NCBI GenBank assembly: GCA_947462875.1
Contig: CANHQJ010000025.1
Span: forward strand, 1 to 53,960
Direction: 5' to 3'
DNA from: Verrucomicrobiia bacterium
GTDB taxonomy: Bacteria > Verrucomicrobiota > Verrucomicrobiia > Verrucomicrobiales > Akkermansiaceae
DNA length: 53,960 nucleotides
Below the pieces are notes generated by a model. That model worked only from the letters and a program-made list of their open reading frames with translations. It was not told where the DNA came from and did not search any database. Made by a program: the position numbers and the translations under genes. Of the stretch, positions 1 through 53,960 are shown in pieces. Positions within the stretch are counted from its first letter, which is position 1. Every line of letters starts with the position of its first letter.

Positions 1-73
1 CATCTCCCCATCTCCCCATCTCCCCATCTCCCCATCTCCCCATCTCCCCATCTCCCCATCTCCCCATCTCCCC
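1..73. repeat. Octamer tandem array (ATCTCCCC)n
   Basis: About nine head-to-tail copies of an 8-bp C-rich unit run from the window edge to just before the hrpA stop codon, so the array is probably longer than seen. The reverse complement (GGGGAGAT) reappears in degenerate form at 23,701-23,737. It resembles the short tandemly repeated repetitive (STRR) sequences described from cyanobacteria, by form only. There are no spacers, so it is not a CRISPR. Confidence 0.9.
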
Positions 74-75
74 AG

Positions 76-3000
76 TCACCCCACCACCATCCCCTCCCAC
101 GCCATCCGGATCTTCTTCTCGGAAATACTCCCCTTGACCGGCACATTCGGCGCGAAAAGCGAGACGCGATATTCCAGAAGCATCCACCCCATCGGCCACA
201 GTTCGCAGCGCTGCGGCTCGCGCTTCCACGCGTCGAACCACGGCTCCCACAGTTCCCGCACGCGCTCCATTTTCTCGAGATCCTTCTGAATCGGCAGGCT
301 CTGCAAGCGATCGATACGCATCTGGATCGCCTGCAAGTAACGCGGGTAATCGCACAAGGCCGCATGCCCCGCACGCCAGGCGAATTGCTCGCGCAGCATC
401 CACTGCAGTTGCTCTTCGATGTCTTCCGCCACCGCCGCGAGAAATTTCGATCCTCGCTGCCGCTCGCACCAGTCGAACAAATGCGGCACTTGCGAGACAA
501 TCGCATCAAGCGCCTTGCCCACCGGCACGGCCGCCGCATGCCAATCGCCGCGCGCTATATCCGCTGCACGGGAAAATTCCTCCGCACTCCGCGGCAAACA
601 AGCCAGCGCCCCTTCCGCCGCGAGCTGCAACAGCGCCTCGAGCTTCGTGCCGCCCGCGCCGATGCGCGGCAGCTCGACCCGCGCCGCGAGACCTAACGGA
701 AATTTTTTGGTGAGATACGCCACCTGGTCCGGTTGCGCCAGCATCAGCAAACGCACACAGCCCGCCCGATGCGATTGACGCGCTTGCTCGGCTTGGTGAA
801 AGGCCTGCACGCCGACGCTTTGACCTTCATCCACGAGTGCCGGATAGGCAAAACCGCCAGTGCTTTCCACCCGCTCGGGGATCACCTCCATCGGCCAGGT
901 TTTCGCGCCGCTGCACTGCCATTCCTCATTCGCGTGCTCTTCCAGCCGCTTGCGCAGGAGCGACTTGAGTTTTTCGCGCATCTCCGCCAGATCGGTGCCT
1001 AAGAGAATTTCATTACCGTCGTCATCGCAGACCCAGCATTTCACATGCCACTCGGGCGGCAGCACGCGCAGGTCGATGTCCGACTCGGGAACGCTGTAGC
1101 GCACGCGCCGTTGCACTTGTTCGATCAATGCCTGCACCAGCGTTTGTTTCGGCAACTGATCGGCATACAGATCCACAAACCCGCGCACGAATTCACTGAT
1201 CGGCATGCACGCCTTGCGCAGATCTTTCGGCAACGCGCGCACCAAACACTCCACCCGATCGGTGAGATAGCCCGTTACCCCCCATTGCAGCAAGGCTTCG
1301 GGGAAATCTAACAACTGATCGATGTGCACGCCGATCGTGACACCATCATCGCGCTCGCCGGGAGCCATCGCGTAATAGACGCTGTATTCCTGATCGCCCC
1401 AGGTGAGCGAATCGGGAAAGTCCGACAAGTCCTCTAACAAACTTTCCTCCCACACCACATCCGCCACCTCCACGAACAAGTTCTTTTCCTGCTCCATGCG
1501 CCACTGATGGAAGGCCTTCGCCGTGCACATGCCTTGCGGGATGCGTTCGTGAAAAAAGGCAAACACCTGCTCCTCGCTCCACAGGTAATCCGGACGCCGC
1601 ATCTTCACTTCCATCAAACGCACCTCCTCACGCACTTGCTGCAAGCGCTGCAAGGACGGACAGGCCGCGCGTATGCCACCACCGAGCAAGCCCTCGCGAA
1701 TGAACACCTCGCGCGCGGCGGCGGGATCGATGCGCCCCCAGTGCACGGGCCGGTCCTTTACCACCACCAGTCCCCCGCAGAGAACGGTCTCTTTCGCATA
1801 CACCGCGCCCTGTTTTTCGTCCCAGTAGCCGTGGCTGTAGCGATAGGTGCAAAGGTGCGACGCCACTTGTTCGACCCATGCCGGATCGATCCGCGCCAGG
1901 CGCCGTGCCCACAGTCGCGTGGTCTCGACGATCTCCATGCCCAGCACCCAGTCGTAGCGTTTCGCCGCAAACAATCCCGAGCCCGGAAACACCGCGAACG
2001 CCCCGCCATTCGCGCTGCGATAGGTTTTTTCCTGCACATCCCACAGCGCGAATTGCCGTGGCACGCCCGCGAGCAGGGACCGATGAAACGGATCATACGC
2101 CGCCTGCCACTCGGCATCGCCCGATTCCAGACGCAACATCGGCGCGGGGATCTCCCACTTCAGCTCGCGTTTGCACAAGTCGAGCAATTCCTCGTGAATG
2201 TTCGCCCACTCCATGGCGCGACGCATGTTGAGAAATGTCTCGTTGCAGTACTTGCGCAGCGCGTTGCGACGCCACTTGCCCTTTTCCTGAAAGCGTTGCA
2301 GGTCCAGCCACAGGCGCAGCAGCGAGAAAAAGTCGGACTGCGAATGCTTCCACCGCGCGTGCGCGGCATCGGCTTCTTTTTGTTTTTCGGCGGGTCGTTC
2401 GCGCGGGTCACTGCTTTCCAGCGCCGCGATCACGGGCAGTAATTCCAACAAACACCGCTCATGCCCTGCCTCTAACAACATCCGCGCCAATCGAGGATCC
2501 ACGGGCATGCGCGCCATCTGCCGCCCGGCCTCGGTGAGTTGCTTGTCCTTGCGAATCGCCCCCACCTCGCGCAGCGTGCGGTAGCCTTCTGATACCGCTT
2601 TCGGTGCCGGGGCATCGATCAGGGGAAATTCCTCGATCGGCGGCAAGCCTAACGAAATCATCCGCAGAATCACTCCCGCCAGCGAGCTGCGACGGATCTC
2701 GGGATCGGTGAATTCGGGACGTTCGGCGAGATCGTCTTCGTCATACAAACGCACACAAATCCCCTCCTTCACCCGACCGCAGCGACCCTTGCGCTGTCGG
2801 GCGCTCGCCTGGCTCACGGGCTCGATCTGCAAGCGCTGCACGCCCCGCGCGGGACTCCAGCGACTCACCCGCGCGATCCCGCTATCGACGACGCTGGTGA
2901 TGCGCGGAATCGTCAGCGATGTCTCGGCGACGTTGGTCGCCAGAATCACCCGTCGCAAGTTCCCCGGCGAAAACACCCGTTGCTGATCGCCCATGCTCAA

Positions 3001-3786
3001 GCGCGCGAACAAGGGCAGAATTTCCGTGCGAAAGTAGCGCCGACCCTCCAACGCATCGGCGCACTCGCGGATCTCTTTTTCCCCCGGCAAAAACACCAGC
3101 ACATCGCCCACGGGATCGACATCGCTCAGCCAATCGACCGCTCGCGCCACGTGCTGCGGCAATTCTTCCTCGTCATAGGGCGGCAGGAAAAATTCCTCCA
3201 CGCCATAGGTCCGACCTTCCGCCTGGATGATCGGCACCTCTTGCCCGGGTTCGCGAAAAAATTCCGCGAAGGCCCCCGCATCGAGCGTCGCCGAGGAAAT
3301 CACGATTTTCAACGCCGGCCGCTCCCGACGAAGCTCTTTCAGATAGCCTAGCAGAAAGTCAATGTTCAGCGAGCGCTCGTGCGCTTCATCCAGAATGATC
3401 GCATCGTAGCGCTTCAGCATCCGATCCCCCTGCGTCTCCGCGAGCAGGATGCCATCGGTCATGAACTTGATCCGCGTCGCCGCCGAGGTCTTTTCATCAA
3501 ACCTCACCTGATAGCCCACCAGCCCGCCGAGGGGCTGCTTCAGCTCCTCCGCCACCCGCTTCGCCACACTCACCGCCGCGATCCGCCGCGGTTGTGTGAC
3601 GCCGATCAGCCCCATCTTGTCGGCATAGATTTCGCGCAAGACCTCCGTCACCATCTTCGGCAACTGCGTCGTCTTCCCCGATCCCGTCTCGCTCACCACC
3701 ACCACCACATCATGATCGCGCAGTGCCTGCATGATATCCCCACGCCGCGCCACCACCGGCAACTCCGCCGGGTAATGCCACTTCAT
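76..3786 (-). CDS. hrpA: ATP-dependent RNA helicase HrpA (DEAH-box)
   Basis: A 1,236-aa DEAH-box RNA helicase, close to the usual HrpA length of about 1,300 aa. The Walker A motif SETGSGKTT lies at residues 32-40, the DEAH box (LDEAHERS) near 135, SAT (ISSATLD) follows, and motif VI reads QRKGRCGR. HA2/OB-fold regions and the long HrpA-specific C-terminal half follow. HrpA uses ATP to remodel RNA or ribonucleoprotein; in E. coli it has been linked to mRNA processing and to rescue of stalled or collided ribosomes. The frame is open 14 codons further upstream to a GTG at 3,828, but the ATG at 3,786 has a strong GGAGGAG site 9 nt upstream, so I chose it. Tandem arrays lie on both sides. It is a single-gene unit as far as can be seen. 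The family call is firm. Confidence 0.95.
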   Translation of the reverse strand: MKWHYPAELPVVARRGDIMQALRDHDVVVVVSETGSGKTTQLPKMVTEVLREIYADKMGLIGVTQPRRIAAVSVAKRVAEELKQPLGGLVGYQVRFDEKTSAATRIKFMTDGILLAETQGDRMLKRYDAIILDEAHERSLNIDFLLGYLKELRRERPALKIVISSATLDAGAFAEFFREPGQEVPIIQAEGRTYGVEEFFLPPYDEEELPQHVARAVDWLSDVDPVGDVLVFLPGEKEIRECADALEGRRYFRTEILPLFARLSMGDQQRVFSPGNLRRVILATNVAETSLTIPRITSVVDSGIARVSRWSPARGVQRLQIEPVSQASARQRKGRCGRVKEGICVRLYDEDDLAERPEFTDPEIRRSSLAGVILRMISLGLPPIEEFPLIDAPAPKAVSEGYRTLREVGAIRKDKQLTEAGRQMARMPVDPRLARMLLEAGHERCLLELLPVIAALESSDPRERPAEKQKEADAAHARWKHSQSDFFSLLRLWLDLQRFQEKGKWRRNALRKYCNETFLNMRRAMEWANIHEELLDLCKRELKWEIPAPMLRLESGDAEWQAAYDPFHRSLLAGVPRQFALWDVQEKTYRSANGGAFAVFPGSGLFAAKRYDWVLGMEIVETTRLWARRLARIDPAWVEQVASHLCTYRYSHGYWDEKQGAVYAKETVLCGGLVVVKDRPVHWGRIDPAAAREVFIREGLLGGGIRAACPSLQRLQQVREEVRLMEVKMRRPDYLWSEEQVFAFFHERIPQGMCTAKAFHQWRMEQEKNLFVEVADVVWEESLLEDLSDFPDSLTWGDQEYSVYYAMAPGERDDGVTIGVHIDQLLDFPEALLQWGVTGYLTDRVECLVRALPKDLRKACMPISEFVRGFVDLYADQLPKQTLVQALIEQVQRRVRYSVPESDIDLRVLPPEWHVKCWVCDDDGNEILLGTDLAEMREKLKSLLRKRLEEHANEEWQCSGAKTWPMEVIPERVESTGGFAYPALVDEGQSVGVQAFHQAEQARQSHRAGCVRLLMLAQPDQVAYLTKKFPLGLAARVELPRIGAGGTKLEALLQLAAEGALACLPRSAEEFSRAADIARGDWHAAAVPVGKALDAIVSQVPHLFDWCERQRGSKFLAAVAEDIEEQLQWMLREQFAWRAGHAALCDYPRYLQAIQMRIDRLQSLPIQKDLEKMERVRELWEPWFDAWKREPQRCELWPMGWMLLEYRVSLFAPNVPVKGSISEKKIRMAWEGMVVG

Positions 3787-3795
3787 CTGCAAGGA

Positions 3796-3802
3796 CTCCT
3801 CC
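3796..3802 (-). promoter_or_regulatory. Shine-Dalgarno site that sets the hrpA start
   Basis: GGAGGAG on the minus strand, 9 nt before the ATG at 3,786. It favours this ATG over the upstream in-frame GTG at 3,828. Strong Shine-Dalgarno sites are uncommon elsewhere in the window. Confidence 0.7.
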
Positions 3803-3875
3803 ACAGCCGTGCCATAGCCGTTCCGCACCGGATTGGAAAGCGAAACGTGGCGGAGGCATCTTGCTTCCCAGCCAA

Positions 3876-4004
3876 TCAGGGGTCAGGGGTCAGAGGTCAG
3901 AGGTCAGGGGTCAGGGGTCAGGGGTCAGGGGTCAGGGGTCAGGGGTCAGGGGTCAGGGGTCAGGGGTCAGGGGTCAGGGGTCAGGGGTCAGGGGTCGGAG
4001 GTCA
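3876..4004. repeat. Heptamer tandem array (GGGGTCA)n
   Basis: About 18 copies of a 7-bp unit, GGGGTCA with a few GAGGTCA or GGAGGTC variants at the ends, in the gap between hrpA and the DUF4268 nuclease gene. Apparent open frames through it only reflect the period (three units make seven codons). The unit length and G-rich strand resemble STRR heptamers. It marks the left edge of the defence island. From 4,005 to 4,162 I see no gene, only C-rich sequence. Confidence 0.93.
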
Positions 4005-4162
4005 TACAAGACCCATCCCCTACTCCCCCGCACCAACGGTGCAAAACCCGCTAGCCCAGCGGCAACGCCCTGGGTATAGATCCCCACCCACAATTCCGAG
4101 CCCTGTAGGGGCGCAACTCCCTCGCCTGTCATGCGCATCAGAAAAGCCACGATATTTCTCCA

Positions 4163-4191
4163 TTGACGCAGGACTTGGCAATCCGTAGTTT
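4163..4191 (+). promoter_or_regulatory. Candidate sigma-70 promoter of the DUF4268 nuclease gene
   Basis: TTGACG at 4,163-4,168, a 17-nt spacer, then TAGTTT at 4,186-4,191. The -35 is good and the -10 is weak. The predicted start is near 4,198, leaving a leader of about 10 nt before the ATG at 4,208. Confidence 0.35.
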
Positions 4192-4207
4192 TTTTCCACT
4201 AACCATC

Positions 4208-5299
4208 ATGAGCCTCTACCGCATCACGACCGACAAGCTGGAACTCATCGAACGCACCACTTTTGCGGCAGCGAGCGTGTTCGAACGCAAGGATTTGCAG
4301 CGCCTGTTGCGACGCGACATCAGCGTCATCGCCGAGGACCTGATGGTGATCGCCGAAGAATACGGGGAATGGGAAGACAGCAACCGCCGCATTGATCTGC
4401 TCTGCCTCGGCAAGGATGCCAGCCTCGTGGTGGTGGAGATCAAACGGACCGAAGACGGCGGCCACATGGAACTGCAAGCCATTCGCTACGCGGCGATGGT
4501 TTCCAGCATGACTCTGGAACAAGTCGTCCACGCCTACGCCCGCAGCAATGGCAGCGATGTCGATGCCGCGCGCAGTGAAATCCTCGAATTCCTCCAATGG
4601 GAAGGCGAAGAGCCCGCGGAACTCACCGGCGAAGTGCGCATCATCCTCGCCTCGGCCGATTTCTCCACGGAACTGACCACCGCCGTTCTTTGGCTCAATC
4701 GCCACGATCTCAACATCACCTGCATCCGCCTGCGTCCCTACCAAATGGACAATCAAATCCTCATCGAATCGACCCAAATCATTCCCCTGCCTGAGTCAGC
4801 GGACTATGAGGTGAAAATCCGGGAGCAAGAGAGAGAAAAGAAAAAAGTTCTTGGGCGGCAACAAGAGGATTTGAGTAAATTTTGGAGTCAAACACTCGAA
4901 CGTTGCAAAAACAAGACAAGCCGATTTGCCTCAAGAAAAGCCACTGTTGCAAATTGGATCAATCTTGGCATTGGAAGAAGCGGATTCATGCTCAACATGG
5001 TTCTTCGGCAAGAATTCTCTATTGTTGAATGTTACATCCGAATCGATAGTGACGGCGATAAAAGTTCAGCCGCATTTCAAGCACTTTACGCACAAAAAGA
5101 TTCCATTGAAGCAAAATTCGGCTCAGCTTTGGATTGGCAAGAGTTACCCAATAGAATTGGTTGCCGGATCTGCACCAAGTTTCCGGGCGGCTGGAAATCC
5201 CCCGAATCCGAATGGCCCGAGATACAAGACCGTATGATCGATGCCCTCATCCGCCTCGACGACGCCCTGCGTCAGCCGATTCAGGAATTGAAGATTTGA
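4208..5299 (+). CDS. PD-(D/E)XK nuclease-like protein with DUF4268 domain
   Basis: A 363-aa protein. The N-terminal half has an endonuclease-like core: RRIDLLCLG supplies the acidic residue and VVVEIKR the E-x-K pair, as in the DUF91/NucS-like PD-(D/E)XK fold. A charged linker (REQEREKKK) near residue 210 leads to a C-terminal part resembling DUF4268, a domain often joined to such nucleases in defence loci. I place the start at the ATG at 4,208 (MSLYRITTDKLEL); 15 upstream codons are open but overlap the candidate promoter. It converges on hsdR and is transcribed against it. A role in degrading foreign DNA is inferred from fold and neighbours; the substrate is unknown. Confidence 0.72.
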   Translation: MSLYRITTDKLELIERTTFAAASVFERKDLQRLLRRDISVIAEDLMVIAEEYGEWEDSNRRIDLLCLGKDASLVVVEIKRTEDGGHMELQAIRYAAMVSSMTLEQVVHAYARSNGSDVDAARSEILEFLQWEGEEPAELTGEVRIILASADFSTELTTAVLWLNRHDLNITCIRLRPYQMDNQILIESTQIIPLPESADYEVKIREQEREKKKVLGRQQEDLSKFWSQTLERCKNKTSRFASRKATVANWINLGIGRSGFMLNMVLRQEFSIVECYIRIDSDGDKSSAAFQALYAQKDSIEAKFGSALDWQELPNRIGCRICTKFPGGWKSPESEWPEIQDRMIDALIRLDDALRQPIQELKI

Positions 5300-5424
5300 A
5301 AAATGGCTAAATGATTTAACCATAGGCCCTAGTAGCCGCAAATCCTGTTCAGTTTCGTACGCTGAGAGCGACTACCTTCCATGACAAATGCCCCGCTGGA
5401 TGACCTCAGAGATGATTCATGATT

Positions 5425-7887
5425 CTACGAAGCGAACATATACAGAAACTTCTGGAAGCCGACGAAAGCCTCTTGGATCTGTTTGGGTGCTCCGAGATCG
5501 GCCACGGCGTCGGGGATGGAATCGTGGTACTTTAGTTTCAGCAGCGGTGTGAGCTTCTCTGCACTCAACTCCTCCACGCCGACGGTGACGTAGTGGGAGA
5601 GAACGAAGTTGAGGAAGGCTTGTTGTTTTTCGGAGAATTCTTCATTCACCCGTAACCGCGCGTGTGCCGCACGCTCGCTGCGTTCGATGGGCGAACGCGC
5701 ATACGCCACATGCGCGAGGACGTCAAAAAGATCACTGTTTTCGGCATCGATGATCCGTTGCATTTCCACGAGTTGTTCTTTGCCGAAACCCTGATCCTCC
5801 AGACCTTGCAGCAATTTCGCGCGGGTCGTTGGATCACTCCACAGTTGCCGCAGTTCGTCCTCGTTGCTGAAAAACGCGGGCAGCTTGCCAAAGAGCATTT
5901 CCATGAATTGCTGGGAGGACATCGGAGTGCCATCGGGATGCCAGAAGGTGGTCATCATCATGTGCTGAATGCTGCGCTCTTTGCCATCGGCGAGTTTTAC
6001 CGTGACTTTGTTGCGGCGTTTGCACTCGCAAGGTTCTTTGCCGCAATCGAGACACTTCTCCTTGGGGCATTCACAGGGTGATTTCCCACACTTGGCGCAA
6101 GGGCGCGGTGGCTTGACTTCACAGGTGCACGGGCTAGTGCCGCACTCGTCACAGGTTTCGGGTGCAATCGGTTCACCATCCCATTCGGGATCTTGAAAGT
6201 GATGGTGCGCTTTGACGAAATCATAGATCGTGAAGTAGTCCTTGCCATCGTAGAGTCGAGTGCCACGACCGATGATTTGCTTGAACTCGATCATCGAATT
6301 CACCGGACGCAGCAGCACGATATTGCGCACATTGCGGGCATCGACGCCCGTGGAGAGTTTTTGTGAGGTCGTGAGAATCGTCGGGATGCTCTTTTCGTTA
6401 TCTTGGAAATGTTTCAGATACTGCTCGCCGAGAGCGCCATCGTTCGCCGTGACGCGCTGGCAATACTGCGGATCTTTGCTGGTCTTGATTTGATTGATGT
6501 AATCCCGCACCGCCAGGGCGTGCTCTTGTGTCGCGCAAAACACCAATGTCTTTTCGTTCTGGTTGATTTGCTCCATGAAAAGTTCCACGCGCTTTTTCTC
6601 TCGTGCGGGAATGCGGATGATGCGGTTGAAGTCTTTTTCTACGTAGCGTTTGCCGACTTCGATTTCACCTTCGATGACAAAATCATCTTTCGTGTAAACA
6701 TACTCGTCCAAGGTGGTGGAGATTTGTTTGACCTTAAAGGGGGTAAGAAAGCCATCGTTGATGCCATCTTTTAACGAATAGATAAAAACCGGCTCACCGA
6801 AGTAGCGGTAGGTATCGACGTTGTCTTTGCGTTTCGGTGTTGCTGTGAGACCGATTTGCACGGCTGGGGAAAAATAGTCCAGGATGGCGCGCCAGTTGCC
6901 TTCATCATTGGCACCGCCGCGATGACATTCATCGATGATGATCAGATCGAAAAAGTCTTTCGGGTAATCGCCGAAGTTGCATTGCGCAGCGAGATTGCTT
7001 TTGGAGGCTGGGGCAAAAATGTTTTCATCTTCTGCGGCTCTCAGTGTCTCTGGTTCGCTCTCGTCTGTGTCCTCGTTCTTCTGCCCGACCATGAAGGTCT
7101 GGAAAATCGTGAAAAAGATGCTGCCGTTGGTAGGCACTCGACCTTTTTTACGAATGATTTCGGGATCGATGCGGACGAGGGCATCATCGGGAAATGCGGA
7201 GAACGAGGTGTACGCCTGATCCGCCAGGATATTGCGGTCGGCGAGAAAAAGGATGCGCGGGCGGCGTGTGGGTTGGCCGCTCAAGTTCCAGCGAGAATGG
7301 AAGAGTTTCCACGCGATCTGAAAGGCGATGAAAGTTTTTCCCGTGCCAGTGGCCAAGGTCAACAGGATGCGTGGCTGGCCCTGCGCAATCGCCTCCAACA
7401 CCCGATCCACAGCAATGTCTTGGTAGTAGCGGCTCGGATGCGAACCGCTTTTGTCTTCAAAAGGAATCGCCGCGAAACGATCACGCCACGCGTTTTCCTC
7501 AGCAAAGGTCCTCGCCCAAAGTTCATCGGGTGTCGGGTAGGTCGCAATTTCCTTTTCCTCGCCGGTCTCCATGTCGATGGCGTAGATACCCTTGCCGTTG
7601 GTAGCGTAGGTGAACCGAATGGTCATTTTGCCAGCATAGCTCTTAGCCTGTCCCACGCCTTCTGTCAGCTCTTCATCCCATGCCTTCGCTTCCACGACCG
7701 CTAGTTTATGATTCCGATAAACCAGCACATAGTCGGCAATCTCTGCTTTACTTCGCTTACCTAGCCCTTCAATGCGGCCCTGCGTAATACGGTATTCGCG
7801 CAGAATGCGACTACCCTCCACTATGCCCCAACCCGCTGCCTTGAGGGCGGGATCAATGTGTTCGGCTCTGGTTTCGGATTCGTTCAT
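5425..7887 (-). CDS. hsdR: Type I restriction enzyme R subunit (EcoEI-like)
   Basis: An 820-aa HsdR, the motor and nuclease subunit that translocates DNA and cuts when the complex meets unmethylated sites. The N-terminal nuclease domain shows AEIADYVL and VVEAKAW (the D...ExK core). The helicase part has ATGTGKT (Walker A), DECH (motif II), LTATPKR (motif III) and QIIGRGTRL (motif VI). The EcoEI-type C-terminal domain ends the protein. At about residues 574-622 there are three CxxCGxxPCxC repeats, 12 cysteines in all, like a row of zinc knuckles. The ATG at 7,887 lies 7 nt after the stop of the upstream gene; an ATG at 7,902 (MHKYR) overlapping that stop is the alternative. It is last in the hsdM-hsdS-accessory-hsdR unit. 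Confidence 0.93.
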   Translation of the reverse strand: MNESETRAEHIDPALKAAGWGIVEGSRILREYRITQGRIEGLGKRSKAEIADYVLVYRNHKLAVVEAKAWDEELTEGVGQAKSYAGKMTIRFTYATNGKGIYAIDMETGEEKEIATYPTPDELWARTFAEENAWRDRFAAIPFEDKSGSHPSRYYQDIAVDRVLEAIAQGQPRILLTLATGTGKTFIAFQIAWKLFHSRWNLSGQPTRRPRILFLADRNILADQAYTSFSAFPDDALVRIDPEIIRKKGRVPTNGSIFFTIFQTFMVGQKNEDTDESEPETLRAAEDENIFAPASKSNLAAQCNFGDYPKDFFDLIIIDECHRGGANDEGNWRAILDYFSPAVQIGLTATPKRKDNVDTYRYFGEPVFIYSLKDGINDGFLTPFKVKQISTTLDEYVYTKDDFVIEGEIEVGKRYVEKDFNRIIRIPAREKKRVELFMEQINQNEKTLVFCATQEHALAVRDYINQIKTSKDPQYCQRVTANDGALGEQYLKHFQDNEKSIPTILTTSQKLSTGVDARNVRNIVLLRPVNSMIEFKQIIGRGTRLYDGKDYFTIYDFVKAHHHFQDPEWDGEPIAPETCDECGTSPCTCEVKPPRPCAKCGKSPCECPKEKCLDCGKEPCECKRRNKVTVKLADGKERSIQHMMMTTFWHPDGTPMSSQQFMEMLFGKLPAFFSNEDELRQLWSDPTTRAKLLQGLEDQGFGKEQLVEMQRIIDAENSDLFDVLAHVAYARSPIERSERAAHARLRVNEEFSEKQQAFLNFVLSHYVTVGVEELSAEKLTPLLKLKYHDSIPDAVADLGAPKQIQEAFVGFQKFLYMFAS

Positions 7888-7894
7888 GCGATAT

Positions 7895-8365
7895 TTATGC
7901 ATCCGGGTCTTCGAAAAGGATACGATCAAAATTAGTGGCTACAAACTTACGGAACTGCGGCTTCACGTGCTCGGTTTTCTCCTTCGTATTTTTGCCGTTG
8001 AACCATAGCGTGCGTTTGCCTGCGTTATTTCCCGTCTTGTTTTGATGGGAGTTCGCAATGAATTCGTTGGAAGACATGATCCAGATTGTGTCCATCCGCT
8101 CAGAATAGAATACGAACCAATAGTTCCCTCTAACCTCGTGGGTGAGTGCCGCGAAGAGTGCGCCATGACCGAACATTGCGTCTTTTGAGCGGGCCTTAAT
8201 CTGCACTTCTACAAAACGACCGTCGGGCCTTTTCACCACAGCGTCGATGGCGTCATCGTCCACTAGGGGCAAATAGACATCCAGACCCTCTTTGAGCATC
8301 AATCCTACCACGTAGAACTCGATACGTTTGCCAAAGGCTGCCGAATGACGATTGGGAATGCTCAT
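7895..8365 (-). CDS. Small PD-(D/E)XK-like protein inside the type I RM operon
   Basis: A 156-aa protein between hsdS and hsdR. DDDAIDAVV followed by FVEVQIKAR has the layout of a small restriction-endonuclease-like core of the DUF4365 or Holliday-junction-resolvase kind, in which Q-x-K can replace E-x-K. The rest is beta-rich with a basic C-terminal part. Spacing is tight: the hsdS stop TAA is followed by three bases and this ATG, and hsdR starts 7 nt after its stop. It is therefore very likely co-expressed with the RM system. It is not a standard type I subunit. It may be an accessory nuclease or DNA-binding factor; no exact family could be confirmed. Confidence 0.6.
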   Translation of the reverse strand: MSIPNRHSAAFGKRIEFYVVGLMLKEGLDVYLPLVDDDAIDAVVKRPDGRFVEVQIKARSKDAMFGHGALFAALTHEVRGNYWFVFYSERMDTIWIMSSNEFIANSHQNKTGNNAGKRTLWFNGKNTKEKTEHVKPQFRKFVATNFDRILFEDPDA

Positions 8366-8368
8366 AGG

Positions 8369-9592
8369 TTAAAGTTCTCCACTGAAGGCTTGGTGCAGCA
8401 GCGACTTCTTCAGCGCCTCCAGCGCGGCGAGCTTACGCTCGTAGAGGCGGGCGAGTCGTTGAGTTTCGGCAAGCATGGCGTCGAGTTTGGCGACGATGGA
8501 TTTTTGCTCCTTGAGCGTGGCGGGATACTCGACGGTGAACTCTTGAATCTGCGCCTTTGTGATTGCCTGCCGCGTTGAACCGCCTTCTTCACCCGTCTTC
8601 AGTAGTTGATCTTTATAGGGTTTGGAAATGAGAAGGTAGTGGAGAAAGGCCGCGTCCAACTTTTCAGCAACGGGTCTGATGATTGAGACGTGCTGGTTCA
8701 CCCGAGCGGGTAGCACATCATCCGGGACGATGGCACAACGAGCGACCGACGCCCCTGTGATGTTTAGGAGCACGTCGCGGGAGTATACCTCTACGTTTGA
8801 TAACTCATCGGCTTGAGCATCATCAAGGAAAGCGAGCTTCGCATACTTGAAACCCAAGTCGTGGACATTGAGGCTGCGAATCAGTGAGATGCCTACGTCC
8901 TTATAGGATTCACCGCCACCGCGTGGTGTAGCACCACTGCCAATCTTAGTCGTGATGGATTTGAGTTTGTTCTCTACCCATCCCGGGCCGCGCTGGGTGA
9001 AGACGGATTGGAGGTGACTTTCGAAGAGGGCGCGGGCGTTTTGGATGTTCTTTTGTGCGTTGGCTTTGGCGGTGGCGAGACCCTCAAACGCTTCGTCCAT
9101 CAGGCCGACGATCCGCTGCTGTTCGGCCAGCGGGGGGACGGCGATTTCGACGCTCTGGAGTTTTTGAATCGTGAGCGTATCGACTGTTGCGCCGTTGCCT
9201 CGGTCGAGTTGGTCAAAAAAGGCGGGCGACTTCAGCCATAGATTGACGAACTCGCTACTTACCTCGGCGGTTCGTTTCATCCAAAGGACGCTTGCGTCCT
9301 TGAAGTAAAATCTGTCAGCACTCCGAACGACGTGTGAGTTCCCGATTGTTCCAATGGCGGTGATGACAATGTCGCCGGTTTTCGGAACACCGTATTCTTG
9401 TGATAGCTCGGCAAAGTGCTCCTCGGAGATGAAAAGCTCGTTGTCCACGAAGCCGTCGGCAGCCAATCGCGTCACTTCACGCCCACGGTAGAACGGCACT
9501 CCCTCTGTCTTCCACTGGGACTGCAAAACGCGTTTGCTTGAGCCGATCTTGTATAGCTCGCTCAACCTCTTTGTCTGCCACCCCTTCTTCAT
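8369..9592 (-). CDS. hsdS: Type I restriction-modification specificity subunit S
   Basis: A 407-aa HsdS, which picks the bipartite target sequence through two target-recognition domains. TRD1 covers about residues 1-150. The central conserved helix begins PPLAEQQRIVGLMDEAF and runs to about 215. TRD2 follows, and the distal helix LKEQKSIVAKLDAMLAE leads to the C-terminal LLHQAFSGEL. The two half-subunits are similar, as is usual. The ATG overlaps the hsdM stop by 4 bp (ATGA), which points to translational coupling. The actual target sequence cannot be read from the protein by eye. A decayed stub of another hsdS 3' end lies at 12,391-12,429. Confidence 0.93.
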   Translation of the reverse strand: MKKGWQTKRLSELYKIGSSKRVLQSQWKTEGVPFYRGREVTRLAADGFVDNELFISEEHFAELSQEYGVPKTGDIVITAIGTIGNSHVVRSADRFYFKDASVLWMKRTAEVSSEFVNLWLKSPAFFDQLDRGNGATVDTLTIQKLQSVEIAVPPLAEQQRIVGLMDEAFEGLATAKANAQKNIQNARALFESHLQSVFTQRGPGWVENKLKSITTKIGSGATPRGGGESYKDVGISLIRSLNVHDLGFKYAKLAFLDDAQADELSNVEVYSRDVLLNITGASVARCAIVPDDVLPARVNQHVSIIRPVAEKLDAAFLHYLLISKPYKDQLLKTGEEGGSTRQAITKAQIQEFTVEYPATLKEQKSIVAKLDAMLAETQRLARLYERKLAALEALKKSLLHQAFSGEL

Positions 9593-11043
9593 AGCAGTGC
9601 CTTGATGTTGCCCAGCACTTCCGCGCTCTCGGCGTCTAGTGCGGCGATTTCTTCCATGATTTCCTGCGGACTGCGGTGCGCGATTTCCTCGCCGCCGTTG
9701 GGGTTCTTCACGGACAAATCAAACGTCTTCGGGTCGATGGCCGCCACGTCCACGCTCCAGCTTTTGGGCGAGTCGGCTTTGGTCTTCTGCAACTCGATGA
9801 ACTCGGCGAGGTCGGCGTCGTTGAGCGGGTTGGTCTTGCCCATGTTGCGGCCGGGGTCGAGCTGGTAGAACCACACTTTGCGCGTCTTCGTGCCTTTCTC
9901 AAAGAAGAGCACCACTGTCTTCACTCCCGCGCCGATGAACGTGCCGCCGGGGCAGTCAAGCACGGTGTGAAGGTTGCATTCTTCGAGGAGTTTCTGGCGC
10001 AGGCTGACGGAGGCGTTGTCGGTGTTGGAGAGGAAGGTGTTCTTGATGACGATGCCCGCGCGGCCACCGGCCTTGAGGATCTTGATGAAGTGCTGGAGGA
10101 AGAGGAACGCGGTCTCGCCGGTGCGGATGGGGAAGTTTTGCTGCACTTCCTTGCGCTCCTTGCCGCCGAAGGGAGGATTGGCCAGGATGATGTCGAAGCG
10201 GTCCTTTTCCTGCACGTCGGCGAGGTTCTCGGCGAGCGTGTTGGTATGGATGATATTGGGCGCTTCGATGCCGTGCAGGATCATGTTCATGATCGCGATG
10301 ACGTAGGCGAGGGACTTCTTTTCCTTCCCGTAGAAGGTACGCTCTTGCAGGGCGCGGTCCTGGGCGGTGGTGCGCTGGGGGTTGTGGGCGCGGAGGTAAT
10401 CGAAGGATTCGCAGAGGAAGCCAGCCGAGCCGACGGCGGGGTCGCAGATGGTCTCGCCGAGCTGCGGCGCGGTGACGGCTATGATGGCGCGAATGAGCGG
10501 GCGCGGGGTGTAATACTCGCCGCCGTTGCGCCCGGCGTTGCCCATGTTCTTGATCTTGGCTTCGTAGAGGTGCGAGAGTTCGTGTTTCTCGTTCTGGGAC
10601 GCAAAGCGGAGTTCGTCGATGTGGTCGATGATCTCGCGCAGGTTGTAGCCGCTCTGGATGCGGTTCTTGATCTCGCCGAAGATTTCGCCGATCTTGTATT
10701 CGATGGTGTTCGGGCCAGTGGCCTTGGCCTTGAAGCCGTGCAGGTAGGGAAAGAGCTTGCCGTTGACGAACTGGATGAGGTCGTCGCCGGTCATCGCGTT
10801 GTGGTGGTCGATTTTGCCGTCCTTTTTCGGTGCGGCCCAGGTTTCCCATTGATACGGAGCATCGAGGATGGGGCAGTATGTCCGGCCTTCGAGCGCGGCT
10901 TCGGTGGCTTTACCATTCTCCAAGGCGTCGAGGTATTTCAGGAAAAGGAGCCAGGAGGACTGCTCGGTGTAATCGAGTTCACTGGTGCAGCCGGCGTCCT
11001 TCCAGAGGACGTCGTCGATGTTTTTGAAGGTTTGTTCGAACAT
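9589..11043 (-). CDS. hsdM: Type I restriction-modification DNA methyltransferase M
   Basis: A 484-aa N6-adenine methyltransferase. An N-terminal helical HsdM_N domain (about 1-150) is followed by the catalytic domain: GEYYTPRPLIRAI, the SAM-binding motif DPAVGSAGF and the catalytic NPPFGG. It methylates host DNA at the HsdS target and forms the M2S core joined by HsdR for cutting. It starts at the ATG at 11,043 and overlaps hsdS by 4 bp. It is the first gene of the RM operon. Its upstream region carries a candidate promoter and an 87-bp repeat shared with the far side of fic. Confidence 0.95.
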   Translation of the reverse strand: MFEQTFKNIDDVLWKDAGCTSELDYTEQSSWLLFLKYLDALENGKATEAALEGRTYCPILDAPYQWETWAAPKKDGKIDHHNAMTGDDLIQFVNGKLFPYLHGFKAKATGPNTIEYKIGEIFGEIKNRIQSGYNLREIIDHIDELRFASQNEKHELSHLYEAKIKNMGNAGRNGGEYYTPRPLIRAIIAVTAPQLGETICDPAVGSAGFLCESFDYLRAHNPQRTTAQDRALQERTFYGKEKKSLAYVIAIMNMILHGIEAPNIIHTNTLAENLADVQEKDRFDIILANPPFGGKERKEVQQNFPIRTGETAFLFLQHFIKILKAGGRAGIVIKNTFLSNTDNASVSLRQKLLEECNLHTVLDCPGGTFIGAGVKTVVLFFEKGTKTRKVWFYQLDPGRNMGKTNPLNDADLAEFIELQKTKADSPKSWSVDVAAIDPKTFDLSVKNPNGGEEIAHRSPQEIMEEIAALDAESAEVLGNIKALL

Positions 11044-11063
11044 TAGTTGTAGGACGACATCAC

Positions 11064-11092
11064 CGTATAAAATCGCTAGAGACAGTCAAGAA
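11064..11092 (-). promoter_or_regulatory. Candidate promoter of the hsdM-hsdS-hsdR operon
   Basis: On the minus strand TTCTTG (11,087-11,092), 17 nt, TATACG (11,064-11,069), giving a start near 11,057 and a leader of about 14 nt. Both boxes are imperfect. It is the best match in the 300-bp gap between fic and hsdM. Confidence 0.3.
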
Positions 11093-11207
11093 GATTTGCA
11101 TCAAACGCAATCGATTTCGGAGTGATCCTACGTATTTCACGAAGGGTGTTTGCAAAAAAATCTGATCCTCCTTCGTCCCGCTGAGTAGGATTTTCGGCAG
11201 ACAGGCG

Positions 11208-11294
11208 GAGGGTTTTTTGAAAAATGACGATCCTCCGCCGCCATTCGGCTATGGAAGGACAAGTTGACGATTTTTGAATGTTGATTTTTGATTT
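11208..11294. repeat. 87-bp direct repeat, copy 1 (hsdM side of fic)
   Basis: Matches 12,604-12,690 over 87 bp with two mismatches in the same orientation. Inside it TGACGAT occurs twice, separated by a core containing ATTCGGCTATGGAAGGACAA. The wider gap 11,093-11,342 also has a diverged TGATCCTCC...GGCGGAGGG stretch at 11,163-11,212 of the same style. No open frame of note lies here. Confidence 0.9.
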
Positions 11295-11342
11295 AAGGAA
11301 ACTAAGCGCAGTGAATCGGTTGACTCAGTGCTTCGGTTTCGT

Positions 11343-12350
11343 TTATGGCTGCTTCAGTGAGTAACATCCGGTTTTTTTTCCTCCGATCTTTTCCACCAAT
11401 CCGGCTTCCAAAAGCGGACGGAGTAAATCCATCGCTCCTTGCCTGGAAACCGCAAGCTCCGCCCATAGCACGGCAGGCGCCATGCTGCCGTGATCGCGCA
11501 GCAGCTTGAGCAGCAATTCCTGTTTGGGGCGCAGCACGAGTTTCTCCGGTGATTTAACGTTGTAGGCCTGGACTCGCAGCCAGACTTTCTCTAAGGTCTG
11601 ACGCACGCCTTCGGCACAGTATTCCAGCCAAGCGGTGAGATCCTCACCTGCCACCCGCACGGCATCCAGCGCGGCGTAGTAACCGGGGCGGTCTTCCCAA
11701 TAGTATTCGTCCACGGAGAAAATATGATGACTGTCGAATCCCCGCCGATAGAGTTCCCACAGTGCCAGCGCTCGACCCGTTCTGCCATTGCCATCGGCGA
11801 AGGGATGGATATTCTCGAACTGATAGTGCAAAATCGCGGAGCTCAGCACCGGAGACAACTCCGTGGATTGCTTGTTCCACCATTCCAAGAGCTCAAACAT
11901 CAGTCCCGAGACATCGGCGGCGGCGGGCGGGAAATGTTTGCCCACCCGCACCTGAATCGTCCGATAACATCCAGCCGTTCCCTGATCCATCACGCTGTCC
12001 GCCAAAATCCGGTGCAGCTCAAACAAGTCTTCGTGCCGGATGGCTTTCTTCTTGGCGTGTTTTTCCACGTAGCGTAACCCCGCGAAATAATTCAACACCT
12101 CGCGGGTCGATCTTGTATCGGATGCGACGAGTTCCCGCCCCTCCTCTAGTGCCCGTACCTGCTCCAAGGTCAACGGATTGCCTTCGATGGCCGTGGAGGC
12201 GTGGCCATTGCGAGTGCGTGTATCCTTCTGCAGGGCCGGAATCCAGGAAAGCTCCACCGCTGCCCCGAGAATACGCTCGCGCAAGGCAGCAATCCCCTCC
12301 ACCAGCGAGAGCAGGTGCGGGCTGATCGTGAATTGCGGTTCGTAGGCCAC
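11343..12350 (-). CDS. Fic family protein (class II, AMP-transferase type)
   Basis: A 335-aa Fic-domain protein. The catalytic motif HPFADGNGRTGR is complete at residues 182-193 (His182, Asp186, Gly-Asn-Gly, Arg190, Arg193). The N-terminal S52-TAI-E56-G57 fits the (S/T)xxxE(G/N) inhibitory motif, so this should be a class II, self-inhibited Fic that transfers AMP from ATP to a protein target. A C-terminal winged-helix segment (about 270-330) may bind DNA. The start is probably the GTG at 12,350; no clear ribosome-binding site is visible. It lies on the minus strand upstream of hsdM between two 87-bp direct repeats. Fic genes often sit in type I RM loci; the target here is unknown. Confidence 0.9.
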   Translation of the reverse strand: MAYEPQFTISPHLLSLVEGIAALRERILGAAVELSWIPALQKDTRTRNGHASTAIEGNPLTLEQVRALEEGRELVASDTRSTREVLNYFAGLRYVEKHAKKKAIRHEDLFELHRILADSVMDQGTAGCYRTIQVRVGKHFPPAAADVSGLMFELLEWWNKQSTELSPVLSSAILHYQFENIHPFADGNGRTGRALALWELYRRGFDSHHIFSVDEYYWEDRPGYYAALDAVRVAGEDLTAWLEYCAEGVRQTLEKVWLRVQAYNVKSPEKLVLRPKQELLLKLLRDHGSMAPAVLWAELAVSRQGAMDLLRPLLEAGLVEKIGGKKTGCYSLKQP

Positions 12351-12390
12351 GGCGATAAGTCAAGCGTAAGTCAAGTGATGAGTCAAGTAA

Positions 12391-12429
12391 CTAAAGTTCT
12401 CCGGTAAAGGACTGGTAGGGAAGACATTT
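12391..12429 (-). pseudogene. Decayed 3' end of an hsdS gene
   Basis: The last 13 codons of a minus-strand frame read KCLPYQSFTGEL and stop. The active hsdS at 8,369 ends HQAFSGEL, and the bases beside both stop codons match nearly perfectly (TAAAGTTCTCC). No further hsdS sequence is seen upstream. This fits a remnant of a second specificity gene left beside fic after loss or replacement. The match is short, so chance is possible. Confidence 0.5.
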
Positions 12430-12534
12430 TGAAAATCTGAAAAGGGAAATAGAGCACGGAGACGCGAGCAGCGAGGAGCGAGCGATTTGAGAGAGGAAAT
12501 AGAGAAACCGCGAAATGGGCGATTCAAGTGGTGA

Positions 12535-12561
12535 GTGAGCAGTGAGCAGTGAGCAGTGAGC
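12535..12561. repeat. Short heptamer array (GTGAGCA)n
   Basis: Nearly four tandem copies of a 7-bp unit in the non-coding stretch 12,430-12,603. The same stretch has GAGAGG-rich sequence and no credible gene. It is a short member of the same type of array as at 3,876. Confidence 0.8.
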
Positions 12562-12603
12562 GATTTGAGAGAGGCAGTGTCGCACCCGTCGGCGGACGAG
12601 GCA

Positions 12604-12690
12604 GAGGGATTTTTGAAAAATGACGATCCTCCGTCGCCATTCGGCTATGGAAGGACAAGTTGACGATTTTTGAATGTTGATTTTTGATTT
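12604..12690. repeat. 87-bp direct repeat, copy 2 (upstream of fic)
   Basis: Partner of 11,208-11,294; copy offset 1,396 bp, two mismatches. Together they bracket fic and the hsdS stub. No terminal inverted repeats or transposase were seen, so homologous recombination or cassette exchange is more likely than transposition. Confidence 0.9.
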
Positions 12691-12717
12691 TTTTTGAGGC
12701 GCAGAGGGACGGTTGAC

Positions 12718-12963
12718 TCAATCCTCCGCGTCGTCGGGGCCGCTCAGGCGGGTTTGCATCATCTTGCGGTGCTTGGTGATGCGGCCGCTCACGCGCTTGC
12801 GCCAGAGGCGGAAGCTGGCGGGCTTCAGCTCCGCGCGCATGATCTCGATGACCTCTTTTTCCACCAGCCCCGTGCGTTTTTGGATGTCTTCAAAGCTGGT
12901 GCGATCCTCCCACGCGAGGCGGATGATGTGCGATGTTTGTTGGGTAGAAGATTTCGATTTCAT
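12718..12963 (-). CDS. DUF2805 / TIGR03643 family protein
   Basis: An 81-aa basic protein. IIRLAWEDRTSFEDIQKRTG followed by VEKEVIEIMRAELKPASFRL looks like a small helix-turn-helix; a basic tail (LWRKRVSGRITKHRKMM) follows. It matches what I recall of DUF2805/TIGR03643, a family of unknown function. Its ATG at 12,963 overlaps the stop of the photolyase-like gene by 4 bp (ATGA), so the two are almost surely translated together. It may be a DNA-binding partner or regulator of that protein; this is inference. Confidence 0.75.
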   Translation of the reverse strand: MKSKSSTQQTSHIIRLAWEDRTSFEDIQKRTGLVEKEVIEIMRAELKPASFRLWRKRVSGRITKHRKMMQTRLSGPDDAED

Positions 12964-14156
12964 AACAACAGGGGCGAGGTCAGGTCGCGGCTCATTTTTT
13001 TCCAGAACGGGAAAAATCCCGAGGCCGCAAAGGAAAAAGCGCGGGCGTCCGAGGCACGGCGCAGCAAGGTGAGCGGGATGACTAACGAAACCAGCGACGG
13101 CGCGATTTTTTCCCACAACTCCTGCTCCGGGCCGACGAAGGGCGCGAAGGCGATCACTTCCGTGAGCTGATGCGCCTGCGCCCATGCGGCGACTTCCTCC
13201 ACGGTCACGAGCGCCACCTTGCAGGCATAGTGCGCCTCCGCGCGGGCGATGGCATCGTCCAGCGCGGCTCTGGCCGCAGGCGTTGGCGCTGACGAATGAA
13301 TCACTGCGATTGAGACCGGCTTCAGTTCCGACAAGGGACCGATTTCCGGCAAGAGATCATCCGCGTGCAGCCAGAGCCCGCAGCGCGGCGAGAGAGGCGG
13401 CAGGGATTGCGGGTAAGCGGGCAGTGAAGATTTGGTGAGATCCGCATGTTCCTGCGCGATCTGTGGTGTGACCGCGCCATCGGCCAGGCGCTCGGCTCCC
13501 TGGAGATTCGTGAGAAGCCCGGGTGCGAGGTATTTTTTCAGATTGTCCAGCCGCACGAGGTAGGTTTTCCCGGGTGTCTGGAGTCCCGCGACCCAGCGCC
13601 AGGAGAGCGTGTTGCTGGCGGCATCGGCATCGTGGAGATGGCGGAAAAAAACATCCGCGCCCAGCTCCCAGGGCAGTTTTTCCGCATGGATCCAGAAACT
13701 CGCCCACCACATGCGGGCGTGGTTGTGCAGATAGCCCGTGTCGATCAGCTCACGCGCCAGGGCATCCATGCAGGCGACGCCACTCTTCCCCGCGGCCACG
13801 GCATCGGCTTTTTCCAATACTTCCGCGGGCAGCGATTGGCGGAGCTGCGCGACGCGCCTGCGCCAGCTGTGCCAGACATCCGGCCGCATCTCCAGCCAGC
13901 CTTTCCAGTAGCGACGCCAGCAAATTTCCTGCAGCCATTTTTCGACAGCGGCGAAGGGATAATGCCGCAGGGTATCGGAAATGATTTCATCCTCACTGAT
14001 GACCCGATGCCGGAGCGCGACACTGAGTCGTGAGACATGAGGGTGGCCCTCGATCACGTGATTCCGGCGCGAGCCGTAGAGGCGCACGTGGGGCAGGTAC
14101 TGTTGCCAAGCCGTGAGTGCCTCGGCTCGGGTTTGTGGGAGAAAGGTTCGGTCCAT
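12960..14156 (-). CDS. Photolyase/cryptochrome-like protein with apparently permuted domains
   Basis: A 398-aa protein. Residues 1-240 hold the helical FAD-binding domain of DNA photolyases: YLHNHARMWWASFW (142-155), LPWELGADVFFRHL (161-174), DADAASN (176-182) and WRWVAG (186-191). The usual N-terminal alpha/beta antenna domain is missing from its normal place. Residues 258-395 instead look like it: CGLWLHADDLLPE parallels the VWFRxDLRLxDN opening, strands SIAVIHS and KVALVTVEE follow, and GFFPFWKKM parallels the F-TPF-xxxW end of that domain. This suggests circular permutation. The start is the ATG at 14,156; a GTG at 14,186 is possible. It is coupled to the DUF2805 gene. It may repair UV lesions or sense light; which one cannot be told. 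Confidence 0.78.
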   Translation of the reverse strand: MDRTFLPQTRAEALTAWQQYLPHVRLYGSRRNHVIEGHPHVSRLSVALRHRVISEDEIISDTLRHYPFAAVEKWLQEICWRRYWKGWLEMRPDVWHSWRRRVAQLRQSLPAEVLEKADAVAAGKSGVACMDALARELIDTGYLHNHARMWWASFWIHAEKLPWELGADVFFRHLHDADAASNTLSWRWVAGLQTPGKTYLVRLDNLKKYLAPGLLTNLQGAERLADGAVTPQIAQEHADLTKSSLPAYPQSLPPLSPRCGLWLHADDLLPEIGPLSELKPVSIAVIHSSAPTPAARAALDDAIARAEAHYACKVALVTVEEVAAWAQAHQLTEVIAFAPFVGPEQELWEKIAPSLVSLVIPLTLLRRASDARAFSFAASGFFPFWKKMSRDLTSPLLL

Positions 14157-14283
14157 TCGTGAATCGCGCGGTACGGAAAGCCCCACATCCTAGCCCAAGA
14201 ACGAGCCCGCGCAAATTTTTCTCACCAGTCATCGCCGGGACGGGACGCGCAGTTTACGATGGCAATCGGAACAAGTTTCCTGC

Positions 14284-17064
14284 ATGATGCCACGCATGGA
14301 TGAAATGAGCCTGCGCCGCAGAGTCGAGTTGCTGGAAGAGGAAATTCGTGACTTGAACCGCAGAATGCAACTGCTGGAGCCGAAAGCGGAGGTCGCTCCC
14401 GAGCCAGCCGCCGCCATGGCGGAAATGCCTGTCGCAGAAGAAACGCTGAGCGCCGCGCCAGTCGTGCATCCCCCACCCTTGCCGCAAGCGACAGAGCCCG
14501 CGGCTCACAACACGATGAAAGAGCGCTTCCAGGCGGCGAAAATCGAGGCTGAGGCGGAGATGCACGAAGAAACGGAATCGGCCCCGGCATGGGAGCCAGC
14601 GATGGCGGAACAAAAGCATACTCTGATGCCCGAGACGGGAAATGCGGAGCTCCTGATGGGGCAGGTCTGGGCGGTGCGCATCGGCGTGTTGCTCCTGTTC
14701 ACCGGGTTTGTGTTTCTGGCGAACTACGCGTGGGAGCACTACATCAGCCAGCTCGGCGCGATGCCGCGTCTCATCCTGCTGACCCTGCTCGCGACGGGTG
14801 GCGTGGTGGCCGGGGAAATCATGCGCCGCAAGCCGCGCCTGGGAACCTTTGGCGAAGTGATTGCCGCGGGCGGGCTGGCGGCGCTTTACTACTGTGCCTT
14901 TGCCTCGCATCACATCGATCGCCTGCGGGTGATCGACAGCCCCTCGCTGGGGGCGATCCTGCTCACGATCACGGGGCTGGGAATCCTCGGCTATGGCGCC
15001 TGGCGTCGCGCCTCGGTGATGTGCGCCATCGCGCTGCTGCTGAGTTTTTACGGCACCTCGATCCAGCCCGTGGTGCTGACGGCGATGATTTCCGGACTGA
15101 TCGTAGCGGCGGCGGGTGCGTGGCTGTGTTTGCAGTTCCAGTGGAAATCGCTGGGCGTGGTCGGACTGATCGGGGCCTATGTCGCCTTCACCCTGTGGCA
15201 AGGTTTGTTGTATGAAGCACCCGCGTTCAGCCTCGGCACGTGGTTTTTGTGCAGCTACTGGCTGCTCTATCATGCGGTGATTTTGCACAAAAAAAATCCC
15301 TGGGACAGCCTGGGCACGATGGTGATCTGCACGCTGAACTACGGCTTGCTCGCGGCGTATCTGCCGTTCGATTGGTCGCTCTTCGAATGGGATGACCGCT
15401 GTTGGATGGTGTATGGTGTCCTAGCCGTGATTTCCCTGACCATCTGGCGCTGGCTGGAAGGATCGCGCGGACGTCATTTGCTGAGCGAGACATTTCTGAT
15501 GCAAGGCATCGGACTGCTGACGCTCGCCATCGTGACCAAGTGGAGCGGACATGAGCTTTTCCTGATCCTCGCGGTGAAAGGTCTGGTGCTGTTGGGCTGG
15601 GATCGTTTCAACCGGCGCAATAACATCGAGGTGAGCGGCTGGATGTTGCTGCTTTTGTCGTCGGCGTTTGCCCTTTTCGCGGGACAGGAGGCCTTGGCTT
15701 CGTGGATCTGGTCGGTGTATGCCGTATTGCTGCTGACTGGGGTTTGTGTGGCGCGCCGAGTGTCACCCGAGCCCGAGGCACTGCGCGATGTCTGCCGCTG
15801 GGTGGTGTCCGCGATTTCGTTGATCACGCTGATCACAGGCGTGTTGAGTCCCATGGTGGAATTCCGTGGTGCGCTGGTGATGATCGCCCTTTCCCTCGTG
15901 TTCACCGCGGCGAACCGCTTCCTGCGCGGGCGCTTTCCCGCACCGGAATTCACCGCTCTGGCACTGGGGGCGGCGATTCTTGCCGAGATCGTCCTGTGCA
16001 TGAGCGGCCATCGCACACAGGAATGGGTGCTGGTGACGGGGCTGTGTCTGGCTTTTGGCCACGCGGTGGTCCATCCACAATCGATCGAGCACTGGAAAAC
16101 GCCGAAGATCTCCGAGCATCAGGGCATCCTGCTGACGATAGCCGCGTGGTTGCTGATGGGATGTTATTTTGCGTGGCACATGCCGTTTGACACCTGGACG
16201 CCCGTGGTAGCCGTCGCGATCATGGCAAGTCTTCATGCGCTCGCGAAGTTGCTGAAATGGGACATCCTGCGCGGCACGGCACCGCTGTTTTCCCTCGCCG
16301 TCCTGATCCTGACCGGCCCGCAACTGCTGAGCCAAAGCTGGCAGCTTTACCTCACCTTCGCGATGCTGTCAGGCTATGCGGCCTGGCTGACCTTGTGCTC
16401 GGAGGAGAAACCGATGGCGGCCGCTCCCCTGCTCTGCGGTGCGATGGGTCTCTCCTGGCTCTTGGTCCAGGAATCCCATAGCAGCATCTATCTGCTGCTA
16501 CTGCCGCTGGCCCTGTGCCTGAGCCCTCTGCGTCACACCCAGCTCTGGCGCGGCGCGATGGTGCTGTGGGCGGCGCTGTCCTTTTTCTGTTTTCTCGATG
16601 AACAGAATGACAAATGGCTCACCTACGTGGTGCCCGCGCTGTGGTATGGCGCGCTGGCATTTCGCGCCCGCGTCAAGGGCGGCGTCTCGGTGCCATGGAC
16701 CAAGAGCATCGCGGTGCTGGTCACCGTGTCGATGGCAGCGAAAGCCACCGCCTGGGTCGATGGCAGTGACGGTGCGCACCAATTGACCATCCTGTGGGCG
16801 CTGCTCGCCGTGTTTTGTTTTTCGATCGGTTTCCTCATCAGAGAGGCCCTCATGCGTCTGATGATGTTGCTGCTGCTGCTGGCGAGCATGGGCAATATTC
16901 TGGCCAGCGTCTGGCAACTCGGCACGCTGATGCGCATCGCGAGCTTTTTGGTGACGGGTCTGATTTTCCTGTTGCTGGGCTACATCTACAACAAGCACCC
17001 GGAGTGGTTCGGCAAGAGCGAGGAAAAAAGCCCCACTGCCGCCGCGGAAGAGGATCCGGTCTGA
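14284..17064 (+). CDS. DUF2339 multi-pass membrane protein
   Basis: A 926-aa membrane protein. Residues 1-45 form a coiled coil (RRRVELLEEEIRDLNRRMQL), followed by an acidic Ala/Glu/Pro-rich linker to about 120. About 25 or more hydrophobic segments then run to residue 905. This layout, coiled coil plus very many membrane spans, is typical of DUF2339, whose function is unknown. The start is the first of two adjacent ATGs. It is divergent from the photolyase-like gene, with 127 bp between starts, and is followed by tRNA-Val. Confidence 0.85.
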   Translation: MMPRMDEMSLRRRVELLEEEIRDLNRRMQLLEPKAEVAPEPAAAMAEMPVAEETLSAAPVVHPPPLPQATEPAAHNTMKERFQAAKIEAEAEMHEETESAPAWEPAMAEQKHTLMPETGNAELLMGQVWAVRIGVLLLFTGFVFLANYAWEHYISQLGAMPRLILLTLLATGGVVAGEIMRRKPRLGTFGEVIAAGGLAALYYCAFASHHIDRLRVIDSPSLGAILLTITGLGILGYGAWRRASVMCAIALLLSFYGTSIQPVVLTAMISGLIVAAAGAWLCLQFQWKSLGVVGLIGAYVAFTLWQGLLYEAPAFSLGTWFLCSYWLLYHAVILHKKNPWDSLGTMVICTLNYGLLAAYLPFDWSLFEWDDRCWMVYGVLAVISLTIWRWLEGSRGRHLLSETFLMQGIGLLTLAIVTKWSGHELFLILAVKGLVLLGWDRFNRRNNIEVSGWMLLLLSSAFALFAGQEALASWIWSVYAVLLLTGVCVARRVSPEPEALRDVCRWVVSAISLITLITGVLSPMVEFRGALVMIALSLVFTAANRFLRGRFPAPEFTALALGAAILAEIVLCMSGHRTQEWVLVTGLCLAFGHAVVHPQSIEHWKTPKISEHQGILLTIAAWLLMGCYFAWHMPFDTWTPVVAVAIMASLHALAKLLKWDILRGTAPLFSLAVLILTGPQLLSQSWQLYLTFAMLSGYAAWLTLCSEEKPMAAAPLLCGAMGLSWLLVQESHSSIYLLLLPLALCLSPLRHTQLWRGAMVLWAALSFFCFLDEQNDKWLTYVVPALWYGALAFRARVKGGVSVPWTKSIAVLVTVSMAAKATAWVDGSDGAHQLTILWALLAVFCFSIGFLIREALMRLMMLLLLLASMGNILASVWQLGTLMRIASFLVTGLIFLLLGYIYNKHPEWFGKSEEKSPTAAAEEDPV

Positions 17065-17101
17065 GTGGTCAACGAGCTCCGAAAAAAGTTGTGTTATCCG
17101 C

Positions 17102-17129
17102 TTGCCATCGGCGGGAAATTTCGTATTTT
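17102..17129 (+). promoter_or_regulatory. Candidate promoter of tRNA-Val
   Basis: TTGCCA (17,102-17,107), 16 nt, TATTTT (17,124-17,129), with the start near 17,136, a few bases before the tRNA. A TTGCC-type -35 also precedes the other two tRNA genes. Confidence 0.5.
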
Positions 17130-17144
17130 CTGCCTCCCACCCAT

Positions 17145-17219
17145 GCACGGGTAGCTCAGCGGTAGAGCAACCGGTTTACACCCGGTCGGTCGGCGGTTCG
17201 ATCCCGTCCCCGTGTACCA
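17145..17219 (+). tRNA. tRNA-Val (UAC)
   Basis: A cloverleaf can be drawn. The acceptor is GCACGGG/CCCGTGT (first pair G-U), the D arm is GCTC...GAGC, and the anticodon stem ACCGG/CCGGT has loop TTTACAC, so the anticodon is TAC. The T arm is GGCGG-TTCGATC-CCGTC. The CCA is encoded. It reads GUA and, by wobble, other valine codons. Confidence 0.95.
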
Positions 17220-17229
17220 TCTTTTTTCC

Positions 17230-17265
17230 AACGAACCGGTGTCCGCACCATGGTTCGTTTTTTTT
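17230..17265 (+). terminator. Intrinsic terminator after tRNA-Val
   Basis: AACGAACC pairs with GGTTCGTT; an inner GGTG/CACC stem has a TCCG loop, and a run of eight T ends it. It lies 10 nt after the tRNA CCA and before the YdjM-like gene. Confidence 0.85.
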
Positions 17266-17284
17266 GTGTGAATCGACTTTTCCC

Positions 17285-17797
17285 ATGGACACCGTAACCC
17301 ATGCCCTGCTGCCCGTGATCATCACCGCCGTGGCCTTGCGGGACAAACGACCGGATTGGCTTTGCGGGCGCGGTGGCTTGATCGTCATCGGCATCGCCGG
17401 GGCGCTGCCCGATCTGCTCTCGCCGCATCTGAGCATCGATTCGCGGCTGAACAGTTGGTCGCACGGTCTGCCGTTCTGGCTCCTGCTGAGTTCCCTGATC
17501 CTGCTGTCGAGCACCTTGCCGCGCAGCCTCTGGAACTGGCGCCTCGCCCTCATCGCCTGGCTGGCCTATGGCTTGCACCTTTTCTGCGATGGCATTTCCG
17601 GCGGCATCAATCTGCTCTATCCCTATCGCTCTCTGATCTGGGGTGACTACTGGGTGCCGCCGATCTATTGGATCCCGCTGGACATCCTCTGCGTGCTGAC
17701 ATGTTACTGGATGTTCCGGCTGAAACCCCTGTGGCAAAAGCGCCGCAAACAAAAAGCCGCCGCCCACACTCGTGCGGACGACGGCATGAATCGTTAG
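17285..17797 (+). CDS. YdjM-like membrane-bound metal-dependent hydrolase
   Basis: A 170-aa protein with four or so membrane segments. MDTVTHALLP at the start, GALPDLLSPH near residue 40 and NSWSHGLPF near 60 carry the His/Asp residues of the YdjM / LexA-regulated membrane hydrolase family (DUF457), likely metal ligands. The substrate is unknown. It starts at the ATG at 17,285, 20 nt after the tRNA-Val terminator. It converges on the oxidoreductase gene with only 8 bp between stops, and its own 3' end contains the terminator of that gene. Confidence 0.75.
   Translation: MDTVTHALLPVIITAVALRDKRPDWLCGRGGLIVIGIAGALPDLLSPHLSIDSRLNSWSHGLPFWLLLSSLILLSSTLPRSLWNWRLALIAWLAYGLHLFCDGISGGINLLYPYRSLIWGDYWVPPIYWIPLDILCVLTCYWMFRLKPLWQKRRKQKAAAHTRADDGMNR
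17751..17785 (-). terminator. Intrinsic terminator of the oxidoreductase gene, inside a neighbour's coding end
   Basis: On the minus strand GCCGTCGTCCGC pairs with GTGGGCGGCGGC through 12 pairs including G-U, then TTTTT. It follows the stop at 17,806 by about 20 nt and lies within the last codons of the convergent YdjM-like gene. Confidence 0.7.
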
Positions 17798-17805
17798 ACT
17801 TTCGA

Positions 17806-18972
17806 TCAGTAGTCGAGTTTGGTCCAGGCCGCGTTGTTTTTCGATGACTTCACGGCCGCCTCGATGAAGGCCATGCCGGTGACGCCGTCGTCCACCGTCG
17901 GGAAATCATAGCCATCGGCGGGTGCGGGATTGCCCAGAATGGCATCGGTGATCGCCTCGGCCGCCGCGCAATAGATGTTCGCAAACGCCTCGATGAATGC
18001 CTCCGGATGGCCGAAGGGCGTGCGGGTGTTTTTCTGCGCCGCAGCACCGTTGTAGCTGTTGCCGCGACGCCAGATTTGACGCGGTTGATCGGCGAATTTC
18101 ACGATCAGCTCATTCGGGTGCTCCTGATGCCATTCGATCGAGGCCTCGGTGCCGTAGATGCGGACGTTGAGGTTGTTTTCGTCACCGGTGGAAATTTGCG
18201 ACGCGTAGAGAACGCCGCGCGCGCCGCCCTTGTAGCGCAGAAGCATGCTGCCATCGTCATCGAGCGGACGCCCGGGGATGAAGGTATTGAGCTCCGCCGC
18301 GACTTCTTCGAGCTCCAACCCGCTGATGTATTGCGCGAGATTTTCCGCATGCGTGCCGATATCGCCGATGCAGTTGGAAACGCCCGAAACGCTCGGGTCC
18401 ATGCGCCAGTTCGAGATGGCGCCATCGGTCGCGTCCTTCAGTGCCGAAATGGCATAGCCCTGCGGGTATTCCGCCACCACTTTGAGGATGCGGCCGAGTT
18501 TGCCCTCGCGCACCATGGCACGGGCTTCCTTGACCATCGGATAGCCGGTGTAGTTGTGGGTGAGTGTGAACACCAGTCCGCTTTTTTTCACGATCTCGCG
18601 CAGCTCCTTGCCCTCGGCGAGGGAGAATGCCAGCGGCTTCTCGCAGATCACGTGAATGCCCGCTTCCAGAAACGCCTTGGCCACCTTGTAGTGCAGGTCG
18701 TTGCGGGCGACGATGCTGACGAAGTCGATGCGCTCGCCCACCGGCAATGCGGCTTCCTTGGTCGCCATTTCCTCATAGCTGGTGTAAACGCGGGAAGGAT
18801 CGAGGAACAGGTCCTGTCCCGAGAGTTTCGACTTTTCGGGATTCGAGGAAAAACAGCCGGCGACCAGTTCGATCTTGCCATCGAGATTCGCCGCCATGCG
18901 GTGAACCGCGCCAATGAATGCTCCGCGTCCGCCGCCGACCATTCCCATTCTGAGTTTGCGATTGAGTGACAT
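17806..18972 (-). CDS. Gfo/Idh/MocA family oxidoreductase
   Basis: A 388-aa NAD(P)-dependent sugar or cyclitol dehydrogenase. The Rossmann motif GMVGGGRGAFIG is at residues 9-20, and CEKPLAFS, with the catalytic-region lysine, lies near 115. A C-terminal alpha/beta domain with GDIGTHAENLAQY (the family's G-x-H/D-x-x-D/H-like substrate loop) follows. No signal peptide is seen, so it is probably cytosolic. PVC bacteria carry many paralogues, and the substrate is not predictable here. It stands alone on the minus strand, and a strong terminator follows. Confidence 0.9.
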   Translation of the reverse strand: MSLNRKLRMGMVGGGRGAFIGAVHRMAANLDGKIELVAGCFSSNPEKSKLSGQDLFLDPSRVYTSYEEMATKEAALPVGERIDFVSIVARNDLHYKVAKAFLEAGIHVICEKPLAFSLAEGKELREIVKKSGLVFTLTHNYTGYPMVKEARAMVREGKLGRILKVVAEYPQGYAISALKDATDGAISNWRMDPSVSGVSNCIGDIGTHAENLAQYISGLELEEVAAELNTFIPGRPLDDDGSMLLRYKGGARGVLYASQISTGDENNLNVRIYGTEASIEWHQEHPNELIVKFADQPRQIWRRGNSYNGAAAQKNTRTPFGHPEAFIEAFANIYCAAAEAITDAILGNPAPADGYDFPTVDDGVTGMAFIEAAVKSSKNNAAWTKLDY

Positions 18973-19041
18973 ATGTTGTGTGAGAAGTGTGACACCACAA
19001 AAACCACGGGACAGCGGCCGATGTCGAGCAAAATCCGTGCA

Positions 19042-19434
19042 CTACGATCCGCACTCTAACAAGTATTCCCGCCACACCGGCACATCCGCCGGCGCCCATT
19101 CCAGCGCGGAAAACTCCTCGCAGGAACACCAGCGCAGCGCCGCATGCTCCAGCGCTTGCGGCTCTCCCGCGGTGATGCGGCAGAGATACGGCAAGAGCCG
19201 CATGGCCCCGCGGCCGTAGTCCCACTCCACCGGGCTGAGCGCTCGTCCGCAGCACACCTCGATCGCCAGTTCCTCGCGCATTTCACGGATCAGCGCCGCT
19301 TCCGGCGATTCGCCAGGCTCGACCTTGCCGCCGGGAAACTCCCACAATCCGCCGAGATGCGAGCCCAGGGCCCGTTGACATACCAGCACCGCACCATCTT
19401 CCCTGACCAAAATCGCACAAACCACGTGCACCAT
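19042..19434 (-). CDS. Nudix hydrolase, MutT-like
   Basis: A 130-aa Nudix protein. The Nudix box runs from Gly36 to Ile58 (GKVEPGESPEAALIREMREE) with the metal-binding R50-E51 and E54-E55. The usual Gly near its end is Ala57. Size and the WEFPGGK lead-in resemble MutT-type 8-oxo-dGTP diphosphatases, so nucleotide-pool cleaning is likely but other NTPs are possible. It has its own ATG at 19,434 and lies 69 bp upstream of the oxidoreductase gene on the same strand. Confidence 0.88.
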   Translation of the reverse strand: MVHVVCAILVREDGAVLVCQRALGSHLGGLWEFPGGKVEPGESPEAALIREMREELAIEVCCGRALSPVEWDYGRGAMRLLPYLCRITAGEPQALEHAALRWCSCEEFSALEWAPADVPVWREYLLECGS

Positions 19435-19518
19435 GGCGGCAGTGTGAGGGATGGGCGCGCCAGGTCAATCGGGAAAAAATGCGCCTACTCTAGCACCACT
19501 TTATCATCGTTGCAAAAC

Positions 19519-19547
19519 TTGACAGTTAGCTGGATATCTAGTGTAGT
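19519..19547 (+). promoter_or_regulatory. Promoter of hicBA
   Basis: A perfect TTGACA (19,519-19,524), 17 nt, then TGTAGT (19,542-19,547). The start is expected at about 19,554, which is the A of the hicB ATG, so the message may be leaderless. HicB-type antitoxins often repress their own promoter, but no clean operator palindrome was found. Confidence 0.6.
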
Positions 19548-19553
19548 AACGAC

Positions 19554-19760
19554 ATGACATTGACCGCAATTTTGACACCGGCGGATGAAGGTGGTTATGT
19601 CGCCTTCAATCCGGAAACGGGCACAACCTCACAGGGAGAGACCATTCCCGAAGCGCTTCAGAATTTGTCCGAGGCCACGGAGTTGTACCTGGAAGAGTTC
19701 CCGCTCGCAAAGTCAGGGAGATCATTGCTAACCACTTTCGAAGTAATGGCACATGCCTAA
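19554..19760 (+). CDS. hicB: HicB family antitoxin
   Basis: A 68-aa protein with the short HicB fold. MTLTAILTPADEGGYVAFNP and the following ETGTTSQGETIPEALQNLSE match the partial RNase H-like domain of HicB antitoxins, ending before any added DNA-binding domain. It should bind and block HicA. Its stop overlaps the hicA start by 8 bp. Antitoxin-first order is the less common arrangement for hicAB but is well known. Confidence 0.88.
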   Translation: MTLTAILTPADEGGYVAFNPETGTTSQGETIPEALQNLSEATELYLEEFPLAKSGRSLLTTFEVMAHA

Positions 19761-19971
19761 GCTGCCTCATGTTTCTGGTGCAGAAGCGATAAGAGCTATG
19801 CAACGGCTGGGCTTTGAAGTTGCCAGACAGAAAGGTAGCCACATTGTGATGCGTCGAGATACCGATGGTTGTGTGATACCAAATCATCGGGAAATTAAAA
19901 CTGGCACATTGGCTGGTATACTGCGGCAAGCAGGTGTGTCGGCTGAAGAATTTATCCAAGCGCTACGTTGA
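19753..19971 (+). CDS. hicA: HicA family mRNA-interferase toxin
   Basis: A 72-aa HicA toxin with the double-stranded-RNA-binding-like fold. QKGSHIVMRR carries the catalytic His30, and the family pattern NHREIKTGTLAGILRQAG follows. HicA cuts mRNA when freed from HicB and slows growth. It is intact. It overlaps hicB by 8 bp and is followed after 22 bp by the DUF1287 gene. Confidence 0.9.
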   Translation: MPKLPHVSGAEAIRAMQRLGFEVARQKGSHIVMRRDTDGCVIPNHREIKTGTLAGILRQAGVSAEEFIQALR

Positions 19972-19993
19972 TCGAACCAAATAAGACCACACT

Positions 19994-20575
19994 ATGAAAC
20001 GCCTATTGATTCTCTCCCTATTCATTTTCACAGTAACTTGCGGTATCTCGCCAGCACAGGAAGCACTTCCCGCAAAACTCATCACCGCCGCCCGTTCCCA
20101 AGTCGGCGTCACCACCACCTACGATCCGGCCTACGTCGCGTTGAATTATCCGATGGGCGACCTGCCGCGTGAGCGCGGTGTCTGCACCGATGTGGTGATC
20201 CGCGCGTTGCGCGATTGTGGCTATGATTTGCAGGAGTTGGTGCATCTCGACATGAAAAAAAACTTCGCCGCTTATCCGAAAAACTGGGGCCTGAAGAGCA
20301 CCGACAAAAACATCGACCACCGCCGCGTGCCGAATCTCATGACCTACTTCACCCGCCGCGGCATGAAACAACCCGCCGGCGATGATCCCAAACGCTTCCA
20401 ACCCGGCGATCTGGTCACCTGCCTCGTCGCCAAAACCCTGCCGCACATCATGATCGTGAGCGACAAACGCGGCCCCTCCGGCCACTACCTGGTGCTGCAC
20501 AACATCGGCGCCGGTGCCTGCGAGGAGGATTGCCTCCACGACTACCCGCACACCGGCCATTTCCGCTGGAAATAA
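19994..20575 (+). CDS. Secreted DUF1287 protein (NlpC/P60-like)
   Basis: A 193-aa exported protein. The signal peptide MKRLLILSLFIFTVTCGISP ends near residue 22. The mature part has ARSQVGVTTTYDPAYV, then ERGVCTDVVIRALRD with candidate nucleophile Cys64, and LPHIMIVSDK with the candidate His. This is the DUF1287 layout, related to papain-like NlpC/P60 amidases. It may cut a peptide or amide bond in the cell envelope; the substrate is unknown. It is on the same strand as hicBA and may be read through from it. Confidence 0.82.
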   Translation: MKRLLILSLFIFTVTCGISPAQEALPAKLITAARSQVGVTTTYDPAYVALNYPMGDLPRERGVCTDVVIRALRDCGYDLQELVHLDMKKNFAAYPKNWGLKSTDKNIDHRRVPNLMTYFTRRGMKQPAGDDPKRFQPGDLVTCLVAKTLPHIMIVSDKRGPSGHYLVLHNIGAGACEEDCLHDYPHTGHFRWK

Positions 20576-20661
20576 CCCGCGAAATCAAGCGCATACCAGT
20601 TGACAGCAGGGGCTTCCGAGCGAAAGATTCTGCTCGTAAACCGCGTAGTTGTATTACAAAA

Positions 20662-23600
20662 ATGAAACAGTTCAACCCCTGCCTTTTCTCGCTGATGCTC
20701 CTGCCCGCTTGGGTGCAGGCGGAGGAAAAACTTTCCTTCAATCGCGACATCCGACCCATCCTCAGCGACAAATGCATCGGCTGCCACGGGCCCGATGCGA
20801 AGCACCGCGAAGCGGGTCTGCGTCTCGATCTTCCCGAGGCCGCCTACGCGCCGCTCACCGAGAGCCAGGGCTTTGCGATCGTGCCGGGCAAACCGGAGGA
20901 AAGCCATGTCATGAAACGGATCGACTCGAAAGATCCCGACTCCGTCATGCCTCCGCCCAAGTCGCACAAGACCTTCACCAAAACCGAGCGCGATCTCATC
21001 GAGCGCTGGATCCGCGAAGGTGCCGTCTATCAGCCGCATTGGTCCTACACCCCCTTGGTCCGACCAGCGGTGCCCACCGTCAAAGGGGCGGTCAACAATC
21101 CCATCGATGCCTTCATCCTCGACCCCTTGGAAAAAAAGGGCATCTCGCCCAGCTCCGAGGCCGCGCCTAACGATTTGCTGCGCCGCCTCAGCCTCGACCT
21201 CACCGGTCTGCCCCCCTCGCCGCAGGACGTGGCGGCTTTTTCCCAAGCCCCCGGCACTTACGATCAAAAAGTCGAAGCACTGCTCGCCTCACCCCGCTAT
21301 GGCGAGCGCATGGCAGTGCCGTGGCTGGACGCCGTTCGCTATGCCGACACCGTCGGTTTCCACGGCGACCAAAACATGCGCGTCTTCGCCTACCGCGATT
21401 ACGTGATCGATAGCTTCAATCGCAACAAGCCCTTCGATGTCTTCACACGCGAGCAGATCGCCGGCGACTTGCTGCCGAATGCCACCGATGAACAACGCAT
21501 CGCCTCCGCCTTCAACCGGCTCAATCTGATGACGCGCGAGGGCGGCGCCCAGCCGAAGGAATACCTTGCCAAATCCTCCGCCGACCGCGTGCGCGCCATC
21601 GGCATCGCCTTTCTCGGGCAGACCACCGGCTGTGCCGAATGCCACGATCACAAGTACGACCCCATCACCGCGAAGGACTTCTATTCCTTGGCGGCGTTTT
21701 TTGCCGATGTGCAGCAGTGGGGCGTCTATGCCGATTACAACTACACGCCCAATCCCGAACTGCGCGGCGTGAACAATGACTTCCCCTTTCCTCCCGAGCT
21801 GGTCTCGCAATCCCCGGCCTTGCTGGAGCGCATGAAGCGCATCGAGGCGGATATCCATACCCTGTTAGGAAAAGTTCCCGTCGCCAACGAAGCTCACGGC
21901 GCGTGGCGCGATTCGATCAAAGCCTACGCCACCGCCCATCCCGATGGCTGGCGTGCGATGGTGGTAAAATCTGCTACCAGTAAAAAAAATACACCCATCG
22001 CGATCCAAGCCGATGGCAGCGCCACCGCGACAGGTGCTCTGATCAAGGATGAGGAAATTCTCTACGACCTCGGCGATGGCATCACCGGCATCACCGGCAG
22101 CATCGGCAGCCTGCGCATCGAGGCCATGCCGGATGACGCGTTGCAAGGCTTCGTCGGCCGCTCGCCGCAAGGGCATTTCTCCCTCACGCCCAGCGTCGAG
22201 ATCATCGATCCCACGGGCAAGGCGACACCTGTCAAGATTGCCTACACCCAAGCCGACCTCAATCGCCCCACAGGATACGCAAATGGTTTCGAAAAGAGCA
22301 TCAGCTTCGGCGCCACCTGGATGAGCGCGCCCGCACTGCTCGAACAACCCGCCACCCTCACCAAACGCACGCAGACTGCCGTGTTCTGCTTTGCCACGCC
22401 CACAGCGGTGCCCGCTGGCAGCAAGCTCGTCGTGCGCGTGAAATCCGCCGATGTCGGACGCCTGCGTTTTTCCACCTCACCCGTGCTCAATCCCGTGCCC
22501 GGACAGCCCGCATTCAGCCAACGTTTCCTCAGCGAACTCGATCGCAGCACGGTCCCCTACCACCTCTGCGCCACCAGCGAGGCCCAACTGCCCGCCGAGT
22601 ATCGCACCTTGCTCACGGAACTGCGCCTCTGCCGCGGCGGATGGACCCGCACCGTCACCACCGTCTCCGTGCCCAAGGACAAAAAACTCACCACCCGCAT
22701 CCTGCCGCGCGGCAATTGGCAGGACGAGAGCGGTCCCGTCGTCAAGCCCGCCGTGCTGTCGTTCCTGCCCCAAGACTCCCTGCCAAAAGACCGCGAGCTC
22801 ACCCGCCTCGATCTGGCCAACTGGATCACCGCCAAGGAAAATCCCCTCACCGCCCGCAACTACGTCAACCGCCTGTGGAAACAATTTTTCGGCAAAGGGT
22901 TGTCCAATGTGCTCGACGACCTCGGCGGCCAGGGCGAAGCCCCCACGCACCCCGAGTTGCTAGACTGGCTCGCCTGCGAGTTCCGCGATTCCGGCTGGGA
23001 CACGAAACACATGGTCCGCCTGATCGTCAGTAGCAAAACCTATCGCCAGGCCGCCGCCACCCGCAAGGATTTGTTGGAAACCGATCCCGCGAACCGCCTG
23101 CTCGCCCAGCAAAGCGCGCGTCGTCTGGATGCCGAATTCATCCGCGACAACGCCCTCACCATCGCCGGATTGCTCGATGTTTCCTACGCCGGCGGCCCGC
23201 CAGCGAAACCCTACCAACCACCCGGCTATTATACCGCCATCCAGTTTCCAAGCCGCGACTGGGTCACGGACACGGGGCACAGCCGCATGCGACGTGGCCT
23301 TTACACCCATTGGCAACGCACCTTCATGCATCCGATGCTGGCAAACTTCGATGCCCCCTCGCGCGAAGAGTGCAGCGCCGATCGCATGCAGGCCAACACT
23401 CCCCAGCAAGCGCTCACCCTGCTGAACGACCCCGTTTTCGTCGAGGCCGCCAATGCCCTGGCCCTGCGCATCAAGGACGCGGGTTCCCTGCAGGCATCGA
23501 TCACCCAAGCCTTCTCCCTCGCCCTCGCCCGCAGCCCGCGCGATGAGGAAATGAAAGGTCTCGTGGCATTTTACAACAAACAGCTCGCTCTCTTTACCTC

Positions 23601-23700
23601 TGGAGAAAGCAAAGCGGGCAACATGACAAACGAACAAGCCGCGCTGGCACAAACCTGCCGCGTGATCCTCAACCTGCATGAATGCATCACGAGGTATTGA
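20662..23700 (+). CDS. PSCyt1/DUF1549/DUF1553 cytochrome c-domain protein
   Basis: A 1,012-aa exported protein of the planctomycete-cytochrome type. The signal peptide (MKQFNPCLFSLMLLPAWVQA) is followed by PSCyt1 with the haem site CIGCH near residue 40. DUF1549 follows with a second haem-like CAECHDHKYDP near 330, and DUF1553 makes up the C-terminal 250 residues (NYVNRLWKQFFGKGL onward). Such proteins are abundant in PVC bacteria and are linked, without direct proof, to polysaccharide use. The start is the ATG at 20,662; the frame is open to 20,530 but that part overlaps the DUF1287 gene. Its usual partner DUF1501 lies downstream, here separated by a four-helix-bundle gene. Confidence 0.9.
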   Translation: MKQFNPCLFSLMLLPAWVQAEEKLSFNRDIRPILSDKCIGCHGPDAKHREAGLRLDLPEAAYAPLTESQGFAIVPGKPEESHVMKRIDSKDPDSVMPPPKSHKTFTKTERDLIERWIREGAVYQPHWSYTPLVRPAVPTVKGAVNNPIDAFILDPLEKKGISPSSEAAPNDLLRRLSLDLTGLPPSPQDVAAFSQAPGTYDQKVEALLASPRYGERMAVPWLDAVRYADTVGFHGDQNMRVFAYRDYVIDSFNRNKPFDVFTREQIAGDLLPNATDEQRIASAFNRLNLMTREGGAQPKEYLAKSSADRVRAIGIAFLGQTTGCAECHDHKYDPITAKDFYSLAAFFADVQQWGVYADYNYTPNPELRGVNNDFPFPPELVSQSPALLERMKRIEADIHTLLGKVPVANEAHGAWRDSIKAYATAHPDGWRAMVVKSATSKKNTPIAIQADGSATATGALIKDEEILYDLGDGITGITGSIGSLRIEAMPDDALQGFVGRSPQGHFSLTPSVEIIDPTGKATPVKIAYTQADLNRPTGYANGFEKSISFGATWMSAPALLEQPATLTKRTQTAVFCFATPTAVPAGSKLVVRVKSADVGRLRFSTSPVLNPVPGQPAFSQRFLSELDRSTVPYHLCATSEAQLPAEYRTLLTELRLCRGGWTRTVTTVSVPKDKKLTTRILPRGNWQDESGPVVKPAVLSFLPQDSLPKDRELTRLDLANWITAKENPLTARNYVNRLWKQFFGKGLSNVLDDLGGQGEAPTHPELLDWLACEFRDSGWDTKHMVRLIVSSKTYRQAAATRKDLLETDPANRLLAQQSARRLDAEFIRDNALTIAGLLDVSYAGGPPAKPYQPPGYYTAIQFPSRDWVTDTGHSRMRRGLYTHWQRTFMHPMLANFDAPSREECSADRMQANTPQQALTLLNDPVFVEAANALALRIKDAGSLQASITQAFSLALARSPRDEEMKGLVAFYNKQLALFTSGESKAGNMTNEQAALAQTCRVILNLHECITRY

Positions 23701-23737
23701 AGAGCGGGAGATGGGGGGACTAGGAGATGGGGAGACC
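23701..23737. repeat. G-rich degenerate repeat before the four-helix-bundle gene
   Basis: GAGCGGGAGATGGGG and GGAGATGGGGAGA follow the DUF1553 stop directly. They are reverse complements of the 24,148 array unit and of the octamer at 1-73, so the four-helix gene has G-rich sequence before it and C-rich sequence after it, in inverted sense. Confidence 0.7.
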
Positions 23738-23760
23738 AAAAATATCATAACCTAATAACT

Positions 23761-24147
23761 ATGAAAATCGATAGACACACCGACCTGGAAGTATTCAAAC
23801 AAGGATTTTCTTCTGCTATGGACGTATTTCACGCTAGCAAATCTTTTCCCATCGAAGAACGCTATTCACTGACGGATCAAATCCGGCGATCTTCACGCTC
23901 GGTATGTGCCAACATCACTGAGGCTTGGCGCAAACGACGATACCCCGCATCTTTCGTTGCGAAGCTCTCAGATGCGGAGGCGGAAGCAGCTGAAACACAA
24001 ACATGGCTTCAATTCGCCGTAGAGTGCGAATACATCGACAAAAAGTCCGCCAAAGCTCTCTATTCCCAATACAATTCCATCCTCGGAATGCTCGTTACCA
24101 TGATCAACGATCCCGACAGCTGGACAATCCCGACACGAAAAAAATAA
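23761..24147 (+). CDS. Four-helix-bundle protein (S23/IVP family)
   Basis: A 128-aa helical protein. LTDQIRRSSRSVCANITEAW (about residues 36-55) is the signature of the family found in 23S rRNA intervening sequences (TIGR02436), and related to Avd of diversity-generating retroelements. Members form small pentameric bundles that may bind nucleic acid; their role is unclear. No reverse transcriptase or variable-repeat pair was seen here. It sits between the DUF1553 and DUF1501 genes and is flanked by short G/C-rich repeats, which suggests insertion into an older two-gene unit. Confidence 0.88.
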   Translation: MKIDRHTDLEVFKQGFSSAMDVFHASKSFPIEERYSLTDQIRRSSRSVCANITEAWRKRRYPASFVAKLSDAEAEAAETQTWLQFAVECEYIDKKSAKALYSQYNSILGMLVTMINDPDSWTIPTRKK

Positions 24148-24199
24148 CTCCCCCGCTCCCCCGCTCCCCCGCTCCCCCGCTCCCCCGCTCCCCCGCTCA
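24148..24199. repeat. Octamer tandem array (CTCCCCCG)n
   Basis: Six and a half copies of an 8-bp unit begin directly after the stop of the four-helix-bundle gene and end 18 bp before the DUF1501 start, where they may affect expression of that gene. Confidence 0.92.
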
Positions 24200-24217
24200 T
24201 CGAACTCTCACACAGCT

Positions 24218-25639
24218 ATGTCACTCACTCTCGATCCACTTTCCATCAACCGTCGTTCCTTCCTGGAAAAATCATTCGCCGGTATCGGCGGCATCGCTTT
24301 TGCCTCGTTGCTGCAACAGGCGCGCGGTGAGCAGGCCCCGTGGCCGGGACGCTACGATAACGCCTTGCACTTCGCCCCCAAGGCGAAACGGGTGATCCAC
24401 TTGTGCATGGCGGGCGGGCCTTCGCAGTTCGAGTCCTTTGACTACAAACCCGAGCTCAACAAACTCAACGGACAGCCGTTTCCCGAAAGCTTCACCAAGG
24501 GCCAACAGCTCGCACAGTTGCAGGGCTCCAAGCTCGTGGCGCGCGGTTCCTTCGCCAAGTTCCAGCAGCACGGACAATCCGGCATCTGGGTTTCCGATAT
24601 TTTCCCCCATATGGCGAAAATGATCGATGAATTTGCCGTGATCAATTCGATGACCACGGAACAAATCAACCACGACCCCGCGCATGCGTTTTTCAACAGC
24701 GGCTCCATCGTCAAAGGCCGTCCCTCGATGGGATCCTGGTTGCTCTACGGACTCGGTGCGGAAACCTCCGAGCTTCCCGGCTACATCGTGCTCATGTCGG
24801 CAGGCGGCGGCGGCGCGCAACCCGTCAGTTCACGCCAGTGGTCCTCCGGTTTCCTGCCCGGGAAATACCAAGGCGTCCAGTTCCAATCGAATGGTGCCGC
24901 CGTTCACTACCTCGGCAATCCCGATGGCGTTTGCCAATCGACACAGCGCCAGGTCGTGGATGAAGTCAAACGCATGAACGGCCTCTTGGCCGAGACCCGT
25001 TACGACAGCGAGATCGCCGCGCGCATCTCGCAGTACGAAATGGCTTTCCGCATGCAAAGCTCCGTTCCGGGACTCACCGAGCTCACAGGAGAACCGAAAA
25101 GCGTGCTGGATCTCTACGGCATCAAGGAGCCTAACGAATCGAGCTTCGCCCGCAACTGCCTGCTCGCGCGTCGCATGGTCGAGCGCGGTGTGCGCTTCGT
25201 GCAACTCTACCACCGCGCCTGGGATCACCACAGCAACATCGAAAAGGACATGCCGTTTTCCGCCCGCAATACCGATCAGGCCACGGCGGCGCTGATCATG
25301 GACCTGAAACAGCGCGGCATGCTGGAAGATACCCTGATCATCTGGGGCGGAGAATTCGGCCGCACACCGATGGGCCAGGGCACGGGCCGCGACCACCACA
25401 TCAACGCCTTCAGCCTACTCATGGCCGGCGGCGGCATCAAGGGTGGCACGGTGTATGGCAAGACCGATGAACTCGGCTACGGTGTCGCGGAAAACAAAGT
25501 CACCGTCCACGACCTGCACGCGACGATGCTGCATCAGCTCGGCATCAACGACGCCGCCTTCACCTACAAATTCCAAGGCCTAGACTTCAAACTCAGCGGC
25601 GTGGAACCGGCCAAGGTGCTCAAGCCGATCCTGGCCTAG
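24218..25639 (+). CDS. DUF1501 protein, Tat-exported
   Basis: A 473-aa protein of the DUF1501 family (alkaline-phosphatase-like superfamily). The N-terminus has a Tat signal: NRRSFLEKSF at residues 10-19, then a hydrophobic stretch. Mature-part landmarks include HLCMAGGPSQFESFDYKP, DHHSNIE and IIWGGEFGRTPMGQGTGRDH near the C-terminus, with His/Asp residues that could bind metal. The family is a constant partner of PSCyt/DUF1553 proteins in PVC bacteria; its reaction has not been shown, though hydrolase activity is often proposed. No Shine-Dalgarno is visible before the ATG. It converges on sdhB and shares the terminator at 25,644. Confidence 0.9.
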   Translation: MSLTLDPLSINRRSFLEKSFAGIGGIAFASLLQQARGEQAPWPGRYDNALHFAPKAKRVIHLCMAGGPSQFESFDYKPELNKLNGQPFPESFTKGQQLAQLQGSKLVARGSFAKFQQHGQSGIWVSDIFPHMAKMIDEFAVINSMTTEQINHDPAHAFFNSGSIVKGRPSMGSWLLYGLGAETSELPGYIVLMSAGGGGAQPVSSRQWSSGFLPGKYQGVQFQSNGAAVHYLGNPDGVCQSTQRQVVDEVKRMNGLLAETRYDSEIAARISQYEMAFRMQSSVPGLTELTGEPKSVLDLYGIKEPNESSFARNCLLARRMVERGVRFVQLYHRAWDHHSNIEKDMPFSARNTDQATAALIMDLKQRGMLEDTLIIWGGEFGRTPMGQGTGRDHHINAFSLLMAGGGIKGGTVYGKTDELGYGVAENKVTVHDLHATMLHQLGINDAAFTYKFQGLDFKLSGVEPAKVLKPILA

Positions 25640-25643
25640 GCAG

Positions 25644-25673
25644 AAAAAGGCGCGCCTGACTGCGAGGCGCGCC
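25644..25673 (-). terminator. Terminator between DUF1501 and sdhB
   Basis: A perfect 9-bp stem GGCGCGCCT/AGGCGCGCC with a 7-nt loop. On the minus strand TTTTT follows, so it ends the sdhCAB message. The strong stem may also slow transcription from the other side. Confidence 0.88.
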
Positions 25674-25679
25674 GACCAT

Positions 25680-26435
25680 TCAGACCAACTGCTCCTTCAG
25701 AGACGCGACGGTGTAATCGCGGTTCATGCGGGCGATGTGATCGACGCTGATCTCTTTCGGGCAGGCGGCTTCGCATTCGTATTGGTTGGTGCAGTTGCCG
25801 AAGCCTTCGGCATCCATCTGACGCACCATCGCCAAGACACGCTTGTCGCGCTCCGGCTGGCCTTGCGGCAAGTGGCCGAGGTGGGAAACTTTCGCCGCGG
25901 TGAAAAGCATCGCCGAGGAATTTTTGCACGCCGCAATGCACGCACCACAACCGATGCAGGCGGCGGCATCGAAAGCGGCATCGGCATCGGGTTTCGGAAT
26001 CGGCAGTGAGTTCGCATCCACGGCGGAACCGGTGCGCACGTCGATGTAGCCACCCGCCGCGATGATGCGATCCATCGCCGAGCGATCGACGATCAGGTCG
26101 CGGATCACCGGAAACGCCCGTGCGCGGAACGGCTCGATCCAGATGGTATCGCCATCGCGGAACTTGCGCATGTGCACCTGGCACGAGGTGATGCCTTTTT
26201 CCTTGCTGTGCGGCACGCCATTGATCGTAAGCGAGCAGGCGCCGCAAATGCCCTCGCGGCAGTCGTGATCGAAATGGATCGGCTCGCCACCGGACTCGAT
26301 GATGCGCTCGTTGACGATGTCCAACATTTCCAGAAAGGAAGCCTCTTCCGGAATGTTTTTCGCATCATAGGTTTCGATGCTCCCCTGATCCTGAGGAGTT
26401 TTCTGACGCCAGACTTTGAGTGTGAGATTGAGCAT
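25680..26435 (-). CDS. sdhB: Succinate dehydrogenase iron-sulfur subunit
   Basis: A 251-aa SdhB that passes electrons from the flavin to the membrane subunit. The [2Fe-2S] site is [16 protein letters not shown] (about 61-76). [13 protein letters not shown] and [11 protein letters not shown] bind the [4Fe-4S] and [3Fe-4S] clusters. It lies 18 bp after sdhA and ends the operon with a strong terminator. The single membrane subunit upstream fits the non-classical B-type complex II, as in epsilonproteobacteria and Bacteroidota. Confidence 0.95.
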
Positions 26436-26453
26436 AACAGAACAGGGTGAAAA

Positions 26454-28427
<1,974 letters not shown>

Positions 28428-28446
28428 GGTTCGAGAATGTTAGAGG

Positions 28447-29127
28447 TTAGCGTCCGAATTTGAAAAAATAGATGGCGAGAGGAATCGACAGGAAACCGAG
28501 CCAGATGACGAGTGCATAGCCCTTGCTGAGTTTTTCGATCAAAGGCGCGGACTTCTTCGAACGCAGGCCCAGCGTCTGGAAAATGGAAGCCACCCCGTGC
28601 GAAAGGTGCGAGCAGAGCAAGGTCATCGCGATCGCGTAAAACAGCACCACGAGCCCATTCGAGAAACCAACGATCACCATTTTGTGCGGGTTTGTTTTGG
28701 CAATCTCCGCCAGTCCGGAATCGACGCGCACGGTGAAGTGCAGCAGATGGAAAATCACGAATGCCAGAATCGTCAGGCCGCTCCAGATCATGATGCGCGA
28801 GGACTTGCTGGCCTGGATCGTTTGCTCGTGCACATACTTCGGCGAGGCCGCGCGATTCAGACGGGTCAGGGAAATGGTGGCCACCACGTGAATGACAAGG
28901 CAGGTCAGGAGCACCGCGCGTGCGATCCAGACTCCTGCCCCGTGAAGCATCGTGTGCAGCATTTCCGCATACTCGTTAAAGGCTTCTTCGCCGACGAAGA
29001 TCAACAGGTTCCCCGCCAAATGCCCGGCCAGAAACAGAACCAGCACAAGACCGGTGAGGGCTACCAAGAGTTTTTTTCCAATGGAGGAATTCCAGATCGT
29101 ACAAAGAGAACAGGTCGAAGCATTCAT
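28447..29127 (-). CDS. sdhC: Succinate dehydrogenase cytochrome b558 subunit
   Basis: A 226-aa membrane subunit with five hydrophobic segments, as in the di-haem b558 type. Histidines for haem are in LAGHLAGNLL, the HTMLHG region, VIHVVA, FHLLHF and CSHLSHGVAS. It anchors SdhAB to the inner membrane and passes electrons to quinone. The frame extends upstream to a TTG at 29,148, but the ATG at 29,127 is preferred. A good promoter lies just upstream at 29,161-29,188, so sdhCAB need not depend on read-through from the LysR-like gene. Confidence 0.92.
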   Translation of the reverse strand: MNASTCSLCTIWNSSIGKKLLVALTGLVLVLFLAGHLAGNLLIFVGEEAFNEYAEMLHTMLHGAGVWIARAVLLTCLVIHVVATISLTRLNRAASPKYVHEQTIQASKSSRIMIWSGLTILAFVIFHLLHFTVRVDSGLAEIAKTNPHKMVIVGFSNGLVVLFYAIAMTLLCSHLSHGVASIFQTLGLRSKKSAPLIEKLSKGYALVIWLGFLSIPLAIYFFKFGR

Positions 29128-29160
29128 GAGAAATGGCGCGACAGACAAGATCGCGGCGTG

Positions 29161-29188
29161 AACATAAACATCTTGGTCAAAATGACAA
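29161..29188 (-). promoter_or_regulatory. Promoter of sdhCAB
   Basis: On the minus strand TTGTCA (29,183-29,188), 16 nt, TATGTT (29,161-29,166). The start near 29,154 gives a leader of about 27 nt to the sdhC ATG. Confidence 0.6.
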
Positions 29189-29272
29189 GGTCGGAAAAGA
29201 TACTTTTTTTTATTTTCTCCTCACTTTTTCCCAGAGGCTCTCCGGACACCGCCATAGTAACGGCACAGGGCC

Positions 29273-29560
29273 TCAAACAGCCCGCTGTTGCAGGGCATCG
29301 ATGTTGCCCACCGCCAGATCGAGCTCGCGCAAGACGTTGCGGCAGTGACTGAGGAAAACCTCACCCGAAGCCGTCAGACTGTGGCTTTTGCCCCGACGGT
29401 CCAGCAGACGCGTGTTCAGCGAATCCTCCAGCGAGCGCAGAGAATGGCTGATGGCTGATTGCGTGAGATTGAGACGCTTCGCCGCCAGAGTGAAACTTCC
29501 GGTATCGACAATCGCCACAAATGCAAGCACTTGGCGGATTTCAGGAAGATTGCGGTTCAT
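29273..29560 (-). CDS. LysR-type DNA-binding domain, no effector domain
   Basis: A 95-aa protein containing only the N-terminal winged helix-turn-helix of LysR regulators: LAFVAIVDTGSFTLAAKRLN, then LTQSAISHSLRSLE and the LTASGEVFLSHC wing. Full LysR proteins have about 200 more residues for ligand binding, and here a TGA ends the frame at residue 96. Beyond it the sequence becomes AT-rich and holds the sdh promoter, so the effector domain is truly absent. It could be a truncated pseudogene or a working small DNA-binding protein. Position directly upstream of sdhCAB, same strand, suggests but does not prove a link. Confidence 0.75.
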   Translation of the reverse strand: MNRNLPEIRQVLAFVAIVDTGSFTLAAKRLNLTQSAISHSLRSLEDSLNTRLLDRRGKSHSLTASGEVFLSHCRNVLRELDLAVGNIDALQQRAV

Positions 29561-29663
29561 AAGAGCGGGCGGGAGATCTACAATGACCCGTTAGCACAAT
29601 CTGTGCCACATTCGCATTGCTTCGAAACCGTCGCCCTGGCGGAGGGAATCCGCCGCCGCGCGC

Positions 29664-30278
29664 TCAAATCGCCATGATGGGCACCTGGGTCTCGCCATCG
29701 CCGCTGCAGTGGAGGACTTTTCCTGCGGCATCGAACACCACTGTGCGCGTTTTGGCGATGTCCATGCCTTCGGTGACAGTCGTGACAAAATGCTGGCTGA
29801 AGGTCATGGAGAGAGTGACGACTGACACATTGGAGAACGTTTTGCCATCGATCTCAAAAGATTCGTGTTTCGACACCCGCGCCTGATAGTGGAAATTGCT
29901 TCCGGGGGCGGAGTAACGGGAAAGCTTTTGTTTGCCGAAGCCATTCACAAGCTCGGTGAAATAGGAAACGGCATCGCCTGTGAGCGCGAAAGGAATTTTC
30001 ACCGCAAGCGCCTCGTAATACCACCATTGCTTCGCCACAGGCTTCGCGGCCTCGTCTTGTTTTTGCGCCGCAGCCAGCAGCTCTTTTTCATTGGGTGCGA
30101 GATTTTCGGCAGCGGTGATGAGTGCGGACTCGGCATCATTCTGAAACACACGCTCGACCTTCACGACATGACGGGCCGGATCGGCGGGCCATTCTTTCGG
30201 CTCGGTGCCTTCCAGGAGCGCGGCTTTGCAGGGAACAATCGTAAGGGCAGCCAGTGCAAGGATTTTCAGTGTTTTCAT
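29664..30278 (-). CDS. Secreted protein of unknown function
   Basis: A 204-aa protein not recognised as any family. MKTLKILALAALTIVPCKAA is a clear signal peptide. The mature part starts with LLEGTEPKEWPADPARHVVK, has an Ala/Glu/Lys-rich helical stretch around 55-80 and ends in beta-rich sequence (KTRTVVFDAAGKVLHCSGDG). The frame is open to 30,503, but the signal peptide fixes the ATG at 30,278. It lies 103 bp after the SGNH-like gene on the same strand and may be the last gene of that unit or separate. Confidence 0.7.
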   Translation of the reverse strand: MKTLKILALAALTIVPCKAALLEGTEPKEWPADPARHVVKVERVFQNDAESALITAAENLAPNEKELLAAAQKQDEAAKPVAKQWWYYEALAVKIPFALTGDAVSYFTELVNGFGKQKLSRYSAPGSNFHYQARVSKHESFEIDGKTFSNVSVVTLSMTFSQHFVTTVTEGMDIAKTRTVVFDAAGKVLHCSGDGETQVPIMAI

Positions 30279-30381
30279 GGGGGTATCGTAGTGGGTTAGG
30301 GATTCGGTGTCAATCGCGCCCGGCGCGCGTCTATGGATGAGACACCTGCACCCCGCAATCCTTAGAAAAAAATCAGCGGCA

Positions 30382-31035
30382 TCAGCGCGGCGGCAGTTGC
30401 TGGCGGATGGCGGCGGCGATGGACGGCACCATGGGGTCTTTGTAACCGGGTTCGCGACGCTTTTGCCGGCCTTCGAGCTCCACTTTGGCGATCGCGTAGG
30501 CATCGAATTGCGGCACCTTTTCGCGCTCCATCACCCGCGCCGCGATTTGATTGTATTCCACTTCAGACTGCGGCTGGAACAACTGGTCGGAATTCGGCAA
30601 GGGCGGGGTGCTGGCCCAGACCAGTTTCGCTCCGGTGGCTTTGAGGCGTTTGATGATCTCTAACAGGTTCGCCTCATACGTTTCGGGGGAGGTCGTGCGC
30701 ACGCCACCCGCATGACGGCTCATCACGCGGACGGATTTGCTTTGCGGATCGCGATAGACCAGATCGGCGTGACCGAAGTTGAAGTAGATCACGTCCCACT
30801 TTTCCGGGCCCAGCCATTCGTCCATGCCGGCCAACGCGGCCCCGGTGCTGCCGGGGTGCCTGTGCGTGACTTGCGCCTGAGTGGCGAGCTCGGTGGCGAT
30901 GCTTTTGTAGGATTGCTGATAGAAGCCATCTCCCGCGATCAAGACACGCGGCACCGTCTTGGCCTCCTGCGCGCACAGTGAAGCGAGCGAAGGCAAGAGA
31001 CAGATCCACCGGATGATGTTGCGGAGAAACGGCAT
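30382..31035 (-). CDS. SGNH/GDSL-like exported protein with altered active site
   Basis: A 217-aa protein with a signal peptide (residues 1-22). VLIAGDGFYQQS (31-42) sits where SGNH hydrolases have GDS, so the nucleophile serine is Gly37. NFGHADLVYRD stands where the Gly/Asn blocks occur, and KLVWASTPPLP matches the block before the last motif. The usual DxxH near the end appears as DPMVPS, without His. It therefore looks like an SGNH fold without normal catalysis, perhaps a binding protein. It is 11 bp after the DUF1552 gene, so part of that operon. Confidence 0.65.
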   Translation of the reverse strand: MPFLRNIIRWICLLPSLASLCAQEAKTVPRVLIAGDGFYQQSYKSIATELATQAQVTHRHPGSTGAALAGMDEWLGPEKWDVIYFNFGHADLVYRDPQSKSVRVMSRHAGGVRTTSPETYEANLLEIIKRLKATGAKLVWASTPPLPNSDQLFQPQSEVEYNQIAARVMEREKVPQFDAYAIAKVELEGRQKRREPGYKDPMVPSIAAAIRQQLPPR

Positions 31036-31046
31036 ATCTGACAGTT

Positions 31047-32387
31047 TTACGCGAGCAGCCGGGTCATCTCGCCGGTGCTATCGGCGAACTTCTGCGTGGG
31101 GACATCCACGGCGTTGAGCATCGACACGAACAGGTTCGCAAGAGGAACTTTTTTCTCGCCCTCGAAGGAGTGCAGGTTGCCGTGCTTGAAGCCGAGCTTG
31201 TTGCCACCGGCGAGTTGGATCGGGTAATTCCTGGTCTCGTGCGAGCCGTGCGGATGGGCGGATCCCCACAGCACCAGCGTGTGATCGAGCATGTTGCCAT
31301 CGCCTTCGGGCGTATCGCGCAGGCGCTTGAGGAAATAGGCGTGTTGCTGCGCGCGCCAGTTGTCCCAGAGCCCGGATTCGGTGGGGCGCTTGTGGGCGAT
31401 GTCGTGGGTGGCGCCTTTGTAGCCGAGCGTATAGGTCGCATAGTTCCAGAGTTCGCTGCCCTGCGACTGCTCGCTCTCCAACAACAAGGTCGCGAAGCGT
31501 GTGGAATCGGTCTGGAAGGCGAGGTAGATGAGATCGTACATGCAGCGGGTGTATTCGACCGGATCCTTGTGCGAGACTTCCAGATTGAGGCCTTTGGTAT
31601 CGACTTGCGGCAGCGGCTCGTGCGTCCATTTGCTGGTGCGCTCCACGCGTTGTTCGAGGGCGCGGATCGATTCGAGATACTCGTCCATTTTCGCCTGATC
31701 TTCCTGGCCGAGACGGCTTTTCATGCTCTTGCTCTGTTCCAGCATCAGATCGAGCACGCTGGCCTCGCGTTTCAGGTCGGCACGCACTTCTTCGATGCTC
31801 TTGCCGGTGTAGGGCTGGAACATGCGGTTGAAAATTTCCTGCGGTTTGTGCAGTGACGGGATCGGACGACCCGGACCGTAGTGCGAGAGCGTCTTGCTGC
31901 TGCCGTAGGAACCCGTGCCCCCTTCCGTGCCGAGCACCAGCGAACCGTAGCGCGTTTCATTTCCTTTGGCCTTCGCGGCCACCTGATCGATGGAAACATT
32001 GTTGGTTTTTTCCGTGCGTGCCAGGTCGGCACCGGTGGCAAAAACATCGCCGGAGCTGTGCCCGCCGAGCGCATGACCACCGGCGTGATCGAGCCCGCGC
32101 AGGTAGCTGATCGAATCCTTGAACGGCGCAAAGGGTGCCGAGGATTTGTTGAAAGTGAGAGGCCCCTCGTCCTTGCAGGGCCACCAGTTCCAGTCGTGAT
32201 GCGCGCCGTTCTCGCCCTTCGGCTCATACACACCATAGGCAATGTAGCTGATCATCATGCGTTTCGGAATCGCCTTGCCGGGCGCCGCCTTGGCCCAGCT
32301 CATCGCGTTGAGAAACGGCAGTGCCAACGCCATGCCGCCGCCTTTGAGAAATTCGCGTCGATCGAGATGCCAGGATTTCTGTTTCAT
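31047..32387 (-). CDS. DUF1552 protein, Tat-exported
   Basis: A 446-aa protein with a Tat signal: DRREFLKGGGMALALPFLNA at residues 9-28. The body matches DUF1552, a PVC and myxobacterial family in the alkaline-phosphatase-like group related to DUF1501. RGLDHAGGHALGGHSSGDVF and LVLWGSAHPHGSHETRNYPI hold conserved His residues that could bind metal. DUF1552 is regularly encoded next to DUF1592-type cytochrome proteins, and here its ATG overlaps the stop of that gene by 4 bp. Function is unknown; export and coupling suggest one periplasmic or surface complex. Confidence 0.88.
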   Translation of the reverse strand: MKQKSWHLDRREFLKGGGMALALPFLNAMSWAKAAPGKAIPKRMMISYIAYGVYEPKGENGAHHDWNWWPCKDEGPLTFNKSSAPFAPFKDSISYLRGLDHAGGHALGGHSSGDVFATGADLARTEKTNNVSIDQVAAKAKGNETRYGSLVLGTEGGTGSYGSSKTLSHYGPGRPIPSLHKPQEIFNRMFQPYTGKSIEEVRADLKREASVLDLMLEQSKSMKSRLGQEDQAKMDEYLESIRALEQRVERTSKWTHEPLPQVDTKGLNLEVSHKDPVEYTRCMYDLIYLAFQTDSTRFATLLLESEQSQGSELWNYATYTLGYKGATHDIAHKRPTESGLWDNWRAQQHAYFLKRLRDTPEGDGNMLDHTLVLWGSAHPHGSHETRNYPIQLAGGNKLGFKHGNLHSFEGEKKVPLANLFVSMLNAVDVPTQKFADSTGEMTRLLA

Positions 32388-35017
32388 TGCTTGTGAGAAG
32401 TGTGGGATGGTGTGAGAAATGGTTTGCTTTGGCAGACGGCGACGATGAGATCGCGCATGAGATACCCGTCGACCTTCGCCTCGTTTCGCAATTGTTCAAC
32501 GACAAAACGATCCTGATAGGTCAACTCGCGGCCGAGGCTGTAGGTCAGCAATCGACGGATGACATTCTCGGCGATCGGATCAAGTTTTTCGCGCAGCAGG
32601 TAGGCCTTCAGATCCGTCATGCCACCCACCTCGGGACCTTTCGGCAATTTGGCGGAGGCGAGCACTTCGACCTTGTTGACGCTCTTGAGATACTCTTCAT
32701 ACTCGGCGAAATTTTTGTCTTTTCCGGGCGCATAAAGCCGCAGCCGTGTGCCATTCGCGGGGACTTTCGGTTGAAACTGGCCAATCGAATTATACTGCTC
32801 AAACGGAATGCCCCACGGATCGAGCCGCACGTGGCAGTCGTTGCAACTTTCGACCTGTCGGTGCTTGCGCAGCATTTCCGCAATCGTGGTGGCATTCGCC
32901 GCTTCCGCGCCTGCCGTATCCGTGAGTGCCGGCACTTCCGCTGGCGGCGGGGCGACTTCATCGCCGAGAATCGCCTCGCGCAACCACACGGCACGATAGA
33001 TCGGATGCGGCGCGGAACCGGTGGAATTCCCCACCAGCACCGAGCCCTGGGTGAGCAGGCCGCCGAGGTGGTGCTCGGGCTTGATCGGCACCGGACGCAG
33101 CTCATGGCCTTCCACGCCCACGACGCCATAGTGCGCCGCGAGGCGCTGGTTGAGCATCGCAAAATCGGAATCGACCAGATTTTTCACGCTGGCATTGCGA
33201 CGGATCAGCTCCGCGATGAAGGCCGATGTTTCCTGATGCATGTAGTCGCGCACTGTGGGCACATACGGCACTTCCTCGCCTTTGCGTTCGCCGAAAGCGA
33301 CCAGATAGAGGAAGCGCGGAAACAGATCGCGATTGATGCTCACGCCTTTGACCTTCTTGCTGCTGAGCCACTGCGAGCTGAAGTTATCCACGAATTGCGC
33401 CGAGCGCGCATCGGCCAGCAGGCGCAGCACTTGTTTTTCGATTTGCGCCGGATCGCTGAGCTTGCCCTCCGCGGCCAACCGCATCAATTCCTCATCCGGC
33501 ATGCTGCCCCACAGGAAATACGACAGACGCGATGCGAGTTCATACTGCACTTGCGCTCCCCCACCCTGCGGGATGACCGTGTGATAGAGAAACTGCGGCG
33601 AGATCAGGACCATGGTCAGGGTTTCACGCATCGCGGCCTCGAAGGTGTCGAATTCCGGCGCCACCAGTTCATACAATTTCACGAAGTGCTCGACTTCCCC
33701 GTTTTCCACAGGACGACGAAAGGCCCGCGGCAAAAACCGTTGCAGCACCTCGCGCACATAAGCCTTGGTGTCGCTCTGGCGCAAGGGCGAATCGAACAAA
33801 ATTCTAGTGTGATGCGCGGGCGGCCAGACATCGGCGATGGGTGCTTCAAACTCGATCGACTGCACCACGGCGCGTGGAAACGCCACGGCCCAATCACCGA
33901 AGAATGTGGTGAAGTCATTGAGCATGCCGTTGTCGTAGAGATTCTGTGCGGTGATCGCCATGGTCGGCTTCGTGAGCCCGGTCTTCTGACCCACCGGAGG
34001 GCGAGCAGGGAAATTTTCGATGCGCCCGCGGAACTCGAACATCTGCGGTTCATCCACGCGATTGCGCAATACGACCGTGCCCACGGGTTCCGCTCGCAGG
34101 GTCGAGCTGTTTTCATTCAATCCATAGCCCATGACCAAGCGCAGCGGCACTTCGGAAACACCCGGAGGCAAAATCGCTGCCGCCTTGATGCGAACGCGAA
34201 ACTCACCCGTGCTCGGCCAGGAGGTCAGCCCCACGCCCGCGCCGGGACTATCGCGCCGATTGCCATAGACTCCCACCTCATCGGACTGCATGCCGGATTC
34301 AGGAGGGGCTTTGGAGGAAAATTCACGGAAGGTGCGATGAATCTCCGGCTTGGCAGGATCGACAATCGCACTCGCCAGCACGCGCTCGGCATTTTCGCGA
34401 TAGCGATCGAGTTGCTCGGGCCCGATGAGCATGAACTCGGCGGTGTTGTTGAACTTATAGGGCTTGAGCGGGTCTTCGGGAAGGTTGTCGATGAGCTTCA
34501 ACTCGAAACCGAACAAATCACGCATGGTGTTCTGGTATTCGAAATTCGTCAGCCTGCGAACCATGGTCTGCGGCTTTTCCTCGGTGGGGGTATCGGCTTG
34601 CGTGCGCAGTCCCGCTTCGATCCATTTCACCACAGCGGCGCGGGCTTCCGCCGTCGGCTGCGGTTCATCCTCCGGCGGCATTTCGCCACTTTCCAGCACT
34701 TCCAAAATCGTCTCCCACTGCTCCAGATCCGCATGGCCGTTGATTCCTTCGAGCGTGTGCAGGGTCACCTTGCCCTTGCTTTTTTTCGGACCATGGCAAC
34801 TGATGCAGTGCTCTTCCAAAAACGGCTTCACCTGCTCGTCAAAACCGCCCTTTGGCGCATCTTCTGCGATGAGTGAAACAGGAATGAGACACGTGGCGGC
34901 CAACAAACGACAGAAACGTGGCTGGCGCAAGACATCTGTTAGGAAATGGGAATCACGGAAAAGGAGAAGCACAGGAGAGGAAGCAGTTGCTGACAAACTC
35001 GATACGTGACGATGCAA
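32384..35017 (-). CDS. DUF1592/DUF1588/DUF1587/DUF1595/DUF1585 cytochrome protein
   Basis: An exported protein of up to 877 aa. A PSCyt1-like haem domain has CISCHG near residue 93 (QVKPFLEEHCISCHGPKKSK). The DUF1587-1595-1592-1588-1585 series follows, with a second haem-type site CNDCHVRLDPWGIPFEQYN in the DUF1588 part. The start is uncertain because no ATG exists in the N-terminal stretch: TTG at 35,017 gives the longest form, whereas TTG at 34,930 would place a good signal peptide (RQPRFCRLLAATCLIPVSL) at the very N-terminus. It is coupled to the DUF1552 gene by ATGA. Redox or polymer-degrading roles have been proposed for such pairs. Confidence 0.85.
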   Translation of the reverse strand: MHRHVSSLSATASSPVLLLFRDSHFLTDVLRQPRFCRLLAATCLIPVSLIAEDAPKGGFDEQVKPFLEEHCISCHGPKKSKGKVTLHTLEGINGHADLEQWETILEVLESGEMPPEDEPQPTAEARAAVVKWIEAGLRTQADTPTEEKPQTMVRRLTNFEYQNTMRDLFGFELKLIDNLPEDPLKPYKFNNTAEFMLIGPEQLDRYRENAERVLASAIVDPAKPEIHRTFREFSSKAPPESGMQSDEVGVYGNRRDSPGAGVGLTSWPSTGEFRVRIKAAAILPPGVSEVPLRLVMGYGLNENSSTLRAEPVGTVVLRNRVDEPQMFEFRGRIENFPARPPVGQKTGLTKPTMAITAQNLYDNGMLNDFTTFFGDWAVAFPRAVVQSIEFEAPIADVWPPAHHTRILFDSPLRQSDTKAYVREVLQRFLPRAFRRPVENGEVEHFVKLYELVAPEFDTFEAAMRETLTMVLISPQFLYHTVIPQGGGAQVQYELASRLSYFLWGSMPDEELMRLAAEGKLSDPAQIEKQVLRLLADARSAQFVDNFSSQWLSSKKVKGVSINRDLFPRFLYLVAFGERKGEEVPYVPTVRDYMHQETSAFIAELIRRNASVKNLVDSDFAMLNQRLAAHYGVVGVEGHELRPVPIKPEHHLGGLLTQGSVLVGNSTGSAPHPIYRAVWLREAILGDEVAPPPAEVPALTDTAGAEAANATTIAEMLRKHRQVESCNDCHVRLDPWGIPFEQYNSIGQFQPKVPANGTRLRLYAPGKDKNFAEYEEYLKSVNKVEVLASAKLPKGPEVGGMTDLKAYLLREKLDPIAENVIRRLLTYSLGRELTYQDRFVVEQLRNEAKVDGYLMRDLIVAVCQSKPFLTPSHTSHKQ

Positions 35018-35038
35018 GCATTCTTTCAGCAGACGGTC

Positions 35039-35905
35039 CTACTTGTCCTTTTGAGGAAGCGGAACATTATCCCCCACATCCTTGAGTGCGATTTCACGTT
35101 GCTGCTCCAGTTCTTTGAGAATGGTTTCGTTCGCGTGTTGCCGCCATGCCGCGCGGATTGACTCCGGCTGCTGCAGGATCACTCCTTCCATCGCTCTGGC
35201 GGTTTCTTGACGAAGAGTCGCATCTTTCATCGAGCCCAGCCAGGCAAAGGCCGCGGGAGCATCGGCCGGAAGCCACCGCTCGGCAATGACTTTCACACCG
35301 GCCTGGCGGGCATCGCCGGAAGAAAATCGCGACACCCAGTCAGCGGCTTCGGCGGTGGAGCGGACCGACCAACGTTGCACCACCTGCACGACGGCGACAT
35401 TCAGCTCATGCCCGGGCTGACCGTGCTCGGCGAGCAAGGAGGCCGCGCGTTGCGGATCCGCTTCCGCAAGAGCCACGGCAATGTGGGTGAGAGCGGCGGA
35501 GGTTTCCGTTTCGTTCTCCAACGCAAGCGCCCACTCGATCGCTTGTTCGGGATTCTCTTCGGCGAGACGCATGGCATAGTGCCGGATCAGGCGCATTTTT
35601 TCCGGGCTGGCGGGCGACAGTTTCGCAAAGGCTCGATGAGCGGTTTCCGGGGCGGTCTCGATGGTGTCCCAGGCAATAGCGGCGAGAGCTTTTTCCCGTT
35701 CGGCGGGTTCGAGCGTCTCGGCCTCCGCGAGGAGATCCTGCGGTGCCTTGGTGGACGGTTCCATGCGTTCGCCAGCAGCAGTGGGACCGCGACGTGACGA
35801 TGAGCTGGTTGAGGTGACCTCTTGCGTTTCGGCACGAGATCCGCTTTGCCTGTCGCATCCAACAAGCCACAGGCAGAGCGATGGGATGATGAGATAACGT
35901 GGCAT
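35039..35905 (-). CDS. Putative lipoprotein with helical repeats
   Basis: A 288-aa protein. The N-terminus ends in LWLVGC, a lipobox with Cys17 as the lipid anchor. A Ser/Thr-rich linker follows. Residues 55-280 are Ala/Glu-rich helices in a repeating pattern (AIAWDTIETAPETAHRAFAK, LAEENPEQAIEWALALEN, LAEADPQRAASLLAEHG) like TPR/Sel1-type or HEAT-like hairpins seen in verrucomicrobial proteins. It may be a scaffold. Its ATG overlaps the stop of the giant gene by one base (TGATG), and the cytochrome gene starts 21 bp later, so it links the two parts of the operon. Confidence 0.75.
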   Translation of the reverse strand: MPRYLIIPSLCLWLVGCDRQSGSRAETQEVTSTSSSSRRGPTAAGERMEPSTKAPQDLLAEAETLEPAEREKALAAIAWDTIETAPETAHRAFAKLSPASPEKMRLIRHYAMRLAEENPEQAIEWALALENETETSAALTHIAVALAEADPQRAASLLAEHGQPGHELNVAVVQVVQRWSVRSTAEAADWVSRFSSGDARQAGVKVIAERWLPADAPAAFAWLGSMKDATLRQETARAMEGVILQQPESIRAAWRQHANETILKELEQQREIALKDVGDNVPLPQKDK

Positions 35906-38900
35906 CAGGGAGTGACGCTGACGTTGCTGAACTCCGAGGTATTAAGCGTTGTATTACTACCACTACCTACGGCAAGGCCGATATAGCAATTCGTGCCGAA
36001 GCTGGTGTTGGTGGTGCTGCCCACCGTGGTCCATGAGGTGCCGTTCGTGCTCTTGAAGGCGGTGATGGTGGTGCCGCTGCGCACGATTCTGACCCAGGTG
36101 TTCGGCACGGTTCCAGAGTTGCTGTTCGTAGAGGTAGTGCTGCCACCTGTGGCGGTACGTCGCGTCCAACGGTAGCCTCCGCTGCCGGTCAGACCCATGA
36201 AGATTTCCCTCGAGTTGGCCGCCAGCGATTCACGGATGATGACGCCGACGCGCGAGGAATTACCGGTGTTTTGCAGGGCACTGATGCGTGCGGAGATTTC
36301 GCCGTCACCGGATAGGGTCTGATAGGCGAAACGGAACTTCGAACTGGTGCCGCCGATGACGCCGGAGCCCGCTTGTGTGAAGGTGCCTGCATTGAAGGAA
36401 GTGGAACCAGCGAGCATGCCAGTGCCGATGTCGCTGGCCAGCCATGGCAAGGGCAAGCCGACGATAGTGATTTGCAATGTGGCATCCACGCTCGCTGCCG
36501 CAGGATCGGTGGCACGGACAACAAAGGAATTCAATCCAGCGCTTGCTGCGGGAGGAGTGCCGGAGAGCGAGCCATTGGCCGCCACACTGAGCCATGCGGG
36601 ACCGCTGACTTTCGAGAACGTGAGGGTATCGCTGGTGTCGGGATCCGTGGCGCTTCCGGCGAGTGTCACACCGGTATAGGCAGCACCTTCGGTGGCGTTG
36701 GCCGCGATGATGGGATTGGTGAGGAATGTCGGCGCATCGTTGGTGTTGATGACGGTAATGTTCAGCGTGGCATTGACAGGTGCGGCGATGCCGTCGCTGA
36801 CGCTGACAACGAAGCTGTTGGTTCCCACGTCGCCATTGGTCGGTGTGCCGGACAGATCGCCGGTGGCCGAAACACTCAACCAGGCGGGACCGCTTACCTT
36901 GGCAAAGCTGAGGCTGGCTCCCGCATCCGCATCCATCGCGCTGCCCGCGATGCTACCGGCATAGGCGGCATCCTCCGTGGCATCGGCACCCGCGATGGGA
37001 TTGACGATCCAAGTGGGCGCGTCGTTGGTATTGATGACGGTGATGTTGAGCGTGGCTTCCGCGGCGGGTGCGATGCCGTCGCTGACACTGACGGTGAACG
37101 TGTTGGATCCCACATTGTTATTGCCTGGTGTGCCACTCAGTGAACCATTCGCAGAGACGTTCAGCCAGGCGGGCCCGCTGATTTTCGCAAAGGTAAGAGT
37201 GGCGCCGGCGTCCTCGTCTGCGGCGTTGCCAGCGATACTCCCCGTGTAGGCGGCATCCTCGGTGGCATTGGCTCCGTTGATGGGATTGACGACCCATGTC
37301 GGCGCGTCGTTGCTATTGATGACGGTGATATTGAGCGTGGCTTCCACGGCGGGCGCGATGCCGTCGCTGACGCTGACAATGAAGCTATTGCCGCCGACAT
37401 CGCTGTTAGACGGTGTACCCGAAAGGTCTCCCGTGGGTGAAACGCTCAGCCAGGCAGGTCCGCTGACTTTGGCAAAGGTAAGAGCGGCTCCTGCATCCGC
37501 ATCAGTGGCGTTGCCGGCGATGCTGCCGGTGTAAGCGGCGTCCTCGGTGGCGTTGGCCGCGATGATGGGATTGACGGTCCATGTGGGCGCGTCGTTGGAG
37601 TTGATGACGGTGATGTTGAGTGTGGTTTCCACGGCGGGCGCGATGCCATCGCTAACACTGACGGTGAACGTGTTGGCACCCACGTCGCTATTGGCCGGCG
37701 CGCCGCTTAGTGCGCCATTGGCGGCAACGCTCAACCAGGCGGGGCCGCTGACTTTCGCGAAGGTAAGCGCATTGCCCTCGGCATCGGTGGCGTTAGCCGC
37801 CAGCGTGCCGGCATAGGCGGCGTCTTCCGTGGCGTCCGCTTCGGCGATGGGATTGCCGGTCCAGACGGGAGCTGTGTTCGGCGGAGCGGGCGGGTTGATG
37901 GTGATGGTGGTCTCGTCGAAGACGTTGCTCACTCCGTCACTGGCAGCAAGGCGCAGGGTATAAACGCCTGCTTGGAAGAGCGAGACGGTGGTGTCCACCG
38001 CGGAGGCATTTCCGAACATGGCACCAGCACCGCTCGGGCCGCTTTGCAGGGTCCATGTCGAGGAAACGGGATCCTCGGCATCGCCGACAGTGCCGTCCAG
38101 GGTGACAACCGCAACAGGTGCGATGGGAGAAACATTTTTGTAGGGATGACCTGCGGGCAACTGCGCTTGCAACTGCCATTTGTGGGCGAGGTAGCCTTCC
38201 ATGCGCTCGCGGTCGGCGGCGCTGACAGTTCCGGTGACGAAGATGATTTCCGCGATGTCGCCGCCATACAGGCCTTGACCAGTGACGTTGCCGATGCGGC
38301 CGCCACCGGACATGGTGCCGATGTTTCCGGCGTTGGTGCTGGTGCCTTGCAAAAACCCGTTGGCGAAAATTTCCTTCGAAACTCCGGGAGTCCAGACGTA
38401 GTTGAGCACGTTGCCATTGGCGGGAACGAACGAACTGGCGACCGCATGATTGAAGTCATTGCCCCAGAAATTCATGCGGTATTGCGTGTTGCTGGAGAAG
38501 CCGACGTGAAGGCTGTTGGCGCCCGCGCTGCCATTCGCCGCACCGTAGATGTTCCGGAATGCCGTGGTCTTTGTCACGATGAAGGCGGAGTGGGTGGTGC
38601 CAGCGAGGTAATCGAGATCGGCATTGAAGAACTGGCTGGTGCCGTTGAGGCTGATGACGTTCAGACCGCCCATGGTGTTGGTTCCCGTGGAGGGTTGGTT
38701 GGTTCCCGTGGGCTGGGTGGCGTGGCGGTTGAAGCCGCTCTTGTCGCGCCATTCGGAAACGAGTCCTCCGGAGGCAGTGATGGTGGAGGCATCACTTGCG
38801 TCATACCATGCCTGAATGGAGAGGCTGGAAGGCTGCCATGTCGAGTTCGCAAGGGTCAATGTCTGATCCGGTCCAGCATTCACGGAAGGAAGGTTGTTCC

Positions 38901-41900
38901 ATCGGGCGTAGAGTGTGATGTCGCCACTGATCGTGAAGGTCGATCCTGCCGTGTAATTCGTTCCACCACCACCGGGAGCGGTGTTCCAGCCGACAAATGC
39001 GTAGCCGCTTCTGGTGAGACTGCCGGTATTGCCGAGAACAGTGACGGTGGAGTCGGAAAGATACGGGCTGCTTGGATCGATCGGCACGCTGCCACCGGTG
39101 CTGCCGTTGCCGTTGTAAGTGACCGAATACGATGCGGCGGGATTGCTCAGAGAAACATTGAGTGTGTATGTCTTGAGCGTCACGCCGTCTTGGGCGGTGA
39201 CGACTGCATTGATCACGGTGGTGCCGGAGCCGATGGCGATCGAGGCGCTCGCTGAGCCGGATGGCACGGTCACGCCATTGATTTTCACCGTGGCATTTGC
39301 CTGGGCCACTGTCGGTGTTACGGTGATGGAAGTGGTGCCACTCGGTACGGTCACTGAGTAGGATGTCGTGGCGGACGAGAAGGCCGGTGAGAATATGCCA
39401 GCGCTGGTAATCAGGTTGTTGAGATTCGCATTGTTGGAGGAAACGATCTGATTGATGCCATAGGTCGTTCCCGCGCTGTTCTGTGCGACACTGCGGAAAT
39501 GGTACCCTCCCGGCGCGAAGCCGGACAGAGCAGCATTGAACGCGACACTGGTCGTGCCGCTGCCCATCGCTTGCGGTGCGGTGGAACTGCCATACGCGGC
39601 GGTAGGACCGTATTCGAACCACACGTTCGTGGCCAAGCCGTTCGGGAAGACTCGGCCGTTGAGAGTGACACTCGTGGCAAGAAGATTCGATGCCGCATCG
39701 GTGAAGGCCTCGGGCATCGATTGATTGTTGAGAGTCACCGTATGAGTGCTGGTGCCGAGGTTGCCACCGCTGACATTGTAGAGTTGCAGCGCGATGGTTT
39801 CCGCCGGTTCGGCGAGATTGTCAGGATGGATGGTGATCGGAATATTGAGAGTGGTGGTGCCGACCGGGAATTCCAGAACTCCCTCATTCATCGTGAAATC
39901 ATAACCACCACCCATGGCAGTTCCCGCACTGAGTCGATAACTGACAGTGATCGTGCCGCCGGGGGTGCCGGTGACATTGACTGGAACATTGTGCGTGCCC
40001 GCCGCTTCGTTGGTGGCACTGGTGGCGGCACCAAAGGCGACAGAGCCGCTGGCAAAGGCGTCGTTGTCACCGAGCAACAGTGTGGAAGATGCCGTGCGCA
40101 GACCATACGTTCCTGAGGCCGGCGTGATGTTCATGACGATGCTTTCCACGCCCTCCGCAATCGTGTCATTGACCGGCACGATGGTGATGTAGGTGCTGAC
40201 GGTGTTGGCCAAAATGGTGACGCTACCGGTAGTGCCGGTATAGTCCACTCCCTCCGTGGCAGTGCCGGACATGGTATAGTTGACGACCAGATCGGTGGCT
40301 GCGCTGACATCGCGCGAGACGATGAATTGCAGGCTCGTGGAGGTGTCCGAACCGGCTGTGGTCAGACTGGTCACTGTATTGACGGCGGAAACATCAAGGG
40401 TCGGCTGATCACCATCGACGATAGTTCCCGTAGCACTGGCCGGTTGACTGCTCATCAGTGAGTAACCAGTGCCAGGCAACAGCGTGAGAGTGACAGTTTC
40501 CGCATCCTCGAACAAGGTATCCGCCAAGGCTGCGACGTTGATTGTTTTTGTGGTTTCCGAGGCGGTAAAGGCAATCGTGCCAGGCAGCGAAGTGTAATCG
40601 ACACCGTTGATCGCAGTGCCGCTCATGGCGTAGTTGACCGTGATCGCGGAGCCTGTGGCGGGGCGGATGATTTGATACGTGACCGCTGTGAGCGAACCGC
40701 TCGCTGGCTCGATGACGCCGCTCTGGGTGAGTTTCAGATAGATCTGCGAATCATCGTTGTCGGTGATGCTCATGGTGGCGGTCCCTGTGCTACCGATGAT
40801 GTAGGTCGTGGTGCTGCGCAGGCGCAGGATGATGTCCTGCGTGCCTTCATCCACGGAATCATCGTAGGGGTAAATTTCCACGGTGGTCGAGGAAGCACCG
40901 GCGGGAATGACGGCGCGGCCTTCGAGGCGACGGTAGTCCGCCCCATGAACGGCACGGCCCGAGATGGCATAGTCCACGGTTAGTGGCAGGTAGGGATCGC
41001 CGCCGCTGCGGGAAATCGTATACACGCCTTTGTCTCCGGGCGTTTCCGTTAGAGTGGCGTCCGTGGCAGCGATGGTGACGACGGGCAGGTCGTTGTCATG
41101 GATCGTGACGGTGTGGTTGTTTGCCAGCGTGTCGCGGGCATTGGCGGCATTGGCGGCAATCGTGACGATGGCGGTCTCGGTGCCTTCCATGGCACTGTCA
41201 TCAACAGGAGTGAGGGTGACAGTGGTGGAAGCGCTGCCAGAGGGAATGACGACAGAGGCAGGAATGGTGTAGTCGGTGTTATTCGTAGCGGTGCCGGTCA
41301 TCGTGAGATTGACCGTCAGGTTCGCAGCGGTGGAACCATTTCGTTCGAGCCTGAGAGTGGCGGTGTCGCTGCCTGATTCCGAAGCCACGTTATCGACATG
41401 CGTGAGTTTCACCACGGGCAAGCTGCCATTTTCGTCATCGACAATTTCCACACGAGCGACCGCCGACCCCGCGAGAATGTAGCCGCCACTGGTATTGGCA
41501 AAATCAAGCGACGCATACTCCGAACCCTCCGCCGTGCTGTCATTGACGGGAGTGACGGTAATGTCGAGGAATGAGGCGCCGGCAGGAATGATGTATTCCG
41601 AGGTACCGCTGCCGCCGCCAGCGGTCGAGGCGGTGGGCGCGGGAGAAAGGGTGTAGTCGGTATTGCGAGTGGCAGTGCCGGTGTTGGAATTGAAAATCTG
41701 CACGCTGAGAGCGCTGGCGGTGCTGCCTGTGCGCTCGATGCGGATCGTGCCGGTGCCGGGTGTGGTGCCTTCGTTGGCGGTGGCATCGGTGACATTGAGC
41801 GTGATCGTGGGCAGCGTGGTGCTGCCGAAGTTGATGTTGGAAGCGCTGGGGCCCACCACCACCGGATTGGTGAAGTTGGAGGGAGCGAAAACATTCGGAT

Positions 41901-44376
41901 AGAGATTGGGGCTGATGGTGAAGCTGCCCGCGGCGAGATTGGTCAACGTGTAGTTGCCATCGCTGTCCGTCCAGGTGCCTCGGAAGGTAGCGCTGCTCGT
42001 GTGACTGCTGCCGTTCGAGGGAACATGGCTGGCCACATAGACGCCCTCTAACGGTTGCGCATCGGGGCCGGTGATGTTGCCGCTCACCATGAATGTGGTG
42101 GGCGAACCGACCGTCACGAGGATGGAACGCGTGGTGCGTTTTCCTTTCATGTCGCTGGCGGTGCAGAGAACCTGATAGTGCCCTGCGGTGCTCCACGATT
42201 TCGTTTGCACCGCGCCGTTGTTGGTGGAGTAGGTGCCGTCATTGAAGACCCATGCGTAGGCGATGGGATCACCATCGGGATCGGAAGCGGTGGCGGTAAA
42301 GGTGACGGCGGTATTGGTCGCCACGCTGGTGCCGCTGGCGCTGATCGCAAGGGTGGGAGCGAGGTTGCCAGGAGCCTCACCGGTATGAACATAAACATCC
42401 ATCGATGGCGGTGTCGTGGCATTTTTCGCGATGGGGGTGATGTGGACATTGACGTCCGGATCGCTGAAAGTGCGACCGATCCATAGAGCGGAGTCATTGC
42501 GCGTGTCGGTGATGCCATTGCCAAACGATCCCGGAGTCATGTCGAGCAACTGGGCGCCGCCGTTGCTGCCGTTTCCGGGACTGCCGCCGCTGCCGCCGAT
42601 ATTCCCCTGCCCCCAGCGGTCCCAGGTGAGCATGAGACCGTTCATGAAGCCGGTGTTCGTGGTGTGGAGCTGTCGGAACTCGGCCCAGTAATCTCTTTCC
42701 GTATCTTTTCTGATGCGCAGCGCATAGCGATGGGCGGGGTCCTGCATGGCGGTATCAAACTGATGAATGCGATAGACGCCGGAATTGTTCACCGTCCAAT
42801 GCGTTTCGTTCGGTAGCCAGCTGATGGCATTTTTGAACGAAGCGGTGAACTGTCCCATGCTGCCGCTGTTGCCTAACAAGTCGAAGGTGTTGCCATACTC
42901 GCCGTTGCTGCCGGGACCGACGGAGCTGGGCGGATTGGTTTGCCAGTAGTTGGCGTGCCAGAGACCGAGGTTGTGACCGAGCTCGTGCAAGAGCGTGCCG
43001 ACGCTATTCGTCTTCAGATTGATATTGCGACCACCCACACCGGCCGAGCCGCCGTAGGCACCGACAGTGCCGTTCCATCGGATGACCTCATTATTATAGG
43101 CAAGGTTATCATAGCCAGCCGCGCGAGCCAACGTGATGGCATGACCGCGCAGAACCGAATCCGCCGAGGCCCCATCGTTCTGACGCTGCACATACCAGCT
43201 TTCCGGATAGGGCAATACAATCAATGGAGTGACCGCATAGGTGTAGTATAAGCGTCCATAACTAGTGACAGATACCCAGTCCGCCATTTGACGCAGAGAT
43301 TCATGGCACTCCGCCTCGGATTGCGGGTCGATCATGTGATCCGGAAAAGTCACACGAATGTAAAGCAAACTGCGCTGCCCTGTGGTGACAGTGCCGGGAA
43401 TCGATCCGGTGGGCGCCGTAGGAGCACCGGAGCCTGCGCCCGCATTCAGCGTGGGCTCCAATGACTGCCAGTGCGAGCGCTCTTCATCCGTCGCATATTC
43501 ATCCGCCACCTGCTCGATGTGGCCGCCATTGCAAACATAAATCACGCGCTCCGCCGTCTCGAATGCCGGAGTTTCCTCGGTGACCGGGGGCAAATTACCG
43601 CTTTCCGTGCGGGCCACCGTGGTTTCCTCTTTCGATACCGGGCAACTCTCCACCACATCGCGATCCCCGGGAGCGGGGCGCTCACCGACTTCGAGCTGGC
43701 GCACGCGGGAATCCGACACCGCCATGTCATAACCTACGGAAACCCCGTTGATATACGTGGCACTCAGGCTGCGTTGTTGGCCGCGTTTGCCATAAACATA
43801 AGCGTTCCAGTGATCGCCCTCCGCCGTGGAAACCACGCGAGTGTAGGGCTTGAAGTCGGGAGAATTTTCCTGCCCGGGCAAAGGCGCATTGCCATTCACC
43901 GTGAGTGATGCCTTGATATTGACCCGGTCTTCCAGCAACTCAACGATGCTCGGTGGCAAATCCTGGCGAATCACCATCGGCACCGCATTCGCGATCGCCT
44001 GCTCGGGATCCAGCCGGATCAATTCCGCAATCCGCTGCGTGTGAGCGACAGCAAGTGCCTTGCCCTGCTTCAGCATTGCCGCCTTTTCCGTCTCGGATGC
44101 GACGAGATAAGACTTCGCCCAATCCCGAAAATCCGCCACCTCAGCTACGACCGGACGCGGCTCCACGGACGCAAGCGCTGCAGCAGCCTGCGCTGCCACC
44201 ACGGGCGCATCGACAACTTTCGCAACAGGCGGAGCACTTACCGATTCCTGCTGACTCACCATCGGAGCCACAGAGTCCGCAGAGCGCCAATTCCAGATCC
44301 CCGCGGTGAGCGCGATCAACAGAATCCACGGCAACGTTTTTTTCAGGGTAACTGATTTGGGTTTTCTCAATTTCAT
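35905..44376 (-). CDS. Giant zinc-metalloprotease and multi-domain surface protein (2,823 aa)
   Basis: By far the largest gene here. A membrane-type N-terminus (KKTLPWILLIALTAGIW) is followed by a zinc-protease region with HELGHNLGLWH near residue 464, a complete HExxHxxGxxH site. Then, roughly: PKD (671-757), carboxypeptidase-regulatory-like (759-849), six Calx-beta domains (852-1545), Fn3-like (1552-1650), cadherin-like sandwich (1650-1750), InlB B-repeat (1751-1830), LamG-like (1843-2076), PKD-like (2088-2163), five putative-Ig repeats (2166-2641) and a concanavalin-like end. It could digest and hold an extracellular polymer or mediate adhesion. ATG 44,376 follows 14 further open codons. 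It is the first gene of the operon down to 30,382. Confidence 0.85.
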   Translation of the reverse strand: MKLRKPKSVTLKKTLPWILLIALTAGIWNWRSADSVAPMVSQQESVSAPPVAKVVDAPVVAAQAAAALASVEPRPVVAEVADFRDWAKSYLVASETEKAAMLKQGKALAVAHTQRIAELIRLDPEQAIANAVPMVIRQDLPPSIVELLEDRVNIKASLTVNGNAPLPGQENSPDFKPYTRVVSTAEGDHWNAYVYGKRGQQRSLSATYINGVSVGYDMAVSDSRVRQLEVGERPAPGDRDVVESCPVSKEETTVARTESGNLPPVTEETPAFETAERVIYVCNGGHIEQVADEYATDEERSHWQSLEPTLNAGAGSGAPTAPTGSIPGTVTTGQRSLLYIRVTFPDHMIDPQSEAECHESLRQMADWVSVTSYGRLYYTYAVTPLIVLPYPESWYVQRQNDGASADSVLRGHAITLARAAGYDNLAYNNEVIRWNGTVGAYGGSAGVGGRNINLKTNSVGTLLHELGHNLGLWHANYWQTNPPSSVGPGSNGEYGNTFDLLGNSGSMGQFTASFKNAISWLPNETHWTVNNSGVYRIHQFDTAMQDPAHRYALRIRKDTERDYWAEFRQLHTTNTGFMNGLMLTWDRWGQGNIGGSGGSPGNGSNGGAQLLDMTPGSFGNGITDTRNDSALWIGRTFSDPDVNVHITPIAKNATTPPSMDVYVHTGEAPGNLAPTLAISASGTSVATNTAVTFTATASDPDGDPIAYAWVFNDGTYSTNNGAVQTKSWSTAGHYQVLCTASDMKGKRTTRSILVTVGSPTTFMVSGNITGPDAQPLEGVYVASHVPSNGSSHTSSATFRGTWTDSDGNYTLTNLAAGSFTISPNLYPNVFAPSNFTNPVVVGPSASNINFGSTTLPTITLNVTDATANEGTTPGTGTIRIERTGSTASALSVQIFNSNTGTATRNTDYTLSPAPTASTAGGGSGTSEYIIPAGASFLDITVTPVNDSTAEGSEYASLDFANTSGGYILAGSAVARVEIVDDENGSLPVVKLTHVDNVASESGSDTATLRLERNGSTAANLTVNLTMTGTATNNTDYTIPASVVIPSGSASTTVTLTPVDDSAMEGTETAIVTIAANAANARDTLANNHTVTIHDNDLPVVTIAATDATLTETPGDKGVYTISRSGGDPYLPLTVDYAISGRAVHGADYRRLEGRAVIPAGASSTTVEIYPYDDSVDEGTQDIILRLRSTTTYIIGSTGTATMSITDNDDSQIYLKLTQSGVIEPASGSLTAVTYQIIRPATGSAITVNYAMSGTAINGVDYTSLPGTIAFTASETTKTINVAALADTLFEDAETVTLTLLPGTGYSLMSSQPASATGTIVDGDQPTLDVSAVNTVTSLTTAGSDTSTSLQFIVSRDVSAATDLVVNYTMSGTATEGVDYTGTTGSVTILANTVSTYITIVPVNDTIAEGVESIVMNITPASGTYGLRTASSTLLLGDNDAFASGSVAFGAATSATNEAAGTHNVPVNVTGTPGGTITVSYRLSAGTAMGGGYDFTMNEGVLEFPVGTTTLNIPITIHPDNLAEPAETIALQLYNVSGGNLGTSTHTVTLNNQSMPEAFTDAASNLLATSVTLNGRVFPNGLATNVWFEYGPTAAYGSSTAPQAMGSGTTSVAFNAALSGFAPGGYHFRSVAQNSAGTTYGINQIVSSNNANLNNLITSAGIFSPAFSSATTSYSVTVPSGTTSITVTPTVAQANATVKINGVTVPSGSASASIAIGSGTTVINAVVTAQDGVTLKTYTLNVSLSNPAASYSVTYNGNGSTGGSVPIDPSSPYLSDSTVTVLGNTGSLTRSGYAFVGWNTAPGGGGTNYTAGSTFTISGDITLYARWNNLPSVNAGPDQTLTLANSTWQPSSLSIQAWYDASDASTITASGGLVSEWRDKSGFNRHATQPTGTNQPSTGTNTMGGLNVISLNGTSQFFNADLDYLAGTTHSAFIVTKTTAFRNIYGAANGSAGANSLHVGFSSNTQYRMNFWGNDFNHAVASSFVPANGNVLNYVWTPGVSKEIFANGFLQGTSTNAGNIGTMSGGGRIGNVTGQGLYGGDIAEIIFVTGTVSAADRERMEGYLAHKWQLQAQLPAGHPYKNVSPIAPVAVVTLDGTVGDAEDPVSSTWTLQSGPSGAGAMFGNASAVDTTVSLFQAGVYTLRLAASDGVSNVFDETTITINPPAPPNTAPVWTGNPIAEADATEDAAYAGTLAANATDAEGNALTFAKVSGPAWLSVAANGALSGAPANSDVGANTFTVSVSDGIAPAVETTLNITVINSNDAPTWTVNPIIAANATEDAAYTGSIAGNATDADAGAALTFAKVSGPAWLSVSPTGDLSGTPSNSDVGGNSFIVSVSDGIAPAVEATLNITVINSNDAPTWVVNPINGANATEDAAYTGSIAGNAADEDAGATLTFAKISGPAWLNVSANGSLSGTPGNNNVGSNTFTVSVSDGIAPAAEATLNITVINTNDAPTWIVNPIAGADATEDAAYAGSIAGSAMDADAGASLSFAKVSGPAWLSVSATGDLSGTPTNGDVGTNSFVVSVSDGIAAPVNATLNITVINTNDAPTFLTNPIIAANATEGAAYTGVTLAGSATDPDTSDTLTFSKVSGPAWLSVAANGSLSGTPPAASAGLNSFVVRATDPAAASVDATLQITIVGLPLPWLASDIGTGMLAGSTSFNAGTFTQAGSGVIGGTSSKFRFAYQTLSGDGEISARISALQNTGNSSRVGVIIRESLAANSREIFMGLTGSGGYRWTRRTATGGSTTSTNSNSGTVPNTWVRIVRSGTTITAFKSTNGTSWTTVGSTTNTSFGTNCYIGLAVGSGSNTTLNTSEFSNVSVTP
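36455..37880 (-). repeat. Five tandem repeats of about 285 bp inside the giant gene
   Basis: Each unit encodes a 95-aa Ig-like domain with landmarks ATEDAAYTGSIAGNATD, LTFAKVSGPAWLSV and VSVSDGIAP. Units are about 285-288 bp apart and very similar at the DNA level, so copy number may vary between strains and the region may be misassembled from short reads. Confidence 0.88.
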
Positions 44377-44650
44377 AATGTTAGGCTTTTTTGGGTTTTG
44401 AAAACTGACCAAGCTCAAACAAAATCATTTCCGGGCAACAAACAAAGATTGCATGCTCAACGGAGGGGACGTTGGTTCATTAAGTCCTAGCAAGTTACAC
44501 ACAGTAAATCTTTTATCATTTGTGCAAGCTATCCAAGCCGCTCTCCCTGTAAAGATAATTTTTGCTATCCCCGAAAAAAAATGAAAGACCCCCATTAGCA
44601 CTTACGTATGCGGCGATCTTTTTCAGTGAAACACTACCGGAAACCAGTAG

Positions 44651-44727
44651 TGGTCGGGCTGGCGGGATTCGAACCCACGACCCCTTGCCCCCCAGGCAAG
44701 TGCGCTACCAGGCTGCGCTACAGCCCG
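44651..44727 (-). tRNA. tRNA-Pro (GGG)
   Basis: The acceptor CGGGCTG/CAGCCCG pairs perfectly. The anticodon stem CTTGC/GCAAG holds loop CTGGGGG, so the anticodon is GGG. The T arm contains GGTTCGAAT, and the CCA is encoded. No other feature is seen between it and the giant gene start at 44,376; the gap is AT-rich. Confidence 0.96.
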
Positions 44728-44747
44728 AACATAATGAACGGGCGCGC

Positions 44748-44776
44748 AGAAAACCAGAACTTGCCGATGTTGGCAA
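44748..44776 (-). promoter_or_regulatory. Candidate promoter of tRNA-Pro
   Basis: On the minus strand TTGCCA (44,771-44,776), 17 nt, TTTTCT (44,748-44,753), followed by a GC-rich stretch (GCGCGCCC) as in stringently controlled promoters. The -35 overlaps a CTTGCC/GGCAAG inverted repeat just after the desaturase gene. Confidence 0.4.
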
Positions 44777-44786
44777 GCAAAGAATT

Positions 44787-45581
44787 TCACCTGTCGCTCA
44801 TTTTCTTTTTTTTGCGGGGCAAAAGCGGATGAATCAACTGGCCGAGGTAACCGCGGGGAAATGGTTCCGCGAGGCCCAATTCGCCCGGTTCATGATCGGG
44901 ATGGCGGTAGGTGCCGAACAACAAATCCATCAACGGGGAAAGATTCGCGTAGTTGCCGGAAAACCGTTCTTTCGCGTGATGCCAATGATGCAGCTCAGGA
45001 GCCCCGATCAGCATGCGCAGCGGACCGAGCGGCAGACGCACGTTCGAATGAATGTAAATCGCCCATATCCCCCGGAATGCCGTGAAGCCCGCCAGTGTCG
45101 ACAGATCAAAACCCAACAAAAACGCCGGCAGATTGATCAGGCCGACCGTGTAAATGGTGTCCAGCGGATGCTCGCGATGCGCTGCCAACCAATCGAGATG
45201 TTCCGCACTGTGGTGCACCGCATGAAATCGCCACAAAAACGGCACCTGGTGCTGGATGCGATGGCCCCAGTAAATGAACAGATCACTCAGAAAAACGACC
45301 TCGACCGCCTGCAACCACCATGGCTGGGAACCGACAGCGGCACGCACGGAAACCGGAACCCATCCCGTAAGCCACGGCGCCATCCACGCGAGGGCCCCGA
45401 ACACGACCGCGCCCCACAGAAGGTATTGCCCGAGAAAAAAACACAAATCGGTGAACCAGGCCGGGCGGAAAAATTTCTGCACTCTGGCGGGAAAGCATTT
45501 TTCCAGCGGCGCGAATATCGCCAGCAAAATCAACAAACTCAGCAGCGGTGCCGCCAAGGCATACATCGCATCGCGAAACAT
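44787..45581 (-). CDS. Sterol desaturase / fatty acid hydroxylase family protein
   Basis: A 264-aa integral membrane di-iron oxygenase. The three His motifs are present: HRIQH near residue 107, HAVHHS near 120 and ELHHWHH near 199, together with four or so membrane segments. The family oxidises C-H bonds in lipids such as sterols, fatty acids and hopanoids; the substrate is unknown. A basic tail (RKKKKM) ends the protein. Its ATG overlaps the stop of the anchored repeat protein by one base (TAATG), so the two are coupled. Confidence 0.9.
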   Translation of the reverse strand: MFRDAMYALAAPLLSLLILLAIFAPLEKCFPARVQKFFRPAWFTDLCFFLGQYLLWGAVVFGALAWMAPWLTGWVPVSVRAAVGSQPWWLQAVEVVFLSDLFIYWGHRIQHQVPFLWRFHAVHHSAEHLDWLAAHREHPLDTIYTVGLINLPAFLLGFDLSTLAGFTAFRGIWAIYIHSNVRLPLGPLRMLIGAPELHHWHHAKERFSGNYANLSPLMDLLFGTYRHPDHEPGELGLAEPFPRGYLGQLIHPLLPRKKKKMSDR

Positions 45582-46114
45582 TACCGGGACTCTTTTTGGA
45601 TAGGCTGTTCTGCTTCAGGCTGCTGCGACGACTCGAGCTTCTTCTGCACCTTCTTGATCTCATCAGGGCTCACGATGCGCATCACTTTGCTCGATGGAGC
45701 GAGGTCTTCCGCTTTGGATGCATTTTGATTCATTTGATTCAACCGCTCTTCCGCCTCTTCCCGTGTAAGTTCTTTCAGCCCATCAGGGCTGACTATGCGC
45801 ATCACTTTGCTCGATGGAGCGAGGTTTTCCGCCTTCGGAGCCGGGGTTTTCTTTTGCTCCAACCGCTCTTCCAACATTTTCCGCGTATCCTCCTCGCTCA
45901 TGATGATGCCCGATTTCGAGGAACGCAGCATGGTTTCACGCGCCGCTTTCACCTCCTCGTCCGTGACCGTTGGTTTTTTCTCGGCGGCAGCGTTTGCCGG
46001 TTTCGCCGCATCGGCAGCCGCTCCCTTGATGCGCTGCGATGCGTTCCAAACAAAACAAGTCACCGCCGCGATCGAAAAAAACAAAACGAGAACTTTTCCC
46101 AACGTGTTTTTCAT
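45581..46114 (-). CDS. Membrane-anchored protein with internal repeats, unknown function
   Basis: A 177-aa protein not matched to a family. MKNTLGKVLVLFFSIAAVTC is an N-terminal membrane anchor or signal. An Ala/Lys-rich part follows. The unit LAPSSKVMRIVSPD then occurs twice, 40 residues apart, each followed by a charged helix (LTREEAEERLNQM; EIKKVQKKLESS). An earlier stretch (GIIMSEEDTRKMLEERLEQK) may be a third, diverged unit. The DNA of the two clear units is nearly identical over about 52 bp (45,661 and 45,781). It is coupled to the desaturase gene and lies 72 bp after the transglutaminase gene. Confidence 0.68.
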   Translation of the reverse strand: MKNTLGKVLVLFFSIAAVTCFVWNASQRIKGAAADAAKPANAAAEKKPTVTDEEVKAARETMLRSSKSGIIMSEEDTRKMLEERLEQKKTPAPKAENLAPSSKVMRIVSPDGLKELTREEAEERLNQMNQNASKAEDLAPSSKVMRIVSPDEIKKVQKKLESSQQPEAEQPIQKESR

Positions 46115-46186
46115 ATGCGCTATTCTGGACAAGGCCATCGCAAAAGCAAGGGTGGAATTCCACCGCAACAACTTCTTCCGTCCGAA

Positions 46187-47116
46187 TCAATCGACTTTCT
46201 CCACCAGCACCTTCACCGACATCAGGCACTGCGCCGTGCCGCGATACGCGCCTTTGACGGGGGCCACGTCATCGTAGTCCCTGCCCACCGCCACCTTGAC
46301 GTAGCGTTCATCCGCCAGCGTGCCGTTGGTGGGATCGTAGCCGATCCAGCCGACATACGGCAGATAAACCTCGCACCACGCATGGGAAGCCTGCGCCCCC
46401 ACCAGCATGTCGGTCGGGCCATTGTACAAATACCCCGAAGCATAACGGGCCGGCAGCGCCACCGCACGACACAGGGCCACCATCATGTGGGAAAAATCCT
46501 GACAAACCCCCGCGCGGATCGCAAACGATTGCTCCAGGCGCGTGTTGACCAGCGTGGCACCGGGTTGATAGTGGAAATTTTGATGGATCCAGTGCATGAA
46601 GGCCAACGCCTGCTGATGCAGCGAGTCGATGCCGTGCGACAGATCGATCGCCAATCGCCAAATTTCCGGATGGTGCGATACGAGCGAACTGTCTTGCAAA
46701 AACGACCACGTGCGCTCGCGCGTGGAAGGATCCGCGAGATCGGCCTTGGTCGCCAGCATGCTGCGTTCGGGAATCACCAGCGGCAGATTGAGCACGCGCA
46801 AGCGGCTGAGCACTTCCAGGCGCGTATGCGGCTTGAGCATCTCGAAATGATGCGTGATGTTTTGGAACAGATCGCTGAACCGCCGCATGCGCGTGGGCGG
46901 CAAGATGCGTATCGTGGAGGAAATGGTCCGTTGGAATGGAAACGTGCGTGGCTCCAGATGCAGCGTGTTCACGCTATCCACCACCGGTGCCGCGTATTCG
47001 AACAAAGTGGCATGTGTCACTTGTAATTTCGTTCCAATCATAGGCGGCAGACTGTATGGAGCAATCAGCTGTTGTTGGCAAGCCTCTTGCGGTGCATCGC
47101 CCTCGGTAGGACTCAT
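46187..47116 (-). CDS. Transglutaminase-like cysteine peptidase
   Basis: A 309-aa transglutaminase-family protein. An N-terminal beta domain (THATLFEYAAPVVDSVNTLH) precedes the core with the triad Cys in RAGVCQDFSHMM, His in ASHAWCEVY and Asp in GYDPTNG. Such proteins usually act as peptidases or amidases. The ATG at 47,116 overlaps the alpha-E stop by 4 bp (ATGA), which settles the start; a further ATG 25 codons on (MIGTKLQVTH) is the weaker choice. No signal peptide is seen. It forms a conserved set with the two genes upstream. Confidence 0.92.
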   Translation of the reverse strand: MSPTEGDAPQEACQQQLIAPYSLPPMIGTKLQVTHATLFEYAAPVVDSVNTLHLEPRTFPFQRTISSTIRILPPTRMRRFSDLFQNITHHFEMLKPHTRLEVLSRLRVLNLPLVIPERSMLATKADLADPSTRERTWSFLQDSSLVSHHPEIWRLAIDLSHGIDSLHQQALAFMHWIHQNFHYQPGATLVNTRLEQSFAIRAGVCQDFSHMMVALCRAVALPARYASGYLYNGPTDMLVGAQASHAWCEVYLPYVGWIGYDPTNGTLADERYVKVAVGRDYDDVAPVKGAYRGTAQCLMSVKVLVEKVD

Positions 47117-48135
47117 TGTTGCTCCTGCTCCTGTTGGTATTTCCAAGCCCGCATGGTGGCGGCGCTGTGATTGGTGGGCAGTGAGGTGTCGATCACATGA
47201 GGCATGAGGACGTAACTTTCAAACACCGCATCGCCGATGATGTTGAACTGCGTCTGCAGACCATCCAGCGCCTCGTGCAAGCCAGCGCTGAGAAACTCAT
47301 CCACCACGCCATAATTCAGCCGTCCCATGATTTGCCCGGTAGTGCGCTCGGCATTGTCGCTGTAGTCTCCCTGGAGAGTGCCGGAGATCGAATGCAGGCA
47401 ATGCTCCACACGCGTCATGCAATAGCGCACGCTGCGCGGGAAGGTGCGGGAAAAAATCAACAAATCCACGACTTTTCGCGGTTCGACCATGCCCGCATGG
47501 AGCGAGCGATACACGCCCATCGCACCGCAGGAGCGCACGATCGCGTTCCAGTGCATCGCCGTGGGCGCGGATGCGGGGAGAAAGGTGGAGATGTCGAGGA
47601 AGCGCGTGGTTTTGTCCGCCCGCTCCAGGTGACGTCCCAGGTCCATGAAATCCCAGCCCATGCCGCGATCGATCGTGGCGGCTGCAATGCCTTGGAAGGT
47701 GAAAACCGATCGCCGGATCAGGCCGTAAAACCGCGGCGGATCATCACGCAGCATTTTTTCCGCATCCTTGGAATTCAGGAAGAGATACAGAGAATTCAGT
47801 TCCTCCCACAACTCATCGGAAAGCTGATCGCGCACGGTGCGGGCATTTTCCCTCGCCTGCACCAGACAGGAAACAATGCTGTTCGGGTTGCGGCGGTCAT
47901 CGGTCAGGAACCGGATCACATCGGCACTGTGGCCGTTGCCATACAATTCGGTGTAGAGCACATCGTCGCCGGCGCTCCACACGATCGGCATCCAGAAATC
48001 CCGCAGACGCTCGCTATCCAGCCGCTCCCAGTCCAACAACAATTGCTCGTTGACGTCGATCAATCGCGCCAGGTTGTCGGCCCGTTCGACATACCGCACC
48101 ATCCAATACAGCGTATTTGCTACTCGTGATAACAT
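47113..48135 (-). CDS. Alpha-E domain protein
   Basis: A 340-aa all-helical protein starting MLSRVANTLYWMVRYVERAD, the hallmark of alpha-E (DUF403) proteins. Its biochemical role is unknown. It is nearly always beside a circularly permuted ATP-grasp and a transglutaminase, as here. The ATG at 48,135 has an AGGA site about 10 nt upstream. Coupling to the transglutaminase gene by ATGA and a 24-bp gap after the ATP-grasp gene show one operon. Confidence 0.93.
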   Translation of the reverse strand: MLSRVANTLYWMVRYVERADNLARLIDVNEQLLLDWERLDSERLRDFWMPIVWSAGDDVLYTELYGNGHSADVIRFLTDDRRNPNSIVSCLVQARENARTVRDQLSDELWEELNSLYLFLNSKDAEKMLRDDPPRFYGLIRRSVFTFQGIAAATIDRGMGWDFMDLGRHLERADKTTRFLDISTFLPASAPTAMHWNAIVRSCGAMGVYRSLHAGMVEPRKVVDLLIFSRTFPRSVRYCMTRVEHCLHSISGTLQGDYSDNAERTTGQIMGRLNYGVVDEFLSAGLHEALDGLQTQFNIIGDAVFESYVLMPHVIDTSLPTNHSAATMRAWKYQQEQEQQ

Positions 48136-48159
48136 CGTTTTGTTTCCTGAAAATTTTTC

Positions 48160-49599
48160 TCAGCTCCGCAGCACCCAGGTGTCCTTGCTGCCTCCTCCTT
48201 GCGAGGAATTCACCACCAACGAACCCTTTGTCAGCGCCACCCGCGTCAGCCCGCCCGGGACGATTTTCACATCTTCCCCATAAATGATGTACGGACGCAA
48301 ATCCACGTGACGGCCGGACATTTCCTCACCCGTCCACGTCGGCGACTGCGAGAGCGAGACCACCGGCTGCGCGATGTAATTGCGCGGATCCTCGATCAGC
48401 TTTTCGCGAAATTCCGCGATCTCCTTTTTGCTCGCCGATGGACCCATCAGCATGCCGTAGCCACCGGATTCATTCGCAGCCTTCACCACCAATTCCGGCA
48501 AGTGATCCAAGATATAGGACAAATCCTTTTTCTCCGAGGCCAGATACGTTTCCACATTCGGCAGGATCGGATCCTGGCCGAGATAATACTCGATCATTTT
48601 CGGCACAAACGTGTACATCACCTTGTCATCCGCCACCCCGGTGCCCACCGCATTGGCCAGCGCCACATTGCCCGCACGATACGCGCTCATCAGCCCGGGA
48701 ACGCCGAGCATCGAATCCTTGCGGAATACAATCGGGTCGATGAAGTCATCGTCGATGCGGCGGTAGATCACGTCCACACGCTGCAAGCCCTTGGTCGTGC
48801 GCATGAAGACAAACTGATCCACCACCACCAGGTCACGCCCCTCCACGATGGGGATGCCCATCTCCCGCGCCAAATAACAATGTTCGAAATAGGCGCTATT
48901 ATGACACCCGGGCGTCAGCAGCACACACACCGGATCGCTCTCCCGCACGGGCGAAATGTAGCGCAGCATGTTCAGCAGCTCGCGTGGATAGGCATCCAGC
49001 GGACGCACGTCCGATGTCTCGAAAAGCGACGGAAACGCCCGCTTGAGCGCATTGCGATTTTCCAGCAAATAGGAAGCTCCCGAGGGACAGCGGCCATTGT
49101 CTTCGAGCACATAAAAGTTCCCATCTCCCCCGCGCACCAGGTCCGAGCCGCAAATGTGGATGTAGATGTCTTTCGGCACATCCATCCCGCGGAAGGCCTC
49201 GCGGAAATTTTTCGCCTCGTCCACATACATGCGCGGAATCGTGCCGTCGTTGAGTATGTGCTGATCGTGGTAAATGTCGTGGAGAAACAGATTCAGCGCA
49301 ATGATCCGCTGCGTCAGCCCCGCTTCCAAGTGCTCCCACTCCGCCGCCGTCAACACACGCGGCACCGGGTCGAAGGGAAAAATCCGTTCCGTCCCCTTCT
49401 CATCGTGATAGACATTGAAGGTAATGCCCTGGCGCAGGAAATACATGTCGGAAGCCGCCTTGCGCTCTTCGAATTCTTTGCGGGTCAATCCTTCAAACAC
49501 TTGATGCAGCGACCGGCAACAGGGCCGCACCGTGCCGTCGGATTCGAACATCTCATCATAGCCAGCCCAAGGGGTATATCCGGTAAAAAGCGTATTCAC
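48160..49599 (-). CDS. Circularly permuted type 2 ATP-grasp protein
   Basis: A 479-aa protein. YDEMFESDGTVRPCCRSLHQ near the start, then ICGSDLVRGGDGNFYVLEDN and KAANESGGYGMLMGPSAS near residue 385 fit the DUF404/DUF407 circularly permuted ATP-grasp family, proposed to be an amino acid or peptide ligase that uses ATP. With the alpha-E and transglutaminase proteins it was suggested, from comparative genomics (Iyer, Aravind and colleagues), to make or process a peptide-like product. The start is a GTG at 49,599 with GAGGGG 11 nt upstream. It leads the operon. Confidence 0.93.
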   Translation of the reverse strand: MNTLFTGYTPWAGYDEMFESDGTVRPCCRSLHQVFEGLTRKEFEERKAASDMYFLRQGITFNVYHDEKGTERIFPFDPVPRVLTAAEWEHLEAGLTQRIIALNLFLHDIYHDQHILNDGTIPRMYVDEAKNFREAFRGMDVPKDIYIHICGSDLVRGGDGNFYVLEDNGRCPSGASYLLENRNALKRAFPSLFETSDVRPLDAYPRELLNMLRYISPVRESDPVCVLLTPGCHNSAYFEHCYLAREMGIPIVEGRDLVVVDQFVFMRTTKGLQRVDVIYRRIDDDFIDPIVFRKDSMLGVPGLMSAYRAGNVALANAVGTGVADDKVMYTFVPKMIEYYLGQDPILPNVETYLASEKKDLSYILDHLPELVVKAANESGGYGMLMGPSASKKEIAEFREKLIEDPRNYIAQPVVSLSQSPTWTGEEMSGRHVDLRPYIIYGEDVKIVPGGLTRVALTKGSLVVNSSQGGGSKDTWVLRS

Positions 49600-49800
49600 G
49601 GGTTTGTATTCCCCTCACTAAGCAGGCAGCTTGCCAACTCTGTAAAAAAGATTCCACCGCTCTGCTCTCTCATCTTTTCCGGATAAAATCACGCTCGCGG
49701 ATTACTTGCCGCGCCGCCAGTCAAAAGGGCTTTGTGAAGTTTTTCACAAGACATCATGTCGATGACCCATGTAGATTCCATAAGGTGCCGCGCCTACGCT

Positions 49801-49827
49801 CCTGACTTTGGTTAATGATCAAGCCAT
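49801..49827 (+). promoter_or_regulatory. Conserved upstream block of the first beta-barrel gene
   Basis: CCTGACTTTRGYTAATRATY followed by AAGCCAT, shared with 50,906-50,932 with four transitions in 27 bp. An A-run, a T-run and then CTTGC follow in both. It probably holds promoter or regulator-binding sites; the exact -35 and -10 are not clear. The rest of 49,600-49,889 shows no gene. Confidence 0.5.
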
Positions 49828-49889
49828 CTTAAAAAAAAACGATTTTTTTTCTTGCCATGATACATGTGTCAATTAAGAATTCTTTCGCT

Positions 49890-50561
49890 ATGAAGCATGT
49901 AACACTAATTGCAACTATCGGCTCCGTGACTGCTATCGCATTCGCTGGAGAACCTGCTCCCGTTCAAACCGCTACAGCTCCTGCTCCCGCTCCTGCCCTC
50001 GGTGGTTGGTTTGCTGGCGCTGGCTTCGGTCAATTCGACTCTGAGGGCAGCCTCGGCGAACTCACCAACGATATCGACTTTGATATGTATTCCTTGCATA
50101 TTGGTCGCAATCTGGGCACCCAGTTTCTTGGCTGCGATCTAGCCACTTACTTGGAAGTTGGCTACCTCGACGGTGATACCAATGCCACCATTCCAGCGCC
50201 ATTGCCCATCCCACCACTTCTTCCACTTCCGCCTACCGTTGCCGACGTTGACGTTGAAATCATTCCGATCACCCTCAACCTTCTTGCTGAGCGCACTCTG
50301 TTCTCCGGCATCAAAGGATACATCAGCGGTGGCATCGGTTACGCTTTCACCGAAACATCATTCTCCGGCAACAGCGACTCCGACGGCGGTTTCTACGCTC
50401 AAGCCTCCATCGGCTTGGCATACGACATCAACGAGCAGTGGGAAATTTACGGCGGCGCTCGTTACATCTACCTCGGCGACCTAGAAATCGGCGGCGGTCT
50501 TGGTGATGCGGAGCTCGACGACAGCGTTGGCTACGAAATTGGCCTTCGTTACAACTTCTAA
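49890..50561 (+). CDS. Outer-membrane beta-barrel protein, copy 1
   Basis: A 223-aa protein. Signal peptide MKHVTLIATIGSVTAIAFAG, a Pro/Ala-rich linker (APVQTATAPAPAPALGG), then alternating beta strands: GGWFAGAGFGQF, TYLEVGYLDGD, KGYISGGIGYAFTE, YAQASIGLAYDIN, YGGARYIYLGD and a C-terminal strand VGYEIGLRYNF ending in Phe, as outer-membrane barrels do. It resembles the small OmpA/OmpW-like 8-strand porin-type barrels. A Pro-rich loop near residue 105 is absent from copy 2. The start is the ATG at 49,890, from the signal peptide; no Shine-Dalgarno is seen. Function unknown. Confidence 0.85.
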   Translation: MKHVTLIATIGSVTAIAFAGEPAPVQTATAPAPAPALGGWFAGAGFGQFDSEGSLGELTNDIDFDMYSLHIGRNLGTQFLGCDLATYLEVGYLDGDTNATIPAPLPIPPLLPLPPTVADVDVEIIPITLNLLAERTLFSGIKGYISGGIGYAFTETSFSGNSDSDGGFYAQASIGLAYDINEQWEIYGGARYIYLGDLEIGGGLGDAELDDSVGYEIGLRYNF

Positions 50562-50590
50562 TAAAAAGCTGCGTCTACCATAAATACTTC

Positions 50591-50620
50591 AAGGCATGGG
50601 TTTCGACCCATGCCTTTTTT
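50591..50620 (+). terminator. Terminator of beta-barrel gene 1
   Basis: GGCATGGGT-TTCG-ACCCATGCC followed by TTTTTT, a perfect 9-bp stem. Nearly the same hairpin follows copy 2. From 50,621 to 50,905 I see no gene, only AT-rich sequence. Confidence 0.95.
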
Positions 50621-50905
50621 GCGGCTGTTAAACGAGCCAACAAGGGATACCAAAAAGGAACGATGTGCTGGGTTATTCTCCCACCGCAAACCATGAATAA
50701 GCATCCGAAAGAAAAAAATCCTCACACTTGATTGATTTCTTGTTTTCCCATCCGGACTTTTCATTTCTCAAATGTGAGGGGGCGGTTCTTTTTTTATTGC
50801 GGACCTATGCATTCATGTTGCCAGCGCCTGACCTCGTCAACTTGACGGTCATGCAGAACAATCCAACGGCATCGGATCAAACAATTCAGAAGATTGCGCC
50901 GCCTT

Positions 50906-50932
50906 CCTGACTTTAGCTAATAATTAAGCCAT
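50906..50932 (+). promoter_or_regulatory. Conserved upstream block of the second beta-barrel gene
   Basis: Partner of 49,801-49,827. Differences are only transitions, in a pattern that keeps AAT and AAGCCAT fixed. It lies 60 nt before the ATG at 50,993, as in copy 1. Confidence 0.5.
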
Positions 50933-50992
50933 ATGAAAAAAAATTATTATTTTCTTGCTAACTGCGATCAAATGACAAAAATGTTTTTTGCT

Positions 50993-51739
50993 ATGAAGCT
51001 ACTAACACTTATTACTGCTGCCGGCTCCGTGACTGCTACCGCATTCGCAGGAGAAACCGCTCCCGTTCAAACCGCTCCCGCTCCCGCTCCTACCCTTGGT
51101 GGTTGGTTCGCTGGTGTTGGCTTCGGTCAATTCGAATCCGAGAGCAATCTCGATCGCATTGCCAACGAGGCCGATCCAGATGGCTTGGGCTTCGGTTACC
51201 TGGCTAACGGCGGTCCTACACTCCGTGCACCGAGCGGAAGCTACGGCGACCACTACGGTATCGATGACTTCGAGTTCGACATGTACACGCTGCACGTCGG
51301 TCGTGACCTCGGTGCCCAGTTTCTCGGCTGCGATCTCGCCGCTTACCTGGAAGTGGGCTACCTCGATGGCGAAGCGAACATGAGCTACCGTCGTTTCCTC
51401 TCCTCTCCTTTGCAGAGCGCTGGTATTGACATCGACATCATCCCCATCACCCTGAACCTGCTGGCTGAGCGCACTCTGTTCGCTGGTATCAAAGGTTACA
51501 TCAGCGGTGGTATCGGTTATGCTTTCACCGATTCCAAATTCCTCGGTCAATCCGACACCGACGGTGGTTTCTACGCACAAGCCTCCATTGGCTTGGCCTA
51601 CGACATCAACGACAACTGGGAAATCTACGGCGGTGCCCGTTACCTGTTCCTCGGCGACCTTGATCTGGGCGATAGCGTCGGCGGTGCCGAGCTCGATGAC
51701 AGCATCGGCTACGAAATCGGCCTGCGCTACAACTTCTAA
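50993..51739 (+). CDS. Outer-membrane beta-barrel protein, copy 2
   Basis: A 248-aa paralogue of the preceding gene. Signal peptide MKLLTLITAAGSVTATAFAG, the same linker and barrel strands (GGWFAGVGFGQF, AYLEVGYLDGE, IKGYISGGIGYAFTD, YAQASIGLAYDIND, IGYEIGLRYNF). It has about 28 extra residues (GFGYLANGGPTLRAPSGSYG region) in an early loop and a different, non-proline loop near residue 145. Loops differ while strands are conserved, as expected for surface-exposed loops. The start is the ATG at 50,993, from the signal peptide. Confidence 0.85.
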   Translation: MKLLTLITAAGSVTATAFAGETAPVQTAPAPAPTLGGWFAGVGFGQFESESNLDRIANEADPDGLGFGYLANGGPTLRAPSGSYGDHYGIDDFEFDMYTLHVGRDLGAQFLGCDLAAYLEVGYLDGEANMSYRRFLSSPLQSAGIDIDIIPITLNLLAERTLFAGIKGYISGGIGYAFTDSKFLGQSDTDGGFYAQASIGLAYDINDNWEIYGGARYLFLGDLDLGDSVGGAELDDSIGYEIGLRYNF

Positions 51740-51768
51740 TTAAAGTTGCGTCTAGCACAAAACACCTT

Positions 51769-51798
51769 AAGGCATGGGCTGCGGCCCATGCCTTTTTT
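51769..51798 (+). terminator. Terminator of beta-barrel gene 2
   Basis: GGCATGGGC-TGCG-GCCCATGCC with TTTTTT. The stem differs from copy 1 by one compensated pair (T-A to C-G). Confidence 0.95.
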
Positions 51799-51996
51799 GC
51801 GTGAATGGACTGCCATCAGCCATCGGAAACCACACTTCCCCTCCGGTGACAACGGTCACGAAAGTGTCAAAAAAAAGAAAAAAGAGCAGCACAACCGCCT
51901 GCGGATTGGAGCCTTATTGGTGTTCGACTCTCTGAGAATGTCACCCCCCTCCACCGGGCATCACGCCTGGCAGCCTCGGACCTGCTGATTCCGGGC

Positions 51997-52082
51997 AAAA
52001 ATGAAGCGGCCCGATCAGAAAGCCTAGGAAAAACCCAAAACCTAGTGCGTATTGATCGGACCGCCTTTGTCGACTTGCGACA
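51997..52082 (-). ncRNA. Candidate structured small RNA, copy A
   Basis: On the minus strand GCGGTCCGATCA (52,053-52,064) pairs with TGATCGGGCCGC (52,006-52,017) through 12 pairs. Inside, CTAGG/CCTAG closes a 12-nt loop TTTTGGGTTTTT. TTCATTTTT follows as a weak terminator tract. One outer pair is U-G on this strand but C-A on the other, which favours minus-strand transcription. A promoter lies just upstream. The predicted transcript is about 86 nt. No open frame fits. It may instead be a terminator-like repeat. Confidence 0.5.
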
Positions 52083-52087
52083 CACGA

Positions 52088-52115
52088 AGCATAATCAATT
52101 GTGCGATTACGTCAA
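52088..52115 (-). promoter_or_regulatory. Candidate promoter of small RNA copy A
   Basis: TTGACG (52,110-52,115), 16 nt, TATGCT (52,088-52,093) on the minus strand; predicted start near 52,082, about 17 nt before the outer stem. Confidence 0.5.
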
Positions 52116-52196
52116 CACTTTTTTTACTTTTTTTTGATTTTTTTCGAGTCGCTATGCCCCCCCTCAAAACGAACAGCTTTCCGTGCCCCGAAGCAC

Positions 52197-52282
52197 AAAA
52201 AAAGCGGCCCAGTCGAGCAATGCAGGAAAAACCCAAAACCTGACACTACTGACTGGACCGCCAGTTGAAGAAATCCGAGAAC
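52197..52282 (-). ncRNA. Candidate structured small RNA, copy B
   Basis: The same plan as copy A, exactly 200 bp away. GCGGTCCAGTC pairs with GACTGGGCCGC (again one U-G), CAGG/CCTG closes the identical 12-nt loop, and TTTTTTT follows. Compared with copy A, pairs in both stems have changed on both sides, keeping the fold. Its promoter is weak: TTCAAG (52,311-52,316), 17 nt, TAGTTG (52,288-52,293), with a palindrome in the spacer. It may alternatively be the terminator of the acyltransferase gene upstream. Confidence 0.45.
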
Positions 52283-52293
52283 CCCCTCAACTA

Positions 52294-52307
52294 CGGACCG
52301 TGGTCCG
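52294..52307. promoter_or_regulatory. 14-bp palindrome upstream of small RNA copy B
   Basis: CGGACCGTGGTCCG, a perfect inverted repeat apart from the central GT. It lies in the 17-nt spacer of the weak promoter before copy B and could be an operator or a small hairpin. The rest of 52,308-52,414 shows no gene. Confidence 0.4.
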
Positions 52308-52414
52308 AGACTTGAAAAACACCAGCAAGTCAGAAACCGACCAATGTCGACAGGTTTACCTAGTTATGAATCACATTCTTTCGAAAATGTGAAAAAAAAT
52401 CTCATTCAGCGCGA

Positions 52415-53596
52415 TCAGGGCGTCAATAAGTCCAGCAATTTCCTGCGCAAGTCCCCCATCAGCGGATCCGCCACCCCGCGTTCCCGCTTGGATTCGACCT
52501 CGATCGCCTCGCCCACCGTCATGATCACGCGCATCGGCCGATGAATCGTCGGCCTGCGATTCCCCAGCGCCTCTTCATAGCGCTCCACGGTCTCGATGAT
52601 GCGCTCGGGCGTCGGATCCTGCGCGATGTAGTCGGGCGGAAAATGATACGCCTGCTGCGCCACCTCCAGATCAAACAACATCTTCCAGCGTTGCTCGCGT
52701 TCCTCTTGCGATAGCTCCCCCGCCACCAGCGCCGGCAGCAAGGCCTTGCGCAGATTTTTCACCCGCATCACCACACTCTCCTCGCTGCGCCCCGCCAGAT
52801 ACGCCTGCTCCATCGGTGACAAGACCCGATCCATGAAACGCCCCAGGCGCTGCTCCACCGTTCCCTCCTGCACCACGCCGAAATACTCCACCTCCTTCAG
52901 CCCCAGCAGCCCGTAGCCCAGGCGCGACACCCGCTCGAGAATCGACCCCTGCGATATTTTCCAGCCAAACCGTTTTTCCAGGCTCTCCACCACCGGCCGC
53001 ACAGATGCCTGCCAATCGCCCATAAACCGATACCGAATCGCCAGCGGATGAATCACCACTTTTCCCGCATCCCCCCGCGCCTTCGCCGCACTTCGCGCCA
53101 AAAAAGAAATCCCCTCCTGCAAATGAACCACCCGATCATTCGTCCGCGTGATCACTCCCTCGGGAAAAATCACCAGCGGTCGTTTCGCCGCCGTGAGAAT
53201 CCCCGTCGCCGTCTTCAAGGACTCGCGGTCCATGCCCTCGCGATTCATGCTGAAGGCACCCACGCGCGGCAGCAGCCAGCGCAGCACGGGCGAGCGAAAC
53301 AAATGCGCGCTCGCCATGATGTAGGGCGCACAGCCGATTTCCTTCGACAGGGCCGACAACAACAGCGGGTCACACGGCCGGCAGTGATTCGGTGCGATCA
53401 TGATCCCCTGCCCCGCCGCCATCGAGGCCCGGATCAGCTCGCCGCCACGCAGTTCCACCGACTCGATCCCCCAGTGCTTTTTCAATCGACGCGGCATCCC
53501 CAAGCCCATCACCCACGGCCAAAACCGGCTGTCACGAGGCGGCGTAAATTCATAAGCTTCTTCACTGACAAGCGGCTGCACAAGCGATTCCAGCAA
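52415..53596 (-). CDS. PlsC-type acyltransferase
   Basis: A 393-aa protein with the acyltransferase core: APNHCRPCD (His71 and Asp76 of the H-x4-D site), FSMNREGMDR as the second block and VIFPEGVITR near residue 143 as the third. It should move an acyl chain to a glycerol-phosphate-type acceptor in membrane lipid synthesis. The C-terminal 180 residues, with many charged helices, are longer than in a basic PlsC and of unknown role. The start is a TTG at 53,596; the first in-frame ATG is 29 codons later (MGLGMPRRLKK), so the exact start is uncertain. Confidence 0.85.
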   Translation of the reverse strand: MLESLVQPLVSEEAYEFTPPRDSRFWPWVMGLGMPRRLKKHWGIESVELRGGELIRASMAAGQGIMIAPNHCRPCDPLLLSALSKEIGCAPYIMASAHLFRSPVLRWLLPRVGAFSMNREGMDRESLKTATGILTAAKRPLVIFPEGVITRTNDRVVHLQEGISFLARSAAKARGDAGKVVIHPLAIRYRFMGDWQASVRPVVESLEKRFGWKISQGSILERVSRLGYGLLGLKEVEYFGVVQEGTVEQRLGRFMDRVLSPMEQAYLAGRSEESVVMRVKNLRKALLPALVAGELSQEEREQRWKMLFDLEVAQQAYHFPPDYIAQDPTPERIIETVERYEEALGNRRPTIHRPMRVIMTVGEAIEVESKRERGVADPLMGDLRRKLLDLLTP

Positions 53597-53680
53597 AGGT
53601 CAGAGCCACGGTCGAGGGAATAATTTCGCCCTCTGTTCGCTGAAATCCGCAGAAAAGTGGGTTCTCCCGCGGACTTTTCC

Positions 53681-53709
53681 TTGCCCAAACGAAGGAAAAC
53701 GCCTATCTA
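53681..53709 (+). promoter_or_regulatory. Candidate promoter of tRNA-Ser
   Basis: TTGCCC (53,681-53,686), 17 nt, TATCTA (53,704-53,709); start near 53,716, 15 nt before the tRNA. A GAAAAGT/ACTTTTC hairpin lies just upstream at 53,652-53,679. Confidence 0.5.
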
Positions 53710-53730
53710 GCCTCCGCAACACAATCATCG

Positions 53731-53818
53731 GGAGAGGTGGTAGAGTGGTCGATTGCGCCAGTCTTGAAAACTGGAGAGCCGAAAGGTTCCGTGGGTTCGA
53801 ATCCCACCCTCTCCGCCA
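53731..53818 (+). tRNA. tRNA-Ser (UGA)
   Basis: The acceptor is GGAGAGG/CCTCTCC, the anticodon stem CCAGT/ACTGG has loop CTTGAAA, so the anticodon is TGA, and a long variable arm (GAGCCGAAAGGTTC) marks a class II serine tRNA. The CCA is encoded. Confidence 0.97.
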
Positions 53819-53960
53819 TAAAACCCTTGATAATTAAAGGATTGCGGCGATCTCAACGAAAACACTGTGAAAATCCAAAGCGCACTAATGTGCGCCAAAA
53901 TACCCTGAAAAGTGCCGATTTAGTGTAAGCAAAGTGTAAGCAGATACTTTCACCGCTTCC
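53819..53960. other. Flank of tRNA-Ser to the window edge, no gene seen
   Basis: AT-rich sequence with AGTGTAAGCA repeated twice near the end (53,923-53,943). No coding start or terminator with a T-run could be supported. A gene may begin beyond the edge. Confidence 0.4.

Follow-up and report, generated by a model that had tools for sequence, protein, structure and literature searches.

The space between an outer-membrane beta-barrel gene and an acyltransferase gene in the window (the whole stretch of 53,960 nucleotides that was analysed) raises the question whether two similar hairpin elements on the minus strand, herein called copies A and B, are a repeated terminator or a pair of small RNA (sRNA) genes. 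Both elements, with the outer stem, the common apical loop and the 3′ U-tract given in the preliminary description, are present with starts 198 bp apart (Table 1), and an apical block of 18 nt (AGGTTTTGGGTTTTTCCT, minus strand) is identical in the two. The answer favoured here, with a confidence somewhat above even, is that A and B are sibling genes of an undescribed Verrucomicrobiales small RNA family whose loop would pair with mRNAs in trans. Judged from the nucleotide sequences and their comparison, the elements very probably constitute a small RNA gene, and the loop is likely to be its effector.

Table 1 Features of the region of copies A and B, in window coordinates
Feature	Position	Strand	Remark
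Copy A core: outer 14-bp stem, inner stem, apical loop	51998-52067	-	Fold and model match
Copy A apical loop UUUUGGGUUUUU, closing AGG/CCU	52029-52040	-	Predicted effector site
U-tract 3′ of copy A	51997-52001	-	Putative intrinsic terminator tail
Copy A 5′ mini-hairpin GUCGCAAGUCGAC	52069-52081	-	Double change among species
Copy A predicted promoter: -35 TTGACG 52115-52110, 16-nt spacer, -10 TATGCT 52093-52088	52088-52115	-	9/12 matches
Copy B core, sibling of A	52196-52265	-	Fold and model match
Copy B apical loop, same as that of A (UUUUGGGUUUUU)	52227-52238	-	
U-tract 3′ of copy B	52197-52203	-	
Copy B 5′ hairpin, longer than that of A and different	52263-52292	-	Fold; B-type upstream parts differ across species
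Outer-membrane beta-barrel gene	50933-51739	+	PF13505 below cut-off; flanks the A/B pair, convergent to A
Acyltransferase gene	52415-53596	-	PF01553; flanks the A/B pair

Minus-strand folding gave -33.3 kcal/mol for copy A (z -6.86) and -37.3 kcal/mol for copy B (z -7.82), with 0 of 200 shuffled sequences as good in either case. Plus-strand folds were weaker in both copies (A: -28.3; B: -23.0 kcal/mol). Each position of the apical loop was computed to be unpaired with a probability >0.97 in A and B; a folded member of family f4 had a less open apical loop (0.58-1.0 unpaired probability). The covariance model R1 (see below) matched copy A in a strand-specific manner (minus 96.1 bits versus plus 30.7 bits) and copy B with 74.5 bits, and the broader model R3 matched them with 70.7 and 40.1 bits, respectively. 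The outer pair that had been described as U-G on the minus and C-A on the plus strand is real, U-G being its commonest form (16 of 28 order-wide sequences). Covariation had been claimed for both stems: the differences between A and B in the outer stem are true double changes, and in the inner stem one double change was retained, the remainder being a shorter stem in B. Covariation from the two copies alone is thin, and with homologues it is strong.

Known RNA families were searched for with Rfam 15. At the gathering threshold the whole window gave three tRNAs only; region 51740-52420, searched with E up to 10, gave two matches, both below gathering (on copy A, 17.7 bits versus a gathering value of 48; the other, 15 versus 88). 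Six homologue loci, searched with E up to 1, gave five matches, all below gathering and none on the element, and fifteen order-wide loci gave three tRNAs only. In the preliminary description the element could not be matched to a known family, and here no Rfam family reached its threshold for it in window, region or homologue loci. No description of this RNA was found in the literature searched, by which absence from print is not proven, and no paper on a Luteolibacter sRNA was found.

Homologues were collected by pattern searches and covariance models. When the 18-nt block was sought in 57 relatives and one mismatch was tolerated, 11 genomes matched, namely 9 of the 10 of the genus plus two others; four block matches (L005, L014, L016, L017), both non-genus matches included, were unrelated by eye. 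Model R1, built from 11 sequences (both copies and nine genus homologues), detected the element in all 10 genomes of the genus. The tenth (G004) had been missed by the 18-nt pattern because GGG/CCC replaces AGG/CCU at the loop foot, in itself a compensatory change. In the family, R1 matched 83 of 195 genomes and 8 of 16 genera. A degenerate-pattern scan of named genomes yielded 50 loci, mostly from Akkermansiaceae, Luteolibacter, Haloferula and related metagenome-assembled genomes, of which 38 were put to the model; 67 of the resulting 122 matches were kept after removal of antisense and duplicate loci. Six of the 38 loci, from Actinobacteria, Arthrobacter, Cohaesibacter, Paracoccus, Dyadobacter and one bacterium, were without a model match and served as specificity control. 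Model R2, based on alignment A3 with 49 of the 67 kept members, matched 94 of the 239 genomes sampled from the order. Model R3, based on alignment A4 with 28 chosen members, matched 169 of the 239 sampled genomes, covering 39 of 48 genera and all six families (f1-f6), with some matches weak and with a count that is circular for the genomes behind the 18 A4 members that had come via R2. In genus g3, whose genomes are small, those listed had weak matches or none. Homologues with covarying stems, for which a covariance-model search had been proposed, were thus found through the order Verrucomicrobiales. The public label Akkermansia muciniphila of five loci (L062, L076, L080, L097, L106) looks wrong, these metagenome genomes apparently belonging to the window's genus.

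Beyond the order, R2 gave 3 weak matches outside it on 288 phylum genomes, and R3, applied to 335 class genomes, matched 21 outside-order genomes at E <= 0.001 (best 9e-6), 11 of which were read. Three (f9) were plain terminators behind a gene; four from f19 had a similar hairpin with GGUUU(C/U)AUGGUUUUUCC as its loop; three from f15/f83 and one from f113 had a similar stem and a loop with a G-run. Eight of the 11 thus resemble the family; the f19 hairpins are likely homologous to it, the other four possibly so.

In the 28-sequence alignment, 99.2% of the cells of the 14-pair outer stem were paired and both sides had changed at 12 of the 14 pairs, which is the compensatory change looked for in a trans-encoded sRNA gene. 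The outer-stem covariation score was 0.565, versus 0.289 in shuffles and <=0.208 for slid partners; narrower sets showed both-side changes at 7 of 21 and 9 of 20 pairs. Across the other families of the order the stem letters differ and pairing is kept, the order-wide loop core is a G-run then a U-run, and U-rich tails occur in homologues also. GGGGGTT lay within the match in 18 of 18 further order members, all of them outside the R3 training alignment. Since the loop is kept while the stem is free, the loop would be the working part of the molecule.

With respect to copy number, 1-3 matches were counted in 155 of the 169 matched genomes and mostly one in f2-f6, these per-genome numbers including some antisense matches. 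The window's own genome has two copies, tandem siblings were found elsewhere (L040, L042, G086, G022 and G075, the last with three copies within ~530 bp), and 12 R2 matches in G064 represent eleven distinct places.

In the proposed mechanism, the element would be transcribed from its promoter, with a start near or before the small 5′ hairpin (missing in some families), and would fold into one long hairpin, the foot of which would stop transcription together with the U-run. The 3′ hairpin thus probably serves as terminator as well, and the typical unit is predicted to be ~90 nt long, free-standing and sometimes arranged in sibling arrays. The apical loop would expose the G-run then U-run as single strand and would act in trans, pairing with mRNAs (complement AAAAACCC...), presumably without Hfq or ProQ. 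Among known sRNAs, pairing with mRNA is the commonest mode for siblings that end in their own terminator.

Targets were searched for in several ways. Complements of the 18-mer with <=2 mismatches occurred at four sites of the own genome, i.e. both copies and two others inside open frames. Loop complements at start regions were in no excess over internal, antisense and shuffled-loop controls (307 + 308 genes, taken from ~10% and ~8% of two genomes, a sample that a small regulon would escape). The exact 12-mer complement was found at 34 sites in the 10 genus genomes, versus 15 for the reversed pattern; the sRNA itself accounts for 12 of the 34, and of the other 22, 20 were read, with 19 inside a same-strand open frame and 1 not. 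Two pairs of these non-sRNA sites are each common to two species, and a conserved long loop complement was not found in the genus. The 12-mer can read Glu-Lys-Pro-Lys in the frames viewed, and the codons may therefore explain the slight excess. Given no sign of targets, pairing of the loop with mRNAs, rather than docking of a protein, was put at about an even chance, with protein docking next.

Were the conserved loop to dock a protein, either a chaperone or a regulator titrated as by CsrB or 6S, no mRNA pairing would be involved. Such a role, which we regard as possible yet less than probable, is consistent with a loop that is kept though the stems change, with the missing mRNA target signal and with the several copies in some genomes. 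None of 57 relatives yielded Hfq (PF17209) or ProQ (PF04352); the controls were positive in 5 of 14 genomes for Hfq and in 1 of 14, E. coli, for ProQ, and highly diverged homologues would be able to escape both searches. This result counts in favour of docking. No candidate protein emerged from the search for these two, and the copy number of mostly one in f2-f6 speaks against docking.

A promoter scan of the region gave two promoter-like sites (shuffle mean 0.4), the one of copy A and one on the plus strand (TTGTCG-17-CATAAT, 52067-52095), which opposes the copy A promoter and may be a mere reflection of the palindromic 5′ hairpin. For copy A, a transcript start near 52,080 fits the predicted promoter. 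In the alignment of genus homologues, TTGAC stands at the matching place and is preceded, on the transcribed strand, by an A-rich stretch before the -35 element, perhaps UP-like. TTGAC was found 40-75 nt before the core in 47 of the 65 members with sufficient upstream sequence (shuffles: mean 1.6, maximum 6), and the -10 region behind it averaged 3.1/6 matches versus 2.2 in shuffles. The result of a free two-hexamer scan was modest, with >=9 matches in 29% of 62 versus 10% in shuffles and >=10 matches in none of 62 versus 1%. Within the 55 nt examined, TTGAC was absent from 9 of the 10 G064 copies read. The 5′ mini-hairpin itself is GUCGC/GCGAC in some species and GUCAC/GUGAC in others, which is a double change, and 54 of 65 members, versus 2.15 in shuffles, had a GTC..GAC arrangement within the 24 nt that precede the core; the folding energy of those 24 nt alone hardly beats shuffles. 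By eye, the f4 members read seem to be without the 5′ hairpin and to have TATAAC close to the main stem.

A promoter of its own was thus predicted for copy A and, in the promoter scan of the region, none was recognised before copy B. A transcript of 86 nt from 52,282, as proposed earlier for B, is not suggested by the sequence, since the 5′ part of B is another, longer hairpin (~52263-52292). Because B has no recognised promoter, read-through from the acyltransferase gene is possible, and B alone might belong to the acyltransferase mRNA as its 3′ end, from which an sRNA may be processed, with A as an independent gene. An acyltransferase homologue adjoins an element on its upstream side in G004, G006 and G007, as this would predict; however, other genes lie upstream of the B-type copies in G003 and G008, the B copy in G007 has TTGACA ~95 nt before its core, and in G004 and G006 the copy next to the acyltransferase belongs to the A type and has a TTGAC of its own. 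An mRNA end is accordingly a minority possibility for B, of about the same weight as protein docking for the loop.

Sigma-54-like sites were scanned for in 120 upstream regions with an 11-letter consensus, GG and GC being required at the right spacing. Sites with >=10/11 letters were found in 6 of the 120 regions (0.02 expected from shuffles) and sites with >=9/11 letters in 8 (0.29 expected), and none at copy A or B, the best for B having 6/11 letters. Among the eight are two G064 loci at equal distance (L178 with 11/11, L173 with 9/11 letters), both from the nine G064 copies in which TTGAC is absent, further the f15 and f83 loci, and L292 and L304, where the site is rather far from the core; sites resembling TGGCAC-N5-TTGC stand before three class-level matches. 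L178, L173, L301, L302 and L303, all family members or similar RNAs, are preceded by sigma-54-like sites. The sigma-54 DNA-binding domain was present in 8 of 8 genomes asked, including that of the window and those of these five loci. With such sites before some relatives and sigma-54 present, the siblings may be under the control of different sigma factors. Sigma-54 can also drive known sRNAs, namely those of the Qrr and GlmY/GlmZ type. In G064, the paralogues L176 and L180 resemble each other over a long upstream stretch that has neither TTGAC nor a good sigma-54-like site, a hint of yet another promoter type.

Neighbouring genes were assessed for 71 elements. The upstream neighbour was on the same strand in 38 cases and on the opposite strand in 32, and the downstream neighbour in 35 and 34, respectively, the counts being based on crude ORF calls and including non-independent orthologues. 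Crude ORFs of >=80 aa overlapped by an element (25 of 71) were set aside in these counts. After re-reading of 16 of the 25 overlaps, the element was located at the very edge of the frame, at its start or its end, in the longest ones (L178 892 aa, L179 488, L108 430, L173 350, L160 288), and in L059 inside an ORF of 383 aa on the opposite strand. The neighbours in other species are presumably FabH, a class-IV aminotransferase, pyruvate carboxylase, aspartyl-tRNA synthetase and others, by their looks. Varied neighbours and random orientation suggest a gene that keeps its form while its place shifts.

These counts bear on the simplest alternative, according to which A and B are intrinsic (Rho-independent) terminators, alike by chance and nothing more. 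Both copies have, at sequence level, the GC-rich hairpin and following U-tract of such terminators, B could end the acyltransferase transcript, and 3 of the 11 class-level matches read were plain terminators behind a gene. Unlike in intrinsic terminators, the loop sequence, the 5′ hairpin pattern and the promoter are kept along with the hairpin. Furthermore, the upstream gene is on the same strand in just 38 of 70 cases, promoter and 5′ hairpin patterns lie directly before the hairpin, a terminator has no need of a kept 12-nt loop, and A follows the terminator of B with a promoter of its own, so that this alternative is very improbable. The preference of the preliminary description for sibling small RNAs over a repeated terminator is borne out by promoter, 5′ hairpin, kept loop and covarying homologues, the first three of which a repeated terminator alone is insufficient to explain.

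A dispersed mobile repeat of REP or MITE type, which would suit the eleven distinct places in G064 and the neighbours that vary between species, can practically be dismissed, as 155 of the 169 matched genomes have 1-3 matches, the G064 paralogues differ in their stems, promoters are present, the match is strand-specific and many near-identical dispersed copies were not found. Equally slight is the chance that the element regulates the gene downstream as a cis-acting leader (riboswitch or attenuator), which some clades with a same-strand gene within ~100 bp would suit: no constant same-strand gene follows the element, downstream orientation being random (35 versus 34) and gene identity varied, and the next gene after A in the window is convergent. 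Cis leader and 3′-UTR readings of the family were both set aside, given the random neighbour orientation.

The sibling sRNAs OmrA/OmrB, Qrr and LhrC are trans-encoded. Like them, the RNA proposed here would be short, intrinsically terminated and expressed from its own promoter, and would occur in multiple copies with one single-stranded segment, often in tandem; unlike in their case, Hfq and ProQ were found in none of the 57 relatives, the segment that the copies have in common is the terminator-like hairpin's own loop, and the target tests were negative. With the 6S and CsrB/CsrC RNAs it would share a stable, structured, standalone form that could hold a protein; it differs in that no Rfam model was matched at threshold and that copy A is, by eye, without GGA. 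The family is new; its kind, sRNA, is already known. One table of a review (PMC9029176) gives the number 8 for the whole PVC group versus 345 for Proteobacteria, which we take as counts of distinct sRNAs.

Unusual features of the proposed family are its depth within an order in which the searches gave neither Hfq nor ProQ, and signs that siblings may be controlled by different sigma factors. With a match in 169 of the 239 sampled order genomes and up to eleven places in one genome, it would offer a genetic handle on RNA regulation there, and it is testable, since named Luteolibacter and Haloferula strains carry it. A further-reaching and rather doubtful version would make it an order-core post-transcriptional regulator that works without Hfq or ProQ, with siblings under sigma-70 and sigma-54 that pass signals into one shared loop, to be read by a dedicated RNA-binding protein or to act alone; if true, this would be a system of RNA regulation apart from the known chaperone-based ones.

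Several minor observations were made in the surroundings of the elements. Copy A is framed by A-rich/T-rich arms (51867-51886 and 52118-52137) that form a 20-nt inverted repeat with 90% complementarity. An 11-bp GC-rich hairpin followed by T (51769-51794, plus strand) stands after the beta-barrel gene and is an ordinary strong terminator. The beta-barrel gene is one of two tandem paralogues with like N-terminal regions (49857-50561 and 50933-51739), PF13505 being above cut-off in the first, and genes for a transglutaminase, an Alpha-E protein and a circularly permuted ATP-grasp protein (PF01841, PF04168, PF14403) lie in a row on the minus strand at 46187-49599. At L013 and L015, a long inverted structure (GGCGTTTT..AAAACGCC) around CCTAG/CTAGG is located ~160-230 nt upstream of the loop, in both species on the upstream side of the A copy.
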